Origin: Mesaphorura yosii
Lineage: Eukaryota > Arthropoda > Collembola > Poduromorpha > Tullbergiidae
DNA length: 64,000 bases
Direction: 5' to 3'
Assembly (NCBI GenBank): GCA_009869945.1
Contig: WIXG01000150.1
Location: 110,787-174,786 of the forward strand
A program made the position numbers and the translations under genes. Positions 1 to 64,000 of the stretch are shown here, piece by piece. Position 1 is the stretch's first letter; every line of letters begins with the position of its first letter. Below the pieces are notes generated by a model that saw nothing but the letters and a program-made list of their open reading frames with translations, was not told the origin of the DNA and ran no database searches.

Positions 1-337
1 TTTAATTAAAAGCACAGTTGATTGTGAATTGGTAACAAATTGATAGCATTCACCATTCACATTTCAGTAAAACTCTGATAATTTAGTAACGACGTAGAAC
101 GGTGGTCTAGCCTCTGGAACGAGTTCAATTTTTGGCTTTGATACTACGTAATTTAGAATTCATTAGCATCTAAGAAGACTGATCGTTGTTATCAAGATCA
201 CTATTTCACTATTAATTCATTGGCACTCTGTAAAGGAATCAAAAGGCTGACATTTCACTACAGTCGACATCAACAGAGAACTCATCTTAGTTGGTGGTTG
301 TTTATCAGTTTCTTGCTTGCTGGGCTGAATTTACAAA

Positions 338-2602
<2,265 letters not shown>

Positions 2603-3504
2603 TTTACTTAACAAAACGTATTTAATATTTATAATCTAAATTCAAGTGTAAATAAACTTCAACAATAACACTAATTAAATATGTACACTTAATCAGAATC
2701 ATTTACTTTTCTTTTAACCTTGTAAACTAGATGCATATGTGATAAAGGTGTGAGTGTATTCTAGATGAGTAGAATCACTTTAATTTGAGAGGACGAATGG
2801 TTGAGTGTGTGTAGAATTGGATCTTTTAAGTGAGTTATCTAGCAGCAAACACCACGAAATTACTAGTACTAAATATTCGTAACTCAATGCATCAATAAAA
2901 ATGAATTTTGTGGAATTCCGAACACTTCCTCCGAGAGTTTCTCGTCGCTGATTTATTTATAGTAAAATATATTTGACAAGAGGGGATATCAACAAGATTT
3001 CGGATACAGCTCTAATTTCCACCTAATCTGACTATAAAAGTGTATAAGTTGGGCATGTTTAAGATCCTAAACGATTCTTCACGTCTACTTTAAGGAATCT
3101 TTGGAATTAATACTAAATACTAATGTAATTTGAGTTATAAGTTTGAAGTACTACAAGTGGGCTTTAATACTAAATTATTTGGGGCTTCCAAAAAATAGAG
3201 GCGGGCGTTGTCGAAAAACATTATTGCAGGCAACTATGAGCTTTAGAAGATAGAGAGACCGATTGAATTTAAAGTGACTTAGATTGGCAAAGGCTTGAAA
3301 ATACAGCTGAGCTCCAAATAAGAAAATGTTTACGGCAAAGAAAGGGCATAAAGAGGTAATGTAGCATTAATCTTGTAGAGACTTATTTAAAGGTTGTCGT
3401 ATTATGCCATACTGATTAAAACAATTAGGCCGGACTACTCTCGATTAAGGATCCATTAGCAAGCCACAGGCGAGTTCAAAGCTTCGTCTTAATTCGCACA
3501 TTCG
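2603..3504. other. Spacer between convergent Rpt6 and Ocrl genes
   Basis: AT-rich, non-coding stretch between two gene 3' ends. It holds the AATAAA of Rpt6 near 2651 and a second AATAAA near 2891. I see no conserved ORF, RNA gene or repeat. Confidence 0.7.
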
Positions 3505-6500
3505 TCACAAATCATCGCCGTAGTCTTCATTGACAAGGAATTGGTATACAAAGGCTTCTTTTTGTCTCTCAGACTTTGAATTTGGTTTGGACTGATGGTG
3601 AGGATCATGTAGCATTACACGTCCGAAAAGAACAGCTGAAAATTAATCAACTTTTTGAAAACATATCCAAACGGGGGCGGACTTTCATAAGAAATGTACA
3701 AACCTAAGAATTTTGGATCCAGGCCATTCTTGTCTGAATGAACAAGCAGTTCCCTCAGGAAGGAGCACAGGTACACAAACACGTTTTTGTGTGCAGGTGG
3801 AAGCTGATTCAGGATCTGCATATAGAAAAACGTGATAATGCCTCTTCACCATTCTAACGAATCGATTCTTACCATTTTGCAGTGAGCATAACTGGAGGCT
3901 GATTCGATGCATTTTTGGTGGTACTGGAAAGGCACAACGGGTTCGGGAAATGACTCCAGTAATAACAGTAATACTTCGGCAACAGAGTCAATGCCACCAG
4001 CTAAATTGATAAAATGAAATGAAATGCCAACAGTACTGAATAGGTCCAAAGAGGTGCTTACGCATTGAACTATTCGGAATTTCATCAAGCCAATCCCTGA
4101 TTTGAAGAATTTCCTCATTTAAACCTGACTGTGAAAATAGAGGCTTCTGCATTCCAGTCCGGAACAGACGATCCACAACAAACCACAATTCTTTAGGAAT
4201 GTCGTAGTAGTTCATTGGCATTGCTCCCTTTTCCTGTCGTCAAATGCATCATTAGATGGTGGCATCAATATTTGACTTTGGCCCATGGCCCTTGAGAAGC
4301 AAAAAGATCTTTACCAGTTCGATAAGCTTTCCAGGCGTAATATGACGAAGGGGTTCCGAGAGATTTACAAGTGAACATATTGAGCAGCCAAAGACACTTC
4401 TTTCGTATTCAGCAAGTATCGTGATAAAAATATCTTTTCCACCCTCCAAATGAATTACTAAAATATCATAGAGTGTGTCCTTCCCAACATTCAAGTTTGC
4501 AGCACTTTTCTTGTCGACGTACACTTCCAGCTTTATTTCACACGATTCTCCTGCAAGAGCAACAGGCAAGAAGAAATTAATTCAATTATGGAACTTGATC
4601 TTAAACAATGTAAATCTCACCAGCAGGAATAAAGGCAGACATGGGTTCTATCGTTAGCCAGTCCTTGCAAACTGACATGTCATTCAATTTGTTGATAAAG
4701 TCCAAGCGCACTGCGAACTGTATAAGAAACAAATTATTGACACTAGAAAATTCTGAAGAGGGGCGTGCATGGACCTTTCTAACTGTACCTGCCCAATGTT
4801 TCGCACTGTGAACTCTCTTCGTACCGGTTCGTAAAACTTGACAACGCCAAAATTAATCTCATTCCTATTCGAGTGCGACAAATTATTGGCGTTCGGGATA
4901 TCGACTTCGACGTGTGGTAGACACTTGTTTTCCTCTTTATCCAACCATTTTAATGCTTCCTCGTAGTACTTTCTATACCTGGCACTATTTATCACCTTCG
5001 CCTAAACACAAAATGTTTCATTATTCAATACCATTCAAGCCGGATACCGTATAGAAAAAGAAAGTTTACCTTGGAGTCCATGTACGCAGATACCGGTTTG
5101 TGATCACTTAATTTGTACGAGGATATTGAGACGTAATCGAGCTGGCTAATATTCCTGCCTTTCCATAGTATCCTATCACACCATGCTGGTGAGCGATTCT
5201 TTTCACTGGAGTCCCAGTTATCAGTGCCCGGATCATATTTATAAGTAGGTCTGAACGTGATCGGTCCCTCCTCAAAACCTTTAAACACACATTCCAGCTT
5301 CATTTGCTCCTTCAGCTGATCGTACTTCAAAACGTCTGCATATCTCTCATGCTCAATTAGCCGCTTAGCTTTATCGACGTCAAGCGATGTCGGGTCAATG
5401 CGGTAGTTCATGTCACCAAACCAGAACACCTGACTGCAAGAAGAAGGGCATATTCTTCAGTTACTTTCATTTCTGAGTCAAGGGACGCAAAGGAACTTAC
5501 TCGTGATCTTTAATGTGTAGGATGCCCAATCCAATTTGGGACAAGTCGAAGGCCAACCTGCTTAATATTTGTTGATAATCCTGGTTTCTTCGATAGTATT
5601 CTTCGACATGCGCAGCAAGATGGCAATTCACAAAGCAAATGGAGGTTTCCTCCAAATCAAATCTGACGGCAACACCGCCTTTATTTCCCTGAAAGTTTAG
5701 TAATTAAAAGCCTGTTGCTGTTTGCTTTTCAGATTTCTCACCATTCTGCCGAGAATTCCGGTTCCCACATATTCTCCTTGAACGTTGTGCAATGAGCGGA
5801 CTAGCTCCTCCTTTACGAACACAATTAGCATCATTCCGACCAGTCTAATTAATTTGACTTTCTTGTATTTCGCCTTCGGGTGCAGACCCGCCCGCACGGC
5901 CCGGCTAGGATAATGGAAATACCATGAATGTCTTCATTACATTACAGGCATCTTCATTTATCAGAGAAAAAGTTCTATGTACTTACAACCACTCATGCTC
6001 TCGGAGACTGTCGTTAAATAGAAACGCCTCCTTTGACAAGTCCAGTTCTTGGAACCCAATCGCGTAAATATCTGGCGGCTCGGGGGTCCTTGCGAGCCAC
6101 TCGGATAAGCAAATACTTCCAGGGCTTTGGCCATTGACATTCCAGGTGGCAATGTAAATCTTGTAATCAATTAAGTCACTGTACAAGTCCTTTTTGGAGT
6201 CTAGAATGTTTTTAAGTATGAGCTCTCTTCCTTGCACTAAATTTAGTCCTTGTGACTGCGATGGAATTATTAATTTGTCTTGTCGGGCTGCACCCAAGCT
6301 GACGTCGTCTTCGTCTTCATCACTCTGAAATCAAAAGGCATAATATTAGAGCCATGTAAGCAAAAGTTAGTGATTTAACATCTTTCCTCAGGCTACACTA
6401 AAGTGCAAGTACCTAAGTACCTTGCTACTGCATGGTGGTTTGTGAGACCTGAATATGATCCTACATAATCTGTCCATTTACCAGTAACCTCACTCAATTT

Positions 6501-8040
6501 TGGTTGCTGTTAATTTTGGGCATTACGACCCACTTGGTCGTAATGACTGTGGTCAATGTGGTACTTTCGACCTCCTCCATCTTTATTTCAGAGCGCGTGA
6601 GTGACATACATTAGAGCAGGAATTCTGTTTATCCCACACAACGCCACCATTCTTTAGCATCTTTGCATACACAGTGCGCCTAGGTTCCCTTAGAAATCTT
6701 CGAAGGGATGAGGGAACCAAGCTGGCGACCGTTTTTTGTCAGTATAGCTTGCACTGGAACTGCGTCTTCTCTTCGAAGCGTTTCACATTCAAGCAGAATG
6801 AAGCGATTACTACAAAATTGAACTTACCCTTTTATCAATTGTTTCTTCTGAGCCGGACTTGGATTTCAAGGAAATGTTTGTGCTGCTATTCGAACAGCGA
6901 GCTCCATATTGGCCATAAACGTCAAGTTTAACCGGCTGACTAGAGGAGCGATGCATGATGAGGTTTTCGTAAAATACTAACCAAGGAAAGTCTCTCGACT
7001 TTGACTGCTTATCTGCAACTATAATATTTACAATTAATGCTTCATAAGTTGCGGGTAATAATAATTGGAAATTACTAAGAATTAAGGTCCAGATCAAGAA
7101 AAGACGTGGATGTTTCACGCGTCTGGAATTTAACTTGTGTCAACGAACAGACTATATATACAACCAGAAGTTCCTCATTATCGTAAAAGTACATTTCCGA
7201 TTTTCAATACCACATAAAAACCGCAGCGACAACTTCACGCTTATCCAAAGCCCAATTACTCCCTCCTCTTTATACCATAAATAGGTTACAAGTACAACGT
7301 AACAGACTTACTTTGCGCAGAGCGGAAAACCTCATCAATAAAATTTTGTGCGCAATGACCACGAGCTAATTTGAAGATAAGTGAAGGTTCGGTTGCGTCA
7401 ATCCTTATGATGATACGAATATCAAGTTCATTCGTAAAGGACTCTGTATCTGTACATACACAAAACATAAGATTAGATAAGGATCCTTCCTGTAGTTCCA
7501 GGAATCAATTCACTCACACACTCACCAATTTCACAGCTGAAGGAACTTCCGTACACCGGGATCAAATAATCAAGTTCCACGTCATTCCTATAGCGGATTG
7601 GAGGTGAATGAGCCTCAAAAATTAATATTACGAATTCACGCGATTCTGGGGATGAAGGAGGAGGATCCACTCCAGGTACAAGGTCGAGACTTATTTGAGC
7701 TGGGCCACCGTCTTCCCAGCATCGATGTTCCACAAGGGCCAAGATTCGAAATGCGGCATTCCAAGTGCACTCGACCGCTTGCTTTCACGAGTTAGTGTAT
7801 GAGTTAAGGAAAACAAGTTAGTAGTCGGTACACGATTTTTGCGCACTACTGCGACTAACGAAGCGACAAAATTGATTACAACTTGTAATTCATAAAAGCA
7901 GGAATGCTACCTGTGCATGCTATAGCTAACTACTGGGCAAGAACAACAATAGGTTGAGAGGGGAAGGAGTTTGATTTGGATATCGAAATGACCAGGTCTC
8001 CAGGAGCGGCGATGTCTTGTATAATCGAACGATAATCCAT
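3505..8040 (-). CDS. Ocrl: Inositol polyphosphate 5-phosphatase, OCRL/INPP5B type
   Basis: Removes the 5-phosphate from PI(4,5)P2 and related lipids on endosomal and Golgi membranes. About 15 exons. Proposed start MDYRSIIQDI at 8040 because it aligns with the INPP5B N-terminus; the exon 1 to exon 2 junction (acceptor near 7760) is uncertain. Later exons: 7312-7449, 6828-7012, 5987-6324, 5742-5904, 5501-5688, 5070-5433, 4789-5001, 4621-4717, 4315-4550, 4062-4233, 3873-4000, 3704-3815, 3505-3635. Domains: N-terminal PH; 5-phosphatase with WNVNGQSP, FQELDLS, GNKGGVAVRF, NCHLAAH, WFGDMNYR, PAWCDRILW and SDHKPV; ASH domain; C-terminal RhoGAP-like domain ending NEDYGDDL. There is no CaaX box, so the end resembles OCRL more than INPP5B. 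Flies have a single orthologue, and this is probably the same. Confidence 0.93.
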
Positions 8041-8948
8041 TTTCATGCGTTGTTAAGCGGCTCCATTTCAATGTCCGGCCAGTCCGGGGTGCTTTCGGCC
8101 AGAATGCTGAGTTCTCAGGAATCAGTTCCTCAGCTATGGAAGTTGATCAGTTCTGAAGTGATCGATCGAGTGCAGATGGTGAATTCAAACGGCAAGCATT
8201 CCTGAAACAAAACCAGAAAATAATTATCCATCGTGAAAAGCCCACCAAGCCCGTTTTCAGTTGTAATTCAGCTGAGCACTCACAAGGAGGTCGACAAGTA
8301 GTGGAGTTCACCTCATGGTGACTCGCTTCGAAATTTTAGTTGAGGGGTTTGACCCGACCCTTGACCGTCCGAGTCCGTCAGGTTTTGCCGGATGATCCCA
8401 CCTCTCGAACTCTGAATTCGAAACTGTTTCGCTGTCACCTCTCCATTGACACTTCTTACAGTCGTGCAAATAGTCGAGGTCAAATTTCTATTCTATACCT
8501 CGTCAAAAATCAATACATGCGTTTGCGGAATATGCGTTTGATCTCATAATTAATTTATAGTGCTACCACAATAGAAGGATCCTCCTTTTTACCAAAATTG
8601 AATCCAATTCAGATGAGATTTCTCTCGAGCGAGCGAGTAAATGAAAACTCTCAACTTGAGACAAAAAACTCTGCTGACGAAAGCGAATGCGTGAAATCCT
8701 TCAAACCTTTCAAGCACAAGTAAAGCCTCCTTGCTTGCTGTTGAGCGAAACCACGATTTGAGTTTTTGATTTGAGCGAGCATTTGCGAAATTGCAACTGG
8801 AATCAGAATATTACACAAAATTGAGCTAAAATTGTCTCACCAGTCTCAAATATTTCAAAGGTTAACTGTGTTCATGTCCCAAAGCCCACAAACTGTCGTC
8901 ACAAATCTCGGACTAAAAGATTTTGGTTCTATACACTTTGTACATGAA
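8041..8948. other. Divergent 5' spacer between Ocrl and BLOC1S1
   Basis: Contains the presumed promoters and 5' UTRs of two divergent genes. Short open frames here carry no recognisable domain. No TATA box stands out. An in-frame ATG at 8874 would add 25 residues to BLOC1S1. Confidence 0.55.
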
Positions 8949-9514
8949 ATGCTATCATCAATTGTCAAAGAACATCAAGCCAAGGCTCAATTAATAAAAG
9001 AGGAGCAAGAACGGAAGCGAAAGGAAGCTCTTGCAGCCGCCAACACGCTGACACAAGCGTTGGTGGATCATCTGAATATCGGGTAGGTTCATTCTAAGGT
9101 TCGCCCTTCGGAATTGACCCAGTTAATTAGTTTCACGCTCTTTGCCTTGTTGGTTTACAGAGTAGCACAAGCGTACATAAACGAAAAGAAACTCGATGCG
9201 GAAATGCGAAGGCTATCCACCAATGCGACGCAATTCGTGAAACAAACGCAACAATGGCTAGGACTAATAGAAAATTTCAACACGTCACTGAAAGAATTAG
9301 GCCACATTCAGAGTTGGGCGAAGAGCATAGACGCGGACTGTAAAATTATAACAAGTTGTTTGGAAAATGTTTACAAAGGTAAGGCAGGTCAAAGTCTGAA
9401 ATCTTGAAATCTAGGTCGATGGATGCTGTCTCAAGCCTCGTCATCCAATATGATTGTTGTGTTTCAGACGCTCAAGAATCTCCAAGTAGCAGTACAAGCA
9501 GCAGTGCCAAGTAA
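8949..9514 (+). CDS. BLOC1S1: Biogenesis of lysosome-related organelles complex 1 subunit 1 (GCN5L1)
   Basis: Small coiled-coil subunit shared by BLOC-1 and BORC, which position lysosomes and sort cargo to lysosome-related organelles. Exons 8949-9082, 9161-9378 and 9468-9514 give 132 residues from the ATG that matches the family start (MLSSIVKEHQAK, human MLSRLLKEHQAK). An upstream in-frame ATG at 8874 would give 157 residues. Conserved blocks seen are LTQALVDHLNIGVAQAY, KQTQQWLGLIENFN and LKELGHIQSWAKSI. The tail is serine-rich (SPSSSTSSSAK), longer than the human one. A poly(A) signal AATAAA follows at 9733-9738. BLOC subunits are pigment-granule genes in insects, so proximity to ebony may tempt a pigment-cluster story, but unrelated genes lie between them. 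Confidence 0.95.
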
Positions 9515-10232
9515 TTGCCAGTTTTGAATATGAAACGTTGGTTTCTAAAATACTCAATGCCTCGCGTTCGCGTGGGTATGGGCGACTGTCAACTGGAAGC
9601 ATTCCGATGTTTGTCTTCTTTCGTAAATCTCTGGTACTATTTGCATCCTACCAAATGCACGTGTAACACCGAAAAGTGGTCGTTCTTCATCGCTAATCGT
9701 GAACTTCGACCAAGTCACCCACTAAAAGGCAGAATAAACGTGTATTGAAATGTAATTGCGATCCCTTCTTTCCGTGTGCCTCGTAATGAAGGAACATTCT
9801 AGGCCAAAGTGAGCAGAAAGGAAGAACATACCGCGAAATTGAAATCGGCGTTTCGACGTCGTGTCCGTATGTTTTGTGTGTTTGTTGCACGAGAACCCTG
9901 GTTTTTGGAAATGGAAGAACAAAACAACTCAATGAATTGTCAAAAACATGTTCTGGTTCTGAACCTGTCAAGCCTACGCGTTCAACTAATCTGAATCATT
10001 GAGAACAAGTGAACAAGTACAACTTGGCTTTTGTTTGACTCAAATGCACATTGTACCTAATAATGTTTCGTATTGGGGCAAGCCTATAACGCACACTTGT
10101 CAGGAAATTGTCACGAATCAGTCGGCGAAGAAAAGGCAATCCGGGCAATGGGCAAGTGATTTCTTACACAGGACCTTGAAATCTGGAGAAAGCGTAGCGA
10201 GTAACTTTCGCAGGTCGTGAATCATTATCACA
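9515..10232. other. Spacer upstream of the gustatory receptor
   Basis: 3' UTR of BLOC1S1 up to about 9760, then the upstream region of the receptor gene. No conserved ORF or RNA gene seen. Confidence 0.55.
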
Positions 10233-11638
10233 ATGCTTGGGAAAATTGCAGTGCAAGCGATTAGCCGGACGGTCAAGGTCGGCTGTTTTCTTTGCTACTT
10301 GCCATTTGAGTGGGACAACAAAACCAACACAATACAGCTCGTCAAGTCAAGATGGAGGCAGTACTCGCACTTCATAATCAGTGTATGCCAAATTACGCAT
10401 ACAGTCTTCGCGTTCCTGAGAATATATCAGCTGATCTTGCTGGGGAGAGTCAACTTGAGTGAACTGATGCTCCAGTTGACTATCACGGTCTCCTCTGCTC
10501 TCTCAACTTCAAACCAGATAAACAACTGGCTCTTTGGGCCAGAAATGGTTGACTTTGTCAATAAGTTCTTGGCATACGAGCAGAATCTCACTCGTAAGAA
10601 CAGTAATGAACACCCGAAACCTCATAACTTGATATACATAACGTCAAACATGCTTTTCCAGGAATTTATCAAACGGCAACATTGGGCGATGGGCATTTCG
10701 AGCTATTTCTAGTATTTTTGGGGTGTTCCGGCTGCTTTGAAATTCCGTCGCTGGCCTTCCTGTATCTGATCCGAAGTGATTCGCCAATTTACATCGTCTC
10801 GTTAATTCCACACCAGAGCCGCTGGACAAAATTTTACTTTCTCCCGTATGAGCTCGTTACGAACGTCGGAGTTGTCCTGAACTTGCTGTTGTATTGTTTC
10901 ATATTCATGTCGTTCTTGTGGAGCGAGTCGTTCTGGCTGGAACAGTTGCGGTAAGTCTCGTGTCACCTAAGTCTAAATTGTTCGTGTCAACCACTGCTAA
11001 GGCCTTGAACTCAACACCTTTTGACTAACTTCCTGTCCAATAGTTGCGCTGATTTGGTTCCATTCAAGCAGCGAAGCACGTGCGTCAGGACCTACAATTC
11101 ATTCCGGAGCCCATCGAATCTAATCAGAACTTATCGCGGCCTTCAAGTGTGCATGAGTTGCTTTCATTCGGCCACAAAGTGTCTCGCGTTGCCCTCACAA
11201 AACGCTGTGACGCTGATACTGACGGCAATTGGGCTGTTCGGAACAATCCGCTTCCATAACCTGAAGCACGTCAATTTCATTTCGTATTCCGTCTTCCCCG
11301 TCGGGTTCATAATCATGATTACGTGGGTGCGGCTTATTTATCCGACTGCAGCCCTCATCCATGACAATTCAACCAGATTCCGGCTTTCATGGATGGCCAG
11401 TCTGAATGCAGCGAGAAGAGCTACTCGATATTCAAGCGCTTTGACCTGCACGTACGCACAAGGGTCATGCACGAGCTATTACTTCCAGTACAGGCAGAAG
11501 GAATTCGTTCGTTTCCTGCGATCATGCCGAAACATCAAGACAGAAAATGGGTCGTTCTTTTATTACAAGAAATCAACGATGGCCGTCATTATCGATGCGT
11601 CGGCGATCTACTCCATGACGCTGCTTGTTGGGTTCTAG
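10233..11638 (+). CDS. Insect-type gustatory receptor (7TM chemoreceptor)
   Basis: Predicted ligand-gated ion channel of the Gr/Or superfamily in chemosensory neurons. Three exons, 10233-10593, 10662-10950 and 11044-11638, join in frame through introns of 68 and 93 bp and give 414 residues, the usual Gr length. Several hydrophobic segments are present, and the last one, MAVIIDASAIYSMTLLVGF, aligns with the C-terminal Gr signature around TYhhhhhQF, with the canonical Q-F replaced by G-F. An N-terminal CYLPFEWD block and a long inter-TM loop are seen. The ligand cannot be told. The stop codon lies only 18 bp from the stop of ebony on the other strand, so the 3' UTRs must overlap. An odorant-receptor identity is less likely because of the overall motif pattern. 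Confidence 0.8.
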
Positions 11639-11656
11639 AGTTTTGACATTGCGGAA

Positions 11657-14600
11657 TTAATTTTGCATCTGTTCCTCTTCTGGCAAAAGATCGGCGTGTT
11701 CTGTGAGTGTTGCTGGCTTCACTTGCTTCCACGCGCAAATCACCTTTTCTGAGTCGGGCGCCATGTGAAAAGGGTACGTCCCGTCTTGAGCCTCGAATTG
11801 ATTAATGCGATATTCACAAAGGACCTCGTACCCGTACAGCTCTCCACAAACTTGCTGCAAAGTGGAAATGGGCATGTTCAAATTCTAACTTCAGATGTTC
11901 AATATAAGTTTAATTGATCTCGTGTCTTGTAAATTGAACCAATAAAGTCTTTGCTCAAATTCACTTACCTGCGTCAAAGGATTTGTGTTTGTTGTCAGAA
12001 TTCCAATTAACTTATGCTCCCCTGCAATTGCAATGTTTTGTTCCTCCATGTACGCAATTAATATGACATTTTCTGCGTCGTCAATTTCCTCGTGAGTGCC
12101 CATCATGAAGGAGTGGAGCAATTTGCTCTTGCCCTTGGGCAGCTTTTCTCTAGTACAACAAATGAAAAAGCACAAGTGCAAAAACAGGAGGCCAAAATTA
12201 AGACAAGCATAAAATGGGCACGTTCAACACGCCTTCAGTCATAGAAAATGTTAACTTACAATTGCTTCTTCTCAACAAAGTCCAGCAGATCCAGGCAGTG
12301 TCGAATTCCTGGGGACGCCAGAATCGAATGTAATGGTTCGTCGTACACGTCAAAATTGAGTCCAACAGCAATGAGTTTCTTGTCATTCTTTCGCCGTACA
12401 ACAAAACTATGAAAAGAACACAACGCCAAATCCATCAAGAGGTGATGATGCAATATTTCGATTAATGGTTACACGCAGAAATGAGTACCTGAAGCCTTTC
12501 TCAAGCAAATCTGCCCAAATTGACCGGATGCAAGTTACAAATTCGTCATGCGTTGCCTGCGTGTATTTCTCCAGATCTCCCTTTTGTGAGAAACTGTATG
12601 CGATTATACTGTATGCAAAGAAGTAGAAAAATAAACTGGAATGAGTCTGGACCAAAGAATTCAAGGTTACGTTAATAAATTCGATTTATCGAAACTCTGC
12701 GTCATACTTGATTGCCTCTTCTTGATGCCCCTGCTGCAATGGCTCCACAAGATACAAATCGCGCCCTCCCTGACTGATTCCCTCTTCGATTTCTCCTGAT
12801 CGTGGTCTTCGCTTGTTGAACACCAAAATTTCAATCACTTGACGCATGGACGTGGCCTTGATAAAATCCGGAAGAGCTGCGAAAGATAAAAGGACAAAAC
12901 TGCACATCAAAATGAAGTACATTGAGTGGTTAAAAGGGTGGGATTGTGAGCATACAGATGTGCAAGCCATTCTCGTGTAATTTAGTGACCATGATGACAC
13001 TGTTCAACGATGTTCCTCCGACGTTATAAAAAGATTCGTCCAAAGCATACGCAATCCTCTGCTGAGATTTCCCAGTCACATCCGAGAGTATGTACACGAC
13101 TCTTTTCGCGATTTCCAGGTGCTCCTCAGGAATTCGGAGCATAGACCATTCGTTGAACGGAGGCCCTGATAATTGGATGGAGAAGTTCTGAGACCGTGAT
13201 ATAAAAATTGCGAACGCTTACCATTGCAAAGGTACTCACATTCTGTCCGTTCGTTCTTGTAAGACTGAAGCAGGCGTTGTCGGTCAACTTTCCCATTTAC
13301 AAGCAGTGGAATTTCAAATATGACCTCAATGTCCGGTACTTCATAGGCGCGCAAACTCAATTTGCACATCATGTCCAGTTGCGAAGCAGACACACCCTCT
13401 TGTGGAATGATAAACGCGACAATTGCCTAGAAAGATTCTGCTCATGTGATCACCCAATGCGAGCATGTTAATATTAAAATTTACTTGATGCTTTGTCCCA
13501 GGCTTAGAACACAGTACAACCGCTTTCTGAACCAAATCCTGCTTGGAGTTAATTGTCGCCTCAATTTCGCTCAAATCGATCCTGTATCCACGAACTTTGA
13601 GCTGTGAGTCGATGCGACCATCATAAAAAAGTGTGCGAATTCCGTCTTTCGGTTTGAAAATGTGTCCAAAGTCGCCAGTGCGAAAGAGCGTTGTGAACCC
13701 TAAATTAAGCAGCCATGCTGGTCTCAATTCTTATCAGATAGTCGTGTAATTGTTTAAAATTGCTCACCGACCCTGGGTTCTTGTATGTGGATTCTCGACA
13801 AATTTTTCCGAATTTGGAAGTCCGACGTAACCAGTCGCTAAATTATGTCCGGCGATATAAAGTTCGCCCTTTTCGCCTTCAGGAACCAATTGCTTCTTAT
13901 CATCGAGAACATAAATGAGCGTATTGTAAACGCAAGTCCCTAAATATTCAGAGGAGCATCATACGCAAAGTGTGAACATCTTGAATCTTATCTGAGCAGG
14001 GAGTATACCAATCGGAACGTGTATCTCGTGGGTTTGAGTCTCGGCGTCCTTAATGGATTCAAATACGTGAGCCGTGACATCACCCATGATTTCAGTTGAC
14101 CCATAAAAGTTACATAACTTCACTCCAGATGAAAATCGCTCGTAGAATGCAATGAGCAATTCTTTTGTCAATGTTTCTCCGCTGCAAATCCACAGTTTGA
14201 GGCTCGAGAGAATCGTCTTTCCAGTACCCTCCTCATCAAGCAATTTGAGCGTCTGCAATATGGCGCGCAGCAACGACGGCACGAGAACAAGCCTCGTAAT
14301 TTTAAAGTCTTCCAGACGCTGGATGAGGACGTCTGGAGATGATGTGACTTGTTTATCGAAGATGTACAACGGAAGCCCTTGCAGAAGTGGACCAAATATT
14401 TCGGAGACGGAGTCCACGAAAGTGAGAGCAGTTTTAAAACAGCAATTTTCATCTGCCGTGTAAGGAAACTCCTGCCATTGCCAATGCAGACGGTTCAGCA
14501 CGGTTCTGCGTCAGATTGAAAGGAAGCGATTAGACTGAAGCACGACCCACAAGGCATGGAGTCAAAGTTGAATTCTAAGTCTACCTGTGATTTAGCCGAA

Positions 14601-15379
14601 CGCCTTTTGGTGCTCCGCTCGATCCAGACGTATACAGAACGAGCGCAATTCTTTCTGCGAGCAATTCAAAGCTACTTTGGAATGGTTCTACGCTGATCTC
14701 ACTCGCAGCCCGCTTATCGTTGTGGACACCCGTGAATAAATGCTCCAAATTGACAACTTTGGTTTGGTCTTGAACAGGTTCAAATTTGCAGAGGGTGTGA
14801 AAATCAGAAATGACCAGAATTGGACAACAGTTCGTCACAATCTTGACTATGCGTTCCTCCGGGAAGGAATTGTCAAACGGGACGTACGCAGCGCCAAGTT
14901 TCAAAATGGCGAACAGGACGAAGATGAGTTTGTCGGAAGGAGGAATGCAGACACCAATGACTGTGTCCCCATCTGGGTTCAAATTCTGCATGGCGTTCGC
15001 CCCGAATTGCTGCTTCATCAGGTCAGCGAGTTTGGTTGAGATTTCATCGAGCTCTTGGTACGTGTGTCGACGTTCTCCGTCAATCAGGGCGATCGCGTCC
15101 TTCTTTATTCGCTGGTCAACGAAGCCGGTGTGAAAATATGGGATTAACGATGCATTTCCTGGATATGGTTTAATAGCGCCTTCCAGCAAGCGGCTTAATT
15201 TGTCTGAAATATAAAATATGGCTGAGTTAGAGAGCTACGTCCACGGAAAAGACAGTCCCTCGCGCCTAAACACAACACTTAAATGTTCATTCGTTCGCTT
15301 TACATTGCCCAGGACATGGTTGTGCTCGAAAACTCGCGTATACGTCACTTTTTCGGATTTCTTGAGGTTGAATGTCCAT
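11657..15379 (-). CDS. ebony: Beta-alanyl-bioamine synthetase Ebony (NRPS-like)
   Basis: Joins beta-alanine to dopamine or histamine, acting in cuticle tanning and neurotransmitter recycling. Twelve exons: 15304-15379, 14585-15203, 14009-14505, 13772-13939, 13485-13699, 13222-13426, 12956-13165, 12708-12876, 12489-12608, 12260-12406, 11969-12149, 11657-11854; 934 residues (fly 879). Adenylation motifs are intact: A3 LYTSGSSGAPKGV, A5 NFYGSTE, A7 LFRTGDFG, A8 GRIDSQLKVRGYRID, A10 NGKVDR with the catalytic lysine. The carrier domain has GGTSLNS (serine near residue 646). The C-terminal amine-selecting domain carries LLHSFMMGT and ILTTNTNPLTQ. The exon 4 donor appears non-consensus (GTCGGT) but preserves frame and alignment. 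The start MDIQPQEIRK is the only ATG that reaches exon 2 cleanly; the N-terminus is less certain than the rest. Confidence 0.93.
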
Positions 15380-16546
15380 TGTTGCTAAAGATAGCGGAAA
15401 TTTTTCAGAGAAACATGTAAGATTAGGGCGTGAAACTTGTAGGAAACGTTTGTGGAAAACAATTTTGCAAAATGAGTCAAAAGCAAGTCCGAATCGACTG
15501 CTCAAGGCGCGTTTAGGGTGCTTCGCCATGATTCATTATCTTAATCAAGGTTGCTTAGAACTAACGCTCTTAATAAGGTTGAGTCACGCGCATTAAAAAA
15601 AATGTCTTTTCCAAAATTCGACTCGAGAAAAATTTCCCCAATGCAGGCAATTTCCAATGCAAATTTTCCCACTGCCTTACCTGTCCCCTTATGTTCTACT
15701 AGTTACCAGGACGTTTGCCTCCATTCTGGTTACTTGCAGCGAAGGTTTGAAAGAATTGACGAAGTCATTCAGAGTAAACCACAGAATAATAATAACTATA
15801 CTCTAACTTATAATTAATAACTAATTAATAAGTATAGTTATTAAACACGCATGGCTCAACCTTATTACATTGAAGAACCGTGATCTTAATCTTACGCGCG
15901 GGCTTTCTTTAAGGCCCGTTCCGTTGACAACTAAACAGGGTGGACAAGGTCAAGGTTCTACACGACATAGATGACACAGGGGCTTTACCTTCGACTTCCT
16001 CCGCGTGTTCTGGGAAGGGTACTGCGATTTCCAGTTTGTCAGACATTTTGGTTGCAAATATTCCGTTTTTGATGCAATAAACTACGATGTGAACCAACTG
16101 ATCGATGACCTGTGTTACTGTCCCAAGTGGGGAAACGGCCTAATAATAATCAACTGCAAGCGCGCGAATGCTAAAATAAACTGGAGGCCTTAATTACTCT
16201 CAATCAAACTTGATATAGTGGTGCTTCACTTTTAGACTGCCCTTGCAAAAATTATTACGCACGTTATGGATGGTGCTCATTCATTTATAATTCCAATGAC
16301 GCAGAAGAGGTTTCTTTTCTGGTGGTTAGCCACACAGGAAATCTCAAGTTCCAGGAACCACGCTGTGGAAGCTGTGGCGCTACTGGCGATTCTTATTTAC
16401 AATTTCAATCTGCAGAAACACGAGAAATGAGAAATTTTCATACAAACGTCATTTCTGCACATGGCTCATTTGATTGAACGAAGGAGGTTTTATTTTGATG
16501 TCAAAGTACTCGCTGAACACTTCACGAATTTCTGATGTTACATGCC
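15380..16546. other. Spacer between ebony 5' end and ACE 3' end
   Basis: Presumed ebony promoter plus ACE 3' UTR. A very AT-rich stretch lies around 15790-15845 (repeated TAAT/TTAATTA). No conserved ORF or RNA gene seen. Confidence 0.55.
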
Positions 16547-19262
16547 TTAATTCCCACATTCGTCTGAAACGAAAATAGGAGAGCATTGCATAGAGGGAAC
16601 AAGAATCGACTAATTGTGGTTTGACTTACCTCCAAAGCATGGTGATTCACCAGCGGCAAACAACTCAGCGTCAATCACATCAAAAAGCGGTTTGAAATAA
16701 TTCAGCATTGGCTGTACGCTTGGAAGTGCGTGTCCGGTCATATTTGTCCACGTTTCCGGCCAAGGCGCAGAGAAACCAGTTTTAAGCATATCACTGCAAC
16801 ACAAGCAAAAGGTTCTAGCTGAACTATCTCTCGTACGAGCGAACTAGGCGAAATAAGCGGTCGAACTTATAAAATACCGAGGACCTATGTGATCATTTAC
16901 CTTAAAATTCTACCGGCTGCCAAGCTTCCAGTGTAGTCGCACTGATACAGCGGCTGAGAGTTTGGATTTCCAGGCTGGAACTCGCCGGCAGCTTCGCATG
17001 CAACTTGATGAAATTGGAACATCATGATGTAGCTCATGAAATACCTGCTCAATCAGTTAATTATACTCAGAAGTCATTCATGACTAGTGGCATCCCACAC
17101 TCGTTTTTTGATTATGACTTCTGGGCTTACCGTATGTATGGAATGTGCGCTACAATAGGGCGAGACACAGCTGGATCAAAATGATCCATTGACCCACGTG
17201 GCGCTGGAGGAACAATCCTTTGGTACATCGTCCTCAATTCCCACCACCGATCAGTGTAGTTTTCTTCAGTCACTCTTCCGCTAAATGCTTCCCATCTCCA
17301 TTTATCGTTTGAGAGCGCAAATGGTAAGAACGGAATCTGCAGAAACATGGGCCATGAGTTGTACCGCTACTAGACTATTACACGACGCACGATAGACTCA
17401 CTTGCCACAATGCCCTAGCATACAGCTGATTCACATCCGACTCTGTGACCGGACTCTTGCCAACGCAATTTACAATTGTTGGGATGTCCAGTCCGAGGAC
17501 GCATTTCAAATGCTTTGCGCTGATGGCTGGAAGTCCAAACCCGTTGCCGACAGCCTCGTGAAATCCTGGATTGCCACCCTCCCTGAAAATATAGTCTTCG
17601 TTGGTGTACTGCATGAAGTACTGCATGTGCCCCATTTCGTGGTGAATGATATCCACATAATTCTGGGTGACGCTCCCGCACATTTTGATCCTATCCGAGA
17701 TAAATAACGTCAAGTAAAGCCATATTTAAAAGCATTCAACTCTTAGAATATACGTACCTGAAATCCGTGCTTCCTTTCCCCAAGCAGAGATCCCACTCCA
17801 TCGGTGAAGCGCAAAAGACTATGCGGCCATCGGTTGGTTCAACCATCATAGTTTTCTCCCAAAATGTGTCAGTCATCGGTTGGAAGCCTAAACCTTGATA
17901 GAATCTATCGGCGTCCTCAAATATCCGTTGCACCGTGTAACCCTAAGTTTCGATTATATTCGTTTTTACGCGATATCTTCTGGTCACATTTCCATCAGCA
18001 CTTAAAACCAGTTAAACGAGATTTTGAGACCTACGTTTTGGACCATTGAGTTTGTTACATCAATCTCAACAGCATTTGCAAACGGTTTAGTTCCGGTGTA
18101 CCAACCAGACCAGTCTGAGCCCAGCATGTTCTTCAGTAAATTCGCTGGCACCAAACCATACTTGTCGATTCTGCTGCTGTATTCTGGCATTTGCCGCAGT
18201 TTCATGCGAATGTAGGCCAGCAATTTCTTGTACATTGGTTCAACCTGGTACCACATATCCTCGACGAGCAGTTCGTAGTGTGTTGAGTTCCAGCCGGGAG
18301 ATTCGTCGTCAAATGTTGCCAGCATCAATTGGCTCATGTCCTGAAATCCTGCATACGAAGACCATCAACTCATTTAGTTCTAAAGTCTAAGGCACTCGCC
18401 CCGGTAAAACGAGTATTTTATTCACCCACCATTTGCTTGAGCCATTTGGTTCTGCTTATCAATAAACTGTGTGTAGAGAGACTTTGAAACTGAACGACCC
18501 ATTGCATCGTGCCATTCAGACCAATAGTACGCGAGTTCGTCGTAGTTTGAGGCGGTGTTCAGTCGCGACGTGACATCTGCGGAGGTATGTCAAGTAGTCG
18601 CATTAAAAGTATCAAATATTATTAAGTCAGTGACAGAGTGACACTTCAAATCTCGGAAACTAACCAGCAAGAGTCAAGTCGCAGTTTGTTTCACTGCCGT
18701 ACTCGCAGATGCGCGTGGCCGCATAGAGACTTTCCATCTGGAGTCGAATCTGGTTCATCTTCATGTATACATTCCAAATATCGGTTAACAAGCCTGTCAC
18801 AGAGCGTTTACGATTGAAAGTGTACCTGATCAAAGTCGGCTTCCGACATTGATCCGCGCCCAAGAATTTCCAGAAACTTAAACTGCCTTCGAATGGTTGG
18901 GTCAACGAAATCCAGCCAGTTTGAAAAGTTTGCTGCGATTTGCTGCTGAACTTGAGCCTGGAACCTCGCGAAGGCTTCGGCAGCTTGTGCCTGTGAAAGA
19001 CGCGTTCAGTAGAAGCATATGTGATAATATGAAAATATATTATGCACGTATTTTGGTCGCTTACAGCAGCGGCATCGTTTTCAGCTGTCACGTTTGTCAT
19101 GGACGTCCATCTTGCTTCTTTCTCCTTGTTGCACTCAATAGAATACTGGGTGTCCAACGATATTAGGAACAGCTGCGCTTCTTCTTCGGTGGCGCAATTA
19201 GAGATGTCCAAAACAGCTAGCAAAGCGATGGCACAAATCAGGAAGAAATTCGTCTTCGCCAT
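16547..19262 (-). CDS. Secreted single-domain angiotensin-converting-enzyme homologue (M2 family), atypical active site
   Basis: Zinc dipeptidyl-carboxypeptidase family. Eleven exons (19065-19262, 18826-18990, 18665-18758, 18430-18576, 18035-18348, 17758-17942, 17402-17690, 17131-17336, 16901-17044, 16630-16793, 16547-16563) give 640 residues. A signal peptide is clear (FFLICAIALLAVLDISNC) and there is no C-terminal membrane segment, as in fly AnCE. Zinc motif HHEMGHMQYF and the third ligand in GFHEAVG are kept, as are the residues matching human testis ACE Tyr520, Arg522 and Tyr523 (PYIRYF). The positions equivalent to His353 (FCASPMEWD), Lys511 and His513 (SRPIVAH) and Asp415 (AVGN) are changed. 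The fold and metal site should therefore be present, but transition-state and C-terminal substrate binding look altered. It could be a peptidase of changed specificity or a weak enzyme. Confidence 0.92.
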
Positions 19263-19965
19263 TTTATACGTAAGCGGTACGTGTTACTTGCGAAATTCAC
19301 TTCACTTGCGAAAGTGATTTTCGAATGGAGAGGAAGAGGGCTTATCGGTTTTATTTATGTCATTTTCTGAGAGCCTTGTTTCTTGCAAACAGGTTCGGCT
19401 TATAGATTATAGTCAAGTGGACAGGTGATTTAAGTGAAATCGCCCGATTTGATAGTGTACTAAAATACCAGAAGTTCGCCACTACCCACTGCCAATTCTC
19501 AAGTACTGCGCGTGGCATACTCATACATACGCCGAAAGCAAACACTGAAAATTCAGAGCATTTCAGTTTAGATTGACAGCTGCAACAGGTGTATGGTATT
19601 CCCTGCTTTAAAACTCTGAGCTGAGGAAGACGGATGGTCGGGTTTTCGGTGGACCAAGGTTCAAAGGTTGTCAGATTGGCTGTGGCCAAGGTTGATGGTT
19701 ATTGCATCATCCCAAAAATCCCAGTCAATGAGATTCACTGGCACTACAAACACCACCTTGGTTTGTTAAATATCGTACTGTGCATTGCCCTGAATTCTTT
19801 CTGTTGTGTTTATGTGCGAATGATAGCATGGCGTGCCTGAAGGCGTGCGTCGAATTAAATTGCCGATAAACTCTCCAATTGGAAATGATACAATTTATTA
19901 TAGAAGTTGATTCAATTTATTTGACAAGTTCCGAGTTATTTGTATCAGTTTCTATTAATTAAGCC
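19263..19965. other. Spacer between ACE promoter side and PDSS2 3' end
   Basis: Upstream region of ACE and 3' UTR of PDSS2, AT-rich towards 19900. No conserved ORF or RNA gene recognised. Confidence 0.55.
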
Positions 19966-21903
19966 CTATAATCGTAGCGTCTCAATGAACTTAGTCAATA
20001 TTTTTCGTGAAGGAGTTGATTCGCAGTACGGGCTCAGAATATTTATGTATTCTAATGTCTCCTCCTGCAGTCTTTGAAATGCATCAATGGCTTGCTTCAT
20101 TGTCACGTTGTCTTGCTTGACAGTGTCAAAAATCTGTAAATACAAAACGATGCTGTAAGATAACGAATGTATCGAAGGCTACACTTTTCAAGCCAACACG
20201 TTTCATACCTCCGTATGTGAGTAATTGAGTATGCCCGGATCAGCTTGTATTTTGTGAACCACAGGCAGCAATCCGACATCCAGCCAATTTGGCTCCTTGA
20301 GTTCATCTCTCTCAAAGTACCGAATATCACTGTATGCTTGGTACGTCATTCCCAACAGACATCCGAGCTTGTATGCTCTTTCTCGCATCGCGTCGTCATG
20401 CCCAGAGAAGTACACCATGGAACTCATCGTGTTCCCCATCAACGATCCGATGCTAAGACTTGCTTTCTCGACCCACGAATTGTACGTGAACTGTTCAGGC
20501 TTGGTCGAATTGATGCCAAGAATGAATTCACTCTCGCAATAGTCCATGAGGAACTTGCAAATGAGTCCAGTCACGAGTTGGCATTTGAGAGCACCAAGTT
20601 GCATCATCTTCTGCGTCCACAGTAAATCTCCAATAAGTGTGGCCGCTTTGTTGGCCCGATGTAGATTGTCAATATGCTTCCGTTGTTCCTGCTTTGTCAG
20701 ATCCACCTGTTTGCGGTCGATGGCTTGAATCTCAGACACGTCCAGAATCCGTTTGTGAATCTCTTCTGTGATGTACGCGATTTCAATAATCTTTGATAGA
20801 CGCACATGTCTAAGGACGAATGCAACAGAATTAACCTTCCCATACAATAAATGACTGCAAGTCGGCTGGACAAACCTTTCGATAAGTAATTTATGAGGCT
20901 CGGGAGGCGGTGGTTGCGGCTCACCGCTTGGAAGCTGCTGCTGTGGCTGAGGTGCCGCCTGTAATACTTCCTTTTTGTACCCAAACATTTCCGTCGCTAA
21001 CAGGATCATCATGGACCTCCACAGTGGGTAAGGATTCGTCCTCCAAGTGCAGGTTACGCCATCCTCCTTCGCTTTGTTGTTGAATTCTGCTTCGAGAATC
21101 CTGTATGCAACAATAAATACGATGAAGTGTTTTAGTGCAATTCAGTAATATAAAATTGTATTACGTAAGGCCGAGTAATAGACAGTAATAGTGCATTTCA
21201 CAACAATGAATTGCATATTGGCGCATACTTCACTTGTCTGCGCGTAAGAATGCGCAGGCGCAACGCAATGCAATGCAATTGTGGTCAATTGCAATTTTAC
21301 ATTGCGTATCTCATCTTGAAAGTATTTCAAGGTTCGCCTCACGCTTATTGCGATCGTTGATCGCCCGCTCGCGCGTGCCTGTGTATTACTTGCGTGTACT
21401 TATCAAGCCAAACAGCGCAACGCAGCGATCTTGAACTAATTTGAGCTCAAAAGCGCGTTCAGGGCTTGACGGTCGGTGGTGCCATTTGCGCCGTAAACTT
21501 ACTTGACGAGATGCAGCAACGGATGGTCGATGTGTGCCACTTTGAAACTGAAGAGTGTGATGATATCCGTAAAGTTCCCGAAATTGTACGTCATTCCGGA
21601 GTTGATGGAAAACCGTTCGTTTCCAAGAAGTAGCTCGGCTTCGTAGCCGGTGTCGAGCAGCGTCGAGTAGCATTGCTGTCGGTTTTCGAAGGAAATGAGC
21701 TCTTTGGGCGACTGGCTACTGGATGAAATGATTCTGGAACCACTGCCAACAATGCTGCTGTTATGGAGGAAACTTGTCACTTGCGGCGTTCGTACAACCA
21801 AACTGGATGAAACGAATCTCGTAAGAATATGTGTGTATCCGAGCGTCAGACTTTGGAGTATGTTTGGATGGTGTGTCGAGTGCAGACACATAAGCTTCAA
21901 CAT
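19966..21903 (-). CDS. PDSS2: Decaprenyl-diphosphate synthase subunit 2
   Basis: Non-catalytic partner of PDSS1 in making the ubiquinone side chain in mitochondria. Exons 21503-21903, 20876-21100, 20209-20809 and 19966-20133 give 464 residues. Start chosen at 21903 (MLKLMCLHST), with an alternative ATG at 21921 that sits across a possible 3' splice site. The N-terminal 70 residues are Ser/Thr/Arg rich, consistent with a mitochondrial import signal. Typical blocks are HPLLHLVK, GDLLWTQKMMQLGAL, and the helix with YCESEFILGIN. The DDxxD aspartate motifs of catalytic prenyltransferases are absent, as expected of PDSS2. A proline/glutamine-rich insert (QPQQQLPSGEPQPPPP) replaces part of the family's loop. 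The 66 nt segment 20810-20875 has GT-AG ends, is in frame and stop-free, and may be an intron or retained. Confidence 0.9.
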
Positions 21904-23185
21904 TTTCAAACTGTAAAACATGAGAAATTCTTATGTTAAGTCCACACAATGAAAATATGATATTTTTTAAAGCTAAACTTTTAACAGGTACAAACGCAAA
22001 CTGTTGGCGTCTCAGAACGCTAAAATTCAACTGCTGACTGACTGACTCACCAAATTTGCAATTTACAGCATCCAACAATGGGTTTGCCTGAAATGAATGA
22101 AGATGTATGAAGGTGAAATGCTTCGTTCTTATTGTTGATGGCTGCTGACTGTTGGCGAGGGTGTTTTGCTTGTGCTTGACGTGGGCCAAGTTAAATGTTG
22201 TACACTAACTCAACATCAACACAAGTTATCGTCGAGTTCGAGTTGAAGTAAAGGATCCACTTTTCCTTACAGCACATAGGTGAACCGGAAACCACTTGAG
22301 ATTTGGCAGTCAGAATGCACAACAATGCAGACGCGAATCTCACAGAAGATCTGTTCATCTGTTGTCTTTCAATGTACCACACACTTGCGCGTAATGTTCT
22401 ACATTTTCTTGTACTTAATTCTCTTCAAGAAGTTCTCCCCAAAAGAGAGAGTGAAAATTGTAAATTGTGAGCCCACTTAATTTGCGCAGATTAAAAACTA
22501 AGAACACTGACAACAAATAAGAGTTTGTGCAGGATACGTCGGCTTTCAATGCTAACGAACTAACGAATTAACTGCGTAGCTTCTAATCGTCTTAATTAAG
22601 GTGAGAATCGAATTTAGCGTGTGAAACCTCGCCACATTGCACCACACGAAGTATGACATGGAACCCTGAGACAACGACAGCGCCACTGTCAGTCTGGTTA
22701 TCCTTCACAGCATTTGACAACTGGTCCGAGCAGATGAAATGTGAATGATCTCTGTTCTGAACACACAGATTCGGACATTACTTCAAGCTAACGTGTACCT
22801 GGCCTTTAAACCCCGTATTATTCGCATTAGTGCACGCTTGAGACTACTGATCAGACCGGACTTGCTTTAAACAGCAAAACCTTGTGTAAAAACTTGTTTT
22901 GCACACAAATTCACGAACCGAGTATGAAATCTCGCACAAGTTAATTCAGGGAGTGAAGCTTTCCTTTTAAACATGCCAAAGCCACATGCACCTCTATAAT
23001 GTTGTATTGTTTTGTGCCAAGAAGAATGCAAAAGCGATCGTTTTTTATTCTCAAACCCAAATTCCGCCTCCAGCTTTATAAAAACTTGCATCTCATCATC
23101 AATTCAATCACAGCGGAATCACAGCGTATTGCATTCAACGCATTCGGGTCGGGTCCTTGAGAAAATGTATTCCAGCCTGGAAAAG
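21904..23185. other. Spacer between PDSS2 5' end and the ebony-like 3' gene
   Basis: Non-coding as far as I can tell. A 54-codon minus-strand ORF (22191-22355) starts with a signal-peptide-like MNRSSVRFASALLCIL but has no family resemblance, so I do not call it a gene. Confidence 0.45.
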
Positions 23186-24718
23186 TCATTCATAGCAAAC
23201 ATCAATCGGTTCGTACTCGCACTCGCCTCCTTGCACGGTTGCTTGGCACCGCATTTCCAACCTTTGATGTGCTCCAGGTCCAGGATTTCGGCCGTAGAGA
23301 TTTGTGGGTTCGAGCAGCTTGCTGAAAACGTGGCACATATAGTTGACACTGGCACGACAGAAGGGCTTTGTCTTGTCCGAAGCCACAAACTGGTAAATGG
23401 GGTACTCGAACATCGTATCACATTTCAGAATGTGCTAGCAGAATTGCTAAAGCATTGGAACCGCGATAGCTGCTTAAACAAAAATTTCTTCACTGTACTT
23501 GTTAAGAGTTCACATCCGTACCCGAATCAACGGCAGCGTGCTAATCAAGAACAAATTCTTAAATCCCAGTTGTTTTCCTTCCTCGATAGTGTTCCTCAGC
23601 ATTAGCTCTGTTATCAGCACGTGATCTGGACTGATTGTGTCCACGGTGGCAATCATGAACGGCTGTATCAGCTTTCCTTTGTTGAATATGAGCCGAATTC
23701 TATATTCGAAGTTTGACATCTTAATTTTCTAATTGGCCTAGCCGTAGAAAGGCTTTTATGTGTAATGGCTAACTTTGCAGGTCTCTCGCAATACTCAAAC
23801 TTTTCGTAAATGTATCGAAGTGGTTTGTCAATTTTCTTGACCTTGATTGCGTTCGAATCCCAATCGATGTTAATTATCACGACGACCACTTTATCATCAG
23901 CCTTGGACAAGACGACTGATCTTCAATACAAAGAAACCTTGGTGTAAGCCAATGTTATAAAGGAAGAATCTCGAGGATTTGCATTACACACTTACGACAA
24001 GCCATCTCTCATGACGGAGTCCCAGATATCATCGAGAAACTCCTCGTAGTCATTGAATTCGGCACTCACGTGGAGCGCAAGGTAGGATTTTTCCGGATAG
24101 AATGTGCAAATAATCCTGAAAGTTAGATTCTGTCGAAGTCTTTTGGTAAACTTAGACAGTGAACTGATGTAAGTACCTGAATACATCACTACGATACGCC
24201 TCGCGCAGGTCCACAATGGTAAACAATGACTGAGACAATGGCTCCCATCTGCAGACGGGATTTGTCATGATGTCCACCACGTCCAGCAGTTTGTCACAGG
24301 CGATGAAGTCGTCCACACCTAGCAAATTAGCACACCCAACAGAATTCATGCAAGTTCCGGGTTGTGTTAAATGACACAAACTCTCTTACAGATATCGTAG
24401 CTCGTCACCTTGAGACGTTCAATCAGCACGACAATATTCTGGGAATTTCCGCCCAAGTTCCAGTACGAATCATTGAAATTAGTCACAACAAAGCGCTGTG
24501 ACACGCCAAGACTGGGTGCCACTTCCACACACAAAGCCCTTGTGTGCTCCAACTTTTCAGGCAGTAAATGGAGCTCTTTCCACTCATGTTTCGTGCCTTG
24601 AGTCGATAATCGGATTAGAATTAGATTACTGAGTATTCGATGTACATGATCTTCTTGAGATATTATAATTTTGTACCAATTTGTTCGCGTCCAGTCTTCC
24701 ATCTGGCAGCAAGTCCAT
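23186..24718 (-). CDS. Ebony-like carrier plus amine-selecting domain protein (3' half of a split ebony paralogue)
   Basis: Seven exons read as 24646-24718, 24390-24596, 24177-24318, 23996-24115, 23774-23920, 23522-23699 and 23186-23434, all phase-compatible, giving 371 residues from ATG 24718. The protein starts at the end of an adenylation domain (DGRLDANKLVQNY, matching A10 of ebony with the lysine replaced by arginine), continues into a carrier domain with LGGNSQN (phosphopantetheine serine near residue 76), and then an amine-selecting domain with FIACDKLLDVVD, DDIWDSVMRDGL, FMIATVDTISPD and the C-terminal block YPIYQF. Each block aligns in order with the intact ebony at 11657-15379. No adenylation domain can be joined to it in frame: an in-frame TAA lies just upstream at 24737-24739. 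Either a separate gene after fission of an ebony duplicate, or the 3' remnant of a decaying gene. Splice sites and frame are intact throughout. Confidence 0.7.
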
Positions 24719-24834
24719 ACTTGGCACCGGGTATATTTAGGGAATTTCGTCGTTGGGCACTTTATTCTGGATCGCCGGTGATACGGAAGTCAGGTCCACA
24801 TTCTCCTTGAGACCGTGGCCGCCACAATCACTGA
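24719..24834 (-). pseudogene. Decayed duplicate of the ebony-like A10 exon
   Basis: Reads as a second copy of the exon at 25535-25747, aligning residue by residue, but only across a frameshift near 24808 (VIVAATVS in one frame, KENVDLTS onward in another) and an in-frame TAA at 24737-24739. Its last 24 codons (24646-24718) remain open and form the proposed first exon of the downstream gene. Confidence 0.6.
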
Positions 24835-25534
24835 TGTGCACTGGCTCCAGAGGCTCTCCTACATCCAGAATATAAAAGTAAATTACAGCAGTGCCTGGCC
24901 TAGGCGCACTTACCAACCTTTTCTGAAGCACCAGCATATCTTGGCCTTCACCTACGCTAGCATGCTGGGGAATTGGAAACGATGCACAAATTGTACGGAG
25001 TAATTTTGAAACCCTCATCAGACTTTTTGGAGGTTTGTGAAGCCTAGTCTCACGTTATTTCCTTCACAATAGTTCAACATTTTATTGGCGTCAAGTTGTG
25101 GACCCTTTCAAAGTCAAGTTTCTCAAATGACATGACAACAATGGCTATTAGCTGATTGAAAATTCGGCAGATTCATGACTCATGAATCTAGAAAGTTCCA
25201 CTACTCCCAGATTTGGCTTGCACCTTCTGAACATTTAGCCGACCAACCAGAAGAAAATGTATGAACTTTAGTCTGTCTATGCTTATTTCAGTGAACCCTA
25301 TTTTGCAGCGACAATAAACCGTTCAAGAACGCATGTAATGAAATAGCGAAAGCGAATGGTTGCAGATGGGGAGACAGACGGACTGAACCGACTACTCGTA
25401 CAACTTACAATTTTATTCATTTAACATGAGTGCAGATCGGCCTTCTGCTCGATCAGCGTTCAGAAAGTTCAGTGCGTTCAGCACCGCCAGGGTTCAATCC
25501 CATCAAGCTTCAGGTCGGTCAGCGTTCAGCCCGG
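24835..25534. other. Spacer between the two halves of the split ebony-like locus
   Basis: Contains a minus-strand AATAAA at 25412-25417, about 118 bp after the stop of the upstream half, and another near 25086, which fits a transcript end here. A minus-strand ORF starting at 25018 (MRVSKLLRTI) could be an upstream exon of the 3' gene, but I found no strong support. No other adenylation exon is recognisable. Confidence 0.5.
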
Positions 25535-27842
25535 TCAGCCGTCAGCTCCTTCATCATGCCCCGTTTCGTACTTCTGAACTAGTTTCTCAGCGTCCACCTG
25601 GCCCGTGTCAGTTTTTGGAATTTGGTCAACAAATACAAACTCCGGAATCATAAACTCGGGCAGTTTTGATCGCAGCTGAAAATCTATTTCACCAAGAAGC
25701 GTCGCTTCCTTGAACTGCTCCTTCAGGACTGCGAAAGCCACCACCGTCTTTAACAGATAAAGAAACATTTAAACTGCCATGTGTCTTAAAATGCGGCCGG
25801 CCAACGTGTTGAAATGTAAGCACCAAATTCACGCACCTGATCGTAGTTTCCTGGGTGGAGCAGCTGAACGTGCGCTTGCTCAATTTCTTCCATCGCCAGC
25901 AACGTCTTTTTGACGTCGTCCATTGTAAAATCGTGGCCTTGGTGATGAAAGAGGTTATCAGTCCTTCTTTCGATCAGCAGACTTCGCTTCTTGTCTTTAC
26001 ATCGTATCATTCGTCCGTAGTCACCGGTACAAAACAGGCGAGTGAAATCTGTGCACCACACATAACATATTTTTGCGCATCTTTGCTCTGAACTACTAAA
26101 AGTGTAGCCGCTAACTTGGATTTCCATCCGCATTAAGTGGATTTGGCACAAACGATTTGGCATCCTCAGAGTCATCGGTATAGCCCAACACTACAGGAAG
26201 GCCAGAAACACAAATCTGTCCCTCCTCGTCTTCGCCAACTTGCTTCAGGTTCGCATCAAGAACGTAAATTCTTGTATTCGGGAGAGTTTTACCTGATAAA
26301 GCGAAATAGCCAGTAGCGCAGAAAGACCGTGGATTGAACAGCTCACCAACAGCCAGTCGTCCGTGGACTGTTTTGTGCTCCACATCTGCCATTCTCTTGA
26401 ATTTCTCACAGATCACATCACCCGTGAGCTCCGGGTGGCCGTAAAGGCAACAGAGAAGCTTCCCGCTTGGAAATATGTTAAGGAATTGTGCGGCAAAGTC
26501 CCTCGGAGCTATTCTGCCTCTACAAATGACATACTTCAAATGCTTCAGGATGGACTTGAGTTCAGAACGCTTAAATGTTGAGCACTCCTTTATAAGGTCG
26601 TGAAGCACTTCCGGACTGAGGCAGATCCTCGTTATTTGCTTATCACCGATAACGTGAATAAAGTAGCCCATCATCTTCATATCTCGTTTCGTGAGGATGT
26701 GCAATGTGGTCCCTACGAAGATAGTCATGGTTGATGAGATGGCACAATTTTGCTACGCTTACGAATGACAACGCTGTAATAACCTTTGAGTAAGGGCCCG
26801 AATATTTGTAGAATTGTTTCACAACTTGAAACCGGCACGGTGAGACAGCAGTTTCCATTTTTAGCAAACGGAAGCTCTCGCCATGCCCAAGAAAGACGAT
26901 TCATCAGGTTCATGTGTGAAATGCCTGGAATGTGGACCCGTGTTAAATATGTACCCGCAAAATTCTAAAGCAAGATCGTAAATCGTGCGAATCGTACGAA
27001 CTCCTTGTGGATTATCGGAGATGCGTCTAGTGTTCTGAATGACCACCGCCAGCCGCTGTTTCGTTGTGAATGCTGAGTTGATGATGAACGGATATAGTCC
27101 AGGTTCTCTCTGGAGCATGGACGGACATATCTTGGCCATTGCAGCTAAAAAGCCTCTGCTCCCTCGCCTAGTCGGGTTCGCCGTCGGAACTTCAATGCTT
27201 AACCACAACTCTTCAATGCTAATAATTGTGCAGAGGTCAGAGAAGTCTTCCGAATTGTACTTGCACAGAATTGGGCCGGACTCGTCCGTGATGAGCACCT
27301 TCGGTGAAAAGCGAGTTAGGATCCCCAGAAGCACTCCTTCGGGATACTGTGGATCCAACGGCAAGTATGCGGCCCCAATTTTTAGTATCGCGAAGAGAAT
27401 CACAATTAACTTCTCAGATGGTGGCAGGCACACGGCAAATATCACGTCTCCACTGGGTTCCTTTCCTTCGTCAAACATTACGCGTTCAATCAACTGCAGT
27501 GAGAGCGCCGTTGAGAATGTGCTCAACTCGTTAAACGTCAAAATTCGGTCGTAGAAATCGATGGCCGTCTTGGTTCCGGTAATGGTCTTTCGCGTATGAA
27601 GTGCATTGTGGAAATACGTTGTGAGTGGTTCAAGCTCTTCCCTCTTTAATTCATAGTCCTCGCCTTGGATGTAGCCGCAATCTTGCTCTGCAAGCAATAG
27701 AAATTGGTGAAAAGGCTGCTAGACGTGCTGATAAACGGTCAAGTGATTTACCCTCCCCACAACGCAACCTCGGACAGCAGACATCTTTCTTTTTGGCTTC
27801 TGGTATCTTGTCCTTACTTGTCTTTGGTTCAACGGCAGCCAT
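25535..27842 (-). CDS. Stand-alone ebony-like adenylation domain with degenerate catalytic motifs
   Basis: Six exons (27752-27842, 26998-27687, 26763-26924, 26116-26712, 25837-26048, 25535-25747) join in frame to 654 residues ending right after the adenylation domain with its own TGA. Co-linear with ebony: FAVCLPPSEKLIVILFAILKIGAAYLPLD near the N-terminal core, NRLSWAWRELPF, YGHPELTGDV at A5, LFCTGDYG at A7, and TGQVDAEKL at A10. Key catalytic features are lost: the A3 phosphate loop (LYTSGSSGAPKG in ebony) reads VIQNTRRISDNPQG, A8 is disrupted (RRTDNLFHHQGHDF), and the A10 lysine is glutamine. A short leader MAAVEPKTSKDK comes from its own first exon. Probably cannot adenylate beta-alanine; it may bind ligand, act as a scaffold, or be decaying. 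The last exon has no donor that would join it to the downstream carrier exon in frame. Confidence 0.72.
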
Positions 27843-28213
27843 TTTCACAGTTATTGTTCAGACATTACATTACTCTTGCATTGATAACTCCCACGTTTGT
27901 TCAGTGTAGACGTTTATAATTTTGATGATGGCTGCAGGGTCGCTGTTCCGTATCGCTTGAGACCTCTGTTATATAAATTCATCGTTACGCATTAGCTTCC
28001 TACGGAAACATGCGCCTGTAATTAGCCAGCCAAACAAGGTCAGCGCCCGCCACGCTGAAAGAGGCGTAGCGCAATGAACGTCTCCTAAGAGAGACAAGTT
28101 TGGTCTTCTTTGCCGTTCGGTTCACAAAATTCTAAACGTCTTCTACCATTCACAATTTGCCAAATATTTTTACAAACTTTTCGAAGCTAAATTCCAAGAG
28201 CAGTTCACAGAGG
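27843..28213. promoter_or_regulatory. Divergent promoter region with a TATA-like element
   Basis: 371 bp between divergent start codons. A TATA-like TTATATAAAT lies at about 27970-27979. It is near-palindromic, so it could serve either direction. No ORF. Confidence 0.35.
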
Positions 28214-28531
28214 ATGCCTGGTTTCTTTCCCGGCTCCAAATTCAATTTCTGCAGCTTCTGCTGCCAACCACGGTTCTCGTTGTGCGATTGCTGTCTGCTT
28301 TGCTCTCAGTGCTGGTGCTGCCCGCCACCGCCCGTGCCATGCCTGCCTCCACCTTCGTGTATACCGCCAATGCCCCCGTTACCTCCCCCGCCACGACAAA
28401 ATCCGGTGCGCGTGATTCGCGAGCAAATTCTCGTGCCATGCCCATATCCTGTGTACTATGAATCTCCACCATCTTCTTTCGCGTGCGAGTATCAATACGA
28501 CCAACATCAAAATATGTCCTGTTCGCCGTGA
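28214..28531 (+). CDS. Cysteine- and proline-rich protein of unknown function
   Basis: A 105-codon ORF from ATG 28214. The first half is packed with cysteines (CSFCCQ, CDCCLLCSQCWCC) followed by a polyproline run (CPPPPVPCLPPP, PPMPPLPPPP), then a basic and tyrosine-rich end. I recognise no family. No signal peptide or membrane helix is evident. A GT-AG pair at 28489-28560 (72 bp, like other introns here) would replace the last residues and stop codon with a further 42-codon exon that also contains spaced cysteines (KKCADDYHMPT, STCKPFKCRQW), so the true gene may be longer. Codon structure and cysteine pattern make chance unlikely, but expression evidence is needed. Confidence 0.4.
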   Translation: MPGFFPGSKFNFCSFCCQPRFSLCDCCLLCSQCWCCPPPPVPCLPPPSCIPPMPPLPPPPRQNPVRVIREQILVPCPYPVYYESPPSSFACEYQYDQHQNMSCSP

Positions 28532-28740
28532 AACTACGTTAATAATATGAATGGTCACAGTCACAAGAAGTGTGCCGATGATTATCACATGCCCACTGTT
28601 GCGTACCAGAAGTCAACATGCAAACCCTTCAAGTGTCGACAGTGGCCGAGGGCAAAGAAGTACAGTCGAATAATTATAACAGTACAGTACTGATCAGAAT
28701 GTGGGTTTATAATCTTATAGCAGCGTCATGTTTTTCTAGT

Positions 28741-28860
28741 GTTCATTTGGTGGGCAAGTCTGTGACTCCCGGATACACCGGCCACGTTCCAGACTTGCGG
28801 CAGGGAGAACGTTCGGGCAAGCCACGAAAGATACGAGGTGTATTATGAGCCAGTGGAGGA
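28741..28860 (+). pseudogene. Possible FAM166/DUF2475-like signature interrupted by a frameshift
   Basis: One frame reads VTPGYTGHVPDL and the next bases in another frame read AGRTFGQATKDT. Together these match the PGYTGxxP then G-T-[YF]-G spacing of FAM166 (ciliary microtubule inner protein) repeats, but no single frame carries both. A plausible 3' splice site (TTTTTCTAG) precedes it at about 28731-28739. It may be a pseudogene, an assembly indel, or coincidence. Confidence 0.25.
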
Positions 28861-29872
28861 ATGCTGTCCACGACTGCTGTCAAGAATCTGGGAGCAGTAG
28901 CAGTAGACCAACAAGTCACAATTCGGTTGACTTAATCCTAAAAATAGGTACCACTCGCCAAATGCAATGAATGAGGTATCATTGGAAAGATCTCGGTGAG
29001 TACATTACAGTTCGAATTTCTTGGGGGAAGCACTTCCAACTAAAGTTGGCGAGTGGGGCCTATTCTAGTATTGTTCCATTCGGTCTTCTTGCTTATCGAA
29101 TGAAATGACAAAATTCAATCCTGTGATTGCTGTGATATTAATCCACGTTAAAACGACACTGCGTTCGTGTTGAGTTGCGCTCATCGTCTCTTTATTCCTG
29201 TAGCCTGAAGGTGAAGACTCGTGTACACGTTAATTTTTCATGGTTCGCCGAGAACCAAGACGAAGAGGTTCACATTACGACAGTCGGCAGTAGGAAGATA
29301 CGCTCAAGATTTCTGTGTTCACCTCAACAATGCAATTCCAATGCATCACACCGCACGCTATGCTGCTCGTCTTCATTTTACGATACGATGTGATTGTTGT
29401 ACATATCTCATAACAATCAGCAACAAACCAAGTTCACATCGCATCACCTACGTCCGTTCATTGCGCTGCATTCTTACATAGCACAGCCACATTGCACGGC
29501 CCAACAATAACACCTGTGAGGCTGAGGCGGCCTGAGAGCCTATCAACGAGTAGGGAACAGGTCAATCGCATCGAGAGACACAGGCACGAGAACACCGTTA
29601 TCTTACTCTCGTTGTGGCTGCAGAATCCTTTGACTTTACATCACAAATTCGCGAATTCGGTTCCGTGTTCCCTGATTAAACTCTGAAATAATTCGTCAGC
29701 CTTCGTAAAGCTTATAACTTAACCCACCGCACCTTGAAACTTATGAGTGTAAGCAGCGATATGTTGGCAGGAAGTTGAGTTTTTGAGCGGTGTCGCTAAA
29801 CGAGCGAGCTATGGACAAGTCCGAAAGTAACAACAGAGCAGTTTAAGTTAAAAGTGTCCAGCAGTGCTAACT
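28861..29872. other. Spacer upstream of the cadherin gene
   Basis: No conserved ORF or RNA gene seen. The last part should hold the cadherin promoter and 5' UTR. Confidence 0.5.
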
Positions 29873-32800
29873 ATGCAATTTGCTCAACCCCAGCCAGTCA
29901 TTCGGTTTAAGTTCCTACCAACTTGCATCCTCGTTCTTCACTTGTGTTTGCTGGCGAGCGTTGTCAGCCCTCAGAATGTGAAAGGACCCAACCTACAGCC
30001 GGCGTTTGTGACCGGAGGCGACTTGACTCGATTCACGCTCCCGGAAGACACAAAAGTTGGAACGGTCGTGTACAGGTAAGGCCGAGTTCGGATTTGTGGC
30101 GCTAAAACGCTTGAAACTAGAAGGATGCATCCTGGACCTGCATAAATGTCATTGGCATTGGTAGGTTGAAGGGTAACGATCCAGAAAATGGAGAGCTGAT
30201 TTACAGCATTTCGGGCGAATACTTTCGCGTAAACAAGAAAACTGGCGACTTGACTCTGATCAAGGAATTGGATCGTGAGACTGAAGCTTCCATCGATGTC
30301 ATCATTAGCTTAACCGGTAAGTGCACTGGCAAACAAACAAGAGCCGCGGCCATAACTTTTACTTTATATAAATACGACTTCATTTTCTCACTCGTTCAAC
30401 AAAACCACAGGCGCTTCACTTGCAGTTCAAACTCCCAATCATACATGCAAATAGTGTGGAAATGAAGGAAAGTGAAGTTACGAGCACAAATTATAGTAAT
30501 GACAGGAAACGTTCTCACATTGCAATAACTTATGCTTTATGCGAAAGGTACAAATAGTAAAGTCTTTCTGCCCGTGGGAATATTTATAACCTTGTTTCCT
30601 GAAGTCGTAGCTGCGTGCTTGAGCTTAATCGGCTGACTTTACGGGCAAGCGCAACTCAGATGGCGGCTTTAATTGCTGGGTTCCGGGTCAATTGTCGTGA
30701 ACTCAGCTGCAGAATCAAGCACTGAATTTTGTAAGAAGAGACATGTGCTTTATGACTCTTTACAGATGATGGAAATGGCGGCGAACCTGAGACGATCTCG
30801 CTCCGTCGTGAAATTCTTATCACAGACGTGTAAGTAACTTTAATCTTCGAATATGTTAACGAAACCCGACCTTATGCTATTTCATGATTGTGATTGTTTT
30901 TTGATACTAGCAATGACAATCCACCCGTCTTCCACAAGAAGCCTTACTCGTTCCGCATATCCGAGAAAGCTCGCGTTGGCTCCACGGTTCAATCCGACAT
31001 TATCATCACGGATGAGGATTTCGAGCAAAACGCGCAAATAAGTCTGACCTGCGAGGAAGACGAGACGCCAATCGCGTGCTCCACGTTCTCCGTGTCGACT
31101 GAAAAGCTTGGGGAAGGGAATTATGTGGGAATCATTTCCCTGGAGCGTCCACTGGACTACGAGCAGCACTCGTCCTACGCACTGACGATGCGGGCCAGTG
31201 ACGGACAGAACGTTGTTCTTTCAACCGTGCACATCATAATCATTGATCACCAAGACGAACCACCGCGATTCTTCGAAGGCCCGTATGTGTTCAGAGTAAA
31301 AGAAAACTCTTGGCCCGGCACGGTGCTTGGCAACATTTCGGTGCAAGACGGAGATGTTGGAAACCCACGAGAACTGCAGATCAAACTCATTGATGAGGCA
31401 GAGAACAATTACTTCCGCCTGAGCTCCATCTCGCGCGATATATTCACAGGCACTTACACTGCTGTGGTGGAAACTTCGGAGTCTGCAGTGGACGCCGAAG
31501 ATGAATTTATACGCCAGAATCTTGGCGTGTACGAATTGACGCTGGAGGCAAGAGAAATTCCTCTGGGACAACACGACACGGAGGCGACTCAGACGACAAG
31601 AATTGGGCTGGCCGTTATTGTAGAGGATGTCGATGACAATCTGCCGGTTTTCTCACCACCGCACCAGACAGACGTTTTACAAGTGCCCTACAATGAAGAT
31701 GAGTCGTACATCTTTCCCAACTTTCATGTTACGGTTGAAGATGTCGATGTCGATCCGGCCCATTCAAAGTTCTCGCTACAGTTTGACTGGACGCTTGAGG
31801 ATTCTGCCTCGCCCGTTGAGGAAGTCTTTGGGTTTGTGACGCCATCTAATTCCAATCCTGTAATACAGTCAAAGGGCGTAGTTACTCTCGAAGTGCTAAA
31901 CATCTCACTTCTGGAGCCAGGTTCCAGCTTTGACCTGCAAATCGGTGCGTACCAGGAAGAGCATCATCTTGTCGCGAAATTTGTTGTGCCCATCCAAGTA
32001 GCCCCACAAGGAAAGATTCTTCCAATATTCAACAACACGATTTACAGAATTTCCGTGTCAGAAGACATCCAACCTGGTGAAGTCATTACGAAGATCAATC
32101 TGCAAAATCATAACGAAGTTCCATTCGTAAAGTACTCCATTGTCGGTGACAATGCAGATCATTTAGACGTGGATGAGTCCACAGGCGAGATCCGGTGTGC
32201 AATATCCAAATGCATCGACTACGAGAAAGAGAAACAACATTTCTTCTTGGTCAAGGGCAAGTCTGGAGATACGATTGAAGACGAAGTGTTCGCGCTTCTG
32301 TACCTGGACGTTGTTGAAGCAAACGACAATTACCCGGTCTTCATTGACGGGAACAATGTCATCAGAAGAACGGTACCGGACGAAACCACAAAATTCGATC
32401 CGCCATTCATTGTGAGCGCGTCTGACGCAGATCTCAACGACATTATCACGTACTCCATGGTCGACCATTCCGCCAAGAATACGTCGAGCATTTATATTGA
32501 GCCCGAGTCGGGAGAACTGAAGGTCAAGAAGCCGCTGAGGTGGACAGAGGCTGGCGAGCACAAACTCATCGTTCGAGCCACGGATAAGACTGGTAAATTC
32601 ACCGAGCAAAATGTCATCATTGTAGTGCAGCCCGTGGCGAATATTCCACCAACCTTTGCTTATGAGATAAGAGCGGTCGAAGTCAGCGAAACACTTCCGC
32701 CAGGTTCGTCCGTTTTCAAAGTCAAAGCTCACGACGTCGATGGGCAGGACGCGGCTCTCAAATACCACATCACACCTCCAACATCCTTCAACTCGGAAGC

Positions 32801-35800
32801 TTATGAACCGGATCTATTTCTTATGGAAGAATCGACCGGAGTCGTCAAACTCAACGGGCAACTGGATTTTGAGAAAAAGCAGCGCATGTACTCGCTGAAT
32901 ATTCGCGTGCAAGATGAGGGCAAACCAAGCCAAACAGCAACAACCGTCTTGGAAATCCGTGTCACTGACGAAAACGACGAACGACCAGAGTTTGAACAGA
33001 AGCATTACGTGGTTGAGATGGTCGAGACAGAAAAGCCTGATTTTAGCCTTCTAACGATGAAAGCACTGGATTCTGACGCTGGATCCGAGTTGAAGTACGG
33101 AATCTCATGCCCGTGCCAGTCTTGGGATGCAGCGGGATCGAAAGCAGACGCCGAGCTTTCTAGGCAGTATTTTGAGCACTTGCAAGTGAATCCACAAACC
33201 GGTGAGATTGTACTGAAGAAAAGTCTTACACACAAAGGCACATCTGTGTTGGAATTCAGCGCATTTGTTGAGGACTTGAATGGAATTTTGCCTCAAAACG
33301 ACACAGGTAACCGGATGTAGAAGCTCTAAACCAAGTTTTTCAATTGCTTAACCACCCTTTTCTTGTTCAGCAACTGTCACTTTGTACGTAACCGCCGCTG
33401 ACAGACTGTACCCTTACTTCGGGGACCCATGGACGCCGAGCAACCCTTGGATTAACCTGACAATTCCTGAAGACATGGAAATTGGACGAAATGTGGTCAC
33501 GCTAAATGCGTGGGACTACGTTACCGATGAAGAAATCACAGAATTTGTGCTAGTTGACGACATCAGTGTGGATCCTTTCGGCTTGGATGAAAATGTGCTG
33601 AAAATTATGAGCCCATTGGACTACGAGACCAAGCAGCACTACATTGTCTCGGTTAAGGCGAGGGACTCACGAGGTATGGAGAGTTAAATTATCAGCGCGT
33701 TTCAATAAGTTTCCAAACTAAGTTTCGTGTCCTTAACTCATTCATTCATTTAGGAGGAGAATCGATCGCATATCTTTTCTTAAACATCTCCGACGTTAAT
33801 GGTACGTGCTGTAATCAAAATAATGCATTGTTCTAAGGCACAAAGCACTTTCGATACAAATGTCAGCGTTCTAAATTTCAGATCACACGCCAGTGTTTGA
33901 AAAGACCGAATACAGAGGGAAAATACTCGAAAATTCGCAGTACCCAACGCCCATTCTGACTGTGCAGGCAAGCGACCGGGATGACGTCTCAAATTACGGA
34001 AGTATTCGATACAGGTTAACAGGACCGCAGTCGACTCTCTTCACAATCGATGAACTCGCCGGCGTGATTCAAGTTGCTCCAGTGGCTGTGCTGGACCGAG
34101 AAAAGGACGCGGCTCACAACATTTATGTGCTGGCGCTAGACACTCCTGCTGGGGGGCCCTTCCAGCGTACAGCAACGGCTACAGTACGAATCGAAGTTGA
34201 GGATGAGAATGACAACGATCCCGAGTGCAGGCCCGGAGAATTTGTGATTCCAGAAAATGTACAGATTGGGACTTTTGTTGGCAATCTGTCGTGCTCGGAC
34301 GTGGACGAAAATACAAAGCTGGTCTACAGCCTGAAAGATGATACAGGACTGGGACTGTTTAATATCGACTCCAAGACCGGTTCCGTAACATCGATTAAAT
34401 CTCTGCGTGCTCGTGGCAGGTCGCATCCATACCCTTTGTCTGTGCTGGTGGATGACGGAAAAGAAAGGCGAATCACTGTGCCGATCTCGATCACCATTAC
34501 GAACGTCGTTCCGAATGACGGCAAGCCATACTTCACAAATGTCAACACAACCGCAACGATCTCCGAAGGAGCATTCAGAGGAACACCCATTTTGCACATT
34601 ACAGCGAACGATTTCGATTCGTACGAAAACGGAGAAGGAAGACTCCATTTCAAGCTACTGAAGCAGATTTACCCGTGCCAGAGTAAAATTCACACGGGAA
34701 AAGATCACCAAAGCCAACACGCGCCAAACTCAAACCATATCACCGGACCGTACCAGAAGTCAATCGGAATCCATGTTCAGGACGTCAATTTCTTCCGGGT
34801 AGACGAGCAAAGCGGAATGCTAACGCTGCACGACACAATCGACCGTGAGAAGTTTGACTGCTTCTCGGTGCTTGTCAATGTCGAAGATTATGGTTCCCCG
34901 AGCCAGAGTCAGACTCAGTGGTACGAGGTTCTTGTCGCTGACGTAGATGACAATTTGCCTTACATTCCCAAGGCTCACCAATCCATCCACATGATTGTGA
35001 ACGAGACCACGCCGAAAGAGACTACAATTCTGACACTGACTGCATTTGATGCAGACATTTACCCAAATAACCAGATTCAGTTTGAATTGGTCGGAAGCAA
35101 CAACAATCCCAACATGAACCCGTCCATGACGGTGGCCACCATCGCAGATTACTTCAAGCTGGTGCAGACTTCGGACCAAAACGTAAGCCTGGTTGTTCAC
35201 GACGACTTGGAGAGAATCGATGCCGACGAAGTGACGCTGAGCATAAAATGCTACGGGAAAGACAAGAGACTGATTGCGCCTGCTCCAGAGTGCTTCTCTA
35301 AAATCCACATCCGACTCAACAAAGACTCGCCAGTCATTCAACGCGTGAAAATCCAAGAACTCATTTTCGGCGCAGCCAAAGCCACAAACATTGGCAACCT
35401 CATCGGGAACGCTGGGATGATGCCCATGAAGCCGATTTTCACAATCACTCAAATGTTTCACCCGAATCAAATGTCGCAGCCACCATTCAACGTGAGCGAT
35501 GTAATTCACGTCAACTCTGCGACTGGCGACATTTTTGTTTGGGACAACCTAGAACCGTATGCCAATGGGCACCTAAGACTCGACCTGAGTCACGACGAGC
35601 ATCTGCAATTCTTCAGCAATCAACGGAAGCGGCTCAAGGTCTTTGTCATGCCCAACGAAGACTTGATATCTGCGGATACGTCGGACTTTACCAAACTTCA
35701 GAAATGGGCACATGATGTCGAACTGTACCTGAATCAACCAATGAAGTCGCAGTCCAAAATCAGTAAAGGATTCTTCAGGTTTCTTGTGTTTGACACGAGC

Positions 35801-36274
35801 AACAATTCCCCCGATGGGAAAACAAAGTAATATATTTTGATCTTCCAGCTTGTCATACAATGACCAACTTAAAAATAATCTCTTGTTTACTGCTTCGTTC
35901 TTAAAGGATTTGCTTCCAGTTGCTTGAGAACGAAAATCAAGTGTCACAAGAAAAGGCGCTGCAACTGCTCAATAATCCTGAAGCGTTAGAAATATTTGGC
36001 AAATACAGCTTCAATGAGGAAATCCAAAAGGTATGTTGTAGCCTCTTCTTGGTGTAATGTTAATTTGTGGCCATAAAAATTCGCTGCTTCCGCCACGCAG
36101 GGCTGTCCGAGCCAGCTGCGGGTTCCGATGAAGCTGACCGTTTCCGGAAGCATGGGAAGGAGCTTCTGGGTCGAGAGAAGTCTGGTTGGAATCGCATCTG
36201 TCATCATAATCGCAACGATGTCAGCGATTCTGATACTTTGCCTGATACACCGAAGCAGAGGAAAAGACTCGTAG
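29873..36274 (+). CDS. Large single-pass cadherin with minimal cytoplasmic tail
   Basis: Calcium-dependent adhesion or receptor protein at the cell surface. Nine exons: 29873-30075, 30165-30316, 30766-30829, 30911-33306, 33371-33673, 33754-33801, 33882-35826, 35907-36030, 36101-36274; 1802 residues. A signal peptide (LPTCILVLHLCLLASVVS) is followed by about 11-12 cadherin repeats marked by calcium-linker motifs: DVNDNPPVF, DHQDEPPRF, DVDDNLPVF, EANDNYPVF, DENDERPEF, DVNDHTPVF, DENDNDPEC and DVDDNLPYI. Some linkers are degenerate, such as PVANIPPTF. The ectodomain ends with a membrane helix (LVGIASVIIIATMSAILILCLI) and only about eight cytosolic residues (HRSRGKDS), so there is no catenin-binding region. 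Size and layout recall insect Cad74A/Cad87A and midgut cadherins, but I cannot assign an orthologue. A poly(A) signal lies at 36421-36426. Confidence 0.92.
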
Positions 36275-36666
36275 ACAGTAACAATGATAATTACGCTTAA
36301 CGCATAATAGAAGTAGAGGAATTTATTTATCTTTTTACCAAAAGTATTTTATTTTGTAATATTCTGTTATAATGTATAGCATAGAATTTATCCAGGCATA
36401 CGTGAAAATGTGAAATTTCAAATAAAATTAACAAATAATTTGACCACGAGTAGTCAGCAATAACTTGTTCTATTGCATACAAATGTCAATGAATAATAGA
36501 AACACATGTAACCTTATTTTACTTTCTACAAAGATGGAGGACTTCGTCACAAGAAAAAGAACACGAGAAAAATAGGGAAAAGACACACAGCCGCAGAACT
36601 AACTCAAAATATACCACAAAATGTTAACGAAGATAAGTGAAATGAAAAAAAAAACGAAACGTGATT
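36275..36666. other. 3' spacer between convergent cadherin and Nopp140
   Basis: Contains AATAAA for the cadherin at 36421-36426 (+) and a minus-strand AATAAA at 36322-36327 suited to Nopp140, so the two 3' UTRs probably overlap. No ORF. Confidence 0.55.
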
Positions 36667-39600
36667 TTAGTCGTCGAATCTGATCGAGTTGACTTCCGTC
36701 GAAATGCTGCCACCTCGATAACTTCCTCGTTTCTTCTTAGTTTTCTCGTGCCTGAATGATTTTCCCTTCGTATGCTTTAAGTCCAGATTTGCTCGTTCTC
36801 CCCAAGAACCACGCGCACCTTTCTAGAAATGCAAATCAATAGAGAATTTCAATTAGAGATTGCGGGACACATAAAAAAAATAAAACGGACGGAAGGTCAG
36901 CCAATGGGTCTGGGGGACTTTTTGCCATTCGCAAATCTTGTACTCATGAATTAGCATAAATGTATTCAAATCTCCATTGAAATTGAAATCAAAATGTGAA
37001 ATGGACTTACCACTTACGTAATTTAGCATAAAAATATACTCTAATCATCGAAGGATATTTTCTTGTTCTGAGGTGGAGCGGCGGCGTCAAATCCCCCGCT
37101 CTTCCTTGGCCCTCCGAAGCCCCCGCGACCTCCCGAATCGCGTCCACGGCCTCCGCCTCTTCCGCCGCCAAAGCCAAACCCACGTCCACCTCCTCTTCCT
37201 CCACCAAAGCCACCGCCGCCACCTGGTTTTTGAGTTTGACATTTGAAACACTCAAATCTAGATGCGAAATTGCTTGTTCCACAGTTGGCATCTGGACAGG
37301 TCCAATCCCCTTCGCGTGGAGTGTTGCCTCCACTGCTCCTGTCCCCAAAGCCCCTACCTCGTCCTCCGAAGCCGCCGCGTCCTCCTCGCCCTCCAAATGG
37401 TGAACCGCCGCCAGCTCCTTCGGGTCTCTTCGTCTGGCATTTGAAGCACTCAAAACGCGACGCGAAGTTACTCGTGCCACAATTCGAATCTGGACAAGTC
37501 CAATCTCCTGGCCTTCCGCCACCAAAACCTCCACCACCGCCAACTCCGTCAGGTCTTTTCGTTTTACATTTGAAACATTCGAACCGGGATGCAAAATTGC
37601 TCTGTCCGCAGTTCTCATCGGGGCAATTCCAGTCACCTTTGGGTTCATTAAAAATAGAATGGCAAATTGCACAAATGTCTCACTGCACAACCATTGAGCT
37701 AACCGATTTCATTCACACACCTGGCTTGCTGTTTCCGCCGCTATTTCTATCATTGAATCCTCCACGTCCGCCTCGGCCAAATGAATCTCGTCCTCTGCCT
37801 CCACGGCCTCTGTCTCCTCCACTGCCACGACCTCCATGAAAACCTCCCCCGTCACCGCCCTACGAATCATTCAAGGGTTACAGATTGCTCTGTTAACTGC
37901 GTATATCGAAATGTTAATAATGTTAATGCACATCAAAAGACGTACAAGAACAGAAAGAGTCTACAGTCTAGAAGGAATAGACTTTTATTAATAGAAAGGC
38001 AAGTCGTGAGGACGGTGACCGGGAGTGGTTTCCGACTAAAATTTTAAACTTACCTTCGCACTTCGTCTTGTATAATTGGGTTTGGGCTAAATTAAAGCTA
38101 ATGAGCTAATCGACCAAGCCATGAAAAGTTGGGGACATTTGGCTGACCTCCCGTCGCCAAATGAAGCTTAACTTAGTTGCTTAAGAAAAATCGTTCTTCT
38201 CACCTTTGCCTCGAAAGAGTTGTCACTCAAGCGCATGTCAACTGGGATCTCTTCAGCCTTAATGCGTCTGAATGGTTCGGCTTTGACAGGCTTAACATTA
38301 GCATTCCCATTAGGCGTCTTATCTGTTTCGTCTTCCTCTTCGTTGTCATCTTCCTCGGAGGATTCCTCTTTTGCAGGCGTCTTCTTCACCACCGGAGCTG
38401 GTGTGGCCTTCTTTGCAGGTGGCGCATCGTCCTCGCTCTCACTGGACGAGTCTGAAGACGATTGTGCCTTCTTGTTAGCCGGCGCAGCGTCTTTGGCTTT
38501 AACGAATGCTATCGGGGCTGGAGGAGTAGGCTTCTTTTTGGTTTTGGCATCTTCTTCCGAAGAATCCGAATCAGACGAGTCTTCCTCCTTCTTGGCTGCA
38601 TTCACCTTCGATTGAACCGGAGCGGCAGGTTTCTTGGCGGGTACAGCCACTGCCGGCTTTTTCGGGGATTCATCCTCAGAAGATTCCGAATCCGATGAGT
38701 CGGAAGATTCATCTTTCTTTTTGGCTGGTGCGACTCCCTTCGCTTGCGTAGGCTTTGTTATTGGCGTAACCACTTGTTTTGTCGCGGGTTTTGTAGTCTT
38801 AGTGTCTTCGGAAGAGTCCGAATCGTCTGAGGAATCATCCGATGATTCCTGCTTCTTGCCAGCTGGTGCTTTAGTCTGTTGAGCAGGGGTGGCTGGTTTC
38901 TTCGTCACAACTGGAGGCGGGACGGGCTTCTTGTTCGGCGTGTCATCGTCTGAAGAATCATCAGAATCGGAAGATTCTTCCTTTTTCGCCGCCGGTTTTG
39001 CGACTGGTTTTTGCTGCTGCGCTGGAACAGCAGTTTTCTTTACAGCCAAAGGAGGAGCAGACTTGTTGTCGGGTGTGTCTTCATCATCCGAAGATTCAGA
39101 CGAGTCGTCTGACGATTCTGCTTTCTTTCCGACAGGTTTCTTGTTTGTTGCTTGTGTTAGTATAACTTTATTCGCCACCGCTGGAGGCGGCACAGGAGCC
39201 TTTTTCTTAGAAATCGTATCGTCATCAGAAGAATCGTCTGATGAATCATCGGAAGATTCTTCCTTCTTTTTAGTTGCGGTCGGTTTAACTTGCGGAGCAG
39301 CTACTGCGTTCGGTTTCTTTGCCACAACTGGTGTTGAAGCGGGTTTCTTGTTTGTCTCTTCTTCTGACGAATCTTCTGAAGCTGATGATGATGAATGTTT
39401 TTTAGGTTTCTTGGATTTTGGACCTCCATTCGCAACAATTGTGTCAGGCAGAGAAATTCGCCGCTTTTTGGGGCCTTGCCTGAATATCAAAAAACGAAAT
39501 AAGTCAGAAAGAAGCTCCCACTTCCACTTCGGCGAAATTAAGCATGGCAAGTTGAACTGAGTCTGAGCAAGCGTAACATTTTACTGCAGGTACTCGGGTA

Positions 39601-39849
39601 CTGGAGAATAATTAAAGGAACACTTACGCTTGGAAATACTCGAACACTTCTTGGAGCGACGTGGTTCCTTTCGGCAATGGAGTCTAATGATACAGAAGGG
39701 ATGTTTAAAATTATGCTGGACAAATTGGAAATGCAATAATTACTTACGGGATTAAGCTCCTTCTTGAAGACTGTCGCGGCGTTACCTCCTTTGCTCTTCA
39801 GGTATTCGAAGACGAGTGCGGCTAAGCCGCTATCGGTCGATGGATCCAT
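36667..39849 (-). CDS. NOLC1: Nopp140 / nucleolar and coiled-body phosphoprotein 1 (SRP40-tail isoform)
   Basis: Intrinsically disordered chaperone of box H/ACA and C/D snoRNPs that shuttles between nucleolus and Cajal bodies. Exons 39748-39849, 39628-39683, 38204-39479 and 36667-36822 give 529 residues. N-terminal LisH-like helix ([14 protein letters not shown], residues 8-25), then a basic segment (KKRRISLP), then about ten alternating acidic serine clusters ([11 protein letters not shown] type, casein kinase 2 sites by family knowledge) and Lys/Ala/Pro-rich spacers, then [14 protein letters not shown] leading into the conserved SRP40 C-terminal domain: [31 protein letters not shown] and the end NSIRFDD. 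The last intron is 1381 bp and contains the exons of the alternative tail described separately. The start ATG fits the human MADAG start region by the LisH that follows. Confidence 0.94.
37041..38086 (-). CDS. NOLC1: Alternative C-terminal exons of Nopp140: RGG repeats with three RanBP2-type zinc fingers
   Basis: Three exons (38054-38086, 37721-37859, 37041-37636) lie inside the last Nopp140 intron on the same strand. The donor after the FEAK codons of the big Nopp140 exon is phase 0, and the first exon here also starts in phase 0, so splicing gives [15 protein letters not shown] followed by an RGG domain and a stop: a 733-residue isoform. The tail has glycine/arginine repeats ([13 protein letters not shown] and similar) and three near-identical zinc fingers of the form [24 protein letters not shown]. 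Fly Nopp140 is known to have an RGG splice isoform, and this matches it in position; the zinc fingers are an addition. Read alone, it would be mistaken for a FUS/TAF15-like gene, but it has no start codon or RRM of its own. Confidence 0.8.
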
Positions 39850-40748
39850 CTTTGCAACTTCGTCAAATAACTTAAGCGAGAATTGCGTAAATTACAATGA
39901 TTGACTTCGTTTGTGTGGATTGATTGATATAATGTGTAGATGCTATCGAATGCCTTGCACATAAACTGCCAGATTTATTTAATCCAAATCACTCCTTCCT
40001 TAGCTTGGGTCTTACTGTAATTACGAAAGAGATCACTTCACAATTAAACTCGCCAACTCGAGACTCGCACGCTGCTTGCCACAGTTTTAATTATGAACTG
40101 AACCGACGCGTGCTTTCCATGCCTTGCAGCTTCAAACATTGAATTCCTCTCAAAGCACATTTTCCGTCGTACTTTACCCAAGGCATAGCCCACTGCACAT
40201 GCTCGACCCCAGAAACAGCATGCGTTTTACTGATGACGACACAGGCCATGGAGCGGCGCGGCGAACCAACTTCTGCACCAAGGAAAGTACAACATGATAC
40301 GATTCAAAGCGAAACGAGCCAAATGAAATCATGAAATGAAATGATCAGCCAAGTTTCACATGAGAAGTGAGAAGACAAAATTGGTAAACAAAGTAAACGA
40401 ACAAGACTGAGCAGTTAACTTCGAGTTAATCGTAATCAGTGAATAGTAACGTGTGTGTGGCGACCAACTAATCCCGAAGGCCGCCAGGGTATGAAGACTT
40501 AAGAGCAGTTGTATCGCTGATGCAGTGCTTCAGCCTGTTCAGTGGAATATTATAAAGGAAGCGACGCTAGTTGCAGCCGGACGCCGGAAGTGAAGTCGGT
40601 AAGAACATTCAAATGCTTGAAAATTGAAAGCAAGACAAGATCCCCACAGCACAGCTTCTAGAATGTGCTAACTTTTTTTTAACACAGAAGGCAAATTCAT
40701 TCTGTTTGGACAGCCTAATCTGACGGCGGCTTCTAGTCGTCGGTCATC
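39850..40748. promoter_or_regulatory. RMI1: Divergent promoter region of Nopp140 and RMI1
   Basis: 899 bp between divergent start codons. On the plus strand a likely 5' UTR intron of RMI1 runs 40599-40687 (GTAAGA donor, polypyrimidine tract and ACAG acceptor). No ORF of note and no clear TATA box. Confidence 0.5.
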
Positions 40749-41630
40749 ATGACGCAGGCCCGTTGCCATCAACTTATGAAGCAAATGCGAGAAGAGCTTC
40801 ATTACACGTGCACCTTCGAATGGGTCGAGGCGTGTGTGGATTGGGTGGATTCGGAATTTGGTAAAGGGGTAAGATCACAAAATGTATCTTCGGTGGGCTG
40901 TTCTAATATTTAATGAATATTCAACGGATTGTGGATTTGTATTGAAGGATATTACCCGCGTTAATGACTTTTACATGGAGCACCTGAAACTACAATGGGC
41001 GGATGCAGACCTGAAGCATATGGAATCCAAATGCCTGCCCCCGAAACTAATCGACACAAAATTAGTTACACTGCCTGGCACGTATGGACTTCAGGTACGC
41101 CTCTTCTTTTCCAGCGTACGCTTAATTTATTCAAATCGCAGCAAATTGACGCTTCTAGATTAATTCGGTGCAAGACATTGGAGAATCTGCATATTCTCAG
41201 TACAATAAGATAAAGAAACTGGAAAACGAAAATACCAATGTTGCTGCAACCGATACTACGGAGTTCATTCCTAGCTGGCAACCGAAGCCGAGACGCTGTT
41301 TGTACCTGACTGTTACCGACGGAACTCAAACAGTATTTGGAATGGAGATTGAACACATTTCCTCTTTGTCCCTTCACGGAATTAAACCGGGTTCTAAGGT
41401 TCAAATAAATTAACTTGTCATTCAGCTGTAATATTCAGGATACACGATTTCACGTTTCGTCTCAATTTTCGTAGATTCTCGTAAAGGGACCGGTCGACTG
41501 CCGTAAAGGAGTCCTGCATTTGAAACCTCAACACGTGGAAGTTATCGGTGGAATAGTCGACGATTTGGTGGAGCCGAATAAAGTCGAAAACGTCCTCGCA
41601 CAAATTTTGGATATTGAAAACAGACAGTAA
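40749..41630 (+). CDS. RMI1: RecQ-mediated genome instability protein 1, short form
   Basis: Scaffold of the BLM-TopoIIIalpha dissolvasome that resolves double Holliday junctions. Exons 40749-40868, 40948-41094, 41159-41398 and 41475-41630, all phase 0, give 220 residues. The N-terminal helical domain has WVEACVDWV (human WLEACINWI). The OB-fold core has YGLQINSVQDIGESAYSQ, QPKPRRCLYLTVTDG, GMEIEHISSLSLHGIKPGSK and CRKGVLHLKPQHVEVIGG, each matching human RMI1. The protein stops soon after the OB fold, lacking the second OB domain of the 625-residue human protein that binds RMI2. TDRD3 shares the OB fold, but it has a different N-terminus and a Tudor domain, which is absent here. AATAAA lies near 41789. 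Confidence 0.88.
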
Positions 41631-42856
41631 GATAGATAGTGTCTTCCTGATTTTTTAAATGTTATCCTTCTCTTTCACATTTTTTGAGCTCAAACTTCCA
41701 AGGTTCCAAGTCGTTCCAGTTTTACGTGCTGTTTATCACTTTTACCCTACGCGAGTTGTTCGGAATTCATTATGTAACGCTTAAATATTATAATAAACAC
41801 GCAATCCACGTTTGGGGCGAACGGACAACACATAGTAATTGCCTAATATCCACATCAGTATGATCGGCTGTCGATTCAGGCTTAGGCTTAGTAATTTCCA
41901 AATTACAGTTGAGTTTTGATTCGAATCTATATTCTAATTCGACAACCTGCAATCCTGCAGAGATCATCTTCTACTTGATCTCTTGGTGTGACAAATCGCA
42001 TACCCAAAACTCTTGTTTTTGTCATATACTACTGAATTGATGCTAATGTCATTTTTTGTCATCTTTTCTACTCTTCATCGTCTGACAAGCGGTTCCAGAT
42101 AAGAAAGCTCCCAAAACTAAAGATCACAGGTGTCATATTACTTTGTGGTAATTAGTACATTAGTTCAGTCTGCTCTTGCCGTTCCAAGTTAAAGGTTCCC
42201 TGTCAGGGACGTCCTTTGTTCCTTCCACATTGAGCCCTCAGCCGTCGTCACACGTCGAGTCGTAACCAAATCACGATAGTCATCTTATCGTGTACTCACT
42301 TTAACTCACAGCTTTATGAGAAATCGTTATCAGTAGCTGAGTAACGGCTCACCTGTGCCATTTAACCGACTGTGGATTTAATTAAGTTACTCAGCAGAAC
42401 GCAACGTGAGTATGTTTACGGTGCAAATTGCACTCATTTGGTTTCAGTTCATTGCATTCGAGTCTGGTACTGGAGACTAAATAATGGCATGCATTTGACC
42501 TTCAGCTTTTAACACGCTGCTGCGCTGCTAATTATTTGCATCTGAACTCATTTAACGTCAGAGCAAACTGAAATAGTTGGTTGGATTACAGTGACAGTTC
42601 ACTGCCAGCAATTTTAGTGTTGTGTCCATTTCGAGTTAAAGACTAAGAAAGACCTTTCGATCGAAAAATGTCCCACATTTATCGACGCTCCAGTGAGATT
42701 TTGCTTTGAGTCAGCCTTGTACGTGAACTTCAGCCTCTCACACATTTCTATTGAACTAATTGATGAAGTTAGTTAACTTAACACACGTATGTGCCTTGGA
42801 ATTAATTGTCGGCTTTGGTTGATGTTCAGTCGTACTTGCCGCTCATCAACTACCAA
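41631..42856. other. Spacer between RMI1 and the MATE-like gene
   Basis: RMI1 3' UTR with AATAAA near 41789, then upstream sequence of the transporter. A possible 3' splice site (GATGTTCAG) at 42821-42829 suggests a 5' UTR intron or an upstream coding exon of the transporter that I could not locate. Confidence 0.45.
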
Positions 42857-44473
42857 ATGCCCCACAATGATTTCGACGGGAGTTCGACCGTTCCACTTCT
42901 TGGAGGTAGAACTAAAGTAACTTCTTCTGGCCTAGCATCGTCACCGTCCAGCAGGCGTCGAATTAGAAGTCCGCACCTGCAATCGATCGCCAAGATGAAA
43001 GCCAAGACTGAAGTTCCGCGAATTGCAGCCGCCTCGGAGGACAGTGCGCCCTGTACGTTACTGATTCCATTGCAATTTCTATACCGAGTTTTCATTCCAT
43101 CACGAATCTTCCTGAAATTCTTCATCGCCGCACTGATTCCAGCGATAGCCGACCAAATCATTCCCCTCTTTTTCACTGGCCAAATTCCTGACGAGTCCAC
43201 CCTCTCCATCTCATCACAGTTCATTTTCATCAGTATCATCATCGAAGTGATTCAAGAAGGTATTGTCAACAGTATTTTCTTCTACATTGGACAAAACTAC
43301 AAGGAACACAAGCCGCTGGCTTTGCAAGGCCTGAAAATTTGTATCGTGCTCGCATTCCTGCTCGGATCACTGCTGACCGTATTCATCCTCTTATTCGCGA
43401 AACAATTTGTCTCATTTATCGACACTCCGACAAATATCACAGAATCGACTGAATTCTTCCTGTGGACAAGTGCGTTCAGCTTTCCATTGACACTGACCTC
43501 CGCTGTGCTGTCAAATTATTTGTACATTACGACGCATTGGCTACTAGTCTTTGCCCAGCTCTCGCAAGTGTGCTGTTCATTGTTAATTAACATGGCGTTG
43601 TTCGGCCAGCAGAGTTCAAGCCTCCCGTCTCTTCGGTGGGGAGTTCACGAGCTGGGCTACTACAAAATCATCACGGCAGTGGTCAATCTGACGATCAATC
43701 TGATATTTTTGCACGTGATAGAATGCATGAGTCCAATATACTTCATACGCCGTGTTCCGTTTCTATACGACATGAAATCAAACTTCAAAACCCTATTCAA
43801 AGTGAGTTGGGGCAATTTTGGTGATTCTGCCGTGCGAAACTTCTTTTACTTCATGGTCACACTGAAGTTTATAAACTATTTGGGCGAGACAGAGACTGGT
43901 GCTTGGGGACTCCTGAATTCACTGATTTGGAGTCTGCTGCTGATTCCGTCGTACGCAACTGCAAATTACATCAAAGTGTGCGTGGGGCATGTGGCCCACA
44001 ACCAGAACTTGAAGCTTCGGATGAAAAAAGTGGCGAAAGTCTCATTCTTGTCATTGAGCGCGTGGTTGGCCGTCCTGGCATTGTGTTCCGGCCTACTTTG
44101 GCCAAGCATGGCAGCCTGGTTCAGTCAGTCAAACGCCAAGATACAGGAAATGTCTGCTACAATGTTTTATCAAGTTGGTTGGATTTTTATCATCTTCAGC
44201 TATAACAATGCGATGGACAGCTTGTTCTTTGGGACGGGCAGGACAGAGTACATATTTTATCAATCTCTCGGTACAAACTTGCTTGTTTATTTTGTACCGT
44301 GGATTCTGTATTTAAGCAATATGCTGGAGCCCACGCTGTGGTGGGTTCTCGGCCTTTACATTGCTGGGATGCTAGTCGACTTTTGTCTGACGAGCTTGTT
44401 TTGCCTTCAATTGTGGAAACAAATTCCATCTGCGTCAGCAGTCATAAGTCATCCCGGAGAATCTCAAGATTAG
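42857..44473 (+). CDS. MATE-like (MOP superfamily) multidrug exporter, intronless coding region
   Basis: Polytopic membrane protein of 538 residues in a single exon, with about 12 hydrophobic helices in two similar halves, a cytosolic Ser/Arg/Lys-rich N-terminus (SSPSSRRRIRSPH) and a short hydrophilic tail. The overall size and helix pattern, the first-helix pairing (FFIAALIPAIADQIIPLFFTG) and conserved W and G positions in the second half (VSWGNFGDSA) suit MATE or related MOP-superfamily exporters, which swap H+ or Na+ for organic cations. I do not recognise a close orthologue, and substrate specificity is unknown. The start is the first in-frame ATG (42857); an open frame continues upstream to 42806 without ATG. 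AATAAA lies at 44637-44642. The lack of introns is striking here. Confidence 0.7.
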   Translation: MPHNDFDGSSTVPLLGGRTKVTSSGLASSPSSRRRIRSPHLQSIAKMKAKTEVPRIAAASEDSAPCTLLIPLQFLYRVFIPSRIFLKFFIAALIPAIADQIIPLFFTGQIPDESTLSISSQFIFISIIIEVIQEGIVNSIFFYIGQNYKEHKPLALQGLKICIVLAFLLGSLLTVFILLFAKQFVSFIDTPTNITESTEFFLWTSAFSFPLTLTSAVLSNYLYITTHWLLVFAQLSQVCCSLLINMALFGQQSSSLPSLRWGVHELGYYKIITAVVNLTINLIFLHVIECMSPIYFIRRVPFLYDMKSNFKTLFKVSWGNFGDSAVRNFFYFMVTLKFINYLGETETGAWGLLNSLIWSLLLIPSYATANYIKVCVGHVAHNQNLKLRMKKVAKVSFLSLSAWLAVLALCSGLLWPSMAAWFSQSNAKIQEMSATMFYQVGWIFIIFSYNNAMDSLFFGTGRTEYIFYQSLGTNLLVYFVPWILYLSNMLEPTLWWVLGLYIAGMLVDFCLTSLFCLQLWKQIPSASAVISHPGESQD

Positions 44474-44593
44474 TAGGAAGTGCTGAAGACTAAGAATCAT
44501 CGACGCCAACTTCTGTCTGACTCACTACAAAGACCGATTAAGATGATCGTAAACTTTTCGATGAGCGATTTCAGTGAGCTTCGTGAATGTGAC

Positions 44594-44642
44594 TTTATTG
44601 ACAAGCGTGTTTTCGCAATTTGCATTGCTTATATTTAATAAA
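44594..44642. terminator. Overlapping poly(A) signals of the MATE-like gene and EDEM2
   Basis: Plus-strand AATAAA at 44637-44642 and minus-strand AATAAA at 44594-44599 lie within 50 bp between two convergent stop codons (44473 and 44682). The signals are crossed: each lies beyond the other, so the mature 3' ends should overlap. Confidence 0.5.
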
Positions 44643-44681
44643 ATAAATAATTCATTTTACGCTTAGTGTATGCTAAGTATC

Positions 44682-47600
44682 TTATGTATCTAACGTTGAC
44701 CTTAAAAACAAAAATCTATCACTAAAGTCGATGTTTTTACATTTTAATACGTCGTAGTCAGTTAGGAAACTTTTCGTTAGATTAAAATCTCGTACAAATC
44801 TCTCATTTGTCGTTTTGTCCAGGATTCTTTCGTAAAAATTTTGCACGTCAAATGTTTCCGAAGGCAGCAGTTGCCCAATCAGTTCCGGAAATTTTCGTAC
44901 CCACTTTAGTGAGAAGTAAAAGGAAAGGCTTTGTCCGGTGGGCGTCGTCCCGAAAATTAAATCTAAGTTTGGATTTTCCTTATCCTGCATTATTCTGGAC
45001 TTTTGCCGTTGTTTACGAGCCTGGTCGGTTGTCTTCTTTGGTTTTGCGGTGTCTTCAGATTTTGGAGTCGCCGTCAGCTTTTGGTTCTCAAACGATTCAA
45101 TGAGCTTCTGCACCTCTTCAGCGTCCATTCTCCTCGTTGTTGTACCATCGTTTGTGACCCACGACGTTCCCTCTTTCCCTATTGGGACCGGTTCTATTGG
45201 CCCGAACTCCACGTTCTGCATTTTGAAAGGAGTTCCCATGCTCAGCCCATCCTCTCGGGTTGCTGGCCCTTTGCTTAGTAGAGGGGCCAACTGTTTCTGC
45301 TGCTCGTCGAATAGTTTGTTTAACAGATTTTCCAGTGCATTTGCTTTGTCTCGCACGATGTTGCCAATGTCCTTCTTCTTCACTTTGTAGCCGTACTTGT
45401 ACAAGACTAATGGATTGACGTTCGTACAGGAGTTTTCATTTTTTACGGGTGTCATCTCAGGCTCAAATTGCAATTCAGTTACTAATGTTTCCAATTTCTT
45501 CAAAAGGTCCGCGGACGAAAAGGTGACACTCGGCCTCGGTTTTGACCTTCTGATGATTGTTCCGATAGCTGGCACGAAGTCTGCTGGGTTTTGCTTCGGT
45601 GGTGTGTCTTTGATAACCTGTGGCTTGCTTGGAGGTGGGTCATTTGGAGCAGGTTTGCTCGGTTTCGTCTTGTTCTCTTTCTTGACCTCTCTCTCCTCCA
45701 CCTCTTCTTCCTTTGGTTCAAATTTTTTCTTTAGTGATCTCCCCTCGAATTTTGTAGAAGTTCTATACTCGTCAATTATTGCGACTTCCTCGTGCAGCTC
45801 AGCTTCGGTCACCCCAGTGCAACAGTGAAGGGCGGATGGATCGATGGGATGCGCTTCCGTGTTGAAGACATAGCCTCCAGCATAAAGTGTGCACTCACCC
45901 AATGGATTCGTTATGACCGTGTAATCGTCCCCGTCGTTGTGGAGAAAATTGTCCGGATCAAAAAGGAGGTACAGGTATTTCACCGTCTCAGACAAGAAAA
46001 ACGACTCCATGCGATCTTCCAGCGTAAGCGTAGTGACATCTCGAATTGTGGCGAATCCGCAATGAGTCTTTGCATTTCTTTCGATACTCCTTAGCATATC
46101 TTCTCCAATTTCTAACATAAATGGATTTCGGGTGGCTCGATACAAGTACATGGCTGACTCCATCAGTTCAGGTCTCAATGGGTAGCCTTAGAATAGAAGA
46201 ACGATGTTCAGAAATTAAATAATCCACCTGCTGGCCGAAGCCACTCAAGGAGCATTTAGTTATTAACCTTCCCTCTGATGACTAGCTTTTCCCTGAAGGA
46301 TATTATAAAGCTCAGGGAGGCCTCCGTATTGCTTCCATATTCTATGGTAGTTGGTAATCGCCTTCATCGCAGGCCGAAATTCTCCAATTAAAGAAAGCAA
46401 TCCAGGCCAGAATGACTCCAAGCTAAACAAATTCGTGTGCTATTAGCAAAAGTTTTGTTTACAGACTGTTGATGAATCGTCACCTTTGGAATGTGGTAGC
46501 TGACACATGTCCTTGTTGCATTGTTGCCCAAATGTACCATCCTCCTTTATCCAAGTGCTTCTCTATAGCATTGAAGCTGACTCGGAACATATGCATCAAC
46601 TCTGGCTTCTGAAGCAAAAGTGCCCCTTTGACCAGATACTCGAAGAACGAATCAACTCCAGCTCCGATGCCTGAATCAACCGCTGTCCACTTCCCGCTTT
46701 CTGTATCAATATGGTTGCCAAATAAATCTAATTTGGATCTTCTTGTATATAGGGAATGTAGCGCTCGCAGTGCGACCTGGAATATTTCGCATCATTGAAG
46801 TATTGAACAAAATGAAGTGAAATGTGTTAACCTTTTCATAAAGAGGATCTCCAGTCAGTCGAGATAGCGCCCCAAATTCGATGATAAAGGTTCCCACGCC
46901 TGCAGTGCATGTTATTGGCGTTTCTTTTCGTGGAACTCCAAATCTCAAATTGACGGTTCCATAAGGCATTCCAGTGGTAGAATCAAACGCTGAAAAGTGC
47001 AATGCGTCATTTCCCTAATCATTGGTCACCGGCCCGAGCCCATTATAGCCAGAGACAGCCATCAGTGGCCTGGTGCGTACCTGGTAGAAGTTTGCGTGCT
47101 ACTTTTTCAGCTAGTCGTAATAATGGTCCATTGCAAGGCCAGCCTCGTTCCACTTGCATTCCAGCCCTAACAGAGGCGTAAGGGGCATCAAAAATAGGCA
47201 ATATGCAGATGACACATGCACGAGGGAAGGTGATATATCTGAATGATTTCTTACTTGTGGCTTAGAAGGTGAGCACTCAAAAGTCCTCCAATTATCCTGA
47301 TATTTGTCTCAAACACCGAAACATTGATATTCATATCAAATTGTGCATTGTCAATGATAAGTTGAGCTACGCGTCTGAATTCGGAATAGTTGCCTATCAC
47401 AGCTAATGTGTCCAGGGTATCAATCAAGGTCAAAGAATAACTGTGTGGAATTGTAAAAATTAATAAATGATGACGCTTCTTGTTTTATTTGAAAGTCAAA
47501 CCTTCCCCATGTGTCCACTCCATCACAGGTCAAAGGACGAAGTTCATCGTACGGATACGCATTTGCAACATAATTATCATAAGCGTAGTAGAACATGGAC

Positions 47601-47809
47601 TTGACTTCATCCCTAAAATTCAAATAAGAAATATTCATCAATTTCAACCCGTTCAAGCCCAGAGAAGCGAGTTGACGGTTACGATGCCATACTAACCTTA
47701 ACTGAGCCAGCCTGACTTCATCATAAGTTCGGACAGCTACGATTGGGTTTAAATTAACCGATGCGAAGAGCCAGACGGTGGCAAATACGATGAACGGCCA
47801 TGCTGGCAT
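44682..47809 (-). CDS. EDEM2: ER degradation-enhancing alpha-mannosidase-like protein 2 with long C-terminal extension
   Basis: Glycosyl hydrolase family 47 protein of the ER lumen that starts mannose trimming for ER-associated degradation. Exons 47697-47809, 47502-47612, 47255-47440, 47081-47166, 46832-46989, 46484-46776, 46268-46422 and 44682-46186 give 868 residues. A signal peptide ([15 protein letters not shown]) leads into GH47 with [38 protein letters not shown], [17 protein letters not shown] block ([17 protein letters not shown]), [49 protein letters not shown] and [16 protein letters not shown] near residue 490. Beyond that, about 380 residues follow, compared with roughly 90 in human EDEM2: a charged Lys/Glu/Pro-rich stretch, then a partly helical segment ending in [12 protein letters not shown]. 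The extension shows no known domain. The nearest family match is EDEM2 rather than EDEM1 or EDEM3. Confidence 0.93.
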
Positions 47810-48341
47810 ATCTGCTGCCAATGGAAGTCCGTGCCTTCCGGTCAGATGTTCAGAATTGATCTGTCAGATTGATTACTGATGCCGTGACGTGATCTCTCCT
47901 TCCATTCGTCAAACGGTTCAACTCATTCTTAGCAGTTAAAGTTAACCAGTTCTCCCGGATTGGCCTGTATTTGCTACATTCATTCCCGTTACGTTGTCAA
48001 TTAATAACTGTTTTAATGACAATTATTACAGATGTGGGATTTTACAGCACAGTTCATACGACTTTCGCTCCCGCTTTGTATCATGTACGTCTGTAATTGG
48101 TGCAGGGCAAAGGCATCATCTGTTTATTTTGTGAACGAAGTAACACCCCCAACATTTGTGATTTCATCTTTATTCACTACTTCAATTTAACTGTAACCTC
48201 GAATTACTCGAATAGCATCATATTTAGGTTCAAGAAGGATAAGCTACAAAATATTTTGTATCGTCAAATAAAAATGCATGAATAGTGCTATAAAACAAAG
48301 TCGTATATTGGAGAAGCAAAAAAGGTGTAAATAGTAAATTA
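47810..48341. other. Spacer between EDEM2 5' end and NOP56 3' end
   Basis: EDEM2 promoter region and NOP56 3' UTR. No conserved ORF or RNA gene seen. Confidence 0.5.
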
Positions 48342-50300
48342 CTACTTGTTCTTTTTCTTCTTCTTCTTGGGCGGCTCCTCCTCCGGTTCCGGCTCAGCCA
48401 TCTCCTCTGGCTCAGCTTCGGCTTCGGCTTCAGCCTTCCTCTTCTTCTTTTTCTTGGACTTTCCGTTAACAAGTTCTGTAATGGTTGGCACCACTTCCTT
48501 CTCTCCATCTTGGCTACCTTCGTCTTGGCTTTCAGCATTCTTCTTCTTCTTTTTCTTGCCTTTCTTCGACGATTCTCCTGCTAGCATTGAAACAGTGAGA
48601 GCGCCTGATATGTCGAGCGCTTCCTTCATGACATCAACATTCTTTCGGGGAATCTCTCCAGATTCGTAAAATTTCAGGCGCTCTTCGACTTGATCGCGCA
48701 GTTTCTCACCGAACACAGAGTTCGGGAAATCTAAAGTGGGAAAACGGAATGAAGAACCAGTTAGTTCTGAACTTACACCACCAAGTCGAATAAATGCTAT
48801 AAACCGTAGAGTAGTACCGGAGAAAGAATCCAGTCTGGATGCAATTGAACACTTGTTTGCCAAAAATCTTGAAATCCTTCCCTTGTTTGCTGCTGCAGCT
48901 CGACCTAAAGTTAATTGAAATTCGATTAACCAAACTCCTTTGCAACAGCAAGAAATGGAAACTGAGAGGAAGGTAGGTCGGTAGGTACCTATAAAGGTGG
49001 AATGAAACAACAAGCCGTATTTTGGTGTCTTCCCACGCGTCTTCAAAGCACGAAACAATGCTTTTTCTGCTCCCAGAATTTGCACCGTAGATGCTGGGAA
49101 TTTCGCCAAATTAGTAAGCGATCCAGCATGAGAAATGAGGCGAGCCGCCACAGTTTCCCCAAGCAATCCAGTCAGATTTGGTGCTACGGAATGCATTTTT
49201 GATTGCAGATACGAGAAGAGGCCCCTGGAGTAAGAAAGCCACATATAAAGAACTAGGTCTCACCTTACTTAACTGATTAATCGATACGAACAACTTACTT
49301 TCGATACTCAGCTAACTTGATTACTCTGGATGCAAATGATTCAATGTTTATTAAATCGATTGGTGAAATATCCATTCCCATTGATGATCTTGATGCATCG
49401 AGGACAGCTTGGGCTTTCGCAGAGTCTCCAATAATTTCTTCCAACTCCTCCAATTTAGATTCGTCGAGTTCCTTTCTGTTTTTGATAAGATGTACCACTC
49501 GCGAGTACATGTAGTTATCTGAAACAATCTTGACCAACTCCGGGAAGTGATACGAGTACCACTCGCGTATTCTCATAGAGAATGTATTCACGTCTTTGTC
49601 CAACTGATCAAGGAGAGCAATTCCCTGGATGATCATGTTGTCGGAACGGTTAACGTTGAATTTGACCTTCGTACGTGAGTAAGCATGTCCTAAGCCAAGT
49701 TGGGCTGTACTACCTGTTTGAAAAAACAACCGTGGCCATTTATTAATCATTTACATTTTACATTTGCCTTCAGTGTTCGTGTAGGCGCTTTAATTACCTG
49801 CTTCAGCAGACAATGCTTTTATCATCTTGTAAAAATGAGCTCGAATTCCTCGCGTAATTTCTAGAATTACTTGTCCAATCTTGACACGTACTTTTGGGAA
49901 TGTTTCTGAAATTGCGGCTCCTAGTTTAGGTTCCACAACACCCAAAACTAATTTCTTCAAGCCAATTGTAGCCAAGAAAGTTTTCAAATCATCAGGTAGA
50001 ATTCCTTCGCTGATCGAGTTCATATTGTCAAGCGCCGCATGAGCTGTCTTGAAGGGTGAGAATGACACCAGTTGTACAACGGCTGTGAATCTGGAGTAGT
50101 CACGAATGCATTCCTCGACCTGGATCAATAATTAACAAAATTATCTACTTGTAGCTCATGACAGAAGATTTTAGTGTAATGTAATGCAAGTTCTTTACCT
50201 CAGAGACGAACATACTCTCTTCTTCGAATTCCCTAACTTTAAACGCGGCATACCCGGTCGCGTGTTCAAAGAGGACGTGTAGATTAGATTCTCCAGACAT
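48342..50300 (-). CDS. NOP56: Nucleolar protein 56, box C/D snoRNP core
   Basis: Core protein of box C/D snoRNPs, which guide rRNA 2'-O-methylation by fibrillarin in the nucleolus. Exons 50199-50300, 49798-50119, 49299-49713, 48989-49224, 48818-48904 and 48342-48730 give 516 residues. Visible: the N-terminal fibrillarin-binding part ([13 protein letters not shown]), the coiled coil ([22 protein letters not shown]), the Nop domain with [27 protein letters not shown] and [49 protein letters not shown], and a Lys/Glu-rich tail ([18 protein letters not shown]). NOP58 is excluded by the start and by the KYGLLFHST block. NOP56 introns often host C/D snoRNAs in other animals; I looked for C and D boxes in these introns and saw none. 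Confidence 0.96.
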
Positions 50301-50978
50301 ATTGGGCTGATTCTGCCGCACCTGAAATTACCCAGTGTAATGACCTAAACTAAACGCCGATACATTTCCAGAACCAGCAGGCAGGGCAGACAATACCACG
50401 CAGATGTACTAACCTTTCCTTACCTGGAGTCAATAAAATCTTTCTCTACGATCACGGTTCGAATTCCGGTATTTAACTTAGACTGCCGATTAGCGTTAGA
50501 ACCTAAAATGTTTTAATCAGTGGGTTACAAGTACGGACTACCATTTTAGCATGGCTAAACTGGACCACGCTTCTTTGTGTGTACACTCACGCACTGTTTA
50601 ACTTTCCCTTACGAAATGGTTTGTGATGGCATATTCCTTGGATGGTATGTTTCAAACTGCGAACTGCGGTCAAGTCGTAAAGTTGCTCAATAATCTCAAT
50701 TCAAGCAATATCAACCGAACGATTCATTGCCACCACTCTTGGGATTTTGATGGCTTCTGTGACGAAACTACAAACTAGTGACTGTGGCTGGTTCGTCAAC
50801 CATAATCAAATGGTTAGACAATTTCATCTGCCACAATTCTAAGCCCTTTGCGTGAAACTTATTCCGGTAAGTTGAATCAGCTCAGTAATGAGTAGCGAGT
50901 GATAGTTCACAGCTACGTTCATTCGTTGAAATTTTTACCCAGTTGCAAGAGTATTTGGAAGGTCACGCCTTCACCACA
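50301..50978. promoter_or_regulatory. Divergent promoter region of NOP56 and GLE1
   Basis: 678 bp between divergent start codons, likely containing both promoters and 5' UTRs. No ORF, TATA box or RNA gene stands out. Confidence 0.45.
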
Positions 50979-53780
50979 ATGGCCACAGTTGGGACTCCTT
51001 CACCGTCAACTTCGGCCACGCGTCTAAGTCCACCGTTGGACACGGCAAGAATCATAAAGCGTCTTAGTGACTCTAGGAAAGCTCAAGTCCCATACTACAC
51101 GGGATGGGATACAAAGCCTAACAGCTGTCTCGTAAGTTTATGTTAACAGTTAAGTCTGGACTGGCAAGTGTCTAATTTTGTTGTTCATTCAATGTTAACA
51201 GAAACTAATAGCTGACATCGAAAGCGAAGAAAGCTATAAAAGGAAAGTAAAATTGGCTCAAGCCTGCACTGTTCTTGAGAATAGTCAGCAACGGCGAAAG
51301 TACTTGCAAGAAGATGAAGCTGGAGGTCAAGAAACTTGTACTCGTAAAACACATCCAAAATCTAAGATTGTGACACCATCTCCGCCTCCAAACGCTTCAA
51401 AGGAATTACGCGAATCAACCAAAACCAATGTGGTGGTTCAATCCGCGAAGGAACTTGAGGACTACATCCGAAGGAAAGAAGGCGGATATGACCACTATCG
51501 TGATTTTCCCGATCTACCAGACGATGACGAAGATAGCACTGATTTATCGCTGCATTGCGTCGATTCTCCAGTTTCTTCCTTAAAACACTCCCTATCGTTG
51601 TCGCCCTCATCGTTTCACGATTTGAACATTTCTGAAATCAAATCAGGTATTTAAACTTGACATGTAGAGTCAAAGACTACATACTCCTTCGGTTTTATTT
51701 CGATATTTCAGACTCCAGTCGTGGAGACGCTTCATCTTTCAGAAACAAGGCCAAGGTGACATCATCATTAAAATCTGCATTGTCATCATCAACACCTGTA
51801 AGGTCCCCGAGTTCTATAAAGAAAGTTCACTTTGAGTGCTCAGACTCCCAAGATAAATCGGCGTCAACCATTCCGAGCTTTCGATCGGGAACATTTAGCT
51901 TACTGAAGGATGAGGAGTACGATGATTTCGGGGAATCACCAGCTCCTGCAAGGCTAGAGTATGACATCACACCCAAAGAAACTCCACCTTGCTTATATAT
52001 TCAGTCTCCGGTGGTTGCTAAGATTCGGAAATCTTTAGACGAGTATGAAAGGCAAAGAATAGAAAAGTGGAGAGAAGATGTTGAGGCGAAGGCACATGAG
52101 CTCACGGGGCACAGTGACAAGGTCGATGACCCATCCATGACAAAAGATGCTCCAGCTTCACTTGACAGCTCCCACGAGAAGCTAAAGCTGCTTTTTCGTA
52201 AATCTGACGCTCGTCGGCAACAATTCATAACGAGTGTGCAACAACAGCAGAAGCTGAAAGAAATAGAGCTGGATCAAGAGGATAAGCAAATCGAGGCCAC
52301 GAAGAAACTGGAACTTGAGAAACGAAACATCGAACTAGAACTAGAGAAAGAACTGGAAGCGGCAGAATCTGCTGCATTAGCTGCGTTGGAGAGACAGGAG
52401 AGGGAAAAACTTCAGAAGCAGAAGGAAGAAGAGGAAGCCCAATTGAGAGCAAAAGAAGAAGCTGCAGCAGCTGAGGAGCGTCGAAAAAACGAAGAGCTTC
52501 GGGTTCAAGAACAGCAACTCTTAAAGGAGCAACAACAGGCTGAACAGTCTGCCAAAACTGCGATTGCCAATGCCAAAGCAAACAGTCAGCAAGGCGTTCC
52601 ACCAGAATTTCGCAGTGCGGTCTTACAGTCAGACTTGTACGCGTACGTCAAGTTGCAGCACAGACTGGACGAAATCAAAGAAGCTGTGAAAGATATTTCC
52701 AGCACGAATCCTCGAACTAAAGAATTTTATTTTGCCGCAATGAAAGTCGTCAACACTCCAATCAACTCGATATCTAATTTATCCAGCGATCATTTACAGC
52801 AAAAGGTTTATCATTTCATTCAACTGCTTGAAGGAAAACCAGTTCACATTGGTGACTCCATGAAGAAACCTTTTGTTGCTTCAAGTAAGTATATTCATAA
52901 ATTCACTAGTTCTGTTAGTACTGTTAGTTCTTACGTGAAAAATTCTCATCTTGTTATTGAAGGTGAGCCAAATGGAGACCTTTTCGTCCAGAATTTACTT
53001 GCGTTTCGATTTGTGAAGAAATCTGAGGCTGAAATCACAAGGGGAATGAGTGGTCTTACACCAATGGCAAATCTTGGTGTTCAACTAATACGAAGATTCC
53101 CTGCGCTTGGAACTTTAATACGCGCAAATTTTTACAAAATGTGTCCATTCCTTGTGCCTTTGATTTATCCGAGGACGGAGAATATGACAAACGAGCAATA
53201 TGCAAGCGCGCTTGGACATGAACAATTGGGTGGAACCGAGAGAACCATTCAACAGGTTTTACTGGAACGACTTGGTGGGTAAGTAACAAACGCCAATTAC
53301 AAATTGGTTAAACTTTGGCGGTACTGTCGAACATTAATTAATATTGCTAACTTAATTATCTGAACGCAGGTATTGTACCTTGTACGGAATTATGGTCAAC
53401 ATCGTCGAGAGGGCCCAACTTAGTGATCTTCAGCCCGAAGACGCCAACTTTTTCTCTCTGAAGGAAGTCTGGAGAATTTTGGCCACGACAATGAAACTCG
53501 GTATACTCGCGTGCCCTGCCGTACGAGCGTGAATTGTTAATGACCCGTTCTTTTGCCTGTAGAACCGCAAGTGGATGTAACGTGTGCAGTTCTTCTTGCT
53601 CTGTTGGAAACCTCCTGTGATTCACTCTACAAGACATTCAGATCTCAGTTTCGTAAGCTAATGAATCAGTTGTCATCAACCTACCTTCGAAAAATTAGAA
53701 ATATTACACCACCCGCACAAGCCGCTTCCTTAACTCGACTGGAACTGTTTCTGGAAGCACAAATTCCCAAACTTCGATGA
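50979..53780 (+). CDS. GLE1: mRNA export factor GLE1
   Basis: Inositol hexakisphosphate-dependent activator of the DEAD-box helicase DDX19/Dbp5 at the cytoplasmic face of the nuclear pore. Exons 50979-51131, 51202-51646, 51712-52884, 52963-53278, 53370-53500 and 53563-53780 give 811 residues. The N-terminal half is disordered and Ser/Pro-rich, followed by a long Glu/Lys/Gln/Ala coiled coil at about residues 378-480, then the GLE1 fold with LEGKPVHIG, RFVKKSEAEI, ALGTLIRANFYKMCPFLVPL, YASALGHEQ, RLGGYCTLYGIMV and VTCAVLLALLETSC. The 78 nt segment 52885-52962 has GT-AG ends and is in frame and stop-free; removing it gives the better family alignment. The start ATG follows the only upstream stretch with Kozak-like ACAATGG. 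Confidence 0.94.
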
Positions 53781-55007
53781 TTTTGTGTGTTTTTTTTTCT
53801 ATTTTTGTGTCAATGATGTTCCGTTCCTACGATTTTTATATGAATGCACCATTTGATATAATAAAATTTTCGCGTGAAATGAATTGTGTGGAGAAAAGAT
53901 TACAGCACTCTGGTTGCTTGAACTTGATATCGACAATCGACGGATTGCAAAATCACATGTCTAATTTGTTTAATTATGAACAGTTCCTGAACATGTCCGT
54001 GCTGAAATTACCTTTCCCCCAATCTAATCGTCTCCTAATTGCCTGCCAATGTAAAGTCAGGCGTTTTCCCGACATGACATTGACGAATTGAGACGAATCG
54101 TGACAAGAAGTTGACATAATCGATTATCGAAGAAGGGCATCGTCTCTGGTCTTGTCTGAATTCTGCCACATTGACGAGAATCTTTTATATGCATACGTAA
54201 GTTCTTGGAAGTGGTTTGGTGAAACGTTAATTGTCTCAAAGAGAAGGAAGCCTCAATCTTTAACTCGTTTGTCGTAAGCAGTTCAGTTCGTGATCGTAAC
54301 CAAAAAATTACATTTAGCATTTCCTCCTCCCATTCTCTTTCAGTGGCTTGAACTTGAAGTTTTGAATGCGTACTCTGTGTCCTATTATCAATTTCCCCAG
54401 CACCAGCATCGTTTGGAGAAATCCGATTAAGTAGTAGAAGAGTCACACTTTAACATTTAACTGGAAAACACTAATTCGAAGTAGTCGCAGGCAGACAATT
54501 CACAGCTTTCAAGCTTTCTGTTGAACTTTGAGACTTTGTTTGATTCATGTGTAGTTGAACTGATAATTTTAAGATTAAGATGCAACAGTGAAGTGCACAA
54601 TGCACACTCATCCTCAACTGAAACATACGCATTCATTTTCCAACTGATAACGACAAAACTCGTTAACACATAATTCTGAAGAACCTTGACGTAATTACCG
54701 TAAAGTTGCATGAACTCACGTCCCACGCCCCAGTCACAGCACTCTGTCTTAATGAATTTCTCATTCAGAGAATTTAAGATTAGTCAAAATCAGACGCAAT
54801 CTTGGGAAAGTGAGACAGCTCTGTCAAACGGAACTTTTTCGAGAATGGGGAATTAGACTTTCGAGGATTCCCGTTCCTAACTCAGCTGTAACACTTTAGT
54901 ATTCGACTTTTGCTGTTTAGTAGTTGATAATTAGAAATCTACAGTTTTAGAGAGTGAACTACAGCCAGTTGCAGTTGGGAAGAAGTTCAAACTAGAACAG
55001 CGGAGTC
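53781..55007. other. Spacer between GLE1 and the Ly6-type gene
   Basis: GLE1 3' UTR and upstream region of the Ly6-type gene. Open frames on the minus strand show no family resemblance. No RNA gene or repeat recognised. Confidence 0.5.
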
Positions 55008-55744
55008 ATGAACTGGAAACTGGGAGCGGCGTTTTTTATTCTTGTGGAACTGGCTCATGCTGTTCTAGGTAAGGGAAAAATGAGACAGTGCTGTCACTTA
55101 ATTATCGAAATGACCATAAATTTACAGGACTCCGCTGCTACGTTTGCAATTCGGCATTTCAGAAAAATTGCGGCAACAGTCAACCATCGAAGGAGTACAT
55201 TGTGGAATGCAGCCCTGAAACCGCCCAGCCCTTGGCAATTACGCAGCACGGGAAGTTGACTGCGAAGCCAAGCTCCAGCTCCAGCACATTGAGTGAGAGC
55301 AGCGGCTCTATGGTTGTGGTTGCTCCTAATGTGAGTAAAAACAAGAGGCTGGAGAACGCACTCGCTCTGGAAAGTGAGGCGCAGTTGGCAGCGTCCCTAC
55401 CCGGTGTTAATTACACATTTTGTAGGAAGACAATTACAAGTATTCCGAGGCAGCATAATCGTGGTAAAATACTTTGGACAGAAACAGTGACAGGCGAATT
55501 GCCCTTTTCTATTCCTTGTTTCACCATTTCAGATAACATAAAAGAGGCAGACAAGCGAATCATACGGTCATGCGGTTGGATTGAGGATCAAAAGACGAAC
55601 TTCTGCAAATGGAGCGACAGTGGCGAGGTTCAAAATGAATACTGCGTCTGCAGTGGCAAAGATGAGTGCAATCATGGCATCCAGCACACGGCATCCATTG
55701 TCTCACTTGGACTGATGGCAGCTATTGCAAACATTTTGCAATAA
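55008..55744 (+). CDS. Ly6/uPAR-domain GPI-anchored protein (quiver/sleepless-like)
   Basis: Predicted extracellular three-finger protein tethered by GPI; insect relatives modulate potassium channels or nicotinic receptors, or act in septate junctions. Exons 55008-55068, 55128-55463 and 55533-55744 give 202 residues. Signal peptide KLGAAFFILVELAHAVLG; the domain begins LRCYVCNS and ends with the family CVCSGKDECN; a hydrophobic C-terminus (IVSLGLMAAIANIL) with no charged tail fits GPI attachment. About 40 residues of Ser-rich linker sit between the first fingers, longer than in most sleepless-like proteins. The middle intron 55464-55532 (69 nt) is in frame without stops, and its removal restores the usual spacing (HNRDNIKEADKRIIRSCG). 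Which Ly6 subfamily it belongs to cannot be told. Confidence 0.85.
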
Positions 55745-56903
55745 TGAGCTTAGAACCACGTTCATTAGGTAGCACATTTGGAGTGTGTTCAGTTTTAGTC
55801 ATTCGACAAAAGTCACGCGATAAGATTTTCTAGTTTTATTTCTGTAAATGTTGACTGCTCGTTACGACACTTGTAATATTATATATTATATAATATTATA
55901 TTATTATATATAATATTATATAATATTATTATTATATATATTATTTAAACAATAGACGAAAATAAGTAACAAGTAAAACATTTCATAAAATAGCAGAGTA
56001 AAAACGAGAATGTAAAGATAAATAAAAATAACACAGCCCAACAAAACAAGATCATACCATTTCGAGCTGTTCCCTACGGTCAGGTTTACATTTCACAGGT
56101 ATTCATTCATATTGACCTCGTCAAATCCACTTGAGATCTTTCGTATAAATCTATACATTTGGAAACTAGAAACAATTTAAAGTACAAAATTATTCTAGAA
56201 CATAAAATGCAAGAATATTTACATCATTGAACTAGAAATCACAAAGAAAAATACATAAGATGGATTTATGTACTTTAGAAGTCTCTAAAACCTGAAAATC
56301 GCTTATCACATGTACAGATCCTACGGCAAGGGTTGCTAACTGCACGCATTTAGGTACATTTTCATGTAGCAATTGCCAATAAGTATACTTGAGTCACTAA
56401 TCCTTCAACATCAATAAAGATAAAGATAGAAGATTTCATACTTCATATGAATTACATTTTATTTTCACTAACAATAAAGTATATTTGCTAGAATTCATGA
56501 TTGGGTGATAGTACGCTCTTATTCGGAAGATTACTTACTGGAAGCACAAGCTTATTGTCTGGCTCAATCTTACACAGGAGTAAAATCCTAAGTACACTAT
56601 TTAAAGTTCGTTTGTTAAATATTTCCCGTGTTCAGTTCTATTTTCAGAATTCTTCAAACCACAGACGCGAGTCGCAGACTTTTAGTTGTTTCTTGTTCCG
56701 GATTCATTGCACGTAATGCATTCTTTTGCAACTACAAATACTGCAAATGCAAACAATCCGAAGAAATGTTTCAGCATCTGACTTCTAAGAAGTAGCCCTA
56801 AACTATTAATTCAGTAGTGAATTCGTATCATGAGTCTAATATGCAATTCTCACGTTCTTAACTTTTCTGGTGAGAATGAGGACTAGTTTATGGAATTTCC
56901 ACC
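55745..56903. other. Spacer between the Ly6-type gene and glutamate synthase
   Basis: Convergent 3' UTRs with several AATAAA signals near 56020 and 56470 on the plus strand. It contains a pure A/T tract described separately. No conserved ORF. Confidence 0.5.
55875..55946. repeat. A/T-only palindromic low-complexity tract
   Basis: About 72 bases made only of A and T in irregular TATAATATTATA units that can fold back on themselves, in the 3' flank of the Ly6-type gene. Confidence 0.85.
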
Positions 56904-59900
56904 TTAACCCTTCTGAAGTGCTGGAATAATGCCGCCCATTGCGGCAAGTGTCGAGTTTCCCATCAGAAACTCGTCGACTTCACGAGCTGCCTGTCTTCCT
57001 TCTGTAATTGCCCACACTACTAGCGACTGACCACGTCGACAATCACCTGCAAGAAAGTACATTCCAAATTATATGTGAGAAACGTATATCACCGAAATGT
57101 AATGAAATTATGAACGCGAGGCTCCCTAGAGTTACCTGCAGCAAATACCCTCGGGACCGATGTTGAATATTTGCCATTTGCGGTGGAAATATTGGAGCGA
57201 GCATCTTGCTCCAGCTCCAACTCAGCTATGATGGACTTCTCTGGGCCGAGGAAGCCCATGGCCAACATAACCATGTCACATTTGTAAATCTAGAAGATGA
57301 AGCATAAACGTGAAGCATCTGTGGTCGATCAGGAGCAATTCCACTTACCTTTTCAGATCCAGGAACTTCGTCCATTTTCCATCGACCGGTTTCATCTTTG
57401 GTCCAATCCACTTCCACTGTGCGGATTCCAACGACTTTACCTTTGCCGTCGTCAATAAACTCCTAAATAATATTCGATATACATATAGACGATCTCAGTT
57501 TAATTGTTTTGTCTTTTGTGGTGTAATTACCTTGCTCATTGTGGAAAACTGCCTGGGATCTTGTCCAAACTTCAATTTCACCTCGTCGTGTCCATAATCG
57601 ACCTTGAATGTCTTCGGCCATTGGGGCCATGGGTTGTCCCTCGCTCTAGCTGCGGGTGGCTCGGGCAGAATCTCAAACGTTACAATCGATTTAGCTCCCT
57701 GCCTCAAAGATGTACCAATACAATCACACCCTGTGTCTCCACCGCCGATGATAATCACATCCTTGTCCTTAGCCGACAGCGGAACGTGATTAATAGAGTT
57801 ACCCATCTGCTTCTTCTGCCATGTTTCCAGGAAATTCATGGCAAAATGAATGCCATCAAGATGGCGGTTAGGAATGGGCAAATCACGCGGCCAAGTAGCG
57901 CCCAATGTGAGGACGATTGCGTCGTACTCATCGTACAGTTCCTGATAAGTGATAAGAACCATTGTAAACAGGGAGAATTGTCGTAACAATCTGTCTTGGA
58001 ACAACTGTCTGGAAACAATTGTCTGGAAACAATTGCCTTGGAACAATTATCTGGAAACAACTGTCGGAACAATCTGTCTTGGAACAATTCTCTGGAAACA
58101 ATTTATATGGAGACAATTGTGTTCCCATCCGCTTAGAATTAACTACACTTTCGTACCTTTGCACGAACATCCTTCCCGACTTCGCAGTTAAACTTGAAGT
58201 CAATTCCTTCTTGTTGAAGGAGGTTAATACGACGCTGGACAACTTCCTTGCTCAGTTTCATGGTTGGAATTCCGTACTGAAGCAGTCCGCCTGCACGATC
58301 ATTCCTTTCGTATACAGTTACCAAGTGTCCTGCCTTATTCAATTGGTGTGCTGCTGCAAGTCCAGCTGGACCTATTTAAAAACCATGAGACTATAGCTGT
58401 CGATCTAATTTAGTGCGTGAGGACGAGTTCACTCGCTCAGTTTAATTTACCTGACCCAACGACTGCAACTTTCTTTCCAGTTCTTAGCATGGGAATCTCT
58501 GGCACAATCCATCCTTTCTCAAATGCGTTATCAATTATGGAGCACTCAATGTTTTTGATTGTCACGGCGGGCTCATTAATTCCAAGTACGCACGCCCCTT
58601 CACAAGGTGCTGGACAAACACGACCGGTGAACTCTGGGAAGTTGTTTGTCTGGAGAAGCTGAGCCAAAGCCTCCTTCCAATTATTTTGGTGCACCAAATC
58701 GTTCCATTTAGGAATGATATTCCCGAGTGGACAACCATGACTGGATTGACAGAATGGAACACCGCAATCCATACATCTCGCTGCTTGTGTTCGAAGACCT
58801 TTTAGGGGAAAAGTGTACTCATTGTGTAACAGGCTCATTAAAAGCTTCAGTTGATGGTGAAATGTATTTCCTACCTTTTCGTACCGCTGGAAAATTGTAG
58901 ATTTCATTCCAATCCTCCGACCTTTCTTTGACTGAACGATAAGCGCCCTTCTCCCGATTATACTTCATGAATCCACGAACTTTATCTGGAACAGCATCTT
59001 CAATATCGGAAACTTTGGGTTCTTCGGGTTTCTTAACCGGTGATGTGTCAACAATCATTTTCTGGCTTTCCTCTTCTCGAAGCTTCAAAATCTTTTGGTA
59101 TTCACGAGGGAATATTTTGACAAAATGTCTCGCTTGCGTTGGCCAATCTGCCAACAAGTTGGCGGCCAAGACTGATCCAGTTTTTGTGTGGAATTCAACC
59201 AAAAGGTCGCCAACCAACTTTTCATCATTTGCATCAAGGGCGACAAGATCAACCATTTCAGTGTTGCATTTGCTGCGAATTGGAAATTAGATTAATTACG
59301 GTCGAATAAATATGTTCATATAAGTGTGATCTTACTTTGGCAGAACACCATTTGGATCGTAATTATATGCCAGCCCACCAGACATTCCAGCTGCGAAATT
59401 TCTTCCAGTGAGTCCAACTATAAGGCACAAGGGAAGGGAATTCATATTCAATCAGTAAATGTGACATAAAGTGCACAGACTTACGAATGACGATGATTCC
59501 GCCCGTCATATATTCGCATCCGTGGTCACCACAACCCTCCGCAACTGCAATTGCGCCCGAATTGCGCACACCAAATCTTTCTGACGCCATTCCGCGGATG
59601 AAAACCCTTCCAGCTGTGGCGCCGTAAAGACAAACGTTTCCAACAATTACATTGTCTTCGCTGTTCCATTCCGGTGGCATTGTTTTCGGAGGGTAAACAA
59701 TGATTTCGCCACCAGAAAGTCCTTTCCCAACATAATCGTTAGCATCGCCTTCCAAAGTGACGGTAATTCCTTTGATCATAAAAGCACAGAAGCTTTGACC
59801 AGCGGAGCCAGTCAGCCGGATGTTGATGCTTTTGTCTGGAAGTCCTTCATCGCCAATTTCCCTAGAATTCAATATAGAGAGGTAGATTAATTCTAAGTTG

Positions 59901-62900
59901 GTGAATTGGGATTAGAAGGTTAATTTCTTACTTGGCGATATGGTAGCTGAGAGTTGTTGCAAACGCACGTGCCGAATTGACGATATTCATTTCAATGTCA
60001 ACGCTCTGTTGTTTTCCTTCCAAGACAGGAGCAGTCATCGCAAGGAGCTGGTTATCAAGTCGCTTCTCAAGTTCGAAATCTTGGGCGACACTTCCTCCAA
60101 CGATGTTCACTCCTGGTCTCATGTGCAACGCGTTCTTCAGCAGGTTGCCAAAATTCAAGTATTTTCCTTTCGGGTGATTGGTTTCGGCCACTTTTATCAA
60201 CTCAGTGCGGCCGATTAGTTCCTGAAGATGGCGAACTCCCATCTTCGACATCCATGTACGAATCTCTTCGGCCAACATAAAGAGATAATTCACGACGTAT
60301 TCTGGCTTTCCCTCGAATTTCTTTCTGAGTTCAGGATCCTGAGTTGCAATTCCAACCGGGCAAGTATTCAAGTGGCATTTCCTCATCATCGTGCAACCCA
60401 TTGCAATCAATGGTGCAGTTGAGAAACCGAACTCGTCAGCGCCGAGAATTGCAGCGACAATTACATCGAAGCCAGTCCGAAGTTGGCCATCAGCTTGAAG
60501 TACGACGCGCGAGCGTAAATTATTCAGCACGAGCGTCTGGTGAGTCTCAGAAATCCCCAGCTCCCAAGGAAGGCCAGCAGATTTGATGCCTGTCCAGGAG
60601 CTCGCACCAGTGCCACCGTCGTGGCCGGAAATGACAATGTGTTCGGCTTTGCCCTGTGAGAGAATAAGAAATTTTGCGTATTCTTCCATCTCACCAAAGA
60701 GGCCCGTATTAATGCTCGCTATTGATACCTTCGCTACGCCAGACGCAACCACTCCAACTCCGACTTCAGAAACCAGCTTGACGGAAATTCTTGCCAACGG
60801 ATTTGCGCACTTGAGATCATAAATGAGTTCGCCCAAATCTTCAATTGAGTAAATGTCGTGGTGAGGTGGTGGAGAAATTAAGCCGACGCCTGGAATTGAG
60901 TGTCTGGTCGCCGCGATCTCCTCTGAGACTTTATGGCCAGGCAACTCTCTAAAATTCAAGTGGATTTTTTTTAGCGCGACTTCTTCAAAAGTCTCAAAGA
61001 ATTCTTACCCTCCTTCGCCGGGCTTGGCACCTTGTGCCATTTTAATTTGCAAGTCGTCGGCATTGGCGAGATATCCGATGGTCACTCCAAATCTTCCACT
61101 TGCAACCTGCTTAATCGCTGAACGTTTGTTATACATTGGATCTTGGTCCAAGTAACGATCAGCATTCTCGCCACCTTCACCTGTGTTAGATTTACCACCA
61201 ATGCGGTTCATCGCAATGGCAAGAGTGGAATGAGCTTCCAGCGAAATGGAACCGAAACTCATGGCACCAGTCGCAAAGCTGGAAAATTCAGTTTTGTAGA
61301 TTCATATTCCTCTTTTTCAACCAAGAGAGGCTTGCAATTGCTTTCTTACCGTTTAACAATTTCGGCAGCAGGCTCAACTTCATTAATGTTGACTGGATTG
61401 TCTGACAGCACAAGTTCAAACTGACCACGAAGTGCGCAACTGCGTGCACTGTCCATGGCGGATTCCACGAACTTTTCGTATGCATTCTTGCTGTTGTTTT
61501 TCACGGCTTCCTGGAGGTTGGCAATGCTTAGCGGATCATTAATGTGCTTCTCTCCGCCTAAATAAAATTACATTAAGAATTTAGTACGCGAAATTCAAGT
61601 GCGCCCAGAAAATACTTAATTACCGGATCGCCAGTGATATTGACCAGGATTACGAAGCACGTACATATCACATTCACGGTCTTGATACGTCAATGAATGC
61701 CTTTCAAATGCATCCTCAGCCAAAACCTTAAAGGTCACACCACCAATGCGAGAGGCAGTTCCACGGAAGCATTTGTCAATGACTTCGTCCGAGAGCCCAA
61801 CTGCTTCGAAGATTTGGGCTCCTTTGTAAGACTGAAGTGTTGAAATGCCCATTTTAGCCATAACTTTGGAAATGCCTGTTGCAGTTGAGTTGGCGTAATT
61901 CTAAACAGATGATTTGAATTTCATTTGTAGTTAAACAAATTATGAAATACTGAACAAAGTTAGATTGTCAGAATCACAATACCTCAAAGATTTTCTTGTC
62001 CGAAATAGACGCATCAAGTACGCCTTCGTTACGCAATGATCTTGCAGTTTCGTAAACCAAATAAGGACAGATCGCGTCTACACCAAATCCTGCAGTAAAT
62101 ATTCCATAATGAGCCAATAAGAAGAGAGCGAGGTTTCAGTAAATGAATTTGGACTGAAATAGTACCTAACAGTACACACATGTGGTGCACTTCACGGGCT
62201 TCACCAGTCTCAAGAATTATGCCAACTTTCATCCGCTGGCGTTCTTCGATCAAATGATGATGAACTGCTCCGACTGCCAAAAGTGCACTGATCGGTACTC
62301 TACGCCAGAAATTTATGAAATTACGAATTAATCCGACTCGTATTGGCAAGTATAGGCAAGTTGGTATATTCAAGTCATCTTTCAGCTAGTTTACCGTTCT
62401 TCTCCAGCAGCGTAGTCGGAGAGCAGAATCATTTGATAATTCATCTGAGCAGCCTGGCAGGCTTCAGCGCAAATGCGATCAAGCCCGTTCTGGAGACCCG
62501 TAGGTCCTTCTTTCCTATCAAACGTGATGTCGATCTTCTTTGTCTGAGAGATAAATGGAACGTGGTTAGAAGATGGTTATGTTGTAGGAATGTCGTAGGC
62601 GGTACACACTCACCCGCCATCCTCTGTATCTGGTGGACTTCAAAACTGCTAAATCTTGCAGCGAAAGAATTGGATGCGGGAGCAGTAGTCGACGACACTG
62701 CTCCTCACTTGGCTCGAGTATGTTCGCCTCGGGCCCAATCGGACACACCAGACTCATGACAATAGCCTCTCGGAAGGGATCAATCGGTGGGTTTGTAACC
62801 TGTAATGTCATGCATGGGGTATTAGCTGACCCACTTATGCGCTATCAAAATACTACAGCAAAGAATCAGAAACCTGTGCAAAGAGCTGCTTGAAGTAGTC

Positions 62901-64000
62901 GTAGAGCAATGGCTGATATTCAGAGAGACACGCGAGAGGCGCGTCGTTTCCCATTGACCCCAACGCCTCTTTCCTAAAAGAAAAGAGAGTATTTCAGTTC
63001 TATCCTTGTCACGATTGGGACTTTTCTTCTTACTTCGTGGTGACCATCGGAAGCATCAACAGGCTGATTGTCTCGACGGTGTAGCCGTACATCCCAAGCC
63101 TCTTATCTGCTGCGCATCTGTATATCGCTCCTGCAACAATAAAAATTGTAACGCGTGAATGAAACTGGGTTGAGCGTGGTGTATCATTTCGTTGCCAATG
63201 TAGTACCATTTTCTTTAATGTCGCCATTGTAGCCATTTCCGTTGAGCCGCCCGTTTTCCAACTTATTCACGCCACTTTCCCAGGTCGGCAACGGTCCAGT
63301 ATGCGCCGCTCTCAAATCGTCCATCGTCACAAGTTCGTGCAACCAAGTCGCGTACGGCCTCGACCTGGCCATGTCCAGTTTAATCGCCTCGTCGCGAATA
63401 AATAGCTTCTCCTTCGTGTCGACGAGCAACATACGGCCAGGCTTCAGGCGGCTCTTCAGTTTAATGTTCGATGGATCAGTGTCGTACACTCCAACTTCAG
63501 AGGCCATTACGATCGTGTTGTCTTTGGTCACGTAAAATCGCGATGGTCTCAAGCCGTTTCTAAATTTTATGAAATTTCCTGTTAGGTCCTGTGCTAACCT
63601 TATACTGACGCATAAGATGGTCGACACGATACTGTGTGTAACCTGTCTAGAATTGCGCCAATGTAGCGTCCATCAGTGAATGTGAGTAGAGCAGGTCCGT
63701 CCCAAGGCTCCATGGCGCAGGCCGCCCACCTGTAGAATTCCTTCTTCTCCTGACTCATCGTCTTGTCCTTCTCCCAGGCTTCAGGAACCATTGTCATGAT
63801 AGCCTGCGTATGAGACAAGAATGTGAAACTCAGACTGGGTTGGGGCAGCGTGGGACTGGACGCTGGAATGGAGACTGGACGCCTGCCTGTTTGTCTCATT
63901 CTACCCCAAGCCATGGGTTTTCTAATTAAATTCGTATTCGAACCTCAGGCAAAGAGCGTCCGCCGGCCTTCACCAAGAATTCCAACACACAGTCAGCTGA
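56904..64000 (-). CDS. Glutamate synthase (GOGAT), fused large and small subunits, 5' end outside the window
   Basis: Makes two glutamates from glutamine and 2-oxoglutarate using NAD(P)H. About 20 short exons were followed from 64000 (partial) down to the stop at 56904, all in phase. Order: the glutamine amidotransferase domain ([25 protein letters not shown]), a central domain, the FMN domain ([27 protein letters not shown]), the 3Fe-4S cluster motif [14 protein letters not shown], the glutamate synthase C-terminal beta-helix ([33 protein letters not shown]), then the GltD-like part with [19 protein letters not shown] and [10 protein letters not shown] cysteines, FAD site [17 protein letters not shown](P) site [13 protein letters not shown], and the end GIIPALQKG. 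Such fusions occur in insects, nematodes and fungi. The catalytic N-terminal cysteine should lie beyond the window edge. Confidence 0.95.
57985..58120. repeat. Intronic minisatellite with unit near TCTGGAAACAATTG
   Basis: Inside the glutamate synthase intron 57942-58156, about nine or ten imperfect copies of a 14-16 bp unit (TCTGGAAACAATTG, with variants such as TCTTGGAACAATC) follow head to tail. The rest of the gene's introns are short and non-repetitive. Confidence 0.85.

Follow-up and report, generated by a model that had tools for sequence, protein, structure and literature searches.

A diverged ebony paralogue in two open units beside an intact ebony gene in the collembolan Mesaphorura yosii

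We analysed a window of 64,000 nucleotides from Mesaphorura yosii (assembly GCA_009869945.1, contig WIXG01000150.1, positions 110,787 to 174,786), in which two ebony-related loci lie on the minus strand. The first of these, E1, occupies 11657-15379 and had been called an intact ebony in the initial annotation; our spliced model, with 12 exons, 929 amino acids and no internal stop, bears this out. E1 comprises adenylation, carrier and amine-selecting domains with all nine compared motif blocks present, matches the Pfam families AMP-binding (3.3e-62) and PP-binding (3.2e-5), falls under the cut-off for AMP-binding_C (19.7 vs 24.5) and matches 6dym, the entry labelled Ebony in the structure collection, at 2.4e-35. 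The second locus, E2, runs from 27842 to 23186. It had been described as containing ebony domains in the order and on the strand of E1, and this holds: in the alignment of E1 to 28100-22900, performed with a purpose-written spliced aligner, 261 of 877 residues are identical and there is no frameshift. Between the two loci are an angiotensin-converting enzyme-like gene (Peptidase_M2, 17378-19283, minus strand; 3 of 3 ORFs tested match) and, at 20203-21141 on the same strand, an ORF that weakly matches polyprenyl synthetase (25.1 bits against a cut-off of 27). Another ORF, at 10221-10712 on the plus strand, is chemoreceptor-like by eye and has no Pfam match at E up to 0.01.

E2 consists of two open units of seven exons each, which together amount to 1,004 codons in 14 exons with neither stop nor frameshift and are jointly 29% identical to the neighbouring E1. 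Unit 2a (25535-27842, minus strand) is an adenylation-domain ORF of 629 amino acids, with exons at 27842-27752, 27687-26998, 26924-26784, 26712-26347, 26292-26116, 26048-25837 and 25747-25535 in the refined spliced model, and it exceeds the cut-offs of both AMP-binding (2.9e-38; 132.1 vs 29.9) and AMP-binding_C (3.9e-6; 28.1 vs 24.5). Core A10 (TGQVDAEKLVQKY), in the first of its two copies, falls in the last exon of this unit, as does the TGA stop; here and below, A3, A4, A7, A8 and A10 denote NRPS core motifs. Unit 2b (23186-24718, minus strand) is a carrier and amine-selecting ORF of 375 amino acids, modelled in the same way with exons at 24718-24646, 24596-24390, 24318-24165, 24115-23996, 23920-23774, 23699-23522 and 23434-23186. 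As had been proposed, it is open from the ATG at 24718, with the frame running to 23186. The carrier exon (24390-24596) retains the attachment serine within LGGNSQN, and the unit matches no Pfam family at E up to 1, PP-binding included. The earlier statement that all exons are open and bounded by GT-AG sites likewise stands, since neither unit has an internal stop and all 12 modelled introns, 49-89 bases long, are GT-AG. During modelling, a stop placed within the C-terminal exon of 2b by early alignments disappeared once the acceptor was set at 23434, and a first 2a exon ending at 27769 was discarded because it throws the rest out of frame, the donor after 27752 being in frame. The TGA of 2a (25537-25535) and the AATAAA 118 bases on, which the initial annotation had taken to end the unit, are both present, but the signal is weak evidence because AATAAA occurs three times between the units (from 25417, 25086 and 24766). 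Short, imperfect GCTGAAC-type repeats can be seen by eye immediately past the 2a stop (25535-25440, minus strand).

A search of the genome (93 Mb in 1127 contigs), together with a spliced model with two introns, identified a further intact ebony, E3, on a separate contig (C160:39470-42298). Its start codon is predicted only, and both model introns sit in alignment columns common to E1; terminal introns once proposed for it (2046-2600, 2716-2962 and 5793-6310) were dropped from the later model. The genome searches gave no further locus for the amine-selecting part (30 matches with 30 candidates scored, and 10 matches with 5 candidates scored); the remaining matches of the 30-match search hit the adenylation part, and one of them, C420, extends into the carrier part. 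None of the genome matches listed is a paralogue closer to 2a or 2b than E1 and E3 are, and the search for a haplotype or recent copy of the E2 locus returned only E2 itself (one candidate scored). C938, C420 and C394 carry long NRPS-like open frames (1450, 3156 and 1145 amino acids, respectively) with AMP-binding matches; either contamination or the acquisition of NRPS genes could account for them.

Pairwise identities are 358/896 between E1 and E3, 258/882 between E1 and E2, and 234/889 between E2 and E3. Seven of the 11 E1 introns are matched in E2 by both column and phase (columns 486, 556, 629, 802, 906, 956 and 1022), and for a further two the phase is identical but the E2 intron is displaced by 6 and 10 columns. 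The first E1 intron is not alignable to that of E2, both being in phase 1, the E1 intron at column 313 has a neighbour of a different phase in E2, and E2 has an additional intron at column 360. On the tree, the branch of E2 has a length of 1.40, against 0.57 for E1 and 0.84 for E3, and the placement of E2a has a support of 50; five other loci were considered for this tree, of which three yielded sequence, the other two being without the motif used for extraction.

E2 bears several marks of coding sequence. Of the fourfold codons at residues shared with E1, only 18 of 60 are the same in 2a and 6 of 20 in 2b, the frames persisting; the codon-position GC resembles that of E1; and the exon's own frame is the best by codon use in 12 of the 14 exons, another frame being clearly better in 26924-26784 and better by a hair in 24718-24646. 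The fourfold divergence, the persisting frames and the codon use all point to a long coding history. Against a present function of E2 stand its long branch and the altered motifs described below.

The motifs associated with catalysis have changed in most cases. In 2a, the A3 loop reads QNTRRISDNPQGV (TSGSSGAPKG becoming TRRISDNPQG), only 3 of 15 A8 positions are retained and the A10 lysine is replaced by glutamine, whereas E1 and E3 keep A3, A8 and this lysine; an active Ebony enzyme would be expected to have all three motifs intact. The A4 aspartate, which we take to have a functional role, is a glutamate in E2, while A7 is retained at 5 of 5 positions. In 2b, the carrier core is kept at 6 of 10 positions, including the serine that such an enzyme needs, but the two putatively catalytic blocks common to E1 and E3, by which we represented the amine-selecting domain, are not preserved despite the match of 2b to 6dym: KGDLEKYT has become KSYLALHV (2 of 8 retained) and NTNPLTQQ has become STLPLIRH (2 of 6 of NTxxLTQQ). 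Where E1 and E3 have the same residue, E2 shares it in 36 of 91 motif columns and in 118 of 259 other columns, which is no difference (Fisher p 0.33); this comparison is not blind because the motif ranges were picked after viewing the alignment. Where the other two sequences agree, the corresponding values are 36/42 in motifs and 118/188 elsewhere for E1, and 36/39 and 118/211 for E3, two controls that draw on one common set of 36 motif columns and hence are not independent. With most catalytic motifs altered, the units most likely encode non-catalytic proteins.

A second copy of A10 (DLLPDGRLDANKLVQNY) lies in the first exon of 2b (24646-24718, minus strand), which begins with an ATG flanked by A at -3 and G at +4. 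Upstream of it, on the same strand, 24740-24961 probably represents the adenylation C-subdomain a second time, in decayed form, and is followed by an in-frame TAA (24739-24737). Compared with E1, the segment 24737-24646 that holds the second A10 scores 47, a value reached by 0 of 200 shuffles (maximum 38). The remnant before the TAA scores 44 alone, which was reached by 3 of 80 shuffles of the whole linker, 4 of 200 of 25060-24741 and 1 of 300 with residues 490-600 of E1 as the query. When remnant and second A10 were aligned together with introns disallowed, the score was 58 against E1 (shuffle maximum 46, 0/60) and 51 against 2a (maximum 41, 0/60), and the region was not detected with E3 as the query (33, reached by 46 of 60 shuffles); with introns allowed, the scores were 79 for E1 (0/60), 57 for 2a (2/60) and 51 for E3 (4/60). 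Partial overlap of two copies, the pattern left by duplication and degeneration, is thus present in the doubled A10 and is not seen with the E3 query.

The two A10 copies share DAxKLVQxY, which is absent from E1 and E3, and agree at 16 of 48 residues, 10 of these through different codons. Over the 48 codons pS is 0.81 and pN 0.55, and five control pairings of the same codons slid out of register give pS 0.68-0.91 and pN 0.61-0.82, so that the codon count supports an old duplication weakly. In the linker, the frame ahead of the TAA scores 0.18, little different from the 0.14 of the best frame in the remainder, and open stretches of 105 codons are not rare, numbering 100 in the window with genes included. 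We also looked for remnants of the missing domains: in the linker none of 8 comparisons exceeds its 15 shuffles, and in the flanks none is clear in 16 comparisons with 15 shuffles each, three on the plus strand reaching or exceeding their shuffles (42 vs 41, 45 vs 41 and 45 vs 45).

The doubled A10, together with the in-frame TAA and the weaker remnant, fits duplication followed by complementary loss better than a single cut. The initial annotation had proposed fission of the gene, and two separate open units do exist, making a split possible; however, one cut leaves both the doubled A10 and the altered motifs unexplained, and we rejected a simple one-cut fission of a single enzyme because A10 is present twice. 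We consider it roughly an even call that E2 is a diverged ebony paralogue that was duplicated in tandem and then decayed into two most likely non-catalytic units. The duplication would have covered the paralogue wholly or partly and probably happened long ago. What survives of one copy would then be the adenylation part (2a), and of its twin the carrier and amine-selecting part (2b); the second A10 hairpin between them would be left over, and so, with less certainty, would a decayed piece of the adenylation C-subdomain. In the order that we infer for these events, the loss separating the domains could postdate the duplication, and both units would have stayed in frame while most of the ebony catalytic motifs were altered. 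The products may be two non-catalytic proteins, a pseudo-adenylation protein and a carrier/GNAT-fold protein, or just one of them may still be made; in neither case would 2a and 2b be a split beta-alanyl-amine synthetase. An internal duplication of the A10 region alone would fit as well. Against duplication and decay we count that 2a scores far above the Pfam cut-offs and that A7 and the carrier core are retained.

A possible, though less probable, explanation is that E2 is one gene with alternative 3' ends, in which a short transcript ends after 25535 and a long one omits A10 and joins the carrier exon. The initial annotation had argued against any such join on the grounds that the last 2a exon has no donor in the needed phase, but a candidate phase-1 GT donor is found after 25693 (TTG|GTGAAA, score 4.4), along with two phase-1 GC sites that score below zero. 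The join from 25693 to 24596 (phase 1; donor 4.4, acceptor 6.9) is open, as is that from the 26048-25837 exon to an acceptor at 24702 (phase 0; 7.4 and 4.5), which runs open into the carrier exon, and these site scores fall within the range of the modelled introns, whose donors score 2.5-10.1. Exon order and phases past the break also agree with E1. Yet both joins lose the core A10 that E1 and E3 possess, and the second A10 copy and the ATG at 24718 would lack a role. Moreover, the splice-site matrix is small, its training set being the 25 modelled introns of the very genes to which it was applied, and it also passes many further donor and acceptor pairings, so that chance sites of such quality are expected. 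Since open in-frame joins exist, the sequence alone allows one transcript and the splice argument for excluding it fails as stated; one transcript and two are both compatible with the locus, and the sequence cannot decide between them.

It is unlikely that E2 is a recently inactivated pseudogene, coding until lately, of which the open units are the remains. The altered catalytic motifs, the long branch, the TAA in the linker frame and the two other intact ebony genes in the genome would all agree with this, but 1,004 codons in 14 exons without stop or frameshift and GT-AG sites in 12 of 12 introns do not, and the spread of motif changes across both units suggests long survival without catalysis. 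Less likely still, fission of an NRPS-like animal gene may have produced a pseudoenzyme pair: two expressed and long-separate genes, one coding for an inactive adenylation protein and the other for a small carrier/amine-selecting protein, whose products would act jointly without catalysis, for instance by partnering the intact ebony enzymes or serving as their decoy. True fission of an active enzyme, in which a free-standing 2a would load a free-standing 2b in trans like type II NRPS pairs, appears highly improbable: the complementary adjacent domains, the retained carrier serine and A7, and an AMP-binding score well above the cut-off are outweighed by the changes in the A3 loop, in A8, at the A10 lysine and in the conserved amine-selecting blocks, and by the doubled A10.

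We conclude that E2 is real and somewhat unusual, a degenerate duplicate of ebony that lies in two open pieces, and that it does not amount to evidence of a working split NRPS. If both units are expressed, duplication and complementary loss would have broken up an animal NRPS-like enzyme, and E2 would offer a natural test of the ebony scaffold without catalysis; if they are not, it would be an ordinary decaying paralogue adjoining an intact ebony. We found no report of a split ebony in the titles and abstract openings of the papers listed on ebony, Collembola gene families and gene fission.

Free-standing adenylation and carrier proteins are familiar from DltA/DltC and EntE/EntB. As in 2a and 2b, the two functions lie on separate ORFs, but the adenylation domains of these pairs keep their core motifs, whereas that of 2a does not. 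Ebony itself, the beta-alanyl amine synthetase of Drosophila, has been described as a single-module animal NRPS (PMC10531068). The E2 locus has the same domain order, and residues 131-321 of 2b match the Ebony structure 6dym at 6.8e-13, but E2 differs in forming two open units, in having A10 twice and in the alteration of most catalytic motifs. Duplication-degeneration is cited or tabulated as a route to gene fission in two further papers (PMC4249797, PMC3395120). The monkey-king family (Wang, Yu and Long 2004), cited there, is tabulated as a case of retroposition and fission dated to 1-2 million years. By contrast, the candidate genes 2a and 2b both retain their introns, adjoin each other and are strongly diverged where they overlap; the likeness lies in the complementary parts retained in two copies of one ancestral gene, as we propose for 2a and 2b.
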